From Deltaproteobacteria bacterium (GTDB lineage: Bacteria > Desulfobacterota > Binatia > HRBIN30 > JACQVA1): DNA of 64,000 nucleotides. Location of the stretch: assembly GCA_016178705.1 (NCBI GenBank), contig JACOST010000014.1, positions 248,001-312,000 of the forward strand, in the 5' to 3' direction. Below are positions 1 through 64,000 of the stretch, one piece after another (position 1 is the first letter of the stretch; each line of letters begins with the position of its first letter). Position numbers and translations under genes: made by a program. The notes under the pieces were generated by a model. The model had not been told where the DNA came from. It searched no databases and saw only the letters and a list, made by a program, of their open reading frames with translations.

Positions 1-1
1 G

Positions 2-79
2 AATCAGATGCAGCAAGGCCTCGCCGGCGACGCGCGCGGGTTCGGTTTGATCTTCGAAGTTTACGAAGCGCTGCAGTAG
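2..79 (+). CDS. C-terminal end of an unknown protein (cut by window edge)
   Basis: The window opens inside a reading frame that ends at TAG 77-79, with the tail [13 protein letters not shown]. The same tail, [11 protein letters not shown], closes the pseudogene that ends at 3366, and 27 bases around it (about 48-74 and 3333-3359) look identical. The two genes are therefore paralogues or halves of a duplication. Too little is present to name a family. Confidence 0.55.
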
Positions 80-197
80 ACCGCGCTGGGCGGAACGAGG
101 CGGAGCACGGTGCCAGGCAGCTCACGAACGTCCCCGGCTGGCGCTTTCGTCAATGGGCTGGCGGCGACAACCGCGTGCACCTGCGACGCCAACGGCG

Positions 198-659
198 TCA
201 CCGACGCTCGCGATGTTTGCGAAGCGATTGGCGACGGCGAGCGGTCGTGGCCCAGAATTGCCGTGGGGTGACGATGCGAGTGCCCCGATATTGTTGGAGC
301 GCAAGGAGGTGCGGATCGCCCGAGATGATCCACGTCGCACTCGCTGCGAGCGCACAGGCCAGGACGCGATCATCGTCGGGATCGGCCGCGATCACCGGCA
401 CGCACGGTGGCTCCGCGATGATGGTGGTGACTGCCGCGTACGCTTCCAGTACCTCGCCTGCCGACGTGTGCAGCCCTGCCAGGCGAGCGGTGAACTTGGG
501 GCGCGCCAAGACATCGCGCAACTCGTCGAGCATCGATGGGCTCACCACCAGTCGCAGCGCGCCGACCTCGGCACGGCGCAGCAGGCGATGGGGAAGGCCG
601 GACCACAGCAGCGCCGACACGCTGACGTTGGTGTCGAGTACGACGAGCTCGCTAGCCAC
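198..659 (-). CDS. PIN-domain ribonuclease toxin of a type II toxin-antitoxin pair
   Basis: This 153-residue protein fits the PIN (PilT N-terminal) putative toxin family, whose members are Mg-dependent RNases. The acidic residues expected of a PIN active site are visible: [12 protein letters not shown] at the N terminus, the DELRD stretch, the [12 protein letters not shown] motif and SGDPHLLAL near the end. I start it at GTG 659, whose first bases overlap the antitoxin stop (GTGGCTAG). This is typical translational coupling, although the frame stays open further upstream. It lies directly downstream of the AbrB-like antitoxin gene. The family and toxin role follow from homology and order; the cellular target is unknown. 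Confidence 0.8.
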
Positions 660-894
660 GACGCCGGCGTTTGGCGGTGCGCACCCGCTGCACCTCGGTG
701 TCGATTTCTGCCAGCGACGGCCCCTTGGCGGGAGCTCGGGCGACAATCTCGGAGGGTTTCAAGGGTTGCAGGCGCTTCAGCACGATCACATCGCCGTCGG
801 TCCACACGACCAGTTGACTGGTGCGTGGGAAGTGGCGGCGAATCTCGGTTGGCAGCTTGATCGAACCATCATTGCCGATTGTGAGGGCAATCAT
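652..894 (-). CDS. AbrB/SpoVT-type antitoxin
   Basis: This 80-residue protein has an N-terminal swapped-hairpin AbrB-like DNA-binding domain: [20 protein letters not shown], then a short beta region with [13 protein letters not shown] flexible charged tail ([10 protein letters not shown]) probably binds the toxin. A very strong ribosome-binding site, GGAGGTAACGT, sits directly before ATG 894. Such antitoxins usually repress their own operon through the upstream promoter. The stop overlaps the PIN toxin start by eight bases. Function is assigned from the domain and from its partner. Confidence 0.8.
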
Positions 895-1047
895 ACGTTA
901 CCTCCGCCCCTGCGTGGGCACCGCTTGTACCAGAGCGGGCCGACCGACACCACGCCCGCGGGGACGAACCCGAACACCCGCAACGCCTTCGGCGAGACCG
1001 ACAGCTCCAGCGCCAGCAGCGCGCTCTTCCGTGTGCAATGCGCTCTG

Positions 1048-1947
1048 CGCGACAACCGCGGACGAATCACCGCAAAGGCCGAGACGATTTCCGACCCTAG
1101 CAGCCAACAGCCTAGCACCCCTTCGACAAGTTCAGGGCAGGCTCCAACAACCTCGTACTCCGTGCTGTATCAGAACCACCTCAACCCGATCGCCGAGCTC
1201 GATGCCGACGGCAGCGTGGTGAGCCGCTTCGTCTACGGCAGCAAGGGCAACGTGCCCGACTACCTGGTGAAGGGCGGCGTGACGTATCGCATCGTGAGCG
1301 ATCATCTCGGCAGCCCGCGGCTGGTCGTCAACGTGTCCGACGGCAGCATCGCGCAGCAGATGGACTACGACGAGTTCGGCAATGTACTGAGCGACACCAA
1401 CCCCGGCCTCCAACCGTTCGGCTTCGCCGGTGGTCTCTACGACCGCGACACCAAGCTCGTTCGCTTCGGCGCCCGCGACTACGACGCCGAGACGGGCAGG
1501 TGGACAGCGAAAGACCCGATTGGGTTCGGGGGCGGGGATGCGAATCTGTACGGCTACGTAATCGACGATCCGCTGAATTGGCAGGACCCGAGCGGGCTTG
1601 AACGCAAGCCGGGGAAAACTCCTCCGGTACGGTGGCCAAGCCTTCCGGAAAACATCGGGGGCAAGAAGCCAGGGTGGAATCCCGATGGATACTGGGAGTG
1701 TCCGCGCGGGAGGCGAGTGACCTGGGACGACCGATCTCACGGCGCTGGCGTCGACCGGGGCCAAGGTCCTCAAGGTGGACACTGGGACGATGAGAGTAGC
1801 GACAACCGTTGGGATGAAAAGGGTAACTTGCTACCGGGAAGCGAGGACCTTGAGTTTTCGGATGACGCCGGTGAGTGGACCGTCCCTGCACCAGGGAAAT
1901 TTCCATGGTGGATACTCGTACCATTTCTGATTCCGGCGCTTCCGTAG
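1048..1947 (+). pseudogene. Displaced Rhs C-terminal cassette with a toxin-type-37-like tip
   Basis: The frame carries a worn Rhs fragment ([13 protein letters not shown]). From about 1165 it has an intact Rhs core end: [28 protein letters not shown], and the boundary motifs [21 protein letters not shown] and NLYGYV. The core is followed by a variable tip of about 115 residues with [35 protein letters not shown] and a hydrophobic end. The tip resembles what I recall of polymorphic toxin type 37, a predicted nuclease fold. No credible start or N-terminal core precedes it, and the sequence from 901 to 1150 is scrambled. I read it as an orphan tip cassette rather than an expressed gene. It could still be used by recombination with a full rhs gene. 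Confidence 0.65.
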
Positions 1948-1986
1948 CTGGGGTTAGGCACGGAACGACAGAACAAAGGGGACCCT

Positions 1987-2277
1987 ATGAGAAAAAAAAG
2001 GTTCAGCGCGTATCCATTGGATAGATACCCCCGAGTTCGTAGCGTCGTGTTCCCTCGAGATCTTCCTATTGCCTACGCGGTCTGCAGCAGAGAATGTGGA
2101 AACAAGGAATTCATCGTCGATGGGCAGTCGCAGGTATGCCAGTACTGCGGCCGACTAATGTTCAGGACAAAGGTCAAAACGTATCGCTCGACGAAGCATG
2201 GCGACCAGGGAGCGCAATCATCCGGCTCGGAGAATCGTGTCAACCAACTTCGGAAGCTGCCACAGGATCAGGCTTGA
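1987..2277 (+). CDS. Small zinc-ribbon protein, candidate immunity protein for the Rhs tip
   Basis: This 96-residue protein starts at ATG 1987, after a GGGGACCC purine stretch, 39 bases behind the Rhs tip stop. Four cysteines in the pattern CSREC and CQYC suggest a small zinc ribbon between residues 33 and 56. The ends are charged and there is no signal peptide. I do not recognise the family. Immunity genes of polymorphic toxins normally lie directly after the toxin tip on the same strand, as here, so immunity is an inference from position only. Confidence 0.55.
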   Translation: MRKKRFSAYPLDRYPRVRSVVFPRDLPIAYAVCSRECGNKEFIVDGQSQVCQYCGRLMFRTKVKTYRSTKHGDQGAQSSGSENRVNQLRKLPQDQA

Positions 2278-2310
2278 GTGTTGGCTATTGATAGTGGCGA
2301 GCGAGGAGCA

Positions 2311-3366
2311 GTGACGAAACGACCGACACACCGAGAGCTACGATGCGTTGCCGCGGCAACGCTGCTCCTCCTTGGGCTCTCTGCCGGTGTCTCCGCGCAG
2401 ACGGAGATCGGCGCGGGTGTAGTGAAGATCGCTGGCGCGCAGGACGCGCAGTTGCGCGTCGCCGAGGGCATCCCGCGGTTGCAAGGGCCGATCAGCACGA
2501 GCTTCCAGATTCCCACGCATCTCGTGAATGCCAGCGGCGTTACGATCACCGATCCGACCACCGTCTTCGGCAATCGCACCGTGCTGGTGCGCGGCACGCT
2601 CTCGGGAGCGGGGATCAGGGTTCGGGGAGCGGCGCGGAAGCCGGATCAATCGAGTTGGACCCCGTCGCGCCGGGGCAGCCGCTCGTCACGCCGCCGCTCG
2701 CGCAGCCGGGGCCGTACGTCGTCGATCACTTGCGCCTCACCGACGATTAAGGTCACGACATTCTGCCCGCTGCTCGCGCCTTCGTGCCGATCACCGTGCT
2801 CGACCGTATCAATCTCGACTTGCTCAACTTGGTCACCTCGGTCACCTCGCGCCCGCTCTCGCTGCAGGAGCTGCAAGACCGCGGCGTGATCATCGACGCG
2901 AACAATTTCTCCGCGTATGAATTCACCTTCGGCCTCGCCACGCAGTCGGGCCGGGTGCCGATCCCGGTCGACGTGGCCTTCCCGAAGCTAACCTTGATGA
3001 GACAAGAGAAACTTCACCACAGAGAACGCCGAGACGCAGAGGAAGCCGCAGAGACAACGATCGGAGCTCCGTGCGTAAGTCCATCCATAATGAATTTTGG
3101 AGCTCTCCTTCCTGATTCCTCGCTCGGTCCTCCTCTCCGCGTCTCCGTGCCTCTGTGGTGGGATCATTGTCTGTCCCATCAAGGCCAACGCGGCCGCTCG
3201 GCAACACCGGGGGCGAGGGGACGGACAACGACGGCTCGTTCGGCCCAGGTGGCGACGTGCAAGGCGACTTCTCGGTGGAAGGTCGCCAAGTCGGCACGCA
3301 TCGATTGACGGTCGACCTGACGGCGCAGTTGGCCTGATCTTCGAAGTTTACGAAGCGCTGCGATAG
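2311..3366 (+). pseudogene. Broken gene for a secreted protein, interrupted by a palindromic element
   Basis: A GTG start at 2311, behind a GAGGAGC motif, opens a signal peptide (VAAATLLLLGLSAGVSAQ). The mature part begins TEIGAGVVKIAGAQDAQLRV. The frame then shifts near 2610-2650 and continues as LDPVAPGQPLVTPPL and YVVDHLRLTDD. A TAA stop at 2748 interrupts it, and it resumes in the same frame as GHDILPAARAFVPITVLDRI and so on to FPKLTLM. A palindromic insertion occupies about 3010-3165, and the tail ends as [11 protein letters not shown] after one more shift. Three independent lesions make decay more likely than sequencing error. The product was secreted; its role is unknown. Confidence 0.65.
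3010..3165. repeat. Palindromic MITE-like insertion
   Basis: The left arm at 3015-3044 (beginning CACCACAGAG, with GAGACGCAGAGGA) and the right arm at 3131-3160 (TCCTCTCCGCGTCTCCGTGC, then CTCTGTGGTG) are imperfect inverted copies of about 30 bases, roughly 85 bases apart. The arms read as the familiar CACCACAGAG...GAGACGC type of dispersed palindrome seen in many environmental genomes. No transposase is encoded. It sits inside the broken gene at 2311-3366. Confidence 0.6.
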
Positions 3367-3635
3367 GCCGCGCCGCTCGGCGAGGTCTCGGAACACGCTT
3401 CGCCGCAGCCTTCGACGCCGCGCAGCGGGCAATTCTGCACTGAACGGGAGGACATCCCGGTTGTCACCCGTTCGAGAAAGTCCACTGCAACCTGGCGGCG
3501 GTGCAGCGGGCACCACACCGACTCGGACACAACTCGCGGCGCCGACCACGTCGCGTCTCGCATCGAATATAGAATGGCTAGACATGTCAGCAGCGCCGAC
3601 GCTAATCCGAGGCCCATCATCACAATTGGGTCCAT
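3348..3635 (-). CDS. Small membrane-anchored cysteine-rich protein
   Basis: This 95-residue protein starts at ATG 3635, preceded by a good AAGGAGGG ribosome-binding site eight bases away. Residues 1-25 (MDPIVMMGLGLASALLTCLA) form one membrane helix. The rest is soluble and holds several cysteines, CPLHRRQ, NCPLRGVEGC and GEAC, which could bind metal. It diverges from the hemerythrin gene at 3902. I do not recognise the family; the strong ribosome-binding site is the main reason to believe it. Confidence 0.55.
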   Translation of the reverse strand: MDPIVMMGLGLASALLTCLAILYSMRDATWSAPRVVSESVWCPLHRRQVAVDFLERVTTGMSSRSVQNCPLRGVEGCGEACSETSPSGAAYRSAS

Positions 3636-3901
3636 CTGACCGACCCTCCTTCACGCCGACACTGTTCATAACTCCGCATGCCGCAGCGGCACTGACATTG
3701 GTCATGCAAACTCCTGATGCGCGCCGGCGAGCGATGCGCGCGCCTCCGCGGCGCCGATTTGCATGATTCGCATCATTGAGTCCTCGCAGCCTCCCAGAGT
3801 CGGGAATGGCAGGCGTCATCTGGCGGTGATGGGCGCTGTGCCGATGCGGCCGAAGTAGTGGCACGGGGTTAGCTCCACTCAGCACGCGGAAGGAGAGCCG
3901 A
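3636..3901. promoter_or_regulatory. Divergent intergenic region upstream of the molybdoenzyme operon
   Basis: About 265 bases separate the small membrane gene (minus) from the hemerythrin gene (plus), so promoters for both should lie here. The only symmetric motif I see is ATGATTCGCATCAT near 3764, a short dyad too weak to assign to a regulator. A GGAAGGAGAG ribosome-binding site lies just before 3902. No other gene is apparent. Confidence 0.3.
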
Positions 3902-4354
3902 ATGAATGCGACCATGGAGCGGCTCAGCCGCCAACATCGCGATGTGCTCGGGCGCCTCGCCGCGATCGAGTCTGCCAGCACCGACGGCGGCGACTTCGCC
4001 GAGTTCAGTGCGTATCTCGCACACGAGGTTACGCAGCACTTCGCCCTCGAAGAGCGCGCGCTGTTTCCGGTGTTGGCGCGCCACCTCAGCCTCGTCCAGG
4101 GCCCGTTGGCGGTGATGAATGCGGAGCACGTGGCGTTCGGCGACTTGCTCCGCGATCTCGCCGCAGCGGTACGCGGAGACGACCACAACCGCCAGCGCGC
4201 AAATGTCGCGGAGATCATTCACCTCCTGCGCGATCACATCGCCAAAGAGGATCGCATCCTGTTTCCGATGGCCGCGCGCCTGTTGAGTGTCACCGAGCAG
4301 GGCGAGGTCGACACGCGAGCGGCCCGGCTCGCCGGCGCCGAACTCGCGGTGTGA
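3902..4354 (+). CDS. Hemerythrin/HHE-domain protein
   Basis: This 150-residue four-helix protein has the HHE cation-binding pattern. The histidines and acids expected to hold a di-iron site are in RQHRDVL, YLAHEVTQHFALEE, NAEHVAFGDL and LRDHIAKEDRILFP. Such proteins bind oxygen or nitric oxide, or sense iron and redox state. A GGAAGGAGAG ribosome-binding site precedes ATG 3902. The stop is one base before the cytochrome gene start (TGA C ATG), so it is the first gene of the molybdoenzyme operon. An oxygen- or NO-handling role beside an oxygen-sensitive enzyme is an inference. Confidence 0.8.
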   Translation: MNATMERLSRQHRDVLGRLAAIESASTDGGDFAEFSAYLAHEVTQHFALEERALFPVLARHLSLVQGPLAVMNAEHVAFGDLLRDLAAAVRGDDHNRQRANVAEIIHLLRDHIAKEDRILFPMAARLLSVTEQGEVDTRAARLAGAELAV

Positions 4355-4355
4355 C

Positions 4356-5924
4356 ATGAAGCCCGTCGCCTTCGCGGCCGGCATCGTGGCGATTGTGGCA
4401 ATGGCGGCGGTGGCTGCCGCCGGAGCCGCGCCAACCACGCCCGAGGCGCTCGCGCTCGGCAAGCAGGTATTCGAGAAGCAATGCACGCCGTGCCATGGCG
4501 CCGACGGGCGCGGCGATGGACCGGCGGCGTATCTGCTGTATCCGCGACCGCGCAACTTCCGCACCGGCAAGTTTCGCTTGGTCTCGACCTGGGACGGCGT
4601 GCCGACCGACGACGATCTGTTCCGCACCATTTCGCGCGGCATGCCGGGTTCGGCCATGCCGGCGTGGGGCTACCTACCGGAAGACACGCGCTGGGCGCTG
4701 GTCGCCTACGTCAAATCGCTCGCGGAATCTCCCCTCGTCGTCAAACCCGCCAGCGAACCGGCAAGCGAAGGTAGCCAGGGCAGCGGGCTGATCTCCGTAC
4801 CGACCGAACCGGCCTACGATGACCAAGCGAAGGCGCGCGCGGCCGAGTTGTTCCGCGACGGCTGCGCGTCGTGTCATGGTGCCAGCGGCCACGGCGACGG
4901 CGCAACCGATCAGCGCGACGAAGCCGACTATCCGATTCGTCCGCGCGATCTCACCACCGGTGTCTTCAACGGCAGCCCCGAACCGCAGGACCTCTATCGG
5001 CGCATCGTCGCCGGCATGCCGGGCACGCCGATGCCGATGAGCGAGTGGGCCTACGGACCAGATGCGTGGCACCTGACGCATTTCATCCGCTCCCTGTCGA
5101 GCGACGATCAACGCGCCCGCGCCGAGATGCGACGGTTCACAATTCCGGTCACCCGGGTCGCTGCGTTGCCCGATCATCCCGACGCCGGCGTGTGGGCGCG
5201 CACCCCCGTGGTCAACCTCCATCTCATGCCGCTGTGGTGGCGCTACGATCGGCCGGAGGAACTCTCAGTGCGCGCGCTGCACGACGGCACGGAGATCGCG
5301 CTGCAACTGGTGTGGACGGATGCGACGCATGATGCCACCGCGATGCGGCCGCAGGATTTCCGCGATGCCGCCGCGATCGAATTGTCGGGGACGCCCGATC
5401 CGCCGTTCTTCGCCATGGGGCAGAAGAATCAGTTCGTCAACATTTGGATGTGGAAGTCGGAGCGGCAAGCCGACCTCGAACCGGCTTTCCAAGATCTCGA
5501 GAAGGTGTACCCCAACCTCGGCATCGACTCGTACCCCAACGTATCGAAGTCGCCACTCGAACAGCCGTCCCGGCACGCATTGACGCTCGATTTCAATCCG
5601 ACCTTCGTCACCGCGTGGGGCGCGGGCAACATCGTCGCGAACCCGCTGCGCACCAGCGCCGCCGAGGATCTCGTCGCGCAAGGTTTCGGAACCTTACGTG
5701 CACGACCGGAGATGAATCAAGCGGTGAGCGCCACGGGGGTTTACGGCACCGATTCGTATCGCGTGATTTTCCGCCGCGAACTCGTCGCCAAAGGTGAAGG
5801 CGCGGTAACCCTGCAACCGGGGTCGAGTGTTCCGGTCGCCTTCGCCGTGTGGAACGGCGCCGCCGGCGATCGCGACGGCAAGAAATCGGTGACCATCTGG
5901 CAGGAACTGAAGATCGACCCGTGA
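4356..5924 (+). CDS. Gamma subunit: dihaem cytochrome c fused to an ethylbenzene-dehydrogenase-type haem b domain
   Basis: This 522-residue exported protein starts at ATG 4356, one base after the previous stop; the frame is open further upstream, but only this start gives a signal peptide (residues 1-26). Two cytochrome c domains follow, with haem motifs CTPCH (Cys43, Cys46, His47) and CASCH (Cys170, Cys173, His174). Residues of about 270-520 match the ethylbenzene-dehydrogenase-related haem-b domain (VVNLHLMPLWWRY, FFAMGQKNQFVNIWMWKS, YRVIFRREL). In relatives the gamma subunit carries one haem b only. Here the fusion would take electrons from beta through haem b to two covalent haems in the periplasm. 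The heme-b axial ligands cannot be proved by eye. Confidence 0.85.
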   Translation: MKPVAFAAGIVAIVAMAAVAAAGAAPTTPEALALGKQVFEKQCTPCHGADGRGDGPAAYLLYPRPRNFRTGKFRLVSTWDGVPTDDDLFRTISRGMPGSAMPAWGYLPEDTRWALVAYVKSLAESPLVVKPASEPASEGSQGSGLISVPTEPAYDDQAKARAAELFRDGCASCHGASGHGDGATDQRDEADYPIRPRDLTTGVFNGSPEPQDLYRRIVAGMPGTPMPMSEWAYGPDAWHLTHFIRSLSSDDQRARAEMRRFTIPVTRVAALPDHPDAGVWARTPVVNLHLMPLWWRYDRPEELSVRALHDGTEIALQLVWTDATHDATAMRPQDFRDAAAIELSGTPDPPFFAMGQKNQFVNIWMWKSERQADLEPAFQDLEKVYPNLGIDSYPNVSKSPLEQPSRHALTLDFNPTFVTAWGAGNIVANPLRTSAAEDLVAQGFGTLRARPEMNQAVSATGVYGTDSYRVIFRRELVAKGEGAVTLQPGSSVPVAFAVWNGAAGDRDGKKSVTIWQELKIDP

Positions 5925-6161
5925 GGATGGCGATGATGCGACTTGGCTTCTTCCCCTCCCCCTCGGGAGACCGTAGATGAACTCGGTCGCTGTGCCGTTT
6001 TCCAGCAGAGTTCCCGTTCCTTGTAGGGGCGACGCATGCGTCGCCCGCGAATCAACGTGGTCACTGCGGAGAAGACGGAGGGCGATGCATGCATCACCCC
6101 TACGCCTCAGAACACATCGACAGTCTCTCGGGGAGAGGGAACCCGCAATGGAGGGTCCGCG
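5925..6161. other. Intergenic spacer holding a REPIN-like element
   Basis: This is the only long gap inside the molybdoenzyme operon, 237 bases between the gamma and alpha genes. Its middle is the REP-type inverted pair at 6023-6103. The rest shows no gene. GGAGGG, a plausible ribosome-binding site, lies about ten bases before ATG 6162. Confidence 0.5.
6023..6103. repeat. REPIN-like pair of inverted REP palindromes
   Basis: A first copy at 6023-6046 contains GGGGCGACGCATGCGTCGCC. A second at 6080-6103 reads GGGCGATGCATGCATCACCC and ends CTAC. The second is the inverted, slightly diverged form of the first, and 33 bases lie between them. Each unit is itself a palindrome. Paired, inverted REP units match the REPIN arrangement of short non-autonomous mobile elements. 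A third, identical unit lies within the chaperone gene at 11522. Confidence 0.7.
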
Positions 6162-9100
6162 ATGAGCGACCAATCTTTCTTCGATCTGACCCGGCGTGAC
6201 TTTCTGCGCTGGCTCGGCATCGGCACAGGCACGGCCGCGGCGGCCGGCATCCCATTGCGGCTGCTGGCCGCTGCCGATCCAGATCAGAACCCACTGGCCG
6301 GCGCGGTCGCGCGCGGCTGGGAGAAGATCTACCGCGATCAGTACAGCTACGACGCCTCGTTCGATTGGGTGTGCTCCCCCAACGACACCCACGCCTGCCG
6401 CGTGCGCGCGTATACGCGCAACGGCATCGTCACCCGCCTCGGCGCGACCTACGATTACCAAAAGTACGCCGACCTCTACGGCAATCACGCCAGCGTGAAC
6501 TGGAACCCGCGCCAGTGCGCCAAGGGTTACACGTTCCACCGTGTGCTCTACGGTCCCTATCGCTTGCGCCATCCGATCGTACGACGCGGCTGGAAAGCGT
6601 GGTGCGATGCCGGCTTCCCCGAGCTGACCCCGGAGCTGAAGTCGAAGTATCTCTTTGATGCGCGCGGGCAAGACGAGTTCGTGCAGATCGCGTGGGAAGA
6701 CGCCTTTGACTGCATTGCACGCGCCCTCAACGCCATCGCCACGAGCTACAGCGGCGATGCCGGCGCCAAGCGGCTCCTCGCCCAGGGCTACCAGCCCGAG
6801 ATGGTGAAGGCGATGGGCGGCGCCGGCACGCGCACGTTCAAGATGCGCGGCGGCATGGGGCTGCTCGGCGTCATCGGCAAGTACGGGATGTATCGCCTCA
6901 ACAACTCGATGGCGCTGCTCGACGCCAAGATCCGCGGCGTCGACCACGAGCAGGCGCGCGCCGGCCGCAACTTCTCCAACTACACGTGGCACGGCGACCA
7001 GGCCCCCGGGCATCCGTGGGTGCACGGGCTGCAAGCCTCGGACTGCGACTTCAACGACCTGCGCTCGTCCAAGCTCATCGTCATGGACGGCAAGAACTTG
7101 GTCGAGAATAAACTCACCGACTCGCACTGGTTCATCGAGTGCATGGAGCGCGGCGCCAAGATCGTCGTCATCGCGCCCGAGTACGGTCCGCCGTCGACCA
7201 AAGCCGACTACTGGATTCCCATCCGCCCGCAGACCGATGCCGCGCTGTGGCTCGGCATCACCCGGCTGATGATCGAGAAACGGCACTACGACGAATCATT
7301 CGTCAAACGCTTCACCGATTTCCCGCTGCTGGTGCGCAAGGACACCCTCAAGCGCGTGCGCGCGCACGAAGTGTTTCCGGGCTACCAATCGACCCTGTCA
7401 CCCGACGGGCCATCGATGAAGATCCAGGGGCTCAAGCCAGAGCAGCACGACACACTCGGCGACTACGTCGTGTGGGACGCGAAGACCAACGCTCCGCGCG
7501 CGATCACGCGCGACGAGGTCGGCGACACGATGACGACCCACGGCATCGACCCTGTTCTCGCGGGCTCGTTCAAGCTGAAGCTCGCCGACGGCAAGACGGT
7601 TGAGGTCGCGACGTTGTGGTCGCTCTACCAGATTCATCTCAAGGACTACGACATCAAGACCGTGTGCGAGATTACCCACGCGCCGCAGAACCTGGTCGAG
7701 CAACTCGCCGAAGACATCGCGACGATGAAGCCGGTGGCCATTCATCAAGGTGAGGGTATCAATCACTGGTTCCACGCCACCGAGATGAATCGCGCGGCGT
7801 ACCTGCCGCTGATGCTCACGGGCAACATCGGCCAGCCCGGCGCCGGCTGTCACACCTGGGCGGGCAACTACAAGGCGGCGTTGTTCCAAGGCTCGCCGTG
7901 GACCGGCCCAGGCTTCAAAGGCTGGATCGCCGAAGATCCATTCGAGATCAATCTCGACCCCCACGCGCCCGGCAAGGTGATCAAGGCGCACGCCTACACC
8001 AAGGACGAAGAGCCCGCGTACTGGAATCATGGCGATCAGGCGCTGATCGTCAACACGCCGAAGTTCGGCCGCAAGAATTTCACCGGCGAGACCCACATGC
8101 CGACGCCCACCAAGGCGCTGCTGTTCAGCAACGTCAACCTGATCAACAACGCGAAGTGGGCGTACGGCATGATCAAGAACGTCAACCCCAACGTCGAGTT
8201 GATCGTCTCGATCGACATTCAGATGACCGCCTCGATCGAGTATGCCGACTTCGCGTTGCCGGCCAACTCGTGGCTCGAATTCGAGGGCCTCGAAATCACT
8301 GCGAGCTGCTCGAATCCATTTCTGCAAATTTGGCAGGGCGGCATCCCGCCGGTGTTCGACAGCAAGGACGACCTCATGATCCTTGCCGGCATCGCCAACG
8401 CGATGGCGAAGGTCACCGGCGACAAACGTTTCGACGACTACTTTGCGTTCGCCGCACCCGCGCAGCGCGGGATCTACATTCAGCGGTTGCTCGATACCAG
8501 CACCACCACCGTCGGCTATCAGCTCGCTGACATCATGGCCGGCAAGTACGGGCCGCCGGGCGGCGCGTTGATGAACTTCCGCACTTACCCGCGCATTCCG
8601 TTCTACGAACAGGTCCACGACAGCGAGCCGTTCCACACCGACACCGGTCGCATGCACGCGTATGCCGACGTACCCGAAGCGATCGAGTACGGCGAGAACT
8701 TCATCGTCCACCGCGAAGGACCCGAAGCCACGCCCTACCTGCCGAACGTGATCGTCAGCACCAACCCTCTCGTGCGGCCCGAAGACTACGGCATCTCGGA
8801 GAAGGCCGAGCACTGGGACGACCGCACCATCCGCAACATCAAGATGCCGTGGACCAAGGTGAAGACGACCAAGAACTTCCTGTGGGAGAAGGGGTTCCAC
8901 TTCTATTGCCTGACCCCGAAGTCGCGCCACCGCGTCCACAGCAGTTGGTCGAATGTCGACTGGCACATGCTCTACGATTCCAACTTCGGCGATCCGTATC
9001 GCCTCGACAAACGCGCGCCGAGCGTCGGCGAGCATCAACTCCACATCAACCCGGCGGCGGCGCGCGATTTGGGCATCAACGACGGCGACTACGTCTACGT

Positions 9101-9614
9101 CGACGCCAATCCCGCCGACCGTCCGTACCTCGGCGCCAAGCCCAGCGATCCGTTTTACCGCGTCTCGCGCTGCATGCTGCGCGTGAAGTACAACCACGCC
9201 TATCCGTACAACTGCGTGATGATGAAACACGCGCCGTTCATCGCAACCGAACGCAGCGTGAAGGCGCACGAGACCCGGCCCGACGGCCGCGCGCTATCGG
9301 AGAACACCGGCTATCAATCCAACCTACGCTACGGCTCGCAGCAGTCTGTTACCCGCAACTGGCACATGCCGATGCACCAGACCGACACGCTCTTTCACAA
9401 GGCCAAGGTGTTCATGGGCTTCATCTTTGGCGGCGAAGCCGACAACCATGCCGTCAACACCGTGCCCAAGGAAACCCTCGTGCGCGTCACCAAAGCCGAA
9501 GACGGCGGCCTCGGCGGCAAGGGCATCTGGAAACCCGCCACCACCGGCTTTACCCCCGACAACGAGAGCGAGTTCATGAAACTCTACATCAGCGGAGAGT
9601 TGGTGAAAACGTGA
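6162..9614 (+). CDS. Catalytic alpha subunit, type II DMSO-reductase-family molybdoenzyme
   Basis: This 1,150-residue protein binds the molybdenum bis-MGD cofactor. It starts at ATG 6162, where a twin-arginine signal (TRRDFLRWLG, residues 10-19) targets it folded to the periplasm. The N-terminal Fe-S site is VCSPNDTHACR with a later NPRQCAKG (Cys71, His77/Cys79, Cys119), as in the ethylbenzene-dehydrogenase/selenate/perchlorate branch. NYTWHGDQAPGHPW holds Asp279, the expected molybdenum ligand of type II enzymes. The C-terminal part (LHINPAAARDLGINDGDYVYV) is the MGD-binding domain. The context of gamma, beta and TorD supports a three-subunit complex. The substrate is unknown: hydrocarbon or steroid hydroxylation is suggested by the clade, oxyanion reduction is possible. 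Confidence 0.88.
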   Translation: MSDQSFFDLTRRDFLRWLGIGTGTAAAAGIPLRLLAAADPDQNPLAGAVARGWEKIYRDQYSYDASFDWVCSPNDTHACRVRAYTRNGIVTRLGATYDYQKYADLYGNHASVNWNPRQCAKGYTFHRVLYGPYRLRHPIVRRGWKAWCDAGFPELTPELKSKYLFDARGQDEFVQIAWEDAFDCIARALNAIATSYSGDAGAKRLLAQGYQPEMVKAMGGAGTRTFKMRGGMGLLGVIGKYGMYRLNNSMALLDAKIRGVDHEQARAGRNFSNYTWHGDQAPGHPWVHGLQASDCDFNDLRSSKLIVMDGKNLVENKLTDSHWFIECMERGAKIVVIAPEYGPPSTKADYWIPIRPQTDAALWLGITRLMIEKRHYDESFVKRFTDFPLLVRKDTLKRVRAHEVFPGYQSTLSPDGPSMKIQGLKPEQHDTLGDYVVWDAKTNAPRAITRDEVGDTMTTHGIDPVLAGSFKLKLADGKTVEVATLWSLYQIHLKDYDIKTVCEITHAPQNLVEQLAEDIATMKPVAIHQGEGINHWFHATEMNRAAYLPLMLTGNIGQPGAGCHTWAGNYKAALFQGSPWTGPGFKGWIAEDPFEINLDPHAPGKVIKAHAYTKDEEPAYWNHGDQALIVNTPKFGRKNFTGETHMPTPTKALLFSNVNLINNAKWAYGMIKNVNPNVELIVSIDIQMTASIEYADFALPANSWLEFEGLEITASCSNPFLQIWQGGIPPVFDSKDDLMILAGIANAMAKVTGDKRFDDYFAFAAPAQRGIYIQRLLDTSTTTVGYQLADIMAGKYGPPGGALMNFRTYPRIPFYEQVHDSEPFHTDTGRMHAYADVPEAIEYGENFIVHREGPEATPYLPNVIVSTNPLVRPEDYGISEKAEHWDDRTIRNIKMPWTKVKTTKNFLWEKGFHFYCLTPKSRHRVHSSWSNVDWHMLYDSNFGDPYRLDKRAPSVGEHQLHINPAAARDLGINDGDYVYVDANPADRPYLGAKPSDPFYRVSRCMLRVKYNHAYPYNCVMMKHAPFIATERSVKAHETRPDGRALSENTGYQSNLRYGSQQSVTRNWHMPMHQTDTLFHKAKVFMGFIFGGEADNHAVNTVPKETLVRVTKAEDGGLGGKGIWKPATTGFTPDNESEFMKLYISGELVKT

Positions 9615-9616
9615 CC

Positions 9617-9698
9617 AATGCGGAATGCGGAATGAAGGCATCAACCGTCTCTGACATTCCGCATTCCGCACTCCGCATTCCGCATTCCGCATTTGGAG
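9617..9698. repeat. Inverted GCGGAAT/ATTCCGC heptamer repeats
   Basis: Two GCGGAAT units at 9621-9636 face four or five ATTCCGC or CTCCGC units at 9657-9692, with 20-30 bases in between. The block can fold into a long hairpin. It lies between the alpha gene and the small gene at 9704 and may affect expression of the distal genes. The same kind of ATTCCGC repeat is scattered in many genomes; nothing is encoded. Confidence 0.6.
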
Positions 9699-9703
9699 TA
9701 ACC

Positions 9704-10012
9704 ATGCCCTTCAACGATCCTGATCCCACTGATCCCCACGAGCTGCGTGGCGTAGTGCTACCGGCCGGACCGGAGGAAGTGCGCGACATGGCCTACGCGT
9801 TCGCCGAAGAGTTCGCCCGCTTCGGCCATCGCCGCGACCAAATTCTGTGGATGTTCCGCAACCCGTTCTACGGCGGTGCCCACGGCGCCTATCAAGCGCT
9901 CGGCCACGACGCCATCGTGGCGATCGTCGACGAGTGCATCGCCATCTGGGGCCGAGTGCGGTTGGTGGATCGCGATGCGGACACTGCAACTCCCTCTCCC
10001 AGAGGGAGTTGA
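9704..10012 (+). CDS. Small conserved-looking protein of the molybdoenzyme operon
   Basis: This 102-residue protein starts at ATG 9704, after a TTTGGAGTAACC ribosome-binding site. It has no signal peptide or cysteine motif. The centre is mostly helical (EEVRDMAYAFAEEFARFGHR), with FRNPFYGGAHGAYQALG and IVDECIAIWGRV. I do not recognise a family. It sits between alpha and beta, so an assembly or accessory role in the complex is plausible but inferred from position only. Confidence 0.7.
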   Translation: MPFNDPDPTDPHELRGVVLPAGPEEVRDMAYAFAEEFARFGHRRDQILWMFRNPFYGGAHGAYQALGHDAIVAIVDECIAIWGRVRLVDRDADTATPSPRGS

Positions 10013-10033
10013 TCGGAGAGGAGTGAGACGACC

Positions 10034-11311
10034 ATGCCCAAAGTCCACAACTGGCAACTCGGACGCGACATGGAGTACCCGTACGACGCCGCGTTCCCGC
10101 AGCGTCAGTTCGCATTCGTCTTCAACATCAACCGCTGCATCGCCTGCCAGAGCTGCACGATGGCCTGCAAGTCGACCTGGACCTTCAACAAAGGTCAGGA
10201 GCACATGTGGTGGGCCAACGTCGAGACCAAACCCTACGGCGGCTACCCGCAGTTCTGGGACGCGCGCATCCTCGAACTGCTCGAAAAGGCCAACCCCGGA
10301 GGACAGCGCTGGCAGCCTTTAACAGATGCGCCCGCTGACAATCCGCACGCACCCTACGGCGAGTATCAAGGTCAGACGATCTTCGAAGCCGGACAGAAAA
10401 ACCTCACCCCCGACAGCGCCCGCGTGCTCGGCTACTTGCCCACCGACGAAGAGTGGAACTCACCCAACATCTACGAAGACAACCCCGTCGGCGAGCGCGG
10501 CAAGCCGATGCAGTACAACCCAACCGGCGTCGAGTTGCCCGTCCACAAGACGTGGTTCTTCTACCTCGCGCGGATCTGCAACCACTGCAGCTACCCGGCG
10601 TGTCTCGCCGCATGCCCGCGCAAAGCGATCTACAAACGGCCTGAGGACGGCATCGTATTGATCGATCAGAGCGAGTGCCGCGGCTATCGCAAGTGCGTCG
10701 AAGCCTGCCCGTACAAGAAAACCATGTACCGCGGCAACACTCGCACCTCGGAGAAGTGCATCGCCTGCTACCCGCGCGTCGAAGGGAAGGATCCCGAGAG
10801 CGAGGGCCAGCCGATGGAAACTCGCTGCATGGCGGCGTGCATCGGCCAGATCCGGATGCAGGGCTTGGTGAAGATGAATCCCGAAGGTACCTGGGCGGAA
10901 GATCGGCAGCACCCGCTCTACTACCTGGTGCACGTCGCCAAGGTCGCACTCCCGCTCTATCCGCAGTTCGGCACCGAGCCGAACGGATACTACATTCCAC
11001 CACGCTGGGTACCGCGTCCCTACCTGCGCCAGATGTTCGGCCCCGGCGTCGATCAGGCCATCGAGCGCTACAGCAACCCGGATCGCGAACTGCTCGCGGT
11101 GCTGCAGCTCTTCCGCCGCTCGAACCGGATCATCTTCCGCTACGAAGTCGAAGAAGGGCCGAAGATCTACGAAGGCGCGCTGCGCGGTAAACCCGTCACG
11201 ATCTACAACGACACGGTGATCGCATTCGGACAAGACGGCCGGGAACTCTTCCGCACCACCGTCGAAGAGCCGCTGCATATCCGCGGAGGCCAGCATGCGA
11301 ACTCCATCTGA
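10034..11311 (+). CDS. Iron-sulfur beta subunit of the molybdoenzyme
   Basis: This 425-residue electron-transfer subunit has no signal and would be exported with alpha by the Tat system. Four cysteine groups typical of NarH/EbdB-type subunits are seen: CIACQSCTMAC (Cys35, 38, 41, 45), CNHCSYPACLAACP, CRGYRKCVEACPYKK, and CIACYPRVEGK with RCMAACIGQ. These would hold three or four clusters passing electrons between molybdenum and the gamma haem. The C-terminal region (NPDRELLAVLQLFRRSNRI) is also typical. A GGAGAGGAGTGAG stretch precedes ATG 10034. The gene overlaps the chaperone gene start by 17 bases. Confidence 0.88.
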   Translation: MPKVHNWQLGRDMEYPYDAAFPQRQFAFVFNINRCIACQSCTMACKSTWTFNKGQEHMWWANVETKPYGGYPQFWDARILELLEKANPGGQRWQPLTDAPADNPHAPYGEYQGQTIFEAGQKNLTPDSARVLGYLPTDEEWNSPNIYEDNPVGERGKPMQYNPTGVELPVHKTWFFYLARICNHCSYPACLAACPRKAIYKRPEDGIVLIDQSECRGYRKCVEACPYKKTMYRGNTRTSEKCIACYPRVEGKDPESEGQPMETRCMAACIGQIRMQGLVKMNPEGTWAEDRQHPLYYLVHVAKVALPLYPQFGTEPNGYYIPPRWVPRPYLRQMFGPGVDQAIERYSNPDRELLAVLQLFRRSNRIIFRYEVEEGPKIYEGALRGKPVTIYNDTVIAFGQDGRELFRTTVEEPLHIRGGQHANSI

Positions 11312-12149
11312 ATCTGTTCTCCCTCGCCCTGTGAGCGACGCTTGCGATGAGGGCGCGGAAGCGGCCGAACTTGCGCTCTGCCGCGCGACGCTCTACTCCG
11401 CGCTCGCGCTCGGCTTCCAACCACCCACGCGCGAGACGATCACGCGGTTGACGACCACCGACGCAGCGAGCGCTTTGGCCGACGCCGCACGTCGACTCGA
11501 CCTCAGCTTGGCTGGATCGGAGGGCGACGCATGCGTCGCCCCTACCAGTCGGCCAACGCTCGCAGAACTTGCCGCGGCGCTCGCGCAGCTCGACGGAAAC
11601 CTCGCCGCGCTCGCCGGCGACTACCGCCGCCTCTTCGGTCACACGGCGCGCGGCGAGGTGCCGGCGTACGAAACCGAGTACGGTAGCGAAGCCCTGTTCC
11701 AACAGCCGCAAGAGATGGCCGACCTCGCCGGCTTCCTGCACGCCTTCGGCCTAGCGATGCGGGCCGACGCGCACGAGCGCGTCGATCACGTGAGTTGCGA
11801 GTGTGAGTTCTTGTCGTTCTTGGCGTGCAAGGAAGCCTACGCGATTGCGCACGATGACCAGGAGATGCGCGCGGCCACCGCGGGCGCCACCGAGTTGTTT
11901 CTGCACGATCACGTCGGACGCTTCGTGCCGGCATTCGCGACCCGACTGGCGCGCGCCACATCCAGCGGCCTGTACCGCGCCCTGGCCGATCTCCTGCACG
12001 CGCTGGTTGAGGGTGACTGCCGGCGGTGCGACATCACGCTCGGCACGCCCGGCCTACCGTTGCGGCCCGACCCCGCAACAATCGCCACCCCAATGGGTTG
12101 CGAAGCCGCGGCCGACGGCACCTGCCCGGCGGGCGCTGGGATCGCATGA
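11295..12149 (+). CDS. TorD/DmsD-type chaperone for the alpha subunit
   Basis: This 284-residue, mostly helical cytoplasmic protein matches the TorD family, which binds the Tat signal of molybdoenzymes and helps insert the cofactor. Family-like parts are the N-terminal LCRATLYSALALGF, the core YRRLFGHTARGEVPAYETEYG, and DHVSCECEFLSFLACKEAYA followed by FLHDHVGRFVPAFATRLA. The start at 11295 lies inside the end of the beta gene. An exact copy of the REP palindrome (11522-11545) is read in frame as about residues 76-84 (EGDACVAPT), between helices where family members have a loop. The stop overlaps the next start (ATGA). Confidence 0.82.
   Translation: MRTPSESVLPRPVSDACDEGAEAAELALCRATLYSALALGFQPPTRETITRLTTTDAASALADAARRLDLSLAGSEGDACVAPTSRPTLAELAAALAQLDGNLAALAGDYRRLFGHTARGEVPAYETEYGSEALFQQPQEMADLAGFLHAFGLAMRADAHERVDHVSCECEFLSFLACKEAYAIAHDDQEMRAATAGATELFLHDHVGRFVPAFATRLARATSSGLYRALADLLHALVEGDCRRCDITLGTPGLPLRPDPATIATPMGCEAAADGTCPAGAGIA
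11522..11545. repeat. REP palindrome inside the chaperone coding sequence
   Basis: GGGCGACGCATGCGTCGCCC plus CTAC is the exact reverse complement of the unit at 6023-6046 (24 of 24 bases). It adds eight codons, so the frame is kept. Confidence 0.8.
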
Positions 12150-13099
12150 CCACGTTGCCGATCGTCGCCGAACCCTCGCTGATCGAAGAAGCGGTGCTGC
12201 GCCGGATCGCCGGCCACAGCGCCGAGCGCCCGTTCCGGCGCGAGCGCGATCGGCTCTACCTCATCACCAACGAAGCCAAACGCGAGCAGACGTTCCAACA
12301 ATTTCACCAGCGCTGGTTCGCGCAACTCGAACTGGGCGGACCGATCGACGCTGCGCTCGGCGAATTGCCGATCTTGGCGCAGACGTGCGTACGCTGCTTC
12401 GTGACTCGCGCCGCGCTGCCTTCCGACGAAGGCGCGGACCTGCTGGTCGCGAGTGACGGCAGCATCTGTGAGCGCACGGTCCTCATCCGCCTGCGCGTTG
12501 TGTCGTTCGACGATCCAGTCGCGTTGCTCACGCTGTTGCGCTTCGAGCTGCTGCACGTCGCAGACATGGCCGACGCGGCGTTCGGCTACGAGCCAACCCT
12601 GCCGAGTGTCGATGGTGGCCCATCGTACGAGCGACTGCTCCGCGATCGCTACCGGGCTTTGTGGAACGTCAGCATCGCTGGCCGCCTCCACCGCCGCGGC
12701 GTCGCCAGCCCCGATGCGAAGGCGGTTGCGCACCGCGGTTTCGTTGCAGCGTTCCCGGGTCTCGGCGACGCCGAGGCAGACGAAACGTTCGAGCACTTCT
12801 TCGATAGCACCACCTGCTCGCATGCGGATCTGGTTGCGTTCGCGCTTACGCCGCACGCGCGCGGTGCCGCGCGCGGTTTGGTCGCCGGCGGACGTTGCCC
12901 ACTGTGCCGCTTCTCCACTTACACCCCCGAACCCGCACCGGAAGATCTGCCCAACGAGGTCGTCGCGTGCATCGCGCAGGACTTTGCCGATTGGCAACCC
13001 ACCGATGGCCTGTGCCGCCAGTGCGCCGACCTCTACCGTGCTCGCCCGATGTCAATCGCCGCCGCGGAGCGCTTGCCGAATGCGCACAACACCGTGTGA
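12146..13099 (+). CDS. Unknown protein with a C-terminal zinc-binding site, molybdoenzyme operon
   Basis: This 317-residue protein has its ATG overlapping the chaperone stop (ATGA), which implies coupled translation. There is no signal or membrane helix. The middle has LTLLRFELLHVADMADAAFGY. The C terminus holds two Cys pairs, CPLC near residue 251 and CRQC near residue 290, which would form a zinc ribbon. I cannot assign a family. The tight coupling suggests a maturation or assembly factor for the complex; that is an inference. Confidence 0.75.
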   Translation: MTTLPIVAEPSLIEEAVLRRIAGHSAERPFRRERDRLYLITNEAKREQTFQQFHQRWFAQLELGGPIDAALGELPILAQTCVRCFVTRAALPSDEGADLLVASDGSICERTVLIRLRVVSFDDPVALLTLLRFELLHVADMADAAFGYEPTLPSVDGGPSYERLLRDRYRALWNVSIAGRLHRRGVASPDAKAVAHRGFVAAFPGLGDAEADETFEHFFDSTTCSHADLVAFALTPHARGAARGLVAGGRCPLCRFSTYTPEPAPEDLPNEVVACIAQDFADWQPTDGLCRQCADLYRARPMSIAAAERLPNAHNTV

Positions 13100-13163
13100 G
13101 ACCCAGCCGTCTCAGCTCGCGAGCGTTGCGGACGGCCACGCATTTCGCTAGCTAGCGAGCACC

Positions 13164-13523
13164 ATGGAACGCGTGCTCGTCTACCACAACCCTGGGTGAG
13201 GGAAGTCGCGCGGCGCGCTGGACATCCTGCGCGAGCGCGGCGTCGCGTGCGACGTCATCGAGTACCTCAAGCAACCGCTCGATCGGGCCACTCTCACTCG
13301 CATCCTCGGGCTGCTCGGTGGAGAACCAGCCGCGCTGGTGCGCAAGGACAAGCGCTTCAAAGAGCTCGGCCTCGACGAGCAGCGCTATCAATCGCGCGAG
13401 CAGGTCATCGCCCTCTTGCTCGATCACCCCGAGCTGATGGAGCGCCCGGTGATCATCCGCGGCAAACAAGCAGTCATCGCCCGCCCCTCCGAGCGAGTGC
13501 TCGAAATCTTGGCGAAATCTTGA
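13164..13523 (+). CDS. Candidate selenocysteine-containing ArsC-family arsenate reductase-like protein
   Basis: Read through the TGA at 13197-13199, this 360-base frame encodes a 119-residue ArsC/glutaredoxin-type reductase. It begins MERVLVYHNPG, then the UGA codon, then GKSRGALDILRERG. The UGA is codon 12, the position of the catalytic cysteine in E. coli ArsC (YHNPAC). The three arginines of the ArsC active site are present in ALVRK, MERPVII and RPSERV, and the rest aligns without a gap to the stop at 13523. Downstream of the UGA a GC hairpin can form (CGCGC 13214-13218 with GCGCG 13229-13233). Its loop TGGACATCCT carries GG 20-21 bases after the UGA, as expected of a bacterial SECIS. Selenocysteine is inferred; a pseudogene or a sequencing error of TGC/TGT is the alternative. 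Confidence 0.7.
13200..13240 (+). promoter_or_regulatory. Possible bacterial SECIS hairpin
   Basis: Five G-C pairs (13214-13218 with 13229-13233) close a ten-base loop that contains GG at 13220-13221. An alternative six-pair stem, 13206-13211 with 13229-13234, is also possible. Distance from the UGA and the loop guanines fit the loose bacterial consensus, but a GC-rich genome forms such hairpins by chance. Confidence 0.4.
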
Positions 13524-13568
13524 ATTGACTGATCGAACGGGCACCGCACCACCCGTAGTGGGGGCTGG

Positions 13569-14462
13569 TCACTTCTCGCTGGTCTTCAGATACTCCACGA
13601 TCGCCGTCGCCTCGGCCTCAGTGAGGCCATAGCGGAAGTGTGGCATCACCGGCTTCTGCTCGGCCAGCATGTGCCAGACCGCGGTGCGCAATTGCTCGGA
13701 GTCGCGGTGCGCGAAATAGCTGCGATCGAAGAGCACGCTCGGCACTCGGATCGCATCGCCGACGGCGGGCACACCGCGGCCCTCTTCACCGTGACAGTTG
13801 GCGCAGTACCGCTCGTAGAGCGCGAAGCCGGGTGACAGGAGCCGGACGAACTTCGTGATCGACTGGGCGTCGGCTTGCGACAGGCGCGGGACGAGCGCCG
13901 GCATGTGCTTGCGTCCGTGCCGCACTGCGATCGTGAGCGCGTCATTGGTGAGCGACCGCTGATACGCCGGATCAGCGAGATCGCGCGGCGGTTTCACCCC
14001 TGGCGGCAACATCGCGCCCGCCTGGCCGGCCGGACCGTGACACATCTCGCAGCGGTCGACATACAACTCCCATCCCGGTTCGATCGCGCGCCAGTCGATC
14101 GACGGCAAGCGCTTGAGATAGGCGACGAGATCCTCCACCGCCGCCGCCTGCGCCCGCAGCGCGGGTGGATCAAGCGCGAGGTCCAGCGCCCGGCCATCGA
14201 GCACGCGACGGACGAGTTCCTCGCTCGTGTACTTTTGCAGAAACCCCTCGCGCAGATCACGCGGCGGGGCGGCGAAAATGGTCGCGTCCGGCCCGTCGCC
14301 TTTGCCGCTCACGCCGTGGCACGGTGCGCATTGCCGTCGATAGAGTTGGGCACCATCGATTTTCTTGGCCGACTCACCGGCTTCAGCAGCGCGCGCCGCA
14401 CCGAAGCCGCACGCGAGCAGCAGCAGTCCGACAGTAACAGCAATGGATCGATCGCTCAGCAT
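13569..14462 (-). CDS. Exported triheme cytochrome c
   Basis: This 297-residue periplasmic protein has a signal peptide (VTVGLLLLACGFGAARA) and three cytochrome c domains with CAPCH (Cys45, Cys48, His49), CEMCH near residue 139 and CANCH near residue 219. Likely distal methionine ligands lie in HGRKHMPAL and KPVMPHF. I choose the second of two adjacent ATG codons (14462), because AGGAGGGG is then about five bases away. It is convergent with the ArsC-like gene. It could accept electrons from the molybdoenzyme gamma subunit; that is an inference from neighbourhood. Confidence 0.85.
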   Translation of the reverse strand: MLSDRSIAVTVGLLLLACGFGAARAAEAGESAKKIDGAQLYRRQCAPCHGVSGKGDGPDATIFAAPPRDLREGFLQKYTSEELVRRVLDGRALDLALDPPALRAQAAAVEDLVAYLKRLPSIDWRAIEPGWELYVDRCEMCHGPAGQAGAMLPPGVKPPRDLADPAYQRSLTNDALTIAVRHGRKHMPALVPRLSQADAQSITKFVRLLSPGFALYERYCANCHGEEGRGVPAVGDAIRVPSVLFDRSYFAHRDSEQLRTAVWHMLAEQKPVMPHFRYGLTEAEATAIVEYLKTSEK

Positions 14463-14723
14463 CATCCCCTCCTAACTCGGCACCATCCGACGCCGACCGG
14501 TTGCGGCTGGCAACGATGTAGGCCAACGTCGAACTTGCAGGTTGCGAGCCACGATTCAAGGACCCTGCGCCGCGACACTGTTCCCGCGCGTGAGAAGCTG
14601 CGAGCAGTACAGGCATCCCAAAGCTGCGAAACGTTGCGGTCGAACCCGTCTCCGCCGCCCGCCTTCACACCGGCACGATTGCCGCACCGGCTTCCACCAA
14701 CAGAGTTCGGTGAAGGTCTGCCC

Positions 14724-18287
<3,564 letters not shown>

Positions 18288-18303
18288 TGAATGAGGTAGC
18301 GCC

Positions 18304-19308
18304 ATGGATCTCTCCACTACCTATCTCGGCCTAAAGCTGCCGCACCCGCTGATGCCGGGCGCATCGCCCTTAGTGGACGACCTCGACATGGTGAAGCGCT
18401 TGGAAGACGCCGGGGCGGCCGCGATCGTCATGCACTCGCTGTTCGAAGAGCAGATCGAGCAGGACCAACTCGGCTTCCTGCGTTTCACGGAAGATCCCGC
18501 CGAGTCGTACGCGGAGGCGCTGTCGTACTTCCCGCGCCCGGATGAGTTTGCGCTCGGTCCCGAACGCTACCTGCGTCAGATCCAGCGCATCAAAGAAACC
18601 GTGGCGGTGCCGGTGATTGCTTCGCTCAACGGCCACTCGGCCTCGGGCTGGCTCGAATACGCCCGCTTGATCGAGCAAGCGGGTGCCGACGCGCTCGAAC
18701 TCAACATCTATCACGTGCCCACCGACCCGACGGAGACCGGCGACCGTGTCGAGCAGCGCGTGCTGGACATTGTGCGCACGGTGAAGGCGGAGGTCGGAAT
18801 TCCGCTGGCGGTCAAACTCGCGCAATTCTTCTCCGCGATCCCGCACCTCGCCCACGCGCTCGATCGGATCGGCACCAACGGCTTGGTGCTGTTCAATCGC
18901 TTCTATCACCCCGATATCGACATCGAAGAGTTGGAAGTCGTGCCGCGACTCCATCTCTCCGAACCGTACGAGTTGCTCGTACGGCTGCGCTGGCTGGCGA
19001 TTCTCGCCGGGCGCGTGCGCATGTCGCTCGCCGTGACCGGCGGCGTCCACACCGCACCCGACGCGATCAAAGCGGTGATGGCTGGCGCCCACGCGGTGCA
19101 GATGGTCTCCGCGCTGCTGCTCCATGGACCGGAGCATCTGCGCGCGGTGCACGATGCCATGCGCGCGTGGATGGAAGAGCACGAATACACGTCGCTGGCG
19201 CAAATGCGCGGCAGCATGAGCTTGGAGCACTGCCCCAATCCGAGCGCGGTCGAGCGCGGCAACTATCTGCGCGTGCTGCAGAGCTGGCGGGGAAGAGACG
19301 AGCGTTGA
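18304..19308 (+). CDS. Dihydroorotate-dehydrogenase-like flavoprotein
   Basis: This 334-residue TIM-barrel protein resembles the DHOD-like family that accompanies pyruvate:ferredoxin oxidoreductase genes rather than true PyrD. Barrel motifs seen are MPGASPLVDDL, VPVIASLNGHSASGW, ADALELNIYHVP, PLAVKLAQFF, NGLVLFNRFY and SLAVTGGVHTAPDAIKAVMAGAHAVQM, the last fitting FMN phosphate binding. It starts 16 bases after the nifJ stop. The reaction is not established; pyrimidine synthesis is less likely than a flavin redox role with PFOR. Confidence 0.8.
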   Translation: MDLSTTYLGLKLPHPLMPGASPLVDDLDMVKRLEDAGAAAIVMHSLFEEQIEQDQLGFLRFTEDPAESYAEALSYFPRPDEFALGPERYLRQIQRIKETVAVPVIASLNGHSASGWLEYARLIEQAGADALELNIYHVPTDPTETGDRVEQRVLDIVRTVKAEVGIPLAVKLAQFFSAIPHLAHALDRIGTNGLVLFNRFYHPDIDIEELEVVPRLHLSEPYELLVRLRWLAILAGRVRMSLAVTGGVHTAPDAIKAVMAGAHAVQMVSALLLHGPEHLRAVHDAMRAWMEEHEYTSLAQMRGSMSLEHCPNPSAVERGNYLRVLQSWRGRDER

Positions 19309-19313
19309 GCTGA

Positions 19314-20606
19314 CTACTGGTCGCCCATCATCATCTTCGCCGTGCGGCGTCCGATCTCCACAGCGTAGTTAGTTCCCCGATCCCACGGATACACCTGCGA
19401 CATCGAGGCGAAGTACAGCCCTGGAATCGGCGTACGAATATCCGGAATGTTGCGCGAGTGATTCAACGGCGGCACCGGCTGGGCGTAGGTCTCGCGGAAC
19501 AGCCAGGTCTTCTTGACCCACGAACGGTCGAAGTTGGGATTGAAGCGCGACAGCGCCGGCAGAAAACGTTCCAAAATTTCCTCATGCGACAGCCGGAAGT
19601 ACTCGTGCTCCGGCACCAGATAGTCGCCGCAGTAGACGATGCGATCACCGCCGAAATGCTCCGGCGACATGAAGTTGGTGTGCTCGCACAGCGCCAGGAA
19701 CGGAAAGCCCTCACCCTTGGGCAAGTTGTGCCAATAGATGCCCGACTCGTTGAGTTGCCGATCAAGCGTGAGGATCAACACCACCGCGCCCATCGACTTC
19801 AGTCCGCGGAGCTGCCCGAGGTACGCGTCCGGCAACGCCGGCGTCAGCCGCTCCATCAATCGCGGCGACGTGGTGGCCAGGCACAGGTCGTAGTCGATCG
19901 GGCCGCTGGGCGCTTGCACCGTCAACCCACCACCGACGCGCGGCGCGATCGAGCGCACCGCGGCGCTCAACTCGATGGCCACACCGCGCGCGCGCACGGC
20001 ATCAGCGAGCGCATCGAAGAACGCCTGAAAGCCGCCGACAAATGTCCCGAGGAATTTCGTGCGCGAGTGCACCCGCGCCCAGAACCACGCCATGTTGACG
20101 TCGCGGTAGTATTCTTCGCCGAATTTGCCGACCAACATCGGCTCGGCCAGCTTGTGGTACGCCCCCTTGCCCGTCCATCGGCTCAGCCACTCGTGCGCGG
20201 TTGTCTTCTCCAGGGCCTTCCAATTTTTCGTCAGTCGCAAGTAGAGCCCGGCGGGGCCGGCGCGCAGTTTGTCGAACAGCGACAGCCCGGGAAACTTGAG
20301 TTGCGCCGCCATCGAATCGAACGCGAAGAACTGACCCCGATCGTACACCGCGGTGACGGTATCGACGAAGCGCACGCGATCCTTGGCGCCGATTTCATCG
20401 ATCAATCCGAGGACGGCTTTGTCGGTCTGAAACCAGTGATGGTAAAAGCGCTCGATCGTCCAGTCCCAGTGCGGCTCCTTGAACCCCGACGCCAACCCGC
20501 CAACGTTGGGCGCGGCTTCGTACACCGTCACCGCGTGTCCCGCGCCAGCCAGATCGTAGGCCGCCGACAGGCCGGCCGCTCCCGCTCCAATGATCGCAAT
20601 CTTCAT
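19314..20606 (-). CDS. FAD-dependent amine-oxidase/protoporphyrinogen-oxidase-like protein
   Basis: This 430-residue flavoprotein has an N-terminal FAD-binding motif, MKIAIIGAGAAGLSAAYDL, and the following VYEAAPNVGGLASGF. The C-terminal FAD contact is PGLYFASMSQVYPWDRGTNYAVEIG. Such NAD(P)-binding Rossmann/FAD proteins include polyprenyl, carotenoid and UDP-sugar processing enzymes, so the substrate is open. I start at ATG 20606 because the Rossmann motif follows at once; the frame extends twelve codons upstream. It is convergent with the DHOD-like gene, and its 5' side abuts the left 47-bp repeat of the Rhs locus. Confidence 0.78.
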   Translation of the reverse strand: MKIAIIGAGAAGLSAAYDLAGAGHAVTVYEAAPNVGGLASGFKEPHWDWTIERFYHHWFQTDKAVLGLIDEIGAKDRVRFVDTVTAVYDRGQFFAFDSMAAQLKFPGLSLFDKLRAGPAGLYLRLTKNWKALEKTTAHEWLSRWTGKGAYHKLAEPMLVGKFGEEYYRDVNMAWFWARVHSRTKFLGTFVGGFQAFFDALADAVRARGVAIELSAAVRSIAPRVGGGLTVQAPSGPIDYDLCLATTSPRLMERLTPALPDAYLGQLRGLKSMGAVVLILTLDRQLNESGIYWHNLPKGEGFPFLALCEHTNFMSPEHFGGDRIVYCGDYLVPEHEYFRLSHEEILERFLPALSRFNPNFDRSWVKKTWLFRETYAQPVPPLNHSRNIPDIRTPIPGLYFASMSQVYPWDRGTNYAVEIGRRTAKMMMGDQ

Positions 20607-20610
20607 CGCC

Positions 20611-20657
20611 CTGTGAGTACAGCGACAACGCGCGCCCCGCAACTGCGGGTTTTCAAG
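20611..20657 (+). repeat. Left 47-bp direct repeat bounding the Rhs locus
   Basis: It begins CTGTGAGTACAGCGACAACG and ends CCCCGCAACTGCGGGTTTTC plus AAG. The copy at 33634-33680 differs at only two bases. The second half (CCCGCA-AC-TGCGGG then TTTT) can fold as a short hairpin followed by T residues. All rhs material of the large locus lies between the two copies. Confidence 0.75.
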
Positions 20658-20900
20658 GGGACACCGCTCTCTTGGATGTCGGCCCGCACCCCGCGGCGTG
20701 GATGACGAGGTCGATCCCGGTGAGCGACGCCGGCACGCTCGCGCCGCTCAATGGAATGGCGAGACTGTTGAGCGTAGCGCGATCGAGCTGGCGATCGCTC
20801 TCATACGTCAGCGTGAACGGCGTGCCGGTGAGCGCCACGCGTTGGCGCACGGCCTGGTTCTGCACCACGAGATCACCGGCGGCAGCGCTCGCTGTCCCGA
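20658..20900 (-). pseudogene. Remnant of an Rhs N-terminal region
   Basis: The minus strand encodes [40 protein letters not shown] and [20 protein letters not shown]. This is nearly identical to part of the large Rhs protein around 29100-29285. It starts and stops abruptly and joins the 47-bp repeat directly. It looks like the relic of another copy of the large gene, left after deletion or recombination. Confidence 0.75.
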
Positions 20901-20960
20901 CTACAACTTTTCAGGTTTGACCCCATCTCGATGGATGTGAGTAGGAACGCCCCTGCTCCT

Positions 20961-21359
20961 CTAGTAGGTCTTGACCTGTGTCGTGGCCGTGTACTCGGTG
21001 ACTTCTCGCGCGACTTCTTTGGCACGCTCGAACTGACCGCATCGGTGTAAGGCGTTGGCGAAGGCCTTCAGCGTGGTTACGAATTGCTCGCGCTGGAAGT
21101 CCCCCCAGCGCGATTGCTCCCCGTGGCGGAAGAGTTCATACGCCTTTGTCAATGCAGTCATGGCCAGATCAGTGCGGTCGGACGCCAGATAGCTCCGACC
21201 CAAAATGGAGTAGTGCATTACGTCGTCCTGATAGTATTTCGGGTCCAAACGACATGCCTCCTCCAAGAGTCGCACGGCCTCGTCGCAGTTTCGGTCGTAG
21301 AACCGTTTAAGCCCTCTATTCCAAAGAATCTGGGCGCGGACCCTCGCAATGATACCCAT
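20961..21359 (-). CDS. TPR-like protein, candidate immunity protein of the second Rhs tip
   Basis: This 132-residue helical protein starts at ATG 21359, with GGAGAG about ten bases before it. The repeats resemble tetratricopeptide units: FYDRNCDEAVRLLEEACRLD, YSILGRSYLASDRTDLAMTA and FANALHRCGQFERAKEVARE. There is no signal peptide. It directly follows the tip of the rhs gene at 21422 on the same strand, the usual place of an immunity gene. The role is inferred from position; a general TPR scaffold is possible. Confidence 0.65.
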   Translation of the reverse strand: MGIIARVRAQILWNRGLKRFYDRNCDEAVRLLEEACRLDPKYYQDDVMHYSILGRSYLASDRTDLAMTALTKAYELFRHGEQSRWGDFQREQFVTTLKAFANALHRCGQFERAKEVAREVTEYTATTQVKTY

Positions 21360-21421
21360 CGAAGTCTCTCCGCATCGTCCTAACGCGTCACCGCGAAATC
21401 CCTGGGTGTCGCCGCGTCCGG

Positions 21422-24388
21422 CTAGTGAGACCCGGCAAGGCCGAAGCACGTGGCAATGTCCAGTGCGAGCCGGAAGGGGTTGTGCTTTGCTTGGAACTTC
21501 TGAAGGGCGATCCCTAAGCAGGCCCTCAAGAACTCTCCCGGCTCCTCTGGAGGCCCCACCTGGGGAAATGGTTCCTCCGGCACGCCGACAGTCTCGATGA
21601 GATCATCGTTGTGGTCCTTGGCCTGGTTCAGAATAGTGATTGCCGTGCCGGTCAGGGCGGTGCCAACGAGCACGTTCTCGAGAGAAATGTTGCCGAGCGT
21701 CACAGCGAGTGAATCGGCGACCCTCCCGCCTGGATCGATGGCGTTGACCGCATCGTTCAAGACATAGCCATATAGATTCAGCCCCCGTCCCCGGAACCCA
21801 ATCAGGTCTTTCGCCGTCCATCGCCCGGTTTGGGCGTCGTAGTCACGCGCACCGAAGCGCACGAGCTTCGTGTCGCTGTCGTATAGACCACCAGCGAAGC
21901 CGAAGGGCTGGAACCCAGCGGCCGTGTCAACCAACACGTTGCCGAACTCGTCGTAGTCGACGCGCTGAGCGACGACGCCCGTAGCCGTGTTGACGATGAG
22001 CCGTGGTGAGCCGAGCTGGTCGGTGACGATTCGGTAGGTGACGCCGCCATGCACCATGTATTCCGGCACATTGACTTTCGTCCCATATACGAAGCGGTTC
22101 ACGACATTGCCGCTGCCGTCGAGCTCCGCGACTACGCGCAACTGGCCGTCGTAGAGGAAGCCTTGCACGAGCGTGCCGTTGACCTTCTTGCCGATGCGGC
22201 GGTTGGTGCCGTCGATCACGTACTCGATCACGCGACCGTCGGACGGCACGACCTGCTTGAGGTTGCCGAGGACGTCGTATTGGTAGGTTGTGGTGCCGGT
22301 GGTGTCGGTCTTCGACTGCAGTTCGCCGTTGGGGGAATACGAGTAGCTCAAAGCTCCAAGTCCCAAGTTGAAAGCCAGCAGGCGGTCCTGATTGTCGTAT
22401 TGCGCACCGGTGATCGTGCCTTGGGAAGTGAAACCGCCGATGCGATTCGAGTTGCCGTCGTAGTCGTAGTGCGCGGTCGGCGTGGCGTTCGTCGTGACAT
22501 CGGTGAGGCGGCCGGCTTGATCGTAGCCGTAGGCGAACGTCGTCGTCACGCCGTCGATCGTTTCCGTCTTCGACGCGATGCGACCCAAGTCGTCGCGGGT
22601 GTAGGTGACGGCGTACAGCGGTGCGCTGATGAAGGTCGCGCTATAGCTCGTCGCTTCGCCGAAGGTGTTGTAGCCGAGCGTGTCGCTCACGCTGCCGAGC
22701 GTGCTGCCTGTGATGAGGCCGTTGGTCGCATCGCGACCGAACGTCATGGCGCCGGCGTTGGTGAGCAGGTCGTCGTTGTCGTAGCTGAAGAGGACGCTGT
22801 TGCTCCCGTTCACGCTCTGCGTCGCGACGCGAAAACTGGTGTCGTAGCTGCGCTCGACGCTGCCGGCGATGCCGCCGCTCCAGGTTTCACTCTCGGGCAG
22901 CGTGCCGTCGTAGCCGTAGCTCACCGTGCCGCCGTCGGGCGCGATGGCTTGTTGCAAGTTGCCGGTGCCCACGTCGTAGACGTAGGTGAGCTGTCCGCTC
23001 GGCAGCCGCAGCTTGGCGAGTTGGTGCGTCAGCGGGTGGTAGTCGAGGTTCACCTGCTGCCCGTCGGGTCGCGTAATGCGCGTGAGGCGCTGATCGCGAT
23101 CGTACTCATACAGGGTGTTAGGGGTTAGGGGGTTGGGGGTTAGGGGCGGAGGGAGATACGCGGACTGGAGGTTCGTGGTGGTGTAGTCGAATTGATGTGC
23201 CGGGCGGGCCGGCGGTGTGATGGAACTCACGTTGCTGTTCGCGTCATAGCTGAAGCTGATCGCGCGCGTGTCGGGCAGCGTCTGCGTCGTCACTCTCCCC
23301 GCCGCATCATACGCAAACGTCACCGTGCGTGACAGCGGATCGGTGAGCGACGCGAGATTGCCCGCCGTGTCGTACGCGAGTGTGTTGGTGCGCGTCCCAC
23401 GCGCCATGCCGTTGATGCGGCCCTGCGTATCGTAGCTGAGTTGGGTTGCGGTGAGGTTGCCCGTCTGCACTTGGATCGGTCGCCCTTCGCCGTCGAGCAC
23501 CGTGCGGCTGACGCGGCCTTGTGGCGTGGTGTCGGTGATCGTGCGCGTCGCCACGTTGTAGCTGCGCGTGATGGTGCGGCCGTTCACGACGACGGTGTCG
23601 GTCTGATTCGTCAGACTCGAGGGGTCCGCTGCGTTGGCCAGCGTCACCGTGCGCCCGCTGGTGAGGTTGGCGGTGAGACCGCCCGGCGTGGTGATGGTCT
23701 CGCTCTTGGTGATCGGCGACTGCATGCCGAATCTCGGGTCACCGGCGTCGGCGCTGGCTTGCGTGATGCCGTCGGGTTGCGTCACCTGTGTCGTGCCGTC
23801 GATCTTGTTCAGCGTCGTCTGCGCCGTGCCGTCGGGCAGCAGTGTCGTCATCCGCCGATCGCCGGTGCTGAGGAACTCCACCTTGTATCCCGTCGCCACG
23901 CCTTCGCCGGTGGTGTGCGTGACTTGATAGCCGTTGGTCAATTCGGCGCGCGCGAGTCCGTCGCTGCCGCCCGCCGGATCGGCTTTCTGGATCAGCCGAC
24001 CCTGCGCGTCGTAGCCGAACGTCGTCTGGTTGGTGCGCGCGTCGGTGACGCGTTCGAGTAGACCCTTCGCCGAGTACGCAAACGTCGTCGTCTCGTTGTT
24101 CGGATTGGTCAGGGTCTGCAAGTAGCCGTTGGCGTCGAGCGTGACGGTTGATCGTTGGCCGTGCGGACTGACGATCGCGATGACATCGCCATCGGCGTCC
24201 CGCTCGATTGTTGTAGAATTGTTGTCGCGATCGGTCACCGTGCTCAACCGTCCCGCCGCATCATAGCCGAATTCGTAGAGCCGTACATTCAACAATGCAT
24301 CGACGGTCCGTAGATGCTTGCCGCGGCTGCTGAAGACGTAGAACTCGCGCCCGTCACGCGGCCGAGGGCTATTAGACACCTCCTCCAT
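21422..24388 (-). CDS. Second Rhs/YD-repeat gene: N-terminally truncated core with its own tip
   Basis: This 988-residue frame repeats the core of the large rhs gene from [20 protein letters not shown] onward, with long near-identical stretches. It lacks the secretion signal, LamG and NHL parts. YD repeats run to the boundary [20 protein letters not shown] and NLYGYVLNDAVNAIDPGG. Then comes a distinct tip of about 105 residues (VADSLAVTLGNISLENVLVG through ALDIATCFGLAGSH), which I do not recognise. Homology begins abruptly at about 24361, inside the neighbouring membrane-protein frame. The start ATG 24388 (MEEVSNSP) is tentative. It is either a silent tip donor for recombination or a gene expressed from readthrough. 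Confidence 0.75.
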   Translation of the reverse strand: MEEVSNSPRPRDGREFYVFSSRGKHLRTVDALLNVRLYEFGYDAAGRLSTVTDRDNNSTTIERDADGDVIAIVSPHGQRSTVTLDANGYLQTLTNPNNETTTFAYSAKGLLERVTDARTNQTTFGYDAQGRLIQKADPAGGSDGLARAELTNGYQVTHTTGEGVATGYKVEFLSTGDRRMTTLLPDGTAQTTLNKIDGTTQVTQPDGITQASADAGDPRFGMQSPITKSETITTPGGLTANLTSGRTVTLANAADPSSLTNQTDTVVVNGRTITRSYNVATRTITDTTPQGRVSRTVLDGEGRPIQVQTGNLTATQLSYDTQGRINGMARGTRTNTLAYDTAGNLASLTDPLSRTVTFAYDAAGRVTTQTLPDTRAISFSYDANSNVSSITPPARPAHQFDYTTTNLQSAYLPPPLTPNPLTPNTLYEYDRDQRLTRITRPDGQQVNLDYHPLTHQLAKLRLPSGQLTYVYDVGTGNLQQAIAPDGGTVSYGYDGTLPESETWSGGIAGSVERSYDTSFRVATQSVNGSNSVLFSYDNDDLLTNAGAMTFGRDATNGLITGSTLGSVSDTLGYNTFGEATSYSATFISAPLYAVTYTRDDLGRIASKTETIDGVTTTFAYGYDQAGRLTDVTTNATPTAHYDYDGNSNRIGGFTSQGTITGAQYDNQDRLLAFNLGLGALSYSYSPNGELQSKTDTTGTTTYQYDVLGNLKQVVPSDGRVIEYVIDGTNRRIGKKVNGTLVQGFLYDGQLRVVAELDGSGNVVNRFVYGTKVNVPEYMVHGGVTYRIVTDQLGSPRLIVNTATGVVAQRVDYDEFGNVLVDTAAGFQPFGFAGGLYDSDTKLVRFGARDYDAQTGRWTAKDLIGFRGRGLNLYGYVLNDAVNAIDPGGRVADSLAVTLGNISLENVLVGTALTGTAITILNQAKDHNDDLIETVGVPEEPFPQVGPPEEPGEFLRACLGIALQKFQAKHNPFRLALDIATCFGLAGSH

Positions 24389-24639
24389 GTCCACGCCGCG
24401 ACATACAAGGTGATGAGTACAGGCCCAATGGCCACGATTAGTAGTATGGCCAGACGGCACCACTGCTCAAGAGAGTACTCCCACCCCGGGGGTGGGTCGG
24501 AGGCAAGATCCGAAGAGATCACGGAGCGGTACACACACAGGCCAACGACTACCGTGGCGAGATTAACGACAACCAAGGTTGATACCTGAACGAAGCCAGC
24601 GCGAAAACGCGAAGACCATCCCTGAACGTGGCGTCCCAT
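24289..24639 (-). CDS. Two-helix membrane protein, candidate immunity protein, 3' end replaced by rhs sequence
   Basis: This 116-residue frame starts at ATG 24639, seven bases after the stop of the large rhs gene. It has two membrane helices (VSTLVVVNLATVVVGLCVY and LAILLIVAIGPVLITLYVAA). The last 20 or so residues ([20 protein letters not shown]) are the rhs core read in another frame, because the duplicated rhs segment begins at about 24361. The original end of the gene has therefore been lost. Its place after the hydrophobic tip of the large Rhs protein fits a membrane immunity protein; that is an inference. Confidence 0.6.
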   Translation of the reverse strand: MGRHVQGWSSRFRAGFVQVSTLVVVNLATVVVGLCVYRSVISSDLASDPPPGWEYSLEQWCRLAILLIVAIGPVLITLYVAAWTWRRCLIALGRVTGASSTSSAAAASIYGPSMHC

Positions 24640-24645
24640 TGGCAA

Positions 24646-27600
24646 TTACCGATAACTGCTGATGGCCCACGGGTGACCGGGGATCTGACTCTGCAGTTGA
24701 ATCTGAATCAGCAAATTCAATCCTGCAGCGACCGCTCCCACACCCAACTTGGTTCCGAGGCCTTCTCCTAGCGTGAGGAGAGCGGAGGTGGCCGCAAACG
24801 TTCCGGACAGTGATGCGTCCCCGACGTTGGGTCCTGCGACCGGGCCTTCGAACCATTCTTGAAGGAGTATGCTCCGAACGGTCGCCAGATACGCGGGGGC
24901 TATGATGGCAGCGCCGAGGTAGGCGGCCGCCGTACCAACGCCAGGACCTTCGGCCGCAACTACATTCAGAAGCCCGCTTGTGGCACCTCCAGTCACAGCC
25001 GTCAGAAGAGCCGCAGCAAATGCTTGCTTGAAGGAGCCGGTGGAGTAGGCGGTACTGATGCCTGACAGCAGGCTGTTGAGCCCCACGGCAACGGTCGTGT
25101 CTGACAGCCCAAAGGACATTCCGGAAGGGTCCAAGAAGTTGACCGCGTCATTCCTGACATAGGCGTAGAGGTTGAAGCTTCGGCCCCTGAACTCGATCGG
25201 ATCCTTGGCGGTCCATCGACCGGTCTGGGCATCGTAGTCCCGCGCACCGAAGCGCACGAGCTTCGTGTCGCGGTCGTAGAGTCCGCCGGCAAATCCAAAC
25301 GGCTGGAAGCCCGGCGTGGTGTCGGCCGAGACGTTCCCGAATTCGTCGCGGTCGATGTGCTGCGCGATTGTGCCTGTACTCGCATCGAGGACGACGCGCG
25401 GTGAACCGAGTTGATCGGTGACGATGCGATACGTTGCGCCGCCGCGGATCATGTACTCTGGCACATTCGTCTTCGTCCCGTAGACGAAGCGACTGACGAT
25501 CGCGCCGCTACCGTCGAGTTCGGCAACGATGCGCAGTTGACTGTCGTAGAGGAAGCCCTGCGTGAGGATGCCGTTGATCTTCTTGCCGACGCGGCGGTTG
25601 CTACCGTCGACCACGTACTCGATCACTCTGCCGTCGGGAAGATCAACGCGACGAAGGTTCCCTAGCACATCGTAGGCGTAGGTCGTCGTACCTGTGGTGT
25701 CGGTCTTGGTGAGGAGTTCACCGTTGGCAGTATACGAGTAGGCAGTAGGCAGCGGGCAGTTGGCAGTGAGGAGTCGATCTTGGTCGTCGTACGTCGAGGT
25801 GAGACTCGCGCATTGCGTACTGAAGCCACCGATGCGGTTGCTGTTGGCGTCGTAGTCGTAGTGGGCGGTCGGCGTGGCGTTGGTGGCGACATCGATGAGG
25901 CGCCCCGCCGCATCGTAGCCGTATTCGAAGGTGCTTGTGACGCCTTGGATGGTCTCCGTCTTCGCTGCAATACGACCCAAGTCGTCGCGGGTGTAGGTGA
26001 CGGCGTACAGCGGTGAGCCGCCGAACGTTGCGCTGTAGCTCGTGGCTTCGCCGAAGCTGTTGTAGCCGAGCGTGTCGCTCACGCTGCCGAGTGTGCTGCC
26101 GCTGAGTAACCCGTTGGTCGCATCGCGACCGAATGTCATCGCACCCGCGTTGGTGAGTAGATCGTCGTTGTCGTAGCTGAAGAGGACGCTGTTGCTTCCG
26201 TTCACGCTCTGCGTGCTGACGCGGAAACTGCTGTCGTAGTTGCGCTCGACGCTGCCGCTGACTGTCCCCGCCCAGTCTTCACTCACCGGCAGTGAGCCGT
26301 CGTAGAGGTAGCTCACCGTGCCACCGTCGGGCGCGATCGCTTGCTGCAAGGTGCCGGTGCCCACGTCGTAAACGTAGGTGAGCTGTCCGCTCGGCAGCCG
26401 GAGCTTGGCGAGTTGGTGCGTCAGCGGGTGGTAGTCGAGGTTGACCTGCTGCCCATCGGGGCGCGTGATGCGGGTGAGGCGCTGATCGCGATCGTACTCA
26501 TACAGGGTGTTGGGGGTTAGGGGGTTGGGGGTTAGGGGCGGAGGGAGATACGCGGACTGGAGGTTCGTGGTGGTGTAGTCGAATTGATGTGCGGGTCGCC
26601 CTGGCGGCGTGATGGAACTCACGTTGCCGTCGGCGTCGTAACCGAAGCCGATGATGCGCGTGTCGGGGAGCGTCTGCGTTGCCACGCGGCCGGCGTCGTC
26701 GTACGCAAACGCCACTGTGCGCGACAACGGGTCGGTGATTGAAGCGAGGTTGCCCGCAGTGTCGTACGCGAGCGTGTTGGTGCGCACGCCGCGCGCCATG
26801 CCGTTGATGCGGCCTTGCGTATCGTAGGCGAGTTGCACCGGTGTGAGGTTGCCTGTCTGCACTTGCACGGGCCGCCCTTCGCCGTCGAGGACGGTGCGAC
26901 TGACTCGACCTTGCGGCGTGGTGTCGGTGATCGTGCGCGTCGCCGCGTTGTAGCTGCGCGTGATCGTGCGGCCGTTCACGACGACCGTGTCGGTCTGATT
27001 CGTCAGACTCGATGGATCGGCCGCGTTGGCCAGCGTCACCGTGCGCCCGCTGGTGAGGTTGGCGGTGAGACCACCCGGCGTGGTGATGGTCTCGCTCTTG
27101 GTGATGGGGCTCTGCATGCCGAATCTCGGGTCACCGGCGTCGGCGCTGGCTTGCGAGATGCCGTCGGGTTGCGTCACTTGTGTCGTGCCGTCGATCTTGT
27201 TCAGCGTCGTCTGCGCCGTACCGTCGGGCAGCAGCGTCGTCATCCGCCGATCGCCGGTGTTGAGGAACTCCACCTTGTAACCCATCGCCACGCCTTCGCC
27301 GGTGGTGTGCGTCACTTGGTACCCATTGCTGAGTTCCGTGCGCGCGAGTCCGTCGCTGCCGCCCGCCGGGTCGGCCTTCTGGATCAACCGACCCGTCGCA
27401 TCGTACGTGAAGTTGGTCGCGTTGTCCCGCGCGTCGGTCACGCTTTCGAGCAGTCCCTTCGTCGAGTACGCGAAGCCGGTCGTCTCGTTGTTGGGGTTGG
27501 TGAGGCTCGCTAGATACCCGTTGCTATCCAGCGTCACGGTGCTGCGCTGGCCGTACGGGCTCACGACCGCCGTGATCGCACCGCCGCTGTCGCGTTCGAT

Positions 27601-30600
27601 AGTCGTGAGAGTGTTGTCGCGATCGGTCACCGTGCTCAACCGTCCCGCCGCATCATAGCCGAATTCGTAGAGCCGTACATTCAACAATGCATCGACGGTC
27701 CGTAGATGCTTGCCGCGGCTGCTGAAGACGTAGAACTCGCGCCCGTCACGCGGCGCCGCCGGTGCCGGCCCGAGATCGCCCAACGTGCTGCCGCCGCCGG
27801 CGACCGCCGTGATGATCCCGTCCGTGCTGAGCACGCGCACCTTGTTCGCATTGCTGTCGACGATGACCAAGCGCCCGTCGGGAGTGAGCGCCAACCCGCG
27901 CGGGGCAATGAACTGCGCCTGCAGCGCGCTGAGTCCATCACCGCTGTCGCCCTGGTTGCCGGTGCCCGCCACCGTGTACACCTTGCCGTCGGGCGCAATG
28001 CGCCGCACCTGCTGAAAGCCACTGGCCACATACAGCGTGCCGTCGGCCGCCGCCACCACGTCCATGTCGGGGTTGAAGAAGGTCGACTGCGCCGCCGGGA
28101 TGCCGTCGCTGCCGTTCCCGCCGCCGCCGGCGATGGTGCGGATGATCCCGTCGGCACCGATCACTCGCACTCGGCTGCTGTCGGCCAGGTAGATCGTCCC
28201 ATCGGCGGTAACCGCGATCCCCGACGGGCCGCGCAGTCGCGCCAGCGTCGCCGGTCCGCCATCGCCGCACTGCGTCCCGCTCTCGTTGCGGCCGCACACC
28301 TGCGTGCGGTCGTTGCTGCCCGCCACGCGCGTCACCACGCTGGTGATCAGATCGATGCGGCGCACGCGAAACTCGCCGGTGAGATACAGCGCGTGATCCG
28401 GCCCCAGCGCCAGCCCCTCGGGGTTGTTGAGGCCGTTCACACTGCCGAGGTCGACGCGCAGCGCCAACGGCGCCTGCCCGGTGGTCGGATCGATGTCGCC
28501 CGCCACTGGTCCGCCGCCCGCCACCGTCCACATCCGCCCATCGGGACTGATGCGGAACACTCGGTTGAGCGACGCGTCGAGGAAGTACACCGTGCCGTCG
28601 GCCGCCACCGTGATTCCACGCGGATCACTCAGCCGTACGCTGGTGGCCGCATCGCCTTCGTGCGCGAGGCCCTCTCCGACGTTGATCGGGCCGCCGGCGA
28701 CGGTGCTGATCACCGCATCGACTTGCTCGCGCGTCTGCTGCGTGCCGTCACCGCCACTCATCGCCCCGCTGACCGGATCGTAGCTGCGCTGCACATCGAG
28801 GCTCCAGCCGCCCAGCCCTTCTTCCTTCGCGTCCCAGCCGCCGAGCAGGCCGTCGAAGCGCCGCGCGCTGATGATCCCGCCGCGCGGGGTGATCACTCCG
28901 CTGAGCGGCACCCCCGAGATCTGCGCGAACGCCTGCCGATCGATCGCCGGGGCTTGATACACGCGCGGGTAGACGAACTGCACGTCGACGCTGACCGGCT
29001 GCCGGCCTTGCACCAACCGCCCGTAGGCATCGCGCCCGTCCCAGGTAAACGTGGTCGACTGATTCGGCGCCGGCGGGAAGCTCTGGCGGAACTCGCGCCC
29101 GGCGACGTGGATGACGAGGTCAATCCCGGTGAGCGACGCCGGCACGCTCGCGCCACTCAACGGAATCGCGAGACTGTTGAGCGTGGTGCGATCGAGTTGG
29201 CGATCACTTTCATACGTCAGCGTGAACGGCATGCCGGTGAGCGCCACACGTTGCCGCAGCGCCTGATTCTGCACCACCAGATCGCCCGCACTATCCGCAT
29301 CGTCGAGATGCGTGCGCTCGTCGACACCGCTGGGCAGCGGCACATTCGGCGGCCCGGCGTCGAGCGGCGCGCCGCCCGGCCAGTTGCAATCCCAGCGCGA
29401 GAAGTAGGTTAGCGCCACGCGCCAGAAACTTTGCCCGGCCCCAAAGCGCAGCGCCACTTGCTGGCGCTCGCTGAGCGTGATGCCGAAGCTCGCCAGGGTC
29501 GCGTCATCGTCGGCGATGCCGTCGCCGGTGACGTCGAGTTGCGCCACGCCGCCGCTGACGCTGATCACGCGCAGCACGCGGCCGTTGTCGGCCGGCAGCC
29601 ACGCGGCTTGCGTGCGATCGTAGCTTCCCACCGGCACGTCCATCCCCACCGGGAAGCCGAGGAAGTTGTCGATGTAGACGGGCAGCGGCTGACTCAACTG
29701 CACACGCGCGGCGCCGGTGGCGAACGCTTCGTCGGCGCTCAGCTCGAAGGCGTAGGTGTACGCACTGCTGGGCGGCAGCGCGGCCGGCATTGCTTGCGGA
29801 CCGGTGACGCCGACGGTGTATTCCGTCAGCCGGACATTCAAGCTGGTCGCCGCACTCGTGCTGCCGTTGGCGAACACCAGCGCGGCCGTGGTGCCGGCGG
29901 GTACCAAGGCCACCGCTTGCCGCGTGCCGGCGGCGTCGCTCACCATGCTGCCGGCCGCCACTTGCGGCGGCGCGTCGGTGGTGAGCTGCACCGCCGTCAC
30001 TTGCAGATCGGGCGCAATCAGCGCCACCGCCGGCGCGAAGCTGAACGCTTGTTGCGCCGGCTCGATGGAACGCTGCGCCGCCAGCGTGCCCGCCTTGCTG
30101 TATTCGAGGACGAGTGCGGCGCCGCCGTTGACGGCGAGATCGAAGGCGCCGTCGAGGCGACTGTAGGTGACGCCGTACTCCGGATGATTGAGGACGCTGA
30201 CCTGCACGCCCGTCAGCGGCGCGCCGTTGCGATCGATCACGGCTCCGCGGATCACTGCGGCTTGCGCCGCGACGATCGTACCGGGGGCGACGCCGGACTG
30301 AATCGCCAGCGGCCCGGTGTAGAGGAACGTGGTGGCATCGAACGCCGTCGTCGCCACGCTGCGATCAATTGCCGGTGCCACCAGACTCGGGTCCGGTGGC
30401 AGCACCGCCACCACCGTTGGCGCGCCGTTGTTGATGCTGAACGTGAGGCGATCGTCGATCTGCGCCACGATCGCCATACTGAAGCTGCCGTCGGCGTTGG
30501 CGATCACCACGACGGTGTCGCCCGTGCGTTGGTTGGTGATCGCAATCTGCGCGTTGGGTGGCGCTCCGCCGGCACTGCCGGTGACCGGCACTTGACCACT

Positions 30601-30825
30601 GGTGGCGGGCCAGGCCGTGACCTGCCCAGGATCGAGGATGCCGGGCGCCGCGGTCGGCGTCGGCACCATCGTGCGCGTCAGCGTGGGCGTCGGCGTCTGC
30701 GTGGCGGTCGCGGTGAGGGTGCGGGTGAGCGTCGCGGTCGGCGTGCGAGTGAGCGTCGGTGTGCGGGTCGGACCGCAGCCCTCCAGGCCGCTCTGGTAGT
30801 GCGCGGCGATGGCCTGGTCCGACAA
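24646..30825 (-). CDS. Main part of giant Rhs/YD-repeat polymorphic toxin
   Basis: This 2,059-residue frame is the C-terminal part of a gene that starts at 32918 and is split by one frameshift near 30841-30848. It opens with the end of a LamG domain ([16 protein letters not shown]). Then come a Pro/Thr-rich linker, beta-rich domains, NHL-type repeats (about residues 690-1020; [31 protein letters not shown]), and YD repeats (about 1040-1880). The boundary is [21 protein letters not shown]. The tip of about 160 residues after DPSG is glycine- and alanine-rich and hydrophobic, suggesting a membrane-acting toxin. The Rhs shell would encapsulate and deliver the tip. A TTG codon marks the start of the frame as listed; it is not a real start. 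Confidence 0.85.
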
Positions 30826-30837
30826 CGCGCTCGGGTA

Positions 30838-32918
30838 GTAGCCGCCTCGTCGGCGGCGAACTGTGCGCTGCTCGTCGGTCGCGACCCGACGTTGCCGTCG
30901 CTGCAGCCGAAGAGCTGCGCGTTGCCGGCGCCGCCTTCAGGTACGCCGGTGGTGGCATCGCTGGCGCCCGGCTGGCCGTCGACGAAAATCGCCAGCCCAA
31001 TCCCACCGGGCGCGCCGTCGTAGCGACACACCAAGTGATGCCACGCGCCGTCGTTCGCATTCGGGAAGGTGGCGTGGTGGTTGCTGCCGGCGAGGTTCAC
31101 GTAGCAGCTCGCGTCACCCGCGTTCGGATAGTTGGCGAGCAGCAGGAACTGGTGACCAAACGGCTGCCAGCGGTTGAACAGCGGCCGCTGGCTATCGGGC
31201 GCCGTCCATTGATACCACCCTTCCCACGTCATGCGGGAGTTGGCGCCCACGTTGGCGAAGCCGCCAGTGCTTGCGATAGTGACGTAGCCGCCGCTCGAGC
31301 GCACCGTCGTGTCGCTGTCCGCGCCGAGCGCGCCCGTCAATCCAAAGGTGAGACTCGTGGTGCTGTTGTAGACGCCGTTCTGGTGGTTCGCTGCGTCAAT
31401 CGCGACGGTCCCGCTGCTCTCGCCGAGGCGATAGTACAGCGTGGCCCCGTCGGCGAGGATGCGATCGCGATACGCGCACAGCGGCGGTGTTGCAGTTGGC
31501 GTCGGCGTAGCGGTGGGCGAGGCGGTCGGAATCGGCAGCGGCGTGAACGTGCGCGTTGGCGTATCGGTGACCGTCGCCGTGCTGGTCGGGGTGATCGTCG
31601 GCGTGTCGGTTGCAGTCGGCACACTCGTCGGGCTTGGGGTCTCGGTGGCGCTAGCGGTGGGACTTGCACTAGCCGTATCGGTTGCGATGGGCGTCGGCGT
31701 GTGAGTGTGCGTCGGCGTGCCCGTGTCGGTCGCAGTCGCCGTGACGGTGTGAGTCGAAGTCTCGGTGAGCGTCGGCGTCTCGGTGTGCGTAGGTGTGTCG
31801 GTCACGGTCGGCGTCGGCGTGTGCGTCAACGTCGGCGTCTCGGTCGCGGTGTCAGTTAGGGTAGCCGTTGCTGTGCTGGTCGACGTCGGAGTTTCCGTCG
31901 GTGTGTCGCTGGGAGTCGCGGTGCCAGTCTCGGTCGGAGTCGACGTTGGTGTCGCGCTCGGCGTCTCGGTGTGCGTCGGCGTATGCGTCAACGTCGGCGT
32001 GTCGGTCGCGGTCTCCGATGGCGTGGTTGTGGGCGTGTCAGTCGCGGTTGGCGTCGATGTGGGCGTCGCGCTCGCTGTGTCTGTCGGTGACGGCGTGGCG
32101 CTGGCGGTCGGCGTTGCTGTCGCCGTGGGCGTGTCGCTCGGGCTTGCGGTCAGCGTCGACGACGGCGTTACGGTGAGCGTCTGAGTGAGCGTGACCGTCG
32201 CTGTGGGTGTGTTGCTCGGGCTCGCGGTTACCGTCGATGAACGCGTTGCGGTTAGCGTGCTGGTCGCCGTTTGCGTAACCGTTTGGGTCGGTGTGTGCGT
32301 CAGCGTTGCGGTCGCTACTGTGGTGGACGTGAGCGTGGCGATTGCGGTTGGAGTTGCCCCGACCGGCAGCGTGCCGGCCGCGAGGCCGATCTTGGCGGAG
32401 CCCTCGGAGCCGTTGGTGTTCTGAATGCGCACGCCGAACACCCACCCTTGATTTGCCGCTCCGGTGAGTTGGGTGACGCTGAGCCCTGGTGCACTCAAAC
32501 GGTAGTGCGCCGCCAGTACGGCGCCTTGCGCACATCCGTTTTCGCCGAAGCGCACGCCCCAGTCCCAATTTCGCACCGGCGTCATGACGTTGCCCGCGCC
32601 GACCTTCCACACCTGATTGGCGGCGAACTGCCACTGCGTGACATTGCCCGAAATATCGGTGAGCGACATCTGCGCGACCAGGCTTTGCGTGAGGACATTG
32701 CCAAACATCCCGAGCAGGTCGCCGGTGCCAGCCGCAATCGAGACAGTGATGTCGACCGTGTTGGCGGCGCTGTCGGTGAGCGTCAGGCTGACCGGCACAC
32801 TGTCGCCGGCAATCGGCGTACTGAATTGATAGGTGACCGCACCGGCCGACCCCGCGGTAGCGAGCACGGCCACTAGACCGAGCAACGCCGCTCTCCCGGT
32901 CCGACCCATCCCGTTCAT
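30838..32918 (-). CDS. N-terminal part of giant Rhs toxin: signal peptide, Pro/Thr-rich stalk, LamG domain
   Basis: ATG 32918 opens a signal peptide ([20 protein letters not shown]), a beta-rich domain (to about residue 190) and a long low-complexity stalk of TPT/TDTPT repeats (about 31495-32345). A concanavalin/LamG domain follows ([51 protein letters not shown]). At FAADEAA the domain should continue [15 protein letters not shown]; that sequence is present in the other frame from 30840 on. The frame listed runs into nonsense after about 30848, so this and 24646-30825 are one gene of about 2,750 codons. Confidence 0.8.
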
Positions 32919-32986
32919 TGGCCGACCACCCGCTTTCCGAATCCGTTGAATCCGTTCAATCCGTTGTGAACGTTCTGTCGCCACGC

Positions 32987-33313
32987 TCACAACTCCACGT
33001 CGGCGGCGTCGCAGCGAGCGTCGGTGCGCGGCCCGTAGATGCCGGTGGTGGCGTCGACATCTTGGTATCCGATGGTGACCCCGGTTGCGCAGACCGTGCG
33101 CGATTCGCCGAGCGCGAGCGAACCTTCGAACAGTACCGTGCCGCAGGCGCCGGCAGCATCAGGTTCGCACACCCGTACGACCGGGGTTGGCGTCTCGGGA
33201 TCGATGCGGATGATCCGGCAGCAGCCGGCCTCCACCGCGCGCGCCGCAAACAGCAAACTGAACCCTACGAAAAAGTGCGAAAGCAACCTTGCGCGAAGCC
33301 CCGTACGTTCCAC
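32987..33313 (-). CDS. Small secreted cysteine-containing protein
   Basis: This 108-residue protein starts at GTG 33313, behind an excellent AGGAGGGG ribosome-binding site. It has a signal peptide ([20 protein letters not shown]), then [20 protein letters not shown] and [20 protein letters not shown] with six or seven cysteines in total. I do not recognise it. It precedes the giant rhs gene by 68 bases on the same strand, so co-transcription is likely. It could be a surface partner of the Rhs protein. Confidence 0.65.
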
Positions 33314-33971
33314 GTTCCCCTCCTGAATAAACAGCGGCGGGACGTGTAAAGGACTATCAGGACTCTGCCAAGTCGAGCGACGCACATTATTTCACTCGCA
33401 GCTACCTACTAAACGCACGCGTTGATTCATGTGATCGCCAGCGCCTGAGTTCAAGTACGGATGCGGCTGTGTGTGCAGCCACGTAGCCGTGTCGACACCG
33501 ACCGTCACAGCACACTACACAGCATCGACGCGCGAGACGCCGGAGCGTAGAGTAAGGTTGCCTCAAAAGGACGACGGACAAATTCAAAGACTATCGCCTG
33601 TGGACGTTGCTTCTGAGCTCACGAAGAAGTGTTCTGTGAGTACAGCGACAACGCGTACCCCGCAACTGCGGGTTTTCAAGATATCGCGGTCATCTTGGCC
33701 GTGGGCACAACCTGGAAGCCTGTACTGCGTCACTAGCGCCGAAACCTTGTATCCGGTCGGTACGCTTTCGCGGGTGGTGTACGTGCCCCTCAAGGGGCAG
33801 CCGAGACGGCGACATCGCAAGGAGAGCGAGCCGCAATTGCGCTGACCTGTGGCGCAGGCGTCCCGCCTGCAGCAGCGGCGCTGGAGGTTCGTGGGGCAGG
33901 ACCTCGAAGGGCGGCCGAAACGTTTTCCAGCAGCTGGCCAAACACGCTAGAGGTTACGAGAGACCTCACGC
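33314..33971. other. Intergenic region with repeat and hairpin, right border of the Rhs locus
   Basis: This stretch of 658 bases has no gene I can support. It holds the right 47-bp repeat (33634-33680). At 33854-33870 it also holds a perfect hairpin, GCAGGCG-TCC-CGCCTGC, of a type that recurs widely in environmental genomes. Promoters for the secreted-protein/rhs transcript should lie in its left part. Confidence 0.5.
33634..33680 (+). repeat. Right 47-bp direct repeat bounding the Rhs locus
   Basis: It matches 20611-20657 at 45 of 47 bases (TA instead of CG in the middle) and has the same orientation. The distance is 13.0 kb. The hairpin CCCGCA-AC-TGCGGG and the TTTTC tail are conserved. 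Confidence 0.75.
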
Positions 33972-34628
33972 ATGTCGGACCACAGTGGAACGCTCGCCCC
34001 GCGCGGCGTGGAACACGTCGAGGCCACACTCCCGCTCTCACTGCTGTGCGCGGTGTTCGTGCTCTCGGGTTTTGCCGCGCTGACCTATCAGGTCGTGTGG
34101 CAACGGAGTTTGTGCGCCATCTACGGTGTCGACATTCAATCCACCACGATCGTCGTCACCGCCTTCATGCTCGGGCTCGGGCTAGGTAGCTTGGCCGGCG
34201 GCGCGCTGTCGACAAGTCCGCGGCGACAGCCGGTGGTGTGGTTCGGGATGATCGAGATCGCAATCGGAATCTTTGGGCTCTGCTCACTGCCGCTGTTTCG
34301 CTGGATCGGAGGTTTCACCGCAGGCGCGTCGCGACCCGCAACCTTCGCCGCCAGCTTCCTGCTGCTACTCATCCCGACCGCTCTCATGGGCGCGACGCTG
34401 CCGTTGCTGACCACACACGCGGTGCGTCGCCTGCGCAATGTCGGGCGCTCGGTGGGCATGCTCTACTTCGTTAACACGCTGGGCTCAGCGATGGCGTCGT
34501 TCGTTACAGCCGTCTATCTCCTTGGACAGTTCGGTCAGAGTGGGACAGTAGTCATCGCCGCAGCGACCAACGCGCTCGTCGGCGGCAGCGTGCTGCTCGC
34601 GTATCTCGTCGCGCGGAGGGCGTCGTGA
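33972..34628 (+). CDS. Membrane protein, N-terminal part of a spermidine-synthase-like transporter pair
   Basis: This 218-residue protein has about six membrane helices, with FVLSGFAALTYQVVWQRSL, the hallmark start of fused MFS-like/spermidine-synthase proteins. Further helices lie in TTIVVTAFMLGLGLGSLAGG, ASFLLLLIPTALMGATLPLL and GMLYFVNTLGSAMASFVTAV. In most relatives these helices and the helices of the next gene form one chain. Here the stop overlaps the next GTG start (GTGA), so the two are made together. The substrate is unknown. Confidence 0.75.
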   Translation: MSDHSGTLAPRGVEHVEATLPLSLLCAVFVLSGFAALTYQVVWQRSLCAIYGVDIQSTTIVVTAFMLGLGLGSLAGGALSTSPRRQPVVWFGMIEIAIGIFGLCSLPLFRWIGGFTAGASRPATFAASFLLLLIPTALMGATLPLLTTHAVRRLRNVGRSVGMLYFVNTLGSAMASFVTAVYLLGQFGQSGTVVIAAATNALVGGSVLLAYLVARRAS

Positions 34629-36184
34629 GCTTCGCGCTAGCGTTGGCCACCGCCGCACTCAGCGGCTACGTCGCGCTGTCGTGGGAGATTCTGTGGTTTC
34701 GCGTCTACGGCTTCGTCACCGGCGGCAGCGCGCCCAGCTTCGGCGTCGTGCTCGCCTTCTATCTGCTCGGCCTCGCCGTCGGATCGTTAGCCGTCAGCGT
34801 CTACTGCACCGAGCGAACCGGGCGCACCGATTCAGCGCAACTGCGCGTGCCGGCGTTGCTGATACTGTTCGCCAACGCACTGGGGTTTTTGCTCGTGCCG
34901 TTCATCGCATGGACGGTTCAACGCGGGCCCTTCGTCTGGACGCTTCCCGCAGTGGCCATCGTTGCCGGATTGCTCGGCACCGTGCTGCCGCTCGTCAGTC
35001 ACTTTGGGATCCGGCCGACCGATCGCGTCGGACAGCGGCTGTCCTACATCTACCTCGCCAACATTGTCGGCTCGGCCAGCGGCTCGCTGCTCACCGGCTT
35101 CGTTCTACTCGATCGTTTGTCGCTCGCGCACGCGTCGCTGATGATCGCGCTCGTCGGCGTCGGCTCGGCTGGGTTGCTGTTGCTTGCGGCGCGTCTCAAC
35201 GTGCGCTCGGCGGTACGGTGGAGTCTGGCGATCGCAGGTGTCGGTGTGACGCTGGTTGGCGCGGCGCCGGCGCTGTTCGACCAGCTCTATGAGAAACTCT
35301 TGTTCAAGACGCGCTACGCTCCCAATGCCCATCTCGCGCAGGTGGCGGAGAATCGCAGCGGGGTCATCACCGTGGCGGAGAACGGCACCGTCTTCGGCGG
35401 CGGTGTGTACGATGGCGGGTTCAACACGGATCTGGTGACGCACGATCGCAACCTGATCATTCGGGCGTACGCATTGGCCGCCCTGCACTCGGCCCCGCGC
35501 GAGGTGCTGATGATCGGCCTCGGCACTGGATCGTGGGCGCAAGTCGTCGCCAACAATCCGCGCGTCGAGCGGCTCACCGTCGTCGAGATCAACCCCGGGT
35601 ACGTCAACTTGATCCGTGATCATGCGGAGGTAAGCAGCCTGCTGGCGAACCCGAAGGTCGACATCGTCATCGACGACGGCCGGCGCTGGCTGATGGCGCA
35701 TCCGGAGCGGCACTTCGATGCGGTGGTGTTCAACATGACCTACCACTGGCGCGCGCATGCGACCGAGCTGCTCTCAGTGGAGTTCCTGCAACTGGTGCGC
35801 ACGCACCTCAAGGCGGGTGGCCTCTTCTACTACAACACGACCGGCTCGCCGCAGGTGCAGAAGACAGCCTGCGCGACGTTTCCGAATGGCTTCCGCATCG
35901 TCAACTTCATGGCCGTCAGCGATGCGCCTCTGCAGATCGATCGCGAACGTTGGCAGGCCGCGCTGACGGAGTACGCGATCGACGGCATGCCGGTGTTCGA
36001 CCTCACCCGCGCGGCGGATGCCGAGCGCATGCAGCAGGTGCTTCAGCTCGAAGATCCCGATCGCAGCGATGACAGCTGGTTCGAGAGCTGCGCGGATATC
36101 CTCGCCCGCACACAAGCGCTGCCACTGGTCACCGATGACAACATGGTCGTCGAGTACACCCGCGAGTGGTGGCAAGTGCCATAA
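34625..36184 (+). CDS. Membrane-fused spermidine-synthase-like protein
   Basis: This 519-residue protein has about seven N-terminal helices and a C-terminal spermidine synthase/methyltransferase-like domain from about residue 240. Its cofactor loop is EVLMIGLGTGSWAQVV, followed by LTVVEINPGYV, VDIVIDDGRRWL and FDAVVFNMTYHWR. The usual spermidine-synthase DGGD-type substrate motif is altered, so aminopropyl transfer is doubtful. The GTG start at 34625 overlaps the previous stop by four bases, and the two genes look like one original fused gene split in two. Confidence 0.78.
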   Translation: MSFALALATAALSGYVALSWEILWFRVYGFVTGGSAPSFGVVLAFYLLGLAVGSLAVSVYCTERTGRTDSAQLRVPALLILFANALGFLLVPFIAWTVQRGPFVWTLPAVAIVAGLLGTVLPLVSHFGIRPTDRVGQRLSYIYLANIVGSASGSLLTGFVLLDRLSLAHASLMIALVGVGSAGLLLLAARLNVRSAVRWSLAIAGVGVTLVGAAPALFDQLYEKLLFKTRYAPNAHLAQVAENRSGVITVAENGTVFGGGVYDGGFNTDLVTHDRNLIIRAYALAALHSAPREVLMIGLGTGSWAQVVANNPRVERLTVVEINPGYVNLIRDHAEVSSLLANPKVDIVIDDGRRWLMAHPERHFDAVVFNMTYHWRAHATELLSVEFLQLVRTHLKAGGLFYYNTTGSPQVQKTACATFPNGFRIVNFMAVSDAPLQIDRERWQAALTEYAIDGMPVFDLTRAADAERMQQVLQLEDPDRSDDSWFESCADILARTQALPLVTDDNMVVEYTREWWQVP

Positions 36185-36206
36185 GAGACAGGGCAGTAGG
36201 AAGATC

Positions 36207-37568
36207 TCACAGCGCGGCGCGCAGGCGCGCCATCACGTCGGGGCGCGCCCGCACTCGCAGCCGCGTGCCGTCCTGATCGTAAGCCTCGGCAAGCACGCGG
36301 CAGCTCGCGTGGATGTCGCTCACCACGCGCTGCCGCGCGTAGGGAACCAGGATTTCGTCTTCGACCATCTCGCGTTCGAAGAACTCGACAATGCGCTCGC
36401 GCAGCCCGGCGACATCGGCGGGCGACTTCGCTGACAGCAGCAGCGCCTGCGGATACGCCTGCGCCAACGCGGCGCGCCGCTCTTCCTCCAGCTTGTCGAT
36501 CTTGTTGAGCACCAGCAGACGCGGCGCATCGGCGGCCTCGATCTCGGCCAACACTTGTGCGGTCACTTCGATCTGAGCCGGGAAAGCCGGGTCGGCGGCG
36601 TCGACCACCTGGATCAGTAGCGCCGCCTCGCGCGCCTCGTCCAGCGTCGACCGGAACGACGCGACCAGGTCGTGCGGCAGCTTCTTGATGAACCCGACCG
36701 TGTCGCTGACCAAGATGCGCGGCTTGGTCTCCGGCTGCAGCGCGCGCACGGTGGTGTCGAGGGTCGCGAACAGTTGATCAGCGACGAGCAGATCGCTCCT
36801 GGTGAGCGCACGCATCAAGGACGACTTGCCGGCGTTGGTGTAGCCGACGATAGCGACCGTCGGTTGCGCCGCGCGGCGGCGGCGACGCGTGGCCGCGTCT
36901 TTCTCGATGGCGGCGAGTTCGCGGCGCAGCTCGGCGATGCGATCACGCACCTTGCGGCGGTCGAGTTCGAGATGCGACTCACCCGCGCCCTTGGCGCCGA
37001 TGCCGCCGCCCTGCCGGTCCTTGCCGCCGCCACTCTCGCGCAGCCGCGGTGCCATGTAAGCCAAGCGCGCGATCTCCACCTGCAACACCGCCTCGCGGCT
37101 GCGGGCGTGGCGCTGGAAGATGGCGAGAATCACGGCCGTGCGATCGAGCACCTCGGCGCCTGTGGCGCGTTCGAGATTGCGCGCTTGCGACGGCGCGATG
37201 TCGTGGTCGATGAGCACGACACTCGCGAGCTGCTCAGCCGACGGTGCGTCGTTCGCTTCGTCTACTTCATCCGCGTCATCGACGTCCGCGGACTCGGGCT
37301 CAGCGGTGCGCGCGCGATGCGCAGGAACGCCTGAGGGCACGACACCGCTGCCGCCGGTGAGGCGCGCCAGCTCCTTGAGCTTCCCTTCGCCAACGACAGC
37401 CGCCGTGGCTAGCGACGAGCGCTTCTGAGTGACGCGAGCGATCACCGCGAGCCCGAGCGTCTTTGCCAGGCGCCCCAGTTCGGCCAGCGAGGAAGCGTGC
37501 TCGGCGTCGCTCACCCCGGGCAACTGCACTGCGACGAGGACGGCACGCTGTGGTGCGTTCTGCGGCAT
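36207..37568 (-). CDS. hflX: Ribosome-associated GTPase HflX
   Basis: This protein of about 453 residues has the HflX N-terminal domain ([66 protein letters not shown]) and a G domain. Motifs are G1 [10 protein letters not shown]3 DTVGF and G4 NKID. It also has the family helix [16 protein letters not shown]. HflX splits stalled ribosomes under stress. A non-conserved acidic insert lies around [20 protein letters not shown] 37568 is chosen; ATG 37580 four codons upstream is equally possible, and neither has a clear ribosome-binding site. Confidence 0.92.
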
Positions 37569-37699
37569 GCACGAGAGCATGGACGCGCTCGCCGCGAGTT
37601 GCAACCGCGGCGGGGGCGGTGGCGCCGACGATCGTGTACCGCAGCAACGGCCGCGACGATCGCGGGATCTCTCGATGGAGATCGAGGCGGCGCGCGCTG

Positions 37700-39019
37700 T
37701 CAATCATCCGCACCTCGAGTTCTCATTTTGGTGCGCTCCCGCTTCGGCGTTCGAGTTGGTTGCGGCGTCCGCGTCACGCGCGGTTGGCGCGTCGGTGTCG
37801 CGGTCAGTGATGGCGTGTTGGTTGGCGCGGTCGTCGCGGTCTCGGTTGGAGCCAACGTTGGGGTATCAGTCGGCACCGGCGTGCTGGTTGCGGTAGCGGT
37901 CGGCATCGGTGTGTTCGTCGGCGTCTCGGTCGGCAGCGGCGTGTTCGTCGCGGTGTCGGTTGGCATCGGCGTATTGGTTGGCGTGTCGGTCGGTACTTCA
38001 ACCGGCGTGTCGGTTGGCGTCGGGTCAGCGACGGGCGCGAGATTGATCGCGGCCATTTGGGCGCCGATGTAGTTGCCGAGGTCCGCCGCATCCGGGGTCA
38101 CGTCGCTGACCGGTCGCGCTTCGTGAGTTTCGGCGTCGTACACGCCGATGTACTGGTAGATCTCGTAACGGCGAGTGACCGACTCGTTGCCGTCACCGAT
38201 CTGCGCCTGGTTCTCCAACTGGGCGACCTTCCCCGTGCTCGATTGCAAGAGCGACCACTCCACTTCGGTCTCGCTCTGATCTTGCGGCACAGCGGGATCG
38301 TCGGTGACCAGATGATTGAGCTCGGCGGCGTTCGGCGATTCAGTTTTGAAGACTTTGACCCACAGCGCATCGCCGAATTCGCGTCCTGGCGCCGGCGGAT
38401 CGGGTTGGATGACCGCGACCACCACCGGATTTACTTGATCCACCGCCCCGGGAGGGGGAGGCAGCACGTTCCAGATCGGCGCCGGAATGCTCACCTTGGT
38501 ACCCGAGGGTTGCAGCGCGCCCGGGGTGGACGGATCGGCGATCAACCAGCGATAGATCGTAGCGGTGGGATTCAAGTTGAGTTGCAACCCGAAGTGCTCG
38601 CAGCCGCTGGTCAGGTAGTCCGCCGACCCGCCATTCCAGCACGCGTGACCATCCGTTGGCGCGATCACACTCGGCGCCATCGGGGTGGTCTGGGTGAACG
38701 TCTGCGTAGCCGGATCGTACGCGCTCTCGTAACGCACGTAGACGCCGCCGGCAAAATCCACCAGCTTGGGATTGCCATAGCGTTCGTAGGGGTCGCCGAA
38801 CGTGTACGCGACGTCCGGACTCGACACCCCATCAAGTTCGATCTCGAAGCCGTGGCACTCGCCGCCCGTATCATTGAAGACGTCGAAGTTGCTCAACGTT
38901 CCAAACGTAATCTGCGCGGATGCGGGACGGATTGAGTGTAACGATCCGAACGGGGCGAAGAGCACACCGAGCAATACCCAGGTCAGCCTCCAAGGTCGCG
39001 TGCTGCACCGAACGTCCAT
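37700..39019 (-). CDS. Secreted protein with C-terminal Thr/Pro repeats
   Basis: This 439-residue protein starts at ATG 39019, behind GGAGGAGACACG. A signal peptide ([21 protein letters not shown]) leads a globular region of about 300 residues ([37 protein letters not shown]). A tail of about 100 residues of TPTDTP/PTNTPMP type follows and ends in basic residues. The repeat stalk resembles that of the Rhs protein at 31.5-32.3 kb. I do not recognise the globular domain. A cell-surface or matrix role is likely; there is no sorting motif. Confidence 0.75.
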
Positions 39020-39439
39020 CGTGTCTCCTCCGTTGGTTGTCTGCATGGTCTCTTCCCTCCTTGGTCGCGATGCTGGCGTATCCGCCTTTGGCTCAACCGA
39101 GGACGCGCATCATGAGCGCGCAGTCTCGCAACCGTCATGCCGCAGTCTGCGGCGCGCAAATCGAAGCAGTGCGCGCGCCGCGCAGCGGATTCCCATGGCA
39201 TCAACTCGGTGATTTGGCTGCAGCAACCTGCAGCCGCACCGCAAGTCTTTGCAGGGCACGCAGACTGTGCACGCCCCATGTAGGCTTCGCGGAAAAGATC
39301 CAAGCCGCGCCAGGGCGCCCACACCTCTCGAGGGCGGAGGGTCCTCCACCCTTCCGCTACGCGTGTAATTTCACTCTTGCTCTGGTAACGACGGTTGCAC
39401 TATGGTGCGCGCCGTATCGAAAGAACGGGGGAGGTAGTG
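39020..39439. promoter_or_regulatory. Intergenic region with a possible sigma-70 promoter for the sdh operon
   Basis: About 420 bases between divergent genes, with no gene I can support. At the right end, TTGCTC (39377-39382) and TATGGT (39401-39406), 18 bases apart, would make a moderate promoter. Its start point would be near 39413, just upstream of the ribosome-binding site GGGGGAGG before 39440. The rest shows nothing distinct except a short GGAGG-CCTCC palindrome near 39333. Confidence 0.35.
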
Positions 39440-40192
39440 ATGCTTGCCCAGTCCGGAGAACTTCGTCGCACCGGCTTCGCCGCCACCGAACGGCGAGATA
39501 AGTGGTGGGCTGCGCCGCTCGGGCAAGGTCTGATGCTCGGGGTGCTGATCACCTACGCCAATTGGGCCGCCTACCAGGGGAGCAACTACCAGATCGGCGG
39601 CTACCTCTCGCCGCTGTATTCGCCGCTGATCACCGCTCCGTGGTTCCCGTTTCCACCTTCCTTCATCATTCTGATTCCACCCGTCCTCTTCCGCGCCACT
39701 TGCTACTACTACCGCAAGGCGTACTACCGCTCCTACTTGCTCGATCCGCCCGCGTGCGCCGTCTCCGAGTTCCGCGGCGCCGGCTATCGCGGCGAGACCG
39801 CTTTCCCGCTGATCCTCCAGAATCTCCACCGCTACCTCTTCTACCTCACCGCCTTTTACTTGATCTTCCTGTGGCACGATGTCGTCAACGCCACGATCTT
39901 CGACGGCGCCTTTGGCATCGGTGTCGGCACCGTGGTCATTCTCGCCAATACCACCGCGCTCACGCTGTATAGTTTTTCGTGTCACTCGTTGCGTCACCTC
40001 GTCGGGGGCAATCTCGATTGTTTTTCGTCGTGCGCCCTCAATCGCGCGCGGCACCAGGGCTGGAGAGTCGCGAGCCTGCTCAACGAACGGCACATGGTGT
40101 TCGCCTGGGCCAGCTTCGTCACGGTCTGCGGCTCGGACCTTTACATCCGCTTGGTGGCGTCGGGCGTGATCAAGGATCTGCGCCTGCTGTAA
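39440..40192 (+). CDS. Succinate dehydrogenase/fumarate reductase membrane anchor
   Basis: This 250-residue protein starts at ATG 39440, with GGGGGAGG as ribosome-binding site. It has about five membrane helices (GQGLMLGVLITYANWAAY, FIILIPPVLFRATCYYYRKA, YLFYLTAFYLIFLWHDVVNA, GVGTVVILANTTALTLYSFS, WASFVTVCGSDLYIRLVA). Histidines suited to haem or quinone sites are in NLHRYLF and FSCHSLRHLVGG. No second anchor gene is present, so this is a one-subunit anchor. Assignment rests on helices and on the flavoprotein and Fe-S genes behind it. Confidence 0.75.
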   Translation: MLAQSGELRRTGFAATERRDKWWAAPLGQGLMLGVLITYANWAAYQGSNYQIGGYLSPLYSPLITAPWFPFPPSFIILIPPVLFRATCYYYRKAYYRSYLLDPPACAVSEFRGAGYRGETAFPLILQNLHRYLFYLTAFYLIFLWHDVVNATIFDGAFGIGVGTVVILANTTALTLYSFSCHSLRHLVGGNLDCFSSCALNRARHQGWRVASLLNERHMVFAWASFVTVCGSDLYIRLVASGVIKDLRLL

Positions 40193-40244
40193 CCAATTGA
40201 CGGGCGAGTCACCAGATCGCTACCGTCTCAACGACAAGGACTAC

Positions 40245-42059
40245 ATGGATCGCTTTGAAACTCATTCGTACGACATCCTGGTCGTCGGCGCCGGCGGTGC
40301 CGGGTTGCGCGCCGCCATCGAGGCCGCGACTCAAGGCGCATCGGTGGGACTCCTCTGCAAATCGCTGCTGGGCAAGGCGCACACAGTGATGGCCGAAGGC
40401 GGGGTGGCAGCCGCGCTCGCCAACACCGATGCGCGCGACAGCTGGCAGGTCCACTTTCGCGACACCATGCGCGGCGGCAAGCTGCTCAACAATTGGCGCA
40501 TGGCGCAGTTGCTCGCGCAGGAAGCGCCGGCGCGAGTGAACGAACTCGAGGCCTGGGGCGCGCTGTTTGATCGGACATCGGACGGACGCATCCTGCAACG
40601 CAACTTCGGCGGTCATCAGTATCCCCGTTTGGCCCACGTCGGCGACCGCACCGGCCTCGAGATGATCCGCACCTTGCAGGACAAGACCGTCCAGCAGCGC
40701 AGCCTCGATGTCTACATGGAATGCACCGTGGCGCGCTTGCTGAAAGACGGCGACCGCATCAGCGGCGCGTTCGCGTATCGGCGCGACACCGGGCGTTTCC
40801 TCGTGCTGCGCGCCAAGGCGGTGGTCCTCGCCACCGGTGGCATTGGGCGCACCTACAAGATCAACAGCAATTCGTGGGAGTACACCGGCGACGGTCACGC
40901 CTTGGCCTACGGTGCGGGTGCCGATCTGATCGATATGGAGTTCGTGCAGTTTCATCCGACTGGCATGGTGTGGCCACTGAGCGTGCGCGGCATCTTGGTG
41001 ACCGAAGGCGTGCGCGGCGAGGGTGGCGTGCTCAAGAACTCGAAGGGCGAGCGTTTCATGTTCCGCTACATCCCGGAGATGTTCCGCAAAGACTTCGCCG
41101 ACACCGAAGAGGAAGCCAACCGCTGGGTGGCCGACGTCATCGCTGGTCGCAAAGCCGAAGTGCGTCGACCGCCGGAACTGCTGACGCGTGATGTGGTAGC
41201 ACGCGCCATCACTCAGGAGGTTCGGGAGGGCCGCGGCAGCCCGCACGGCGGCGCGTTTCTCGACATCGCGTCGCGGCGCACGCCCGAGGAGATCCGCAAA
41301 AAGCTTCCCAGCATGTTCCAGCAATTCCACGAGCTGGCAGACGTGGACATCACGCAGCAAGCGATGGAGGTGGGGCCGACCACGCACTACATGATGGGCG
41401 GTATCCGCGTGCACCCCGAGACCCAGGCGGCCACCGTTCCAGGTCTGTTCGCCGCCGGCGAAGTGGCTGGTGGGCTCCACGGCGCCAACCGACTCGGCGG
41501 CAACTCGCTCAGCGACCTGCTCGTGTTCGGCCGCCGCGCCGGAGCGAGCGCGGCGGCGTACGCAAAGGCACGAACCGGTGAACCGCAGGTGCGGACCGAC
41601 CAGGTGGAGGCGATCGCCGCCGAATTGGTGGTTCCCTTCGAGCGCGCCGGCGAGGAGAACCCCTACGCCGTCCAAGAAGCCCTACAAGAAATGATGGGCA
41701 CGTACGTCGGCATCGCCCGCAGTGAGGATGATCTCAAGCACGCGCTCGCCGAGATCGAGAAGCTGCGCGCGCGCGCTGCACGCGTTCGCGTTCCCGGTCA
41801 TCGTCAATACAATCCGGGCTGGCACACAACGCTCGATCTAGACAACCTGCTGACCGTGAGCGAAGCGGTGACCCGCGCGGCGATCGAGCGGCGCGAGAGC
41901 CGTGGGGCGCATACGCGAGTCGAGTATCCGGAATCCGACAAGCGCTTCGGCGCGGTCAACGTGATCGTGCGCCGGCAAGGCGAGACGATGGCCGTCGTGC
42001 AAGAGCCGTTGCCGCAAGTACCGGACGAACTGAAACCAGTGCTGGCCGGCGAGGCGTAA
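40245..42059 (+). CDS. Succinate dehydrogenase/fumarate reductase flavoprotein
   Basis: This 604-residue flavoprotein has the FAD motif DILVVGAGGAGLRAAIEA. His46 in KAHTVMAEGGV is the residue that usually carries covalent FAD. Active-site motifs are FVQFHPTGM, RGEGGVLKN, THYMMGGI and GLHGANRLGGNSL. It interconverts succinate and fumarate. I choose ATG 40245 for the start; the frame opens with TTG 40197. It is the second of three genes; the iron-sulfur gene follows after 35 bases. Confidence 0.92.
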   Translation: MDRFETHSYDILVVGAGGAGLRAAIEAATQGASVGLLCKSLLGKAHTVMAEGGVAAALANTDARDSWQVHFRDTMRGGKLLNNWRMAQLLAQEAPARVNELEAWGALFDRTSDGRILQRNFGGHQYPRLAHVGDRTGLEMIRTLQDKTVQQRSLDVYMECTVARLLKDGDRISGAFAYRRDTGRFLVLRAKAVVLATGGIGRTYKINSNSWEYTGDGHALAYGAGADLIDMEFVQFHPTGMVWPLSVRGILVTEGVRGEGGVLKNSKGERFMFRYIPEMFRKDFADTEEEANRWVADVIAGRKAEVRRPPELLTRDVVARAITQEVREGRGSPHGGAFLDIASRRTPEEIRKKLPSMFQQFHELADVDITQQAMEVGPTTHYMMGGIRVHPETQAATVPGLFAAGEVAGGLHGANRLGGNSLSDLLVFGRRAGASAAAYAKARTGEPQVRTDQVEAIAAELVVPFERAGEENPYAVQEALQEMMGTYVGIARSEDDLKHALAEIEKLRARAARVRVPGHRQYNPGWHTTLDLDNLLTVSEAVTRAAIERRESRGAHTRVEYPESDKRFGAVNVIVRRQGETMAVVQEPLPQVPDELKPVLAGEA

Positions 42060-42094
42060 GCGGCGCGGCGGCGGAAAGAAGGACAGGCGGGGCG

Positions 42095-42838
42095 ATGGAA
42101 GAAGCGCACCTCAAAATCTTTCGCGGCGACCGGGACAGCGGCGCGTTTCAGGACTACGCCGTGCCGCTGCACGAAGGGATGGTGGTACTCGACGCCATTC
42201 ATTTCGTCCAGGCCCATCAGGCGACCGATCTCGCTTGCCGCTGGAATTGTAAGGCCGGCCGTTGCGGTTCCTGCAGCGCCGAGGTGAACGGTAAACCGAA
42301 GCTGATGTGCATGACACGCATGGATCAGTTTCCCGCCGGCACGCCGATCACCGTAGCCCCGATGAAGGCGTTCCCGGTGATCAAGGACCTCGTGTGCGAT
42401 GTCTCTTGGAACTACGAGGTCAACAAACGCATCCCGCCCTTCAACCCACGGCCACCCGAAGCTGACGGCACCTGGCGCATGCACCAATTCGACATCGACC
42501 GCGTTCAAGAGTTCCGTAAATGCATCGAGTGCTTCCTCTGCCAAGACGTCTGCCACGTGCTACGCGACCACGACAAGAAGGACAGCTTCGCTGGACCACG
42601 ATTCCTGGTACGGATGGCGAGCCTCGAAATGCATCCGCTCGATGTCACATCACGCACCGCGTACATCAAGGACCAAGGCGGCATCGGCTACTGCAACATC
42701 ACCAAGTGCTGCACCGAAGTGTGCCCGGAGTCGATTCACATCACCGACAACGCCATCATCCCGCTCAAGGAGCGGGTCGTCGATGACTTCTACGACCCGG
42801 TGCGGCGACTCGTGCGATGGCTGACGGGACAGCAGTAG
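42095..42838 (+). CDS. Succinate dehydrogenase/fumarate reductase iron-sulfur subunit
   Basis: This 247-residue protein has the 2Fe-2S motif CRWNCKAGRCGSCSAEVNGK with Cys in KLMCMT, then CIECFLCQDVCHV for a 4Fe-4S cluster. The last group is CNITKCCTEVCPE, for the 3Fe-4S and shared cysteine. It passes electrons between the flavin and the membrane quinone site. It is tightly linked to the flavoprotein gene. The direction (succinate oxidation or fumarate reduction) cannot be told from sequence here. Confidence 0.92.
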   Translation: MEEAHLKIFRGDRDSGAFQDYAVPLHEGMVVLDAIHFVQAHQATDLACRWNCKAGRCGSCSAEVNGKPKLMCMTRMDQFPAGTPITVAPMKAFPVIKDLVCDVSWNYEVNKRIPPFNPRPPEADGTWRMHQFDIDRVQEFRKCIECFLCQDVCHVLRDHDKKDSFAGPRFLVRMASLEMHPLDVTSRTAYIKDQGGIGYCNITKCCTEVCPESIHITDNAIIPLKERVVDDFYDPVRRLVRWLTGQQ

Positions 42839-42860
42839 CTGCCGCCTGAAGGGAGATCTT

Positions 42861-43379
42861 ATGGACCGCGCGCTCAAACGTATCCTTCCGAGCGGCATCG
42901 ATGCGGCTCTCCAGAAGGCAGACAAGTATCGCGAACTGAACCAGCCGGCTGAAGCCGAAAGCATCTGCCGCGACGTGCTCGCGATCGACGCCGACAACCA
43001 ACTCGCGCTGCGCACCTTGGGTCTCGGGCTCACCGACCAGTTCGACGCGTCGACCAGCAAACGGTTCGCTGAAGCCGAGCAGATCTTCGCCCGGCTGCGC
43101 GACCCATACGCGCGCGCCTTCTACACCGGGTTGGCGTTCGAGCGGCAAGGGAAGGCGCAGCTGACTTTGAAGATGCCGCTGCGATCGGTTCTGCCGCTGT
43201 TCGATCAAGCGCTCGCGCACTACGCCGAGGCCGAGCACCTCCGACCGTCCGGGAACGACGATCCGATTCTGCGGTGGAACAGTTGCGTGCGCACCCTGCA
43301 AGGCCTCCCCGGCTTCGGCATCGCCGAGAGTGAGACGAAGGAGGAGTGGGAGGCCGAGTTCGTGCCACCGCACCGGTGA
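42861..43379 (+). CDS. TPR-like protein of unknown function
   Basis: This 172-residue helical protein starts at ATG 42861, after GAAGGGAGATCTT. It has two tetratricopeptide-like units: KYRELNQPAEAESICRDVLA with IDADNQLALRTLG, and a second region LFDQALAHYAEAEHLRPSG. No signal or cofactor motif is seen. It sits 22 bases behind the sdh iron-sulfur gene and may share its transcript. I do not know its role. Confidence 0.75.
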   Translation: MDRALKRILPSGIDAALQKADKYRELNQPAEAESICRDVLAIDADNQLALRTLGLGLTDQFDASTSKRFAEAEQIFARLRDPYARAFYTGLAFERQGKAQLTLKMPLRSVLPLFDQALAHYAEAEHLRPSGNDDPILRWNSCVRTLQGLPGFGIAESETKEEWEAEFVPPHR

Positions 43380-43425
43380 ATCGATCGACCTCGCGGCATC
43401 GCAGCGTTGGCCTGGTTGCGGCGAG

Positions 43426-44991
43426 TTAGATGTACCGCTTGAGCTGCGCCCAGATCTGCTGCAAACGACCCTGGTGATTGCGGCAGAGGAAGATCGGGCG
43501 ATTGTTCTCGAACGGCATGCAGTAGCGACAATGGGTGACGGCAACTTGTTCGACCGTCTCGCAGAAACCGGCGAGATCGGCAGCCGATCCGCCCACCACG
43601 ATCACCACCTCGCCGGTGACATTGCCCGGCCCCCACAGCCAATAGTTGTTGTGGCCCGATAGCGCGTGCGGCAGTCCGTGGGTTCGGCCGAGGAAATCGA
43701 TCGCGCCCGCTTCACCGTAGTTTTGCGCGTAGATGGCACAACGGGCACGATCGTCCGCGGGCAGACGGTTGTAGACGTCCGCGACGGTGTCGACCATCTC
43801 GCTCCAACCAAACATGTCGGCGAAGTGTTGCGGGAGTTGGCCCAGCTCATTGGTCTCTGCCTTAACGCCCTCTTGTACCCCGAGCGCGCGCGCGTAACCG
43901 ACGAGCGTGTCCGCCGGCAAGATCGGCAGCCCAAGCGGCGCCAGCACAAAGCCGCCGGCGAGCAGCAGCGCCAGGTACGCCGACCGCAGCCAGCGCGCAC
44001 GCCGGTCCGTCCATGTCGCGAAGGCAATCGCTCCGGCCGCCAGCAGCGGCGGATAGGCGGGCGCCAGGTAGTACGCCTTACCTCGTTGCAGCACGAGCAG
44101 CGCGAACACGACCACATAGATCCATCCCAGGGCGCGATAGCGGCGCCCCGCCGATGTCGCGAAGTACCAGCACAACCCCGCGAGCCAGAGCGGCAGCGTC
44201 ACCGGATGCACCATGAGAATCTGTTGACCGACGAACTGTGTCAGCGACAACGGCGCGTTCTTGAATAGCTGCGCGTTGCGCATGAACTCGAGCGTGGGAA
44301 ATCCATAACGGAACTGCCACAGAAGATTCGGGAGAAACAACACCAGCGCCACGAGCGCGCCCAGCCAAACCCAGCGACGAAAGAGGTGCCGGCGCAGCGG
44401 CGTCGCCACGACCGCGACGCTCAGCCCCAGGCCGAAGAACAACATCGAATGTTTGTTCTCGAGTCCGAGGCCAATCACCAGTCCGAGCGCGAGCCACCAT
44501 CTCGCGTCGTCGGTATGTATGAGGTGCACAACGATGAGTGCACCGACCGTCCACAGCAACGGTTCGAATGCGTTCATCGAATAGAAGTTGCCGACCACGA
44601 GGTAGACGGGCGCAACCGCGGCCGCCACGGCGGCGAGAGCTTGCGCCCAGCGTCCCCCGCCGAGCACGCGCGTGAGGTGGCCGGTCACCAACACCAGCAG
44701 TGCCGTCGCCAAAGCGGGCAGGAAGTGCAAGGCCAGGAGCGAATCACCCAGCAGCCAGCGCGAACCCGCCAGCAGCCAGATCGACAGCGGCGGATGATCC
44801 ACGTATCCGGCCGCCAAGCGATCGCTGCAGGCGAGGTAGTAGAACTCATCGCGAAAGTAACCGTAGCCGCCGCTAGTCAGCCCGTGCAGCAGGAAGGTGA
44901 CCAGCGCCACGCCTGCGACCCACGGAAACTCGCGCGTGCGCGCGCCCTCAACTCCGACGATCTGCCCGCCGCGAGCCGTGACCGATTGCAT
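43426..44991 (-). CDS. Family 39-type membrane glycosyltransferase
   Basis: This 521-residue protein resembles the ArnT/PMT family, which moves sugars from polyprenyl phosphate on the outer side of the membrane. The first loop after helix 1 has YGYFRDEFYYLACSDRLAAG, with the acidic pair typical of the catalytic site, then YVDHPPLSIWLLAGSRWLLG. About eleven helices follow, and a C-terminal soluble part. A good AGAGGAGAAGC site precedes ATG 44991, so the gene overlaps the TetR gene end by 44 bases and the two are co-transcribed. Confidence 0.85.
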   Translation of the reverse strand: MQSVTARGGQIVGVEGARTREFPWVAGVALVTFLLHGLTSGGYGYFRDEFYYLACSDRLAAGYVDHPPLSIWLLAGSRWLLGDSLLALHFLPALATALLVLVTGHLTRVLGGGRWAQALAAVAAAVAPVYLVVGNFYSMNAFEPLLWTVGALIVVHLIHTDDARWWLALGLVIGLGLENKHSMLFFGLGLSVAVVATPLRRHLFRRWVWLGALVALVLFLPNLLWQFRYGFPTLEFMRNAQLFKNAPLSLTQFVGQQILMVHPVTLPLWLAGLCWYFATSAGRRYRALGWIYVVVFALLVLQRGKAYYLAPAYPPLLAAGAIAFATWTDRRARWLRSAYLALLLAGGFVLAPLGLPILPADTLVGYARALGVQEGVKAETNELGQLPQHFADMFGWSEMVDTVADVYNRLPADDRARCAIYAQNYGEAGAIDFLGRTHGLPHALSGHNNYWLWGPGNVTGEVVIVVGGSAADLAGFCETVEQVAVTHCRYCMPFENNRPIFLCRNHQGRLQQIWAQLKRYI

Positions 44992-45694
44992 ACTGCTTCT
45001 CCTCTTTCACAAATGCGTTGACGAGCACGGCGACGACCGTGTCCTCGGCCAGCCGCTCGTCGAGGATGACGGGATCGCGATCGCCGTGGCGGTGCATGGC
45101 AAACCACGCGACGATCTCGAGGATGAGACGCGCGGCGGTGGCCGTGTCCGGTACGGGACGGAACGCCCCGTGACGGATGCGGCGTTCCAGATATTGGGTG
45201 AGCCGCTCAATCAGCGTCCGCCGCATCCGCTTGAAATACAACTGCGCCAGCGCCGGGTGATCGAGCGCGGAACGCTCCAGCAACTGGTTGCCGCGACGGT
45301 TGCGCGCAACCACGGCGTAGAGTTCGCGTATCACGCGCTCCAACTCGATGCGCGGCTCGTCGGCGCGAGTACGCGCGTACGCAGCCTGGAGCGCTGGGAG
45401 CCGGGCCTCGCGCGCGAAGCGTTCGCGCACGTGGCGCAGGGTCTGGCCAGGCGCCGGCATCCCGATCGGCAACTGGGGGAGCGGCGCGGCCGGTTGATCG
45501 AGAAACGCGCGCTGCACCACCAAGTCGAACAGCGCCTCTTTACTTTCGACGTAGAGATACAGCGTTCCGGGCGCGACCCCCATGGCGCGCGCCACATCGG
45601 CCATCTGCGTGCGCTTATAGCCGCGTTCGGTGAACACGCGCGCGGCGCATTCCACCAGCCGGTCGACGCGATCTTCCGGTCGTTTCCGTGCCAT
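44948..45694 (-). CDS. TetR-family transcriptional regulator
   Basis: This 248-residue regulator has a classic N-terminal helix-turn-helix: LVECAARVFTERGYKRTQMADVARAMGVAPGTLYLYVESKEALFDLVV. The C-terminal ligand domain is helical. It starts at ATG 45694, and a 19-base operator palindrome lies at 45709-45727, fifteen bases upstream, so autoregulation is very likely. It overlaps the glycosyltransferase gene, which it probably controls too. The ligand is unknown. Confidence 0.88.
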   Translation of the reverse strand: MARKRPEDRVDRLVECAARVFTERGYKRTQMADVARAMGVAPGTLYLYVESKEALFDLVVQRAFLDQPAAPLPQLPIGMPAPGQTLRHVRERFAREARLPALQAAYARTRADEPRIELERVIRELYAVVARNRRGNQLLERSALDHPALAQLYFKRMRRTLIERLTQYLERRIRHGAFRPVPDTATAARLILEIVAWFAMHRHGDRDPVILDERLAEDTVVAVLVNAFVKEEKQYAIGHGSRRADRRS

Positions 45695-45708
45695 GCGCGA
45701 CCTTCTAA

Positions 45709-45727
45709 ACTGAATGAGTCATTCAGT
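45709..45727. promoter_or_regulatory. Operator palindrome for the TetR regulator
   Basis: ACTGAATGAGTCATTCAGT is a perfect inverted repeat (nine bases on each side of one centre base). It lies fifteen bases before the TetR start. Its TGAATGA-TCATTCA core is a common type for TetR-family repressors. Confidence 0.75.
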
Positions 45728-45785
45728 CAACTAGGACGACCGATGCCGGGACGCACCCGATGCGCCGAGGACGTTACGCCCGGGC

Positions 45786-47336
45786 CTAGCGCGGCGGGTG
45801 CTGGCTAAAGAAATCCCACAGCACGACGCTGGCGGAAAAACTTTGGCTCTGGTAGCCGAACGGGCAGTTGCCGACACCGCTGATCGCCGGCGGCAGGCCG
45901 CCGGGCCACTGATGGCCACCGTTGGGAATCGTGCACAGCTCGACGTCGGACGCCCCGGCGCAGGTTCCTTGCTTCACGCACGTCCCGTCGCCCTGGGTCA
46001 GCGCGGTGGTCGATCGCCCCGAGCAACCGTCGCGCGCCATCCACCCGTCGATGGTGTCCGGCATCGATGCGAACGGCACGCCCGCCGGGCCGCAGCCAAG
46101 TCCGCCGTCGTAGGGAACGTTCTGGTCGCCGGTCCCGTGAATGTGCAGGATCGGCACCGGGCGCGCGGGTGTGCATGGATCGGCCGTGTGGCTGCCGGAA
46201 ACCGCCGCGGCCGCGCGGATGCGATCGGCGAGATCGCACGCCAGTCGGTCGCTCAACATCGCTCCGTTCGACATGCCCGCGGCGTACACCCGCCGCCGAT
46301 CGACACACAACGTCGCCTCCAGTTGATCGAGTATCGCCGCGACGAATCCGACGTCGTCGACCCCGCTGCTGGCGGCAAAGCCGCAGCAACCGCCGGCGTT
46401 CCAAGTGCGGATGTTTTGCGGGCTGTTGACCCCGTCGGGCGACACCACGACGAACCCCTGATCGGCGGCGACCTCGAGCAGGCGCGAACTATTCTCCACC
46501 TGCGCCCCGCTGCCAAAACCGCCGTGTAGCAAGAACACAATCGGCACGGGGGTATCGTTCGTTGTTGGATACGATGGCGGCAAGTAAACGCGAAACGTGC
46601 GCGCGAGACCGTCATGCATCAACGAAGCCGCGGTCGACACACCGGGCGTGTACATCATGAGCGGATCACCGCAGCCGGTGCTGGGCAACATTGGCATCGA
46701 CGTGGCGGCGGTGACCAAGGAGCGCGCGCGCATCTGAGTGCCGTCATTGCGCGCAATCGTGGCGGCATCGAATACACTTTCGAAGCAAATCGATCCGGGG
46801 CTCTGGCCGAGTTGCACCGTGATCGGGGCGGAGAGCGGGGTGGCAAGATCGGGGAGGTTCATTCCTCGAGCGATGACCGAGACGCTCGCGGCAGCGTGGG
46901 TGCTGCCGGACAAGCGCATCACCTGAACTCCCGCTGAAGTCCCAGCGCCGTCGCGATAGAGAAATCCCGTGGTCCCGATGGCGCGCCAGCATGGCGCCGT
47001 GTTGCACGTGCCGCCCGCAGCGACCTCCGCCGAGAGCACAAGACCGGACGTGTCGTAGACACACAGCGAGTACGCGGTGGTGGCCGTCGGATCGCCGAAG
47101 TCCGCCTGCGGAGCGGCGGGCCCGCGGAGCCAGCTCCAAGTGAGCCGGTCACGCGCGTCATTGCTGTCGTTGAAGATGGTGAGCAGGTTGGTGCCGCCGA
47201 TCCGGCACGCCGCACGCGCCGCGGGCGGACACACGGCCGCAGCCGGCGCAACGCAAGACAGCACGATAATCGCGCAGATCAGAAGCGCCCGGGAGGTGTG
47301 TCGATCGTAACGGGAGCGGCGAGTGCTGCAAGGCAT
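45786..47336 (-). CDS. Secreted carbohydrate-esterase-1/PHB-depolymerase-like esterase
   Basis: This 516-residue exported protein starts at ATG 47336, with a signal peptide (ALLICAIIVLSCVAPAAAV). An N-terminal domain of about 230 residues is of unknown fold. The C-terminal alpha/beta hydrolase has VPIVFLLHGGFGSGAQVENS (oxyanion region), the nucleophile GMSNG, the acid in HGTGDQNVPYDGG and the histidine in NGGHQWPGG. Feruloyl esterase, LpqC and polyhydroxyalkanoate depolymerase share this pattern. Several cysteine pairs suggest disulfides outside the cell. The substrate is unknown. Confidence 0.85.
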   Translation of the reverse strand: MPCSTRRSRYDRHTSRALLICAIIVLSCVAPAAAVCPPAARAACRIGGTNLLTIFNDSNDARDRLTWSWLRGPAAPQADFGDPTATTAYSLCVYDTSGLVLSAEVAAGGTCNTAPCWRAIGTTGFLYRDGAGTSAGVQVMRLSGSTHAAASVSVIARGMNLPDLATPLSAPITVQLGQSPGSICFESVFDAATIARNDGTQMRARSLVTAATSMPMLPSTGCGDPLMMYTPGVSTAASLMHDGLARTFRVYLPPSYPTTNDTPVPIVFLLHGGFGSGAQVENSSRLLEVAADQGFVVVSPDGVNSPQNIRTWNAGGCCGFAASSGVDDVGFVAAILDQLEATLCVDRRRVYAAGMSNGAMLSDRLACDLADRIRAAAAVSGSHTADPCTPARPVPILHIHGTGDQNVPYDGGLGCGPAGVPFASMPDTIDGWMARDGCSGRSTTALTQGDGTCVKQGTCAGASDVELCTIPNGGHQWPGGLPPAISGVGNCPFGYQSQSFSASVVLWDFFSQHPPR

Positions 47337-47433
47337 GGAGGTGATGGTACGGGTGCGATGTCGATTCGTCCAGTATATTTCTTGCGCCACTGGTCGTGCG
47401 CCCGCCGCAGTCTCCCGCTACGTCGCCGAGCGC

Positions 47434-47760
47434 TCAACGGACTGGTTCGGAGAGAACCCCGAACCCGATCCTGCGCGGCGGTCTGATGATGACGATCGGC
47501 CGGGTAATCGGCTTGGAGCCGACGCTCGGATGCTGCTTGCGGAACGCGGTGATGCCCAAGCGGATGGTGAGGTAGTCGACGACCTCACTCGCGACGATGG
47601 CCACACCAAGTTCGTTGAGCCGCGCTTCGGAGACGAGATCGTCGAGCAGACGGTCGAGTCCCTCTTCCCACGTGGCCTCGCCGAAGTCCTCGAGTCCCGT
47701 TGCGTTCATCGCGTCCGCGACGAGTTGGTCGCGGTTGAAGCGGTAGGCACCCATGGTCAT
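47434..47760 (-). pseudogene. Truncated sulfotransferase-family gene
   Basis: The frame (108 residues) begins at ATG 47760, which overlaps the stop of the upstream DUF1214 frame (ATGA). It shows the N-terminal region of the sulfotransferase family: LVADAMNATGLEDFGEATWE, LNELGVAIVASEVVDYLTIR and KPITRPIVII. The phosphosulfate-binding loop, normally GLPRTGTT, should follow. Instead the frame goes RPPRRIGFGVLSEPVR and stops. The catalytic remainder is absent between here and the esterase. It is a broken gene with loss of about three quarters. Confidence 0.65.
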
Positions 47761-48900
47761 CCGTCCTTTCGCGAGATGACAGCTACTTTCACAGCCGGCG
47801 CGACGGGATTGTCGAGCCATCGAAGCAGGATGAACCCGCGGTGACGCCCGCCGGTGTCAAGCCAGTTGCCCGACCTGGGATCAGCGGCGGCGACCACCAC
47901 CCGTACCGAGCCGTCGGTTTCAGGCACGGCCGTCGCGTTGGTGAGCGAGCTCCGACGGCGCCGGACATCGATGCACTCGTGCCAGATGTTCTCCACGGTG
48001 ATGCTCCAATATCGCGTGACGGGTGGATCGATGTCGAGCACGAGTGCCTCATCCTTCTCGAGGCGGAACGTCCCGATCATGTAGAGGTTGTCGGGCGTGG
48101 TGTTCGCGGCACCGAGCTCGGCCGCTTCCGCGGTAACGAGGTCGTTGGGCCGATCCAACAGTTCGGGTTTGATCGCCTGGTGCAAGGTCATGAGCTTCCA
48201 GATGGTCCATGCCATTGCGGTCAACTGCTCGGCGAGCATGGCGTCGGTCGGTTGGGCCGGTGGTCCCGGCGGGTCGAGCGATTCGATCGCTAGAGTGGCC
48301 GGCGTTCGCTGGAGGGATCGGCGATGTACTGGCGCACGAGGATCGCTGACGCGTCGTTGGGGATAGCGATCCACGGCGCGTCTGCCAGCTCGTCGTCCGG
48401 AGGGCGTGCCGTCGAGAGCACGAAGCTGAACGTAGCGTCATCGGCGACCTTGAGGTCGTGATCGGACACGTAGGTGACCATGCGGCGCGGCGTCAGTCCC
48501 GTACCGGCGAGCACCTGGAAACCGAGATACGCCACCGTGCCGCGACTACCACTTATGCGGTAGCGGTGGTGGCCATCGATCGTCGCCAGGTGATACGCGC
48601 CATCCGGATTGGGTCCGCCGACATACCGCCCTCGGTGTTCATGCTGAAGAACCACGGAGCCTCGACATCCACATCGAGCGATAGCTCAACGCACAATGCG
48701 GTGACGCGGCCAAGCACCAGGAGCCCTTCGACCAACTCGAGTTCCGTCTCGGCCTCGGCCTGCACCATTGCCGTCATGTCATCGAGCATCGTTCGCACCA
48801 AGCGCCACGCGTCGAGTGAGTGCGCAGCAGTCGGCGCGTCCGTCGTCGAGGTTTGACCAGCGCTCCCGTCTGCGGGCGCGTCCGAACTCTCGGCTGTCAT
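47757..48900 (-). pseudogene. DUF1214-family gene broken by two frameshifts
   Basis: Three overlapping frames add up to one protein of about 380 residues. The first starts at ATG 48900 (MTAESSDAPADG) and runs to ELSLDVDVEAPWFFSMNTEG. The second continues GRYVGGPNPDGAYHLATIDG to LVRQYIADPSS. The third carries TAMAWTIWKLMTLHQAIKPE and the DUF1214 end (GTFRLEKDEALVLDIDPP, RYWSITVENIWHEC, RHRGFILLRWLDNP). Frame changes fall near 48610 and 48300. Sequencing error is possible, but the neighbouring sulfotransferase is also truncated, so decay fits better. Confidence 0.7.
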
Positions 48901-49118
48901 GACAACTCCTCGTCTTGGCGCTTCGTCGGCGCCTTCTCTGCCGGCCGTCTGCCTGTGGTGCGTGGGCAGTTGGGTCTCGTCGTGGGCTCGCCTGTGATAG
49001 AGCGCAGTCCCTGATCGACAAATGCGGGCCGGTTGCCCTGGCCCCATCGGCGACCCAGAGGTCGAGCGAGAGACGGATCACCGCCATGGTCAGCGCACCG
49101 CCGAGTCGGGGACGGGGA

Positions 49119-50705
49119 TCATCGGGGACGAGGGGTCGAAGCGAGGGGTGAGGACCTCCGCGATTGCGGATTCAGGCGCGGCCGCGACCCGCGATCGCGG
49201 ATCTCCCCACCCGGCGCAGCGGCAGACGTCGCCGGCGCTACTCGTTTGCTGAAAATGAGCGCGCCGTCTTCGAGCGCGCCGAGGCGGATCATCTTCTTGT
49301 CGCGCGCGTAGTTCTGTGGGTTGATCCACGGCTCATGGTCGCCCTGCTTCGGGAAGCGGTGCATCATGCGCTGCATGTAGCCCGACGAAAACGAGTCGAT
49401 CCAGGGGCGCGCCGGCATATGTTGGTCCGCGGCGCGGAGGCACGGCACCACCTGGCGCGTGCCGGTCTCGTCCATGTGGTTGATGAGCCGGCACACGTAC
49501 TCAGAGGTCAGGTCCGCCCGCAGCGTCCATGAGGCGTTGATGTAGCCGAACGTGGAGACCATGTTCGGTACACCGGAATACATCATGCCTTTGTACGTCC
49601 ACGTCTGCGCGAAATCGACGGGGACGCCGTCGACGGCGAACTGCATCTCCCCGAGCACAACCAGGTTAAGGCCCGTCGCCGTGACGATGATGTCGGCGTC
49701 GAGCTGCTTGCCGGATGCGAGCGTGATGCCCGTCTCGGTGACGCGCTCGATCTGATCGGTGACGACCGACGCCTTGCCCGAACGGATGGCTTCGAACAGA
49801 TCGCTATTCGGCACCAGGCAGAGGCGTTGGTCCCACGGATTGTAGCTGGGCGTGAAGTGGGTCTCGACGTCGTAGTCTGGCCCGAGTTCCTTCCTCACCA
49901 TGTCGAGGAGCTTGGCTTTGACCTTGTCGGGATGCGTGCGCGTGCGGCGATAGAGGAACTGTTGCATCGCGACGTTCTTCCAGCGCGTGATCGCATAGGC
50001 CCACCGGTCGGGCAGCACGGCGCGCAACGCGTTCGCGATCACGTCCTTGTCCGGACGCGACACAACATAGGTCGGTGAGCGCTGTAGCATGACGATGTGG
50101 CCAACGTCCTTCGCCATCGCGGGTACGAGCGTCATCGCCGTCGCGCCGGAGCCGATGACGACCACCTGCTTGCCTTTGTAGTCGAGATCCTCCGGCCACT
50201 GCTGGGGATGGACGAGGGTCCCCTTGAAGCGCTCGATACCGTCGAACTCGGGTGTGTAGCCGTGCCGATAGCTGTAGTAGCCCGAGCACATGAAAAGGAA
50301 ATTGCAGGTGAAGTGGACGGTGTCACCAGTGTCCTTGCGCAGCGCCTCGACGCTCCAGGTGGCATCCTCGCTCGACCAGACGGCCTTCGTCGCCAGGTGC
50401 TGGTAGCGGATATGCTCGTCGACATCGTACTCGGCGGCGGTTTCCTTCACGTACTTAAGGATCGAGGAACCGTCGGCGATCGCCTTCGCCTCGCGCCAGG
50501 GTTTGAAGCGGTAGCCCAGCGTATGCATGTCGCTGTCGGAACGGACACCTGGATAGCGGAAGAGATCCCAGGTGCCACCCATGGACGGGCGACCTTCGAG
50601 GATGAGGTAACTCTTCCCCGGACACTGCTCATGCAAGTGGACACCGGCCCCGACTCCGGACAGGCCAGCGCCTACGATGATCACGTCACGGTGTTCCACA
50701 GTCAT
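49119..50705 (-). CDS. EthA-like flavin-containing (Baeyer-Villiger-type) monooxygenase
   Basis: This 528-residue protein resembles the EthA branch of Baeyer-Villiger monooxygenases, which use FAD, NADPH and oxygen to oxidise ketones or thio compounds. The start has DVIIVGAGLSGVGAGVHLHE and SMGGTWDLFRYPGVRSDSDM. The family fingerprint FKGTLVHPQQWP is near residue 158, and the second Rossmann motif is VVVIGSGATAMTLVPA. The C-terminal 40 residues (APGGEIRDRGSRPRLNPQ and on) are unlike the family and may come from an altered stop. The broken DUF1214 and sulfotransferase genes lie downstream on the same strand. Confidence 0.88.
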   Translation of the reverse strand: MTVEHRDVIIVGAGLSGVGAGVHLHEQCPGKSYLILEGRPSMGGTWDLFRYPGVRSDSDMHTLGYRFKPWREAKAIADGSSILKYVKETAAEYDVDEHIRYQHLATKAVWSSEDATWSVEALRKDTGDTVHFTCNFLFMCSGYYSYRHGYTPEFDGIERFKGTLVHPQQWPEDLDYKGKQVVVIGSGATAMTLVPAMAKDVGHIVMLQRSPTYVVSRPDKDVIANALRAVLPDRWAYAITRWKNVAMQQFLYRRTRTHPDKVKAKLLDMVRKELGPDYDVETHFTPSYNPWDQRLCLVPNSDLFEAIRSGKASVVTDQIERVTETGITLASGKQLDADIIVTATGLNLVVLGEMQFAVDGVPVDFAQTWTYKGMMYSGVPNMVSTFGYINASWTLRADLTSEYVCRLINHMDETGTRQVVPCLRAADQHMPARPWIDSFSSGYMQRMMHRFPKQGDHEPWINPQNYARDKKMIRLGALEDGALIFSKRVAPATSAAAPGGEIRDRGSRPRLNPQSRRSSPLASTPRPR

Positions 50706-50913
50706 TGTTGCCCTCTGCCCTCGTTGTGCCAGAGTGGCATCTACTCTGCAAAGTGGCCTGACGCGACACGCGCCGCAAGCAACACGCGGCAGTATCAGCA
50801 GCGATCATCGCCGCCCGACTTTGCGACTTGGCTACAAGCCGGCTACAAAACAGCGAAAACAACGTTCTTGGTCGAGGAGGCCTAGCGGACAACTCCCTCA
50901 CGTCGGTGAGAAC

Positions 50914-50959
50914 GAAAGCTGGCGCGCGGATTCGAACCGCGGACCTGCTGATTACGAAT
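50914..50959 (-). repeat. attachment site: duplicated 3' part of tRNA-Thr
   Basis: These 46 bases are identical to 57369-57414, the 3' half of the tRNA-Thr gene from the anticodon loop to just past its end. They lack the 5' half, so this is not a second tRNA gene. Orientation and content fit the far attachment site left after integration into the tRNA 3' end. Confidence 0.85.
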
Positions 50960-51359
50960 GCCGAAAAGGGATTAGTAGGGAATGCAAGCTTATCGCGGAC
51001 TTTCCTTGTCCTATCTGCACTTCGCACCAAGGCGGCTTTCAGTGGCTTTCTGCGATTTGCGGCGATTTTCGATGCCCAACTGTCACCACCACTGACACCA
51101 GACTTTTGCGCTCTTCGCACGCGAGGGAGTTCTCAGAGAGCGATCTCTCCTCATCGGCAATCACCTGCGATCGCTAGGCTGACGAATGCCGACTCGGGGG
51201 CCATCACCACCGGCAACACGCAGTGTACCCCTGCGTTCCAGGAATCGCGATTTTCTGACAAGACTCTATTCCCCTTGATCTTCCCTTCACCCCTGAAACT
51301 CCGGTAATATCGCCTCAAGTAAGTCGGAATCAACGCAACCATTCCCCGGGGGGACAATC
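50960..51359. other. Left end of the island, non-coding
   Basis: This 400-base stretch between the attachment site and the PLD gene holds no gene I can support. Base composition falls toward the right. A TAATAT at 51305-51310 could be a -10 element, but there is no matching -35. GGGGGGAC lies nine bases before ATG 51360. Confidence 0.35.
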
Positions 51360-53048
51360 ATGCGCAAGCGCGTCTCGGAAAACGGTTTGACGGTGAATGC
51401 CGTCGCCGGCTCTTACGTGGTTATGCTCGGATTGAACGTCACAGACGCGAAGCGCGCCGGACTGCGCGGCTTCGGGATCAAGCGAACAGACAAGACGGAG
51501 AGTGAGAGCTATTGGATGAGCGGCACGAAGACGTTCGAAAGCGTCGAGCCGAACCCCGTCCCCGGGGTCCAATATTCGAGCCTCTTTCATCCGTTCCAGT
51601 CGTTCCAGTGGTCGGACTATAGCGCCAAGCCCGGCTACACCTATATGTACACCGTCACAGCCATGTACGGTGCTCCGGACGCGTTGAAGAAGGGTGTATC
51701 CGTCGACGTCACGGTGAAAACCGAGGGTATCGAAGGCGAAGAGCACACGATCCTTTTCAACCGAGGCTCGGTGGCAACGCAGGAATACGCCCGCCGCTTC
51801 CAAAACAGGCCTCCCGACAAGGCTGGACAGGCCGCCTATGACTGGCTGTCGCGGGGCTTGATCGAAGGCATCATCGCGTTCATTCGGCGCGCCAAGGACG
51901 ATAGCTTCGGGCTGAAGGGCGCCTACTACGAATTCCAGTGGCCGACGGTACTTGACGAACTGGGCGAAGCGAAGAAGCGCGGCGCCGACGTTAAGGTAGT
52001 CTTCGACGACATCGACAATGCATCAGGTCCGCACACGAAAAACGAAAAGGCCATAGCGGATGCCAAAATCAAATCGCTGTGCAAGCCGCGCACCAACGGC
52101 ACGCTCATGCACAACAAGTTTCTCGTGCTGACCAAGAACAACAAGCCCATCGCAGTTCTGCTCGGATCGACCAATCTCACGGGGAACGGGCTGTTCGGCC
52201 ACGCGAATTGTGCGCATGTCGTCGAGAACGCAGACATAGCGGCTAAGTATCTCGAATTCTTCGACATGCTCGCGACCGATCCCGAGACCGGCATTCGCGT
52301 GAGCGATTACAAAAATTGGACGATCGAGCAAACGCCTGCGCCCGCGACTGATTTTGTGGAAGGCATGGCGCCAGTATTTTCGCCGCGAGCCAATATCGAC
52401 GCACTCGATTGGTACGGCGAGCTCGCGAGTGCAGCCAAAGACGCCCTATTCATGACGTTTGCGTTCGGCATGAACGACGTTTTTCAAAACGTCTACAGCA
52501 AGAAGGACGACATCCTTCGCGTCGGACTGATGGAAAAGGAATGGAACGGAGCGAACAAGGACGCGCAAATCGCCGCCGTTCGCAAAATCCAGGCTCTACC
52601 GAACGTCGTGATCGCCATCGGCAACAAAATTCCGCTGAACGGCTTCGACCAATGGCTTGCCGAGGGCGACCGGGGGGTCACCCACGCAACGAACGTCATA
52701 TGGGTCCACTTGAAGTTCATGTTGGTCGATCCGTTGTCGGACAATCCGACTGTCATCACTGGCTCAGCGAATTTCAGTGCGGCGAGCACGAAGACGAACG
52801 ACGAGAATATGCTGGTGATCAAGGGCAACACACGAGTCGCCGATATCTATCTCGGCGAATATATGCGACTCTATTCGCACTACGCGTTTCGAGAAGCCGT
52901 CAAAATTTTCCTGGACAGGAATCCAAAGGCCAAGCCAGTGGACATGAAGCGGGGTTTTTTGATTGAGAACGGCGATTGGACGAAGCCCTATTTCGATCTG
53001 AACGACAAGACTGCCCGTAGGGCAAGGCGCCTCTATTTCGCCGGATAG
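51360..53048 (+). CDS. Phospholipase-D-superfamily protein with two HxK motifs
   Basis: This 562-residue protein has two PLD-type halves: MHNKFLVLTKNNKPIAVLLG with STNLTGNGL near residue 250, and VHLKFMLVDP, VITGSANFS and NDENMLVI near residue 450. These are the HxK-(x)n-N/S patterns of PLD phosphodiesterases and nucleases. The N-terminal 170 residues are a separate, beta-rich region (YVVMLGLNVTDAKRAG, YTYMYTVTAMYG). No signal or membrane segment is seen, so it acts in the cytoplasm or is delivered. Family members include nucleases and lipid hydrolases; a defence or effector role is inferred from the island setting. Confidence 0.8.
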   Translation: MRKRVSENGLTVNAVAGSYVVMLGLNVTDAKRAGLRGFGIKRTDKTESESYWMSGTKTFESVEPNPVPGVQYSSLFHPFQSFQWSDYSAKPGYTYMYTVTAMYGAPDALKKGVSVDVTVKTEGIEGEEHTILFNRGSVATQEYARRFQNRPPDKAGQAAYDWLSRGLIEGIIAFIRRAKDDSFGLKGAYYEFQWPTVLDELGEAKKRGADVKVVFDDIDNASGPHTKNEKAIADAKIKSLCKPRTNGTLMHNKFLVLTKNNKPIAVLLGSTNLTGNGLFGHANCAHVVENADIAAKYLEFFDMLATDPETGIRVSDYKNWTIEQTPAPATDFVEGMAPVFSPRANIDALDWYGELASAAKDALFMTFAFGMNDVFQNVYSKKDDILRVGLMEKEWNGANKDAQIAAVRKIQALPNVVIAIGNKIPLNGFDQWLAEGDRGVTHATNVIWVHLKFMLVDPLSDNPTVITGSANFSAASTKTNDENMLVIKGNTRVADIYLGEYMRLYSHYAFREAVKIFLDRNPKAKPVDMKRGFLIENGDWTKPYFDLNDKTARRARRLYFAG

Positions 53049-53298
53049 GGTTTGCAGGTCTACCCTCATCGACAGTCCACGCATTCGGGCGCGAAGGCGT
53101 CTTCCAGGGAGAGTATTGTGCACAGCACGTTGTCGGTTGAAGACGCGGCTCAGCGCTACGGGGGTTAGCGTAGATGGTACGTGGCCGCATCAAGGTGCCC
53201 CACGCACGAAAGTGTGTAGAGCTAACGACGCACAATCATGCAAGCGCACGTACCGGGAATTCTGGGAAGAGGATCCGAACTTGGTCGCACTGGTGAAC

Positions 53299-54537
53299 TC
53301 ACACCCCGTCATCCGTCGCGATTCGTGCACCGAATTGTTCTCGAATCCGGGTTGCGTTTGCACGTACTTGCAGCCGCCTGCGAGCTATCGGGGTCGCGGC
53401 CTGCATCAGTTCGAGTGCGGTTCGGCCACATGTTTTCAGCGCGCGTTCGACCATCCGTCCCGATGTCAAACCCAAGACTTGGGCAAGTACATCTACATAG
53501 ACCGCCTCGATATACGAAAGCAGATCTTGCCCGATCGCCAAAGTGCGACCCTTGTGAACAATTTCCCCTCTGAGATTTGCAAGGCGTCCGATCAGGAACC
53601 GCGATTTCGCCGCGGCCTCAGAGCAGTTGTATGCAAACGCCAACCGCCGAACTACAGGAGAGATGTTCGTGGTATCTACCATCGTCAGTGTCTCGATGGC
53701 TATCCAGTATTTCACAAATGCGAATATGCCCATTTTGTCAGTCATCGCCTCGTAAAGCCATCGAAGTGACAGCTCGGCACGGTCCCGCGTTTCGGCAGGC
53801 AAACGCGAGAGATAAGCCGCGGCAACCTCAACGAGTGCAAGACCTCCCTCCGTCAGGTTCGGCGCTCTAAAGTTTGCGGGATTTTCGAAGACAACCGAAC
53901 CCACGTCGACCGGGGTTCCGTCAAGATTGAGCTGGAAGCTGAACAATGGTTCGTAAATCGCGTTTCGCCCCATAACCGCTCCCAGCAGTCCCGCCGTGGT
54001 CTTCAGGCGCTCCTTCGACAAATCTTCGTTCCCCGGGGCCTCCTTGGTGTGATGGGGAGTCGCCAAAATCACAAACGTGCCCAAATTCGAGCGGTGATTG
54101 ACGACTTGCACGTTGTGCATGACAAGAACAAATCCTCCGGAAGGGTTGCCAACGACGACATCAGGGTTCTCGGGGCGCACCTCAGGTTTCGGCGTCTTCG
54201 GTACCCAATCGTCCATAAAATGCGGAATCTGCATCTGCGGTGGATGCATTTGGATCTCAGGCAATGCCTCGGGGGTGGAAATATCAACTACGGGAGTACG
54301 GACCGACTGGTAGGTCAAGACAGAGCGAATGAAAGTGGCGCAGACGTTCCCGAGATCGGCACTGCGTGGATTGTCCGGCGCGTCCGGCACGGGTGGATAC
54401 GGGACGCGATACGCTTCAATCCACAGCGAGCGCGCCGAGTGGCGGTTGATCCACTCTGTCGGAAAGAGGCTCGCGTAGTTGGCAAAGCCATCCTCCTTCT
54501 TGTCGACCAGATCGATTGGGCGCGCGGTCCAGACCAT
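53299..54537 (-). CDS. HEPN-like protein (ApeA-type C-terminal domain suspected)
   Basis: This 412-residue protein has an unrecognised N-terminal part of about 230 residues and a helical C-terminal domain. The pattern FVKYWIAIETLTMVDTTNIS, then FLIGRLANLRGEIVHKG, resembles Apea-like HEPN domains. RGEIVH near residue 326 fits the R-x4-6-H motif of HEPN ribonucleases. HEPN proteins are often RNases that act in toxin or antiphage systems. It faces the PLD gene head-on, with 250 bases between. The HEPN call is by pattern only and needs a profile search. Confidence 0.5.
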   Translation of the reverse strand: MVWTARPIDLVDKKEDGFANYASLFPTEWINRHSARSLWIEAYRVPYPPVPDAPDNPRSADLGNVCATFIRSVLTYQSVRTPVVDISTPEALPEIQMHPPQMQIPHFMDDWVPKTPKPEVRPENPDVVVGNPSGGFVLVMHNVQVVNHRSNLGTFVILATPHHTKEAPGNEDLSKERLKTTAGLLGAVMGRNAIYEPLFSFQLNLDGTPVDVGSVVFENPANFRAPNLTEGGLALVEVAAAYLSRLPAETRDRAELSLRWLYEAMTDKMGIFAFVKYWIAIETLTMVDTTNISPVVRRLAFAYNCSEAAAKSRFLIGRLANLRGEIVHKGRTLAIGQDLLSYIEAVYVDVLAQVLGLTSGRMVERALKTCGRTALELMQAATPIARRRLQVRANATRIREQFGARIATDDGV

Positions 54538-54836
54538 GTCGGAGCTTACAGCGCCTGCACCTCACCTTCAAATCGAGTGCAGTTGACCTGCCCCGGTGAT
54601 GAGCCCGGATCTGGTTTGGTTTGTCGCCGCGAGGCTGATCTGGTCGGTCGTTCGGCGTGGAGTTTCATTGTTAGCGGTGACTCGTGCGCCGCGATCTGCT
54701 GCGCGTGCTCAAGGGTGCCACCGTTCTCGATGTAGGCGGTGATGCCCGCGGCGTGGAAGAGGGGTCTTAAGGGAAATCATTAATTGACGCGGACAAAAGG
54801 AGAGAGCTAGTTTACCCGCCAATCAAGGAGAAACCA
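54538..54836. promoter_or_regulatory. Divergent spacer between HEPN-like gene and unknown gene
   Basis: About 300 bases with no gene. Promoters for both directions are expected. The only clear signal is AAGGAGAAACC, a good ribosome-binding site before ATG 54837. Confidence 0.4.
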
Positions 54837-55904
54837 ATGGCTCTATATCTGTCGCGACCCGATGGTCTGTTCACCGTGGGCGAAATTCTCTCGGGAGCAG
54901 GACCAGTAGCTCGAGATACGAGGCCACTGATCCGAACGCTTGAGGGCGAGGCGCCGATACCCTTCACGCCGATTGGTCTCAACAAGCCTCTCACGATTGA
55001 AATCCGCCATGTGTATACTGGGGCGTACCCATCTTCTGGTCTGTTCGCATCAGACAAATCCATGCTGGTTGCATCGTCGATGAAGGGGTTCCTCCAGACC
55101 GGAGCGGCGCCTCGAGCTGTCAATTTCCAGTCACGAAAGCTAAGCAACCATACTCATTTGTCGACGGTTCCCGCCCCGGATTTGGGTAGCCCGCTCGTCT
55201 GCTATTCTCCCGCCGTGACTGAGGGATCGTACTCGCTCACGGTTGAGGTAGGCTTCAACACCTTTGACCAAGATGTCTTTGATGCTTTGGGACAGATATT
55301 CACGGAGGCAGCCGGGTTCCCCTTGTTTGCACCCTACAGCGGCTACTTGGTGGCCGCGGGCACGCTGACCAAAATCACTGGGAAGCTTGTCCACGCGGTG
55401 TTCAATGCCGGGATCGTCTTGGCGGACACGCGGGAGATCAATCTGTTTCATCCGGGAGTCCCTCCGACACCTGGTGGGTTCGCGTTGGCGACGCTGGACA
55501 CGCCGGAAGGCCGTGCCTTGCGGAACGACTACACTTTGTCCGTCACAGGCCAGCTTGTCAGTAAGACGAGCGGCCAGGAATACAATGGCGATGTACCGTA
55601 CGTTGTGCTGAGCCTAGATGGGACGCCCCGTGATGAATTCAAGACGTTCACGCCGCTAGCGGCGTCTGCCGATCAACTGAACCGGTTTTTCAATATAGCC
55701 GACAACAGTTCGAAGCCGATCACTGAGATCGTTGAAGGTCTCAGGCTGTTCAATGACTTGGCCTACCGCCGTAAGGCAGACGACCTGAACGCCAAGCTGG
55801 CGTCGATCGCGGATAAGAACTCAAAAGACTACACCAGCACGAAGGAGGCTTATGACGCAGCGATTGCAAACATCCAGAGCCAAGAGATGAAGCCGAAGCC
55901 GTGA
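54837..55904 (+). CDS. Unknown island protein paired with the papain-like peptidase
   Basis: This 355-residue protein starts at ATG 54837, behind AAGGAGAAACC. It has no signal. The region LTIEIRHVYTGAYPSSGLFA to SYSLTVEVGFNTFDQDVFDA looks beta-rich. The C terminus is helical and charged (ADDLNAKLASIADKNSKDYT, EAYDAAIANIQSQ). I recognise no family. The next gene, a C1-type peptidase, follows 60 bases later on the same strand, so the two may work together, for example as peptidase and its partner, regulator or inhibitor. Confidence 0.7.
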   Translation: MALYLSRPDGLFTVGEILSGAGPVARDTRPLIRTLEGEAPIPFTPIGLNKPLTIEIRHVYTGAYPSSGLFASDKSMLVASSMKGFLQTGAAPRAVNFQSRKLSNHTHLSTVPAPDLGSPLVCYSPAVTEGSYSLTVEVGFNTFDQDVFDALGQIFTEAAGFPLFAPYSGYLVAAGTLTKITGKLVHAVFNAGIVLADTREINLFHPGVPPTPGGFALATLDTPEGRALRNDYTLSVTGQLVSKTSGQEYNGDVPYVVLSLDGTPRDEFKTFTPLAASADQLNRFFNIADNSSKPITEIVEGLRLFNDLAYRRKADDLNAKLASIADKNSKDYTSTKEAYDAAIANIQSQEMKPKP

Positions 55905-55964
55905 CGTCGATCGCCTGCTGAAGTCGGGGCACACTCCGCACTACGCAAACGAAAGGAGTTGCTT

Positions 55965-56858
55965 ATGGAAACGCAACATGGACTAGGTTGGCTTCCTGAT
56001 GTTCCCAAGCCAACCGACTACAGCCAAGAGCACGCTGAAATTGGATCGCTCCTGGGTCGAACGACCCTCGCGGCAAGCGTTGGGGCATCGACGGCGGCAA
56101 AGGGAGCCGGGACCGCCAAGGCGGCCGCGCCGCCAGCGCAGGTTGACCTGCGCGCATGGTTTTCGCCCATCGAGGACCAAGGACATCTTGGCTCATGCAC
56201 CGCCAATGCCGCAGTCGGGCTACTGGAATACTTCGAGCGACGGGCGAGCGGTAGCTACATCGACGCCTCTCGGTTGTTCGTCTATAAGGCCGAGCGCAAT
56301 CTACTCGGCGTCACGGGCGACACGGGGGCGTACCTGCGCACAGCAATGGAAGCCTTAGTGCTGTTCGGAGCTCCCCCAGAGCGCTATTGGCCCTATGATG
56401 GGAACCCGGCCGCTTCGAACCCACGGTACGACGTGGAGCCGCCAGCCTTCTGCTACGCCTTCGGCGCAAACTACCAAGCGGTCAAGTACTTTCGACTGGA
56501 CCCGAATGCGACCCCCGCGGCCCAGGTTCTCGCCAACATCAAAGCCTTCATCGCAGGGGGTTTCCCCTGCATGTTCGGATTCCCTGTCTACGCCGAGTAC
56601 GACCACCCGCTTCCGGGCGGACTCGTCGCGTTTCCAACGGTGGGCTACCGCGGCGGGCACGCCAACGTGGTCGCCGGCTACGACGACAACCTGATGATCG
56701 GCAAGGACAAAGGCGCCTTGTTAATCCGAAACTCGTGGGGCCCCACGTGGGCAAACTCTGGCTATGGATGGATGTCCTACCGCTACGTGACTGAGGGGCT
56801 GGCGACCGACTGGTGGAGTATGATCTCGGCAAAGTGGGTCGACACCGGACAATTCTAA
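55965..56858 (+). CDS. Papain-like (C1-family) cysteine peptidase
   Basis: This 297-residue protein starts at ATG 55965, after GAAAGGAGTTGCTT. The C1 catalytic pattern is complete. Gln and Cys are in IEDQGHLGSCTANAAVGLLE (Cys about 78), His is in RGGHANVVAGYDD (about 231), and Asn is in LLIRNSWGPTWANSGYGWM (about 256). There is no signal peptide and only a short N-terminal extension in place of a long propeptide. It probably cleaves proteins in the cytoplasm or is a delivered effector. It is the second gene of the island pair. Confidence 0.85.
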   Translation: METQHGLGWLPDVPKPTDYSQEHAEIGSLLGRTTLAASVGASTAAKGAGTAKAAAPPAQVDLRAWFSPIEDQGHLGSCTANAAVGLLEYFERRASGSYIDASRLFVYKAERNLLGVTGDTGAYLRTAMEALVLFGAPPERYWPYDGNPAASNPRYDVEPPAFCYAFGANYQAVKYFRLDPNATPAAQVLANIKAFIAGGFPCMFGFPVYAEYDHPLPGGLVAFPTVGYRGGHANVVAGYDDNLMIGKDKGALLIRNSWGPTWANSGYGWMSYRYVTEGLATDWWSMISAKWVDTGQF

Positions 56859-56939
56859 GACACGCCCTTTTAGCCGGACGGCTTCATTCGATAAGTAGGG
56901 ACCCCTGTGCCACCAAGGCCACGATCAATGTGGACATTG

Positions 56940-57227
56940 GTGGCGCAGCGGCACAGCCGCGAGGACCAGACACGGGGTCTACCATCGGAATGTGATGGGC
57001 GTGGCTCTGGGTCGGCGCTCCGGCGATCTCCGCGATCGCGGTTTCGACGCCGGCATACGATGGCAGCGTCCAGGTTCCCAACGAACCCGGCGGCGAGGGC
57101 GATCTGGTCGACGGTTTGTGCTGGCCGGTTCTTGCCCGGCCACAAGCCGAGCGGCTTCGCCCACGATACGCTCGCGCGCTGCGCGCCGCTTCCACTCACG
57201 CAGTCCTTCCACAACATTCCGAGACAT
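56940..57227 (-). pseudogene. Relic of a TetR-type regulator
   Basis: From ATG 57227 the minus strand reads MSRNVVEGLREWKRRAARER with IVGEAARLVAGQ, like the start of a TetR regulator. The expected next part, TVDQIALAAG, is present but in another frame. A third frame continues AGVETAIAEIAGAP. Frame changes make it a decayed gene. The remaining bases between the peptidase and the tRNA hold nothing else I can support. Confidence 0.4.
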
Positions 57228-57371
57228 TGCCTCAGAAGAGATGGCATCTCATCTCTGAAGTCAAGGATTCGTAGGTGCCGATACTGCAGCGTCTCGGTGT
57301 TCGGCTGCGGCCCTTCGCGACGCCGTAGTCATCGACGTCGCGGGCCAATCGGCTGTTTGAAGCGCGAGGAA

Positions 57372-57444
57372 AGCTGGCGCGCGGATTCGAACCGCGGACC
57401 TGCTGATTACGAATCAGCTGCTCTACCGACTGAGCTACGCCAGC
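57372..57444 (-). tRNA. tRNA-Thr (anticodon CGU)
   Basis: The minus strand folds as a 73-base cloverleaf. The acceptor stem is GCTGGCG/CGCCAGC, the D arm GCTC/GAGC, and the anticodon stem GCTGA/TCAGC with loop TTCGTAA, so the anticodon is CGT. The T arm is CGCGG/CCGCG with loop TTCGAAT. No CCA is encoded. The 3' half is duplicated at 50914-50959, marking this gene as the integration site of the island to its left. Confidence 0.95.
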
Positions 57445-57515
57445 GTGCGTGGAAGGATGACGAAGGTCTGTCGGTTACCGGATTTCCTTTGCCCTGTCCA
57501 TAGCCGACCTGCGCG

Positions 57516-59051
57516 TCATCTGCCCGCGCTGTAGTGCTCAATGAGTTCGTGCTTGCGCACCTTGCCGTGTGGCTCGCGCGGGAGCTGCGCGACGAACTCT
57601 ACGCGGCGCGGACACTTGTAGTGCGCGAGATCGCGACGCGCGAACGCGATCAGTTCGTCGGCGGTTGCCCGCTCGCCCGAGCGCAGCTCGATCACCGCCA
57701 GCACCGCCTTGCCCAGGTCGTCGTCGGGCACGCCGATGACGGCGACATCGGCTACTTTTGGATGCGCCATCAGCACACTCTCGACTTCGGCGGGATACAC
57801 GTTGGCACCACCGCAAATGATCAGATCAGTGCGCCGATCGGCGATGTAGAGATAGCCGTCGCCGTCGAGATAGCCGAGGTCACCGGCGCTGAAGAAGCCG
57901 TCACGAAACGCCGCGCGATTCTTCTCCGCAGCATCACGGTAGCGAAAATCCAGGCGCGGGCTCTTCACGTAGATCAGCCCGATCTCACCCGTTGCGCACT
58001 GTTGTCCCTGCTCATCGAGGATCCGAATCTCGTGGCCCGGCCACGGTTTGCCGACACTGCCTGGCTTGCGCAGCCATTCCTCCGCCGTGATCTTTGTAAA
58101 GCCGCTCTCCGATGCGCCGTAGAACTCGGTGATCACCCCGGGTGGAAATACCTCGATGATGTGCTTCTTTACCGGTACCGGACAGGGCGCAGCCGAGTGC
58201 AGCACTTGCTTGAGCGACGAGAGATCGTGACAGCGTCGCTCACGTTCGTCGAGTTGGAGAATGCGGCTGAAGTGCGTCGGCACCATGAAGGTGTCGGTGG
58301 CGCGATGGCGCGCGATCAGTCGTAGCGCCTCCGCCGCGTCGAAGCGCGGCATCACCACCACGGTCGCGCCGACCAGCAGATGCACTTGGCCGTAGCTCGA
58401 CGGCGCGGTGTGGTAGAGCGGCCCGGTGACGAGGTGCACCGAGTCGGCATCAAAACCCCAGAGCTGGGCGATACCGAGCAGCATGAGATGACCGGTGGCA
58501 GGATCGACGGGCCGCTCGATACCCTTGGGACGCCCTGTTGTACCCGAGGTGTAGATCAGCACATTGTAGCCACCGCCGACAAAACCGCCGTCTGGTTCGG
58601 CGTCAGACTCCGCCGCGAGTAGCGCCTCGTACGACCGGCCTCGAGTGTCCGCGCCTACCACCCACTGCCGCTCGTCGGGCCAACCAATCTCGTCAAACGC
58701 GCGTGCGATCTCATCGTACAGATCGAACGCGCCGACGAGCAGGCGCGCGCGCGAGTCGGCGAGCATGTAAGCGATCTCCGGCCCCTTCAGCCGATACCCG
58801 ATCGGTACAAGTTGAGCGCCGAGCTTGGCCGCGGCGTTGAGCAGCTCGAACCACTCGAAGCCATTGTGCAGCGCCGCCCCGACGGCGTCACCTTTGCCCA
58901 CACCGACACGCTGTAAGGCGCGCGCCAGCCGATTCACGCGGGCGTTGAACTCCAGGTAGGTCAGCGTGCGGTCTCCCATCCACAGCGCCGGCTTGCCGGG
59001 AGATGTACGGGCGTGATGAGCAAGACCAAGCTGTTGCGGGTTCAATGTCAT
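57516..59051 (-). CDS. AMP-forming acyl-CoA synthetase
   Basis: This 511-residue enzyme of the ANL superfamily activates a carboxylic acid with ATP and joins it to CoA. The phosphate loop is IYTSGTTGRPKG, the adenine region EFYGASESG, and the hinge and A8 region FFSAGDLGYLDGDGYLYIAD then RRTDLIICGGANVYPAEVE. The catalytic lysine is in REPHGKVRKHEL. The start is ATG 59051, behind GAAGGACGC. The length and motifs suit a fatty or aromatic acyl-CoA ligase; the substrate is unknown. It diverges from moaA with 53 bases between. Confidence 0.88.
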   Translation of the reverse strand: MTLNPQQLGLAHHARTSPGKPALWMGDRTLTYLEFNARVNRLARALQRVGVGKGDAVGAALHNGFEWFELLNAAAKLGAQLVPIGYRLKGPEIAYMLADSRARLLVGAFDLYDEIARAFDEIGWPDERQWVVGADTRGRSYEALLAAESDAEPDGGFVGGGYNVLIYTSGTTGRPKGIERPVDPATGHLMLLGIAQLWGFDADSVHLVTGPLYHTAPSSYGQVHLLVGATVVVMPRFDAAEALRLIARHRATDTFMVPTHFSRILQLDERERRCHDLSSLKQVLHSAAPCPVPVKKHIIEVFPPGVITEFYGASESGFTKITAEEWLRKPGSVGKPWPGHEIRILDEQGQQCATGEIGLIYVKSPRLDFRYRDAAEKNRAAFRDGFFSAGDLGYLDGDGYLYIADRRTDLIICGGANVYPAEVESVLMAHPKVADVAVIGVPDDDLGKAVLAVIELRSGERATADELIAFARRDLAHYKCPRRVEFVAQLPREPHGKVRKHELIEHYSAGR

Positions 59052-59104
59052 GGCGCGTCCTTCGGCTAGTTTCCGTAGCATTGTGAAACAGGCATAGTAA
59101 ACGC

Positions 59105-60139
59105 GTGAGGTACACGGACACCTTTGGCCGGCCGCTGCGCAACCTGCGACTGTCGGTCACCGATCGATGCAACCTGCGCTGCCAGTATTGCATGCCCGAG
59201 GAGCACTACGTCTGGCTCCCGCGCGCGGACATGCTGACGTTCGAAGAGATCAGCACATTGGTGGACTGCTTCATCGATCTCGGTGTCGACAAGATCCGAC
59301 TCACCGGCGGTGAGCCGCTGCTGCGCCGCGACCTTCCGGTGCTCGTCCGGCTTCTCGCGAGCAAGCCCGCGCTCCGCGACTTAGCGCTTACCACCAACGG
59401 CATTCTCCTCGGCGATGTCGCACAGGGCTTGCGTGACGCCGGGCTGCATCGCCTCACGGTCAGCATCGATACGTTGAAGCGCGATCGTTTCATCGCGCTG
59501 ACCCGCCGCGATGCGTTGCCGCAAGTGTTGGACGGCATCGAGGCGGCCCGACGGGCCGGGCTCGGCGGACTCAAACTCGACTGCGTGGCGATTCGCGGCT
59601 TCAACGATGATGAACTGATCGATCTCCTCGAATACAGCAAGGGCATCGGTGCCGAACTGCGCTTCATTGAATACATGGATGTCGGCGGTGCCACCGATTG
59701 GTCGACCGACAAGGTGCTTTCGCGCCAAGCGATGCTGGAGAAGTTGGGACGCCACTACGGTCGCATCGAACCGATGGCCGACACCAGCGAGGCGGACGCG
59801 GCGGCGCCGGCTGATCGTTTTCGCTTCGCCGACGGTACGGTGTTTGGGATCATTTCATCGACGACCGCGCCATTTTGCAGCACCTGCGATCGCAGCCGGC
59901 TGACGGCGGATGGCATGTGGTACCTCTGCCTCTACGCTCGCAGCGGAACCGATCTTCGCGGCGCGCTGCGCCGCGGGGCGCCGGCCGACGAGATCAAAGC
60001 CCTGATCGTTTCGACGTGGCAGGGACGAAGCGATCGCGGTGCCGAGGAACGCCTGGGCCTGACGCAACGGCGACCGCTCGCACATCCCGACGAACTTTCA
60101 AAGGATCCGCATCTCGAAATGCACACGCGCGGCGGCTGA
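59105..60139 (+). CDS. moaA: GTP 3',8-cyclase of molybdenum cofactor synthesis
   Basis: This 344-residue radical-SAM enzyme performs the first step of molybdopterin synthesis. The SAM cluster motif is CNLRCQYC (Cys22, Cys26, Cys29), with KIRLTGGEPLLRRDL next. The second cluster has APFCSTCDRSRLTADGMWYLC. The C-terminal GG is present. It starts at GTG 59105. In the same chromosome region it would serve the molybdoenzyme at 6.2 kb. Two short differences from common sequences (such as the tail HLEMHTRGG) do not affect the call. Confidence 0.93.
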   Translation: MRYTDTFGRPLRNLRLSVTDRCNLRCQYCMPEEHYVWLPRADMLTFEEISTLVDCFIDLGVDKIRLTGGEPLLRRDLPVLVRLLASKPALRDLALTTNGILLGDVAQGLRDAGLHRLTVSIDTLKRDRFIALTRRDALPQVLDGIEAARRAGLGGLKLDCVAIRGFNDDELIDLLEYSKGIGAELRFIEYMDVGGATDWSTDKVLSRQAMLEKLGRHYGRIEPMADTSEADAAAPADRFRFADGTVFGIISSTTAPFCSTCDRSRLTADGMWYLCLYARSGTDLRGALRRGAPADEIKALIVSTWQGRSDRGAEERLGLTQRRPLAHPDELSKDPHLEMHTRGG

Positions 60140-60150
60140 CGCCGTCGCTC

Positions 60151-60432
60151 TCAGTCGGCGCGCTGCGTGCGCTTGAGCCAAGCGGCGCGGCAACCACGGT
60201 TGCGGCAGAACCAATTTCGCTCGTCGGCGAATGCCGTCACGCAGCGTTGCGTGCCGCCGGCGAGGCGGATAACCGGGTGACGTTCGCCGCACTGCGCGCA
60301 GGTGACAAACCGCCCGCGATTCGCGGCTGGACTCTTCACTCCCGGCCGGCGCGGCCGGAATTCGCTCACCGTGCCCATGGTGTCGTCGCGAGCATATACA
60401 CCGCTCGCGGAGTCCTTGTCACGAGATTTCAC
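60151..60432 (-). CDS. Small zinc-ribbon protein
   Basis: This 93-residue protein has CAQC early, then a Cys in TQRCVTAF and FCRNRGCRAAW near the end, a pattern for one or two zinc sites. I start it at GTG 60432, with GGAG about seven bases before it; ATG 60378 is an alternative. It is convergent with moaA. I do not recognise the family. Confidence 0.5.
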   Translation of the reverse strand: MKSRDKDSASGVYARDDTMGTVSEFRPRRPGVKSPAANRGRFVTCAQCGERHPVIRLAGGTQRCVTAFADERNWFCRNRGCRAAWLKRTQRAD

Positions 60433-60524
60433 ACGCGCTCCGCCGCCAGGGTCAAAGCGGGAAAAGCGAATCGACGGCTGGCGGGCGTTTCCGTGGACGC
60501 CGCAAGTAGATATAGTCCGTCGTC

Positions 60525-61298
60525 ATGCGACGGCTGGTATTCCTCGTTTCGATCCTGCTCGCGGGCTGCAGCACGGCCTGGCAGAAGCACAGCGCGGAAC
60601 TTGATAGTGCGCTGCTGCAACACGACAGCGAGACGGCGCTGCACGAGGAGCACTGGCTGATCGATCACGCCTTCCGCGACGCGCCCCCCGAGGCGCGCGG
60701 CAAGAGCGCGGAGATGAAACGCCTGCTGACCCTGGCCGATCTGTGCGCCGAGACCGGCAACACCAACGAAGCCATTGAGACCCTGCGGCTCGCGTTACAG
60801 ACCGATCCGGAGCAGCACGAGGCGATCATGCAACGCCTCGCGCGCCTGCCGCTGGCGCCCAGCGATCGGCGGCACTTCGAAGCGGAGTTTCGCTGGAATC
60901 TGAAAGCGCTGCTGCCGGGAAGCGCCATGCCCGACGACGACCAACTCCCGTGTTGGTCGTATCGCGTGCGGCAGATTCAGGTGCGGCGCACTGAAGTGCA
61001 TCAGGCGCCGGAAGGCAGCGAACGGGTCATCTCCTACAACGCGCGGTCGTGGGTCTACGACGCCGACAAGAACACGTGGCACGCCGATGGCGACTGGGTG
61101 CAAGACATCGGCGCGGAAAGCGAGCGCGCGCAGGGACCGCAGCGCGCGCGCTATCGGGCCATTGTCGCAGCCGACGGCGGCTTCTTCGTCGAGGAACCCG
61201 CACCGGCGTGTCATCATCAATACTGGCGCGGCCCGTTCGATGCGGAGCGCGACCGGTTGTTCATCGCACGTCACTTGCCAGGCGCGTCGGCGCCGTAA
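60525..61298 (+). CDS. Lipoprotein with a TPR-like region
   Basis: This 257-residue protein starts at ATG 60525, with a lipoprotein signal ending LLAGCSTAW (lipid cysteine 15). The next 100 residues contain a TPR-like unit (LCAETGNTNEAIETLRLALQ). The C-terminal part is beta-rich (SYRVRQIQVRRTEVHQA, ARYRAIVAADGGFFVEE). It is anchored in a membrane facing the periplasm. The family is unknown to me. Confidence 0.78.
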   Translation: MRRLVFLVSILLAGCSTAWQKHSAELDSALLQHDSETALHEEHWLIDHAFRDAPPEARGKSAEMKRLLTLADLCAETGNTNEAIETLRLALQTDPEQHEAIMQRLARLPLAPSDRRHFEAEFRWNLKALLPGSAMPDDDQLPCWSYRVRQIQVRRTEVHQAPEGSERVISYNARSWVYDADKNTWHADGDWVQDIGAESERAQGPQRARYRAIVAADGGFFVEEPAPACHHQYWRGPFDAERDRLFIARHLPGASAP

Positions 61299-61326
61299 GA
61301 AAACCGCGCGCACACTGTTTTCTCCA

Positions 61327-61355
61327 TTGCGACCACACATACCGGCCGCTATAGT
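61327..61355 (+). promoter_or_regulatory. Sigma-70-type promoter
   Basis: TTGCGA at 61327-61332 and TATAGT at 61350-61355 are spaced by 17 bases, close to consensus. The start point would be near 61362, which leaves a leader of about 100 bases to ATG 61462. Confidence 0.55.
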
Positions 61356-61461
61356 TTGTGCACGGTCGCAGATCCCCTGACGGTGCGGATGCGGAAAATT
61401 TTTGTGCTGGGGTGAGGGAGGAGCCAGGGCAGAGGCCCGGCTGTTTCGTGCGACCCGGTAC

Positions 61462-61929
61462 ATGAATAGACAGTACAAGCATCAACTGGCGCGCGCGGGG
61501 ACCACCGCCAGACTCCGGCGCATGGGCATGGAAGTACAGGAAGTCCGGCGCGCCGACGGCTACGATCTGCTCGTCAACGGTGCCGTGCGCGTTGCGCTCC
61601 GCATCGCGTTTCCCGGCCGCTATGCCCACACGGTTACCGTCGCCGGCAAACGCTACGCCTACGACTACAAGAGCTGGAACTTCAACTTCCATCGGCACGG
61701 ACGCTGGAGCAAACGCTACTGCGACGTATTCGTCTGCATCGCCAAGCGCCGGCGAGCCGCGGATGAGGTCTTCGTGATTCCGGCCGCCACCATCTCCGGG
61801 CCGACCTTCAGCCTGCACGGCGCCGGCAAGCCGTACCGCGGGCGTTACGCGATGTATCGAAACCGCTGGAGCATCATCGGCAGCGTCGAACCGCCGCACG
61901 AAGAGACCGAACGCCACCACGTCGCGTAG
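61462..61929 (+). CDS. Unknown protein, possible PD-(D/E)XK-like nuclease fold
   Basis: This 155-residue basic protein has GYDLLVNGAVRVALRIAFPG, WNFNFHRHGRWSKRYCDVFV and EVFVIPAATISGPTFSL. The order of D-x-L-V, a beta strand with basic residues, then CDVFVCI and FVIPA recalls PD-(D/E)XK proteins, but the catalytic acid/lysine pair is not clear. The frame opens upstream at 61402; I prefer ATG 61462. It lies behind the promoter at 61327-61355. Confidence 0.6.
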   Translation: MNRQYKHQLARAGTTARLRRMGMEVQEVRRADGYDLLVNGAVRVALRIAFPGRYAHTVTVAGKRYAYDYKSWNFNFHRHGRWSKRYCDVFVCIAKRRRAADEVFVIPAATISGPTFSLHGAGKPYRGRYAMYRNRWSIIGSVEPPHEETERHHVA

Positions 61930-61963
61930 CCACCGGGCCGCATCATTGCTCCGGCCGCGCAGG

Positions 61964-62584
61964 CTACACGCGCCGACGGTTATCGTCGGGGTAGGGATAC
62001 TCCATTTGGCGCGCGGTGGCGCGACCGACCGCATCGCCGAAGTAGCGCGTCACCACACGCAACGCCATGTCGATGCCCGCGGAGATGCCGGCGGATGTGA
62101 GGATGTGACCGTCTTCAACGACATGTTGGCCGGCTTCAACCGTGACCGACGGAAAGGACTCGCGCATCCAATCGAGCGAGCGCCAGTGCGTGGTGGCATG
62201 GCGGCCGTCGAGCAACCCGGCTTGGCCGAGCAGCATCGCGCCGGTACACACCGAGGTCAGCGTTTCGACCGCGCGGCCGCGCTCCGCAATGAACCGCAGC
62301 AGCCGCTGGTTTTTGATCTCCGCGCGCGTCCCCCAACCGCCGGGCACTACGAGAACGTCGAGCGGCGGTGCGGTCTCGATAGTATGGTCAGGTTGCACGC
62401 GCAGGCCACCGGTGGCCACCACCGTCTCGAGTGACTCCGCGATCAGCATCACTTCAAACGGCGAGTGCTCTTCACGCCGCCGTTCTTCGTCGAGACGAGT
62501 GACGGAGAACACTTCGAACGGTCCACAGAAGTCGAGGACTTCGACGTTGGGAAAGATCAGAATGCCGACACGCTTGCGGGTCAT
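61964..62584 (-). CDS. DJ-1/PfpI-family protein
   Basis: This protein of about 206 residues has the DJ-1/PfpI fold with the nucleophile Cys in LTSVCTGAMLLGQAG. The early acid is in VLDFCGPFEVFSV, and the histidine-containing RHATTHW follows. Isonitrile (isocyanide) hydratases and GlxA-like sensors share this layout. There is no DNA-binding domain, so an enzyme is likelier than a regulator. ATG 62584 is chosen over an upstream TTG. The substrate is unknown. Confidence 0.82.
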   Translation of the reverse strand: MTRKRVGILIFPNVEVLDFCGPFEVFSVTRLDEERRREEHSPFEVMLIAESLETVVATGGLRVQPDHTIETAPPLDVLVVPGGWGTRAEIKNQRLLRFIAERGRAVETLTSVCTGAMLLGQAGLLDGRHATTHWRSLDWMRESFPSVTVEAGQHVVEDGHILTSAGISAGIDMALRVVTRYFGDAVGRATARQMEYPYPDDNRRRV

Positions 62585-62657
62585 CAACGTGCTTCTGTCA
62601 CGCGCCGCGAGGCGCGCTCACGGCGCATTCGCGTATCCAGAGTGGTGCACTGTGCCG

Positions 62658-63713
62658 CTACGGTCGCGCTTCGAGCACGAGATTGAACGGCGTGGCGGTG
62701 GCCCGGCGGAAGTGGGTGAAACCGCCCGCAGTGATCACCTCGCGCAGTCGCGCTTCTCCAGCCTGCGCGCCTAGCGCGAGACCGACTTCCTGCGCTTTCG
62801 ACGCCGGCGTGCAGATGAAACACGACGCGGAGTAGAAGATACGACCCACCGGATTGAGATTGTCTTCCACGCGATCACCGGCGAACGGTTCGACGACCAT
62901 CCACGTACCGTCGCGCGCCAGCGATTTGTAGACATGCGCGGCGGCCCCAACCGGATCGCCCATATCGTGCAGGCAATCGAAAAACGTCACGAAGTCGTAG
63001 GTGCCGGGATACTCCTTTGCCGCGCCGACCTCGAACGTCACGCGATCCGACACGCCCGCTGCGGCCGCGCGTTTGCGCGCCGCGTCGATTGACGCCGGAT
63101 GATAGTCGAACCCGACGAACTGCGACTTGGGATACGCTTGCGCCATGATCACGGTCGACGCCCCGTGACCGCAGCCGACGTCAGCCATCCGCGCGCCCGC
63201 CTTGAGTTTGGCGTCGACGCCATCGAGTGCGGGAATCCACGAGCTGATCAAGTTGGCGGAATACCCGGCACGGAAGAATCGCTCGGTGCCATGGAACAAC
63301 ACCGGATCGTGCTCATGCCAGCCGACGCCGCGACCGGTGCGGAACGCGTCAGCAATGGTCGGCTCATCCTTGAACAGCGAGGTAATGATGTCGAACATCC
63401 CGAGCAGGTATGCCGCGCTGGTGTCATCAGCCAGCGCGAGGGCTTGCTCGTCGGGCAACGTGAAGCGCCCGGTTGCCGCGTCGTAGTTGACGTAGCCACT
63501 TGCGGCTTGCGCGCACAACCACTCACGCACGTAACGTTCGTCGGTGTGCGTGCGCCCGGCGAGTTCCGCAGGCGTGAGCGGTCCCGCACGCGCCATCGCC
63601 TTGTAGAGACCGAGCTTCTCGCCCAGCACTACCAGCGCCGCACTTAGTGCAGCGCCGGCATCCGTGACGAACTTCCCCATGAACGCGTCGAGCTTCGCTT
63701 GATCGACTGCCAT
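62658..63713 (-). CDS. Class I SAM-dependent methyltransferase with N-terminal winged helix
   Basis: This 351-residue protein has a winged-helix-like N-terminal domain (LYKAMARAGPLTPAELAGRT, VREWLCAQAASGYVNYD) and a Rossmann methyltransferase domain. The SAM loop is RMADVGCGHGASTVIMA, with the acidic strand end FVGFDYHPASID and VTFFDCLHDMGDP. O- and C-methyltransferases of this architecture dimerise through the N-terminal domain. ATG 63713 has GGAGAAC twelve bases before it. The substrate is unknown. Confidence 0.85.
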   Translation of the reverse strand: MAVDQAKLDAFMGKFVTDAGAALSAALVVLGEKLGLYKAMARAGPLTPAELAGRTHTDERYVREWLCAQAASGYVNYDAATGRFTLPDEQALALADDTSAAYLLGMFDIITSLFKDEPTIADAFRTGRGVGWHEHDPVLFHGTERFFRAGYSANLISSWIPALDGVDAKLKAGARMADVGCGHGASTVIMAQAYPKSQFVGFDYHPASIDAARKRAAAAGVSDRVTFEVGAAKEYPGTYDFVTFFDCLHDMGDPVGAAAHVYKSLARDGTWMVVEPFAGDRVEDNLNPVGRIFYSASCFICTPASKAQEVGLALGAQAGEARLREVITAGGFTHFRRATATPFNLVLEARP

Positions 63714-63788
63714 AGCCTGTTCTCCCATAGAAGTGTCGGGCGTACTTGAACACCGGGGGAGGCGCGCTTGTCAACTCGCGCGCCGATG

Positions 63789-64000
63789 CTATTGGGAGAG
63801 CGCCGCGGGGCAGGTGGTGAGCGCGTAGTCGATCGCCGCGATCAATTCATCGATCGTCACATCACCGCTGTTGTCACGATCGAAACTCGAGCACTCTTCC
63901 AGCGAGACAAGGCCGAGGTCGATGTTGACGCCGGTGATCAACTCCTCCACGGTGACGTCGCCGCTGCTGTCGCAATCGCCCGTGCAAGAGACGGGGCAAG
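63789..64000 (-). CDS. C-terminal end of a secreted protein with dockerin/EF-hand-like repeats (cut by window edge)
   Basis: The minus strand ends at TAG 63791-63789. The visible tail reads CPVSCTGDCDSSGDVTVEEL, then ITGVNINLGLVSLEECSSFD and RDNSGDVTIDELIAAIDYAL, ending TTCPAALSQ. Two D-x-D-x-S-G-D loops match calcium-binding EF-hand or dockerin units, with cysteine pairs. Such tails are common at the end of large secreted proteins in uncultured delta-proteobacterial groups. The N-terminal part lies outside the window. Confidence 0.7.
   Translation of the reverse strand, partial: CPVSCTGDCDSSGDVTVEELITGVNIDLGLVSLEECSSFDRDNSGDVTIDELIAAIDYALTTCPAALSQ

Follow-up and report, generated by a model that had tools for sequence, protein, structure and literature searches.

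An arsC gene with an in-frame UGA at the catalytic cysteine codon in a Binatia genome: a very probable Sec-containing ArsC of the UxxS family

Described ArsC proteins and the window gene

Selenocysteine (Sec) forms of ArsC appear in marine selenoprotein surveys, as the original prediction had correctly stated. In the excerpts cited here, arsenate reductase (COG1393) stands among the new selenoproteins of the 2005 Sargasso Sea survey with the figure 14 (PMC1088965), and the 2008 ocean survey has an entry ArsC 1 (pfam03960, motif UxxS) with the figure 77, taken here as a sequence count (PMC2398784). The same excerpts report a stem-loop after the UGA of the marine ArsC UxxS selenoproteins (PMC1088965, PMC2398784), and those of two reviews, from 2022 and 2026, include the family (PMC9312934, PMC13188914). 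As far as the excerpts go, the survey family (COG1393/TIGR00014, UxxS) is like the gene described here, which lies in a stretch of 64,000 nucleotides (the whole stretch analysed, hereafter the window), in having Sec at the position of the catalytic Cys, almost certainly so in the window gene, and in having Cys homologues. The survey sequences come from marine metagenomes, however, whereas the window gene belongs to a near-complete genome in which the Sec machinery is visible. The arsenate reductase-like selenoprotein family NF041106 is likewise ArsC-like with Sec but, in the excerpt that describes it, has the motif UxxC with a second cysteine, where the window protein has Ser (PMC13188914).

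The window motif is U-G-K-S, which fits UxxS, and the gene adds a member to the ArsC UxxS selenoprotein family reported in 2005 and 2008. It would be a selenoprotein in the phylum Binatota, for which a literature search combining Binatota and selenocysteine gave no description, the one paper it turned up naming selenocysteine once, in its reference list.

For the Cys enzymes our point of comparison is PDB 1i9d and 1jzw, which we take to be the glutaredoxin-linked ArsC of plasmid R773. The two proteins are alike in their near end-to-end alignment, the catalytic residue 12, His8, Ser15 and the three arginines, but the window protein almost certainly has Sec in place of Cys, and its gene is not in an ars operon.

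The reading frame and its homologues

The features of the gene, in window positions, are:

13164..13523, + strand: arsC gene, almost certainly of a selenoprotein; 119 residues with U12; stop TGA at 13521-13523
13197..13199, + strand: in-frame TGA, almost certainly the Sec codon (codon 12, catalytic Cys column); 39 TGA and 25 Cys in 64 class homologues
13341..13343, + strand: Arg60 codon, active-site arginine; Arg in 64/64 class homologues
13443..13445, + strand: Arg94 codon, active-site arginine; Arg in 64/64 class homologues
13482..13484, + strand: Arg107 codon, active-site arginine; Arg in 63/63 rows reaching residue 107, the remaining row being cut by the contig end

The frame from ATG 13164 begins MERVLVYHNPG-TGA-GKSRGALDIL, and on re-reading the coordinates of the original prediction, its TGA at codon 12 and its open frame to 13523 are correct. 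With codon 12 entered as Cys, the product scores 112.4 bits against TIGR00014 (NCBIfam, arsenate reductase (glutaredoxin); curated cut-off 106.05) and 54.5 bits against Pfam ArsC (PF03960; cut-off 24), and ten distinct PDB ArsC sequences match it with E values of 2.4e-22 to 4.8e-19. The alignment with solved ArsC proteins runs near end to end and sets their Cys above codon 12, which bears out the assignment of this codon to the catalytic Cys column. The description of the product as an intact ArsC with three active-site arginines also holds, these being residues 60, 94 and 107, which are established active-site residues of ArsC. Together with His8 and Ser15 they are present in the window protein and in all 39 rows with Sec; the exceptions among the 25 rows with Cys are L211, with Tyr8 and Cys15, and L188, which is truncated short of residue 107. 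Downstream of the TGA no start-like codon occurs in frame until a GTG at residue 59, where gene callers had been predicted to start. Ordinary gene calling would truncate the gene.

Homologues were collected at two scales. A first set of 58 genomes (the window's own and relatives) gave 51 matches, and among the best 30 of these 51 codon 12 is TGA in 9 and TGC or TGT in 21. A class set of 148 Binatia genomes, searched with a threshold of E 1e-30, gave 64 genes from 63 genomes, with TGA in 39, TGC or TGT in 25 and no other codon at this position, so that each of the 64 carries either the Cys or the UGA for which the original prediction had suggested looking, a pattern that goes beyond chance. Apart from one frame truncated where its contig stops, the 64 genes all close normally, and the random stops and frameshifts that had been named as counter-evidence are absent from them. 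At this threshold 85 of the 148 class genomes have no ArsC match; G001, the only other genome of the same family in the relatives set, is one of the 85 and lacks any ArsC match. Eleven more distant ArsC genes (L036-L046) all have Cys.

The sequence around codon 12 differs between the two kinds of gene. Residue 11 is Gly in 35/39 Sec rows as against 5/25 Cys rows, and the base following codon 12 is G in 37/39 as against 12/25; the window gene has Gly and G respectively. When the window gene is compared with seven homologues, omega lies at 0.07-0.25 for the part ahead of the TGA, which has just 11 codons, and at 0.10-0.30 for the part that follows, and purifying selection acts on the frame on both sides of the TGA.

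Beyond the class, we scanned one genome per species (84,980 species) with the DNA motif YHNP-x-UGA-G-(K or Q or similar)-x-R. This gave 114 stretches, 107 of them with a full-length frame (at least 112 residues together with the RP motif, 107/107), equivalent to 103 distinct proteins. The others are four stretches cut by the stretch end and three short frames; judged by eye, two of these (L048 and L060) seem to be chance matches and the third (L051) is perhaps a broken gene. As a control, tblastn with the window ArsC as query matched 191 of 195 stretches, those of the motif scan included. By record title the 107 comprise 33 Neomarinimicrobiota (Fidelibacterota), 27 Gammaproteobacteria, 11 Acidimicrobiia, 9 Binatota and a small number from other phyla, the titles Deltaproteobacteria and Desulfurellaceae in this set being taxonomically unsure. 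Because the motif demands Gly after the UGA it misses Ser forms, of which the class has two. A virus origin was considered too, and viral contigs gave no exact match to the motif.

A tree of the 64 class proteins, with residues 11-14 masked, has only 113 usable columns and leaves many forks open. The Sec/Cys label changes 11 times on this tree (10-12 in bootstrap trees), and well-supported branches force at least 3 of these changes, the direction of change not being given by the tree. The window gene sits near two homologues with Cys (L019 and L018) and one with Sec (L166). Since the class contains closely related enzymes of both kinds, it is well suited to measuring the advantage that Sec gives an ArsC-fold enzyme.

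Sec machinery, the hairpin and the decoding of UGA12

The genome, a 98% complete assembly of 6.1 Mb and 33 contigs with the window at 248001-312000 of contig C14, contains all four of selA, selB, selC and selD, the set of genes proposed as a check. There is one clear tRNA-Sec match (74.7 bits), which ARAGORN reports as SeC with anticodon tca; SelA (596.9 bits) adjoins SelB (389 bits) on contig C30, and SelD reaches 413.2 bits with its TGA read as Cys. This single in-frame TGA of selD (L162, 1396-2451, minus strand; C14 at ~752 kb) lies in the motif SHGAG-U-ACKI, in which we take U to correspond to Cys17, the active-site cysteine of the E. coli enzyme. The genome therefore has a second gene with TGA where Sec is expected, and from its sequence SelD is likely to be a second selenoprotein.

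Across the class, tRNA-Sec was counted only above 65 bits or at E 1e-10 or better, because weaker matches include ordinary tRNA-Ser and tRNA-Leu. On this basis it is present in 34/38 genomes with Sec-ArsC and in 17/25 with Cys-ArsC (Fisher p 0.0496), a weak association in the expected direction; one Cys genome, G021, was scored as lacking it despite a match of 50.8 bits (family cut-off 47). Among the 38 Sec genomes, the four that gave no tRNA-Sec match (G058, G062, G077 and G104) are drafts 80-94% complete. In G077 (91% complete), where tRNA-Sec was not detected, the UGA-ArsC (L209) has Ser after the UGA. Genome G061 has two Sec-ArsC genes (L181 and L185) that encode identical proteins and lie near opposite ends of a 5.18 Mb contig, possibly as a result of assembly redundancy.

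A hairpin is predicted just downstream of the UGA:

13205..13241, + strand: predicted hairpin in the MFE fold, just 3' of the UGA; candidate bacterial SECIS

In the MFE fold its apical loop is at 13222-13225, 22 nt after the UGA. Over 48 nt from the UGA the MFE is -26.3 kcal/mol (z -3.0), and about 1 in 300 synonymous shuffles is as stable; over 54 nt this is the case for 2% of the shuffles. Relative to their shuffles, the 31 distinct Sec stretches of the class exceed its 25 Cys stretches in stability when 42 nt are folded (p 0.0096), but not clearly so at 48 nt (0.081) or 54 nt (0.27). A wider set of 96 distinct Sec and 21 Cys stretches gives mean z values of -1.93 and -0.73 and a p of 2.4e-5, which is too small because the rows are related, and the class-only test is both the fairer and the weaker of the two. 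The wider set left out L048, L060, L051, L070, L142, L111 and L114, stretches of <60 bases, those with N and repeats, and its synonymous weights are based on GC only. RNAalifold found no meaningful consensus hairpin, its best being three pairs with near-zero energy.

The excerpted rule for bacterial SECIS elements gives an apical loop of 3-9 nt with an early G, a spacing of 16-37 nt and an MFE of -7.5 or lower (PMC13188914). The window loop in the MFE fold is ACAU, without G, and becomes a 10-nt loop if two pairs open. A loosely scripted form of the rule, not strictly enforced, accepts 99/110 Sec and 23/25 Cys stretches, and says nothing because it fails to separate Sec from Cys genes. Overall the SECIS evidence leans in favour but is weak, and it is plausible that the hairpin after the UGA is a SECIS element.

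From the pattern of TGA and Cys among the homologues together with the Sec machinery of the genome, which support the original placing of Sec at the catalytic position of ArsC, we conclude that the arsC product is almost certainly a selenoprotein with Sec at its active site, and it is highly probable that this protein belongs, as a Sec-containing ArsC, to the known UxxS family, the in-frame UGA being aligned with the Cys of the homologues. If instead this were an ordinary Cys-ArsC gene whose TGA arose by nonsense mutation or sequencing error, one would point to the nearest relatives by tree path, L019 and L018, which have TGC and TGT; because these two have Cys, a base error at 13199 is formally possible. 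This explanation is nevertheless very improbable, as the same codon is TGA in 38 other class loci and in the 107 full-length frames of the motif scan (which overlap in part with the class loci), the frame is uninterrupted and conserved to either side of this codon, the Gly11-U-Gly13 context is typical of Sec genes, the stability of the window hairpin stands out from that of synonymous shuffles, and the genome has the Sec pathway.

An in-frame TGA inside an intact gene would also be compatible with decoding as another amino acid, through a reassigned genetic code or a suppressor tRNA. We regard this as hardly credible, given that no codon besides TGA and those for Cys occurs at this column in the 64 class homologues, and that of ten frames examined in this region, among them that of arsC itself, nine end in TGA; as the nine frames other than arsC contain no internal stops, UGA serves as an ordinary stop in this DNA. 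All three of these explanations (nonsense mutation, sequencing error, code reassignment) are accordingly judged unlikely in view of the class homologues, the sequence context of codon 12, the motif-scan frames, the selection on the frame and the TGA stops.

Mechanism, substrate and genomic neighbourhood

A mechanism for Sec-ArsC can be modelled on R773 ArsC, in which the reaction is linked to glutathione and glutaredoxin. SelB and Sec-tRNA would decode UGA12 as selenocysteine, aided by the downstream hairpin; the Sec12 selenolate would then attack an oxyanion bound by Arg60, Arg94 and Arg107, in all likelihood arsenate, and the selenium adduct would be resolved by an external thiol, for example glutathione with glutaredoxin as in the plasmid enzyme. 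In 34 of the 39 Sec proteins there is no Cys besides the U12 position, so that an external thiol probably resolves the adduct in most of them. Five of the 39 do have a further Cys, the window protein among them with Cys29 (4/39 Sec rows), which may have a role. Two matches to glutathione synthetase above the cut-off suggest, from sequence, that the organism makes glutathione. Because of the need for an external thiol and these glutathione synthetase genes, R773 ArsC is the best mechanistic model, with Sec12 as the presumed nucleophile.

On the identity of the substrate our judgement is evenly balanced as to whether arsenate would be the main physiological substrate of Sec-ArsC. The 39 Sec rows retain the arsenate-site residues that were tested, and the product scores above the TIGR00014 cut-off, both of which argue against the alternative, that the protein is a Sec oxidoreductase with the ArsC fold and a natural substrate other than arsenate. 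The latter would fit with the neighbour clusters common to at least 5 Sec-ArsC loci, in which ars genes were not recognised by eye, and with a separate ars locus in the same genome (C14, ~549-551.5 kb), about 288 kb from the window arsC. In that locus an ArsI/CadI-type protein and ACR3 each score above their cut-offs, and adjoining ACR3 is an LMW-phosphatase-type protein that is a candidate ArsC, its best named family being arsenate reductase, with a score well short of the curated cut-offs (67.1 bits against 157.6). It is common, however, for a genome to have more than one arsenate reductase, which counts against the non-arsenate reading. The excerpt of the 2026 review, for its part, treats the functions of such selenoproteins as largely uncharacterised (PMC13188914). 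Taking both sides together, a substrate other than arsenate is quite possible without being the reading we would favour.

Rather unlikely, in our estimation, is the broader proposal that Sec-ArsC is a stand-alone selenol enzyme found in several phyla, with a main role other than ars-type detoxification and with many Sec/Cys switches in the class. If true, it would provide closely matched Sec/Cys pairs for testing why selenium is kept.

The suggested tie of arsC to the molybdoenzyme operon ahead of it was not borne out. None of eight neighbour genes used as queries (molybdoenzyme alpha, beta and chaperone, frame 12026, cytochrome c 13569 and three genes at 14766-20642) gave a match at E 1e-8 in the 195 stretches around homologues, while the arsC control matched in 191 of them; at E 1e-3 there are two weak cytochrome c matches. 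The flanks around the homologues range from ~0.2 kb to 8 kb, with ~6 kb on each side for most of six close relatives, and because they are limited a looser linkage between arsC and the molybdoenzyme is still possible. Between the chaperone and arsC, frame 12026-13099 has no Pfam match at E 0.001. The molybdoenzyme itself, at 6036-12149 of the window, is of the type II DMSO-reductase-like kind, with 331.8 bits for alpha (subfamily cut-off 984.75), 247.8 for beta (480.7) and 80 for the chaperone (152.3), and from these scores would be a divergent relative. Frame 4287-5924, judged by eye, resembles a multi-haem cytochrome whose end is similar to ethylbenzene dehydrogenase gamma.
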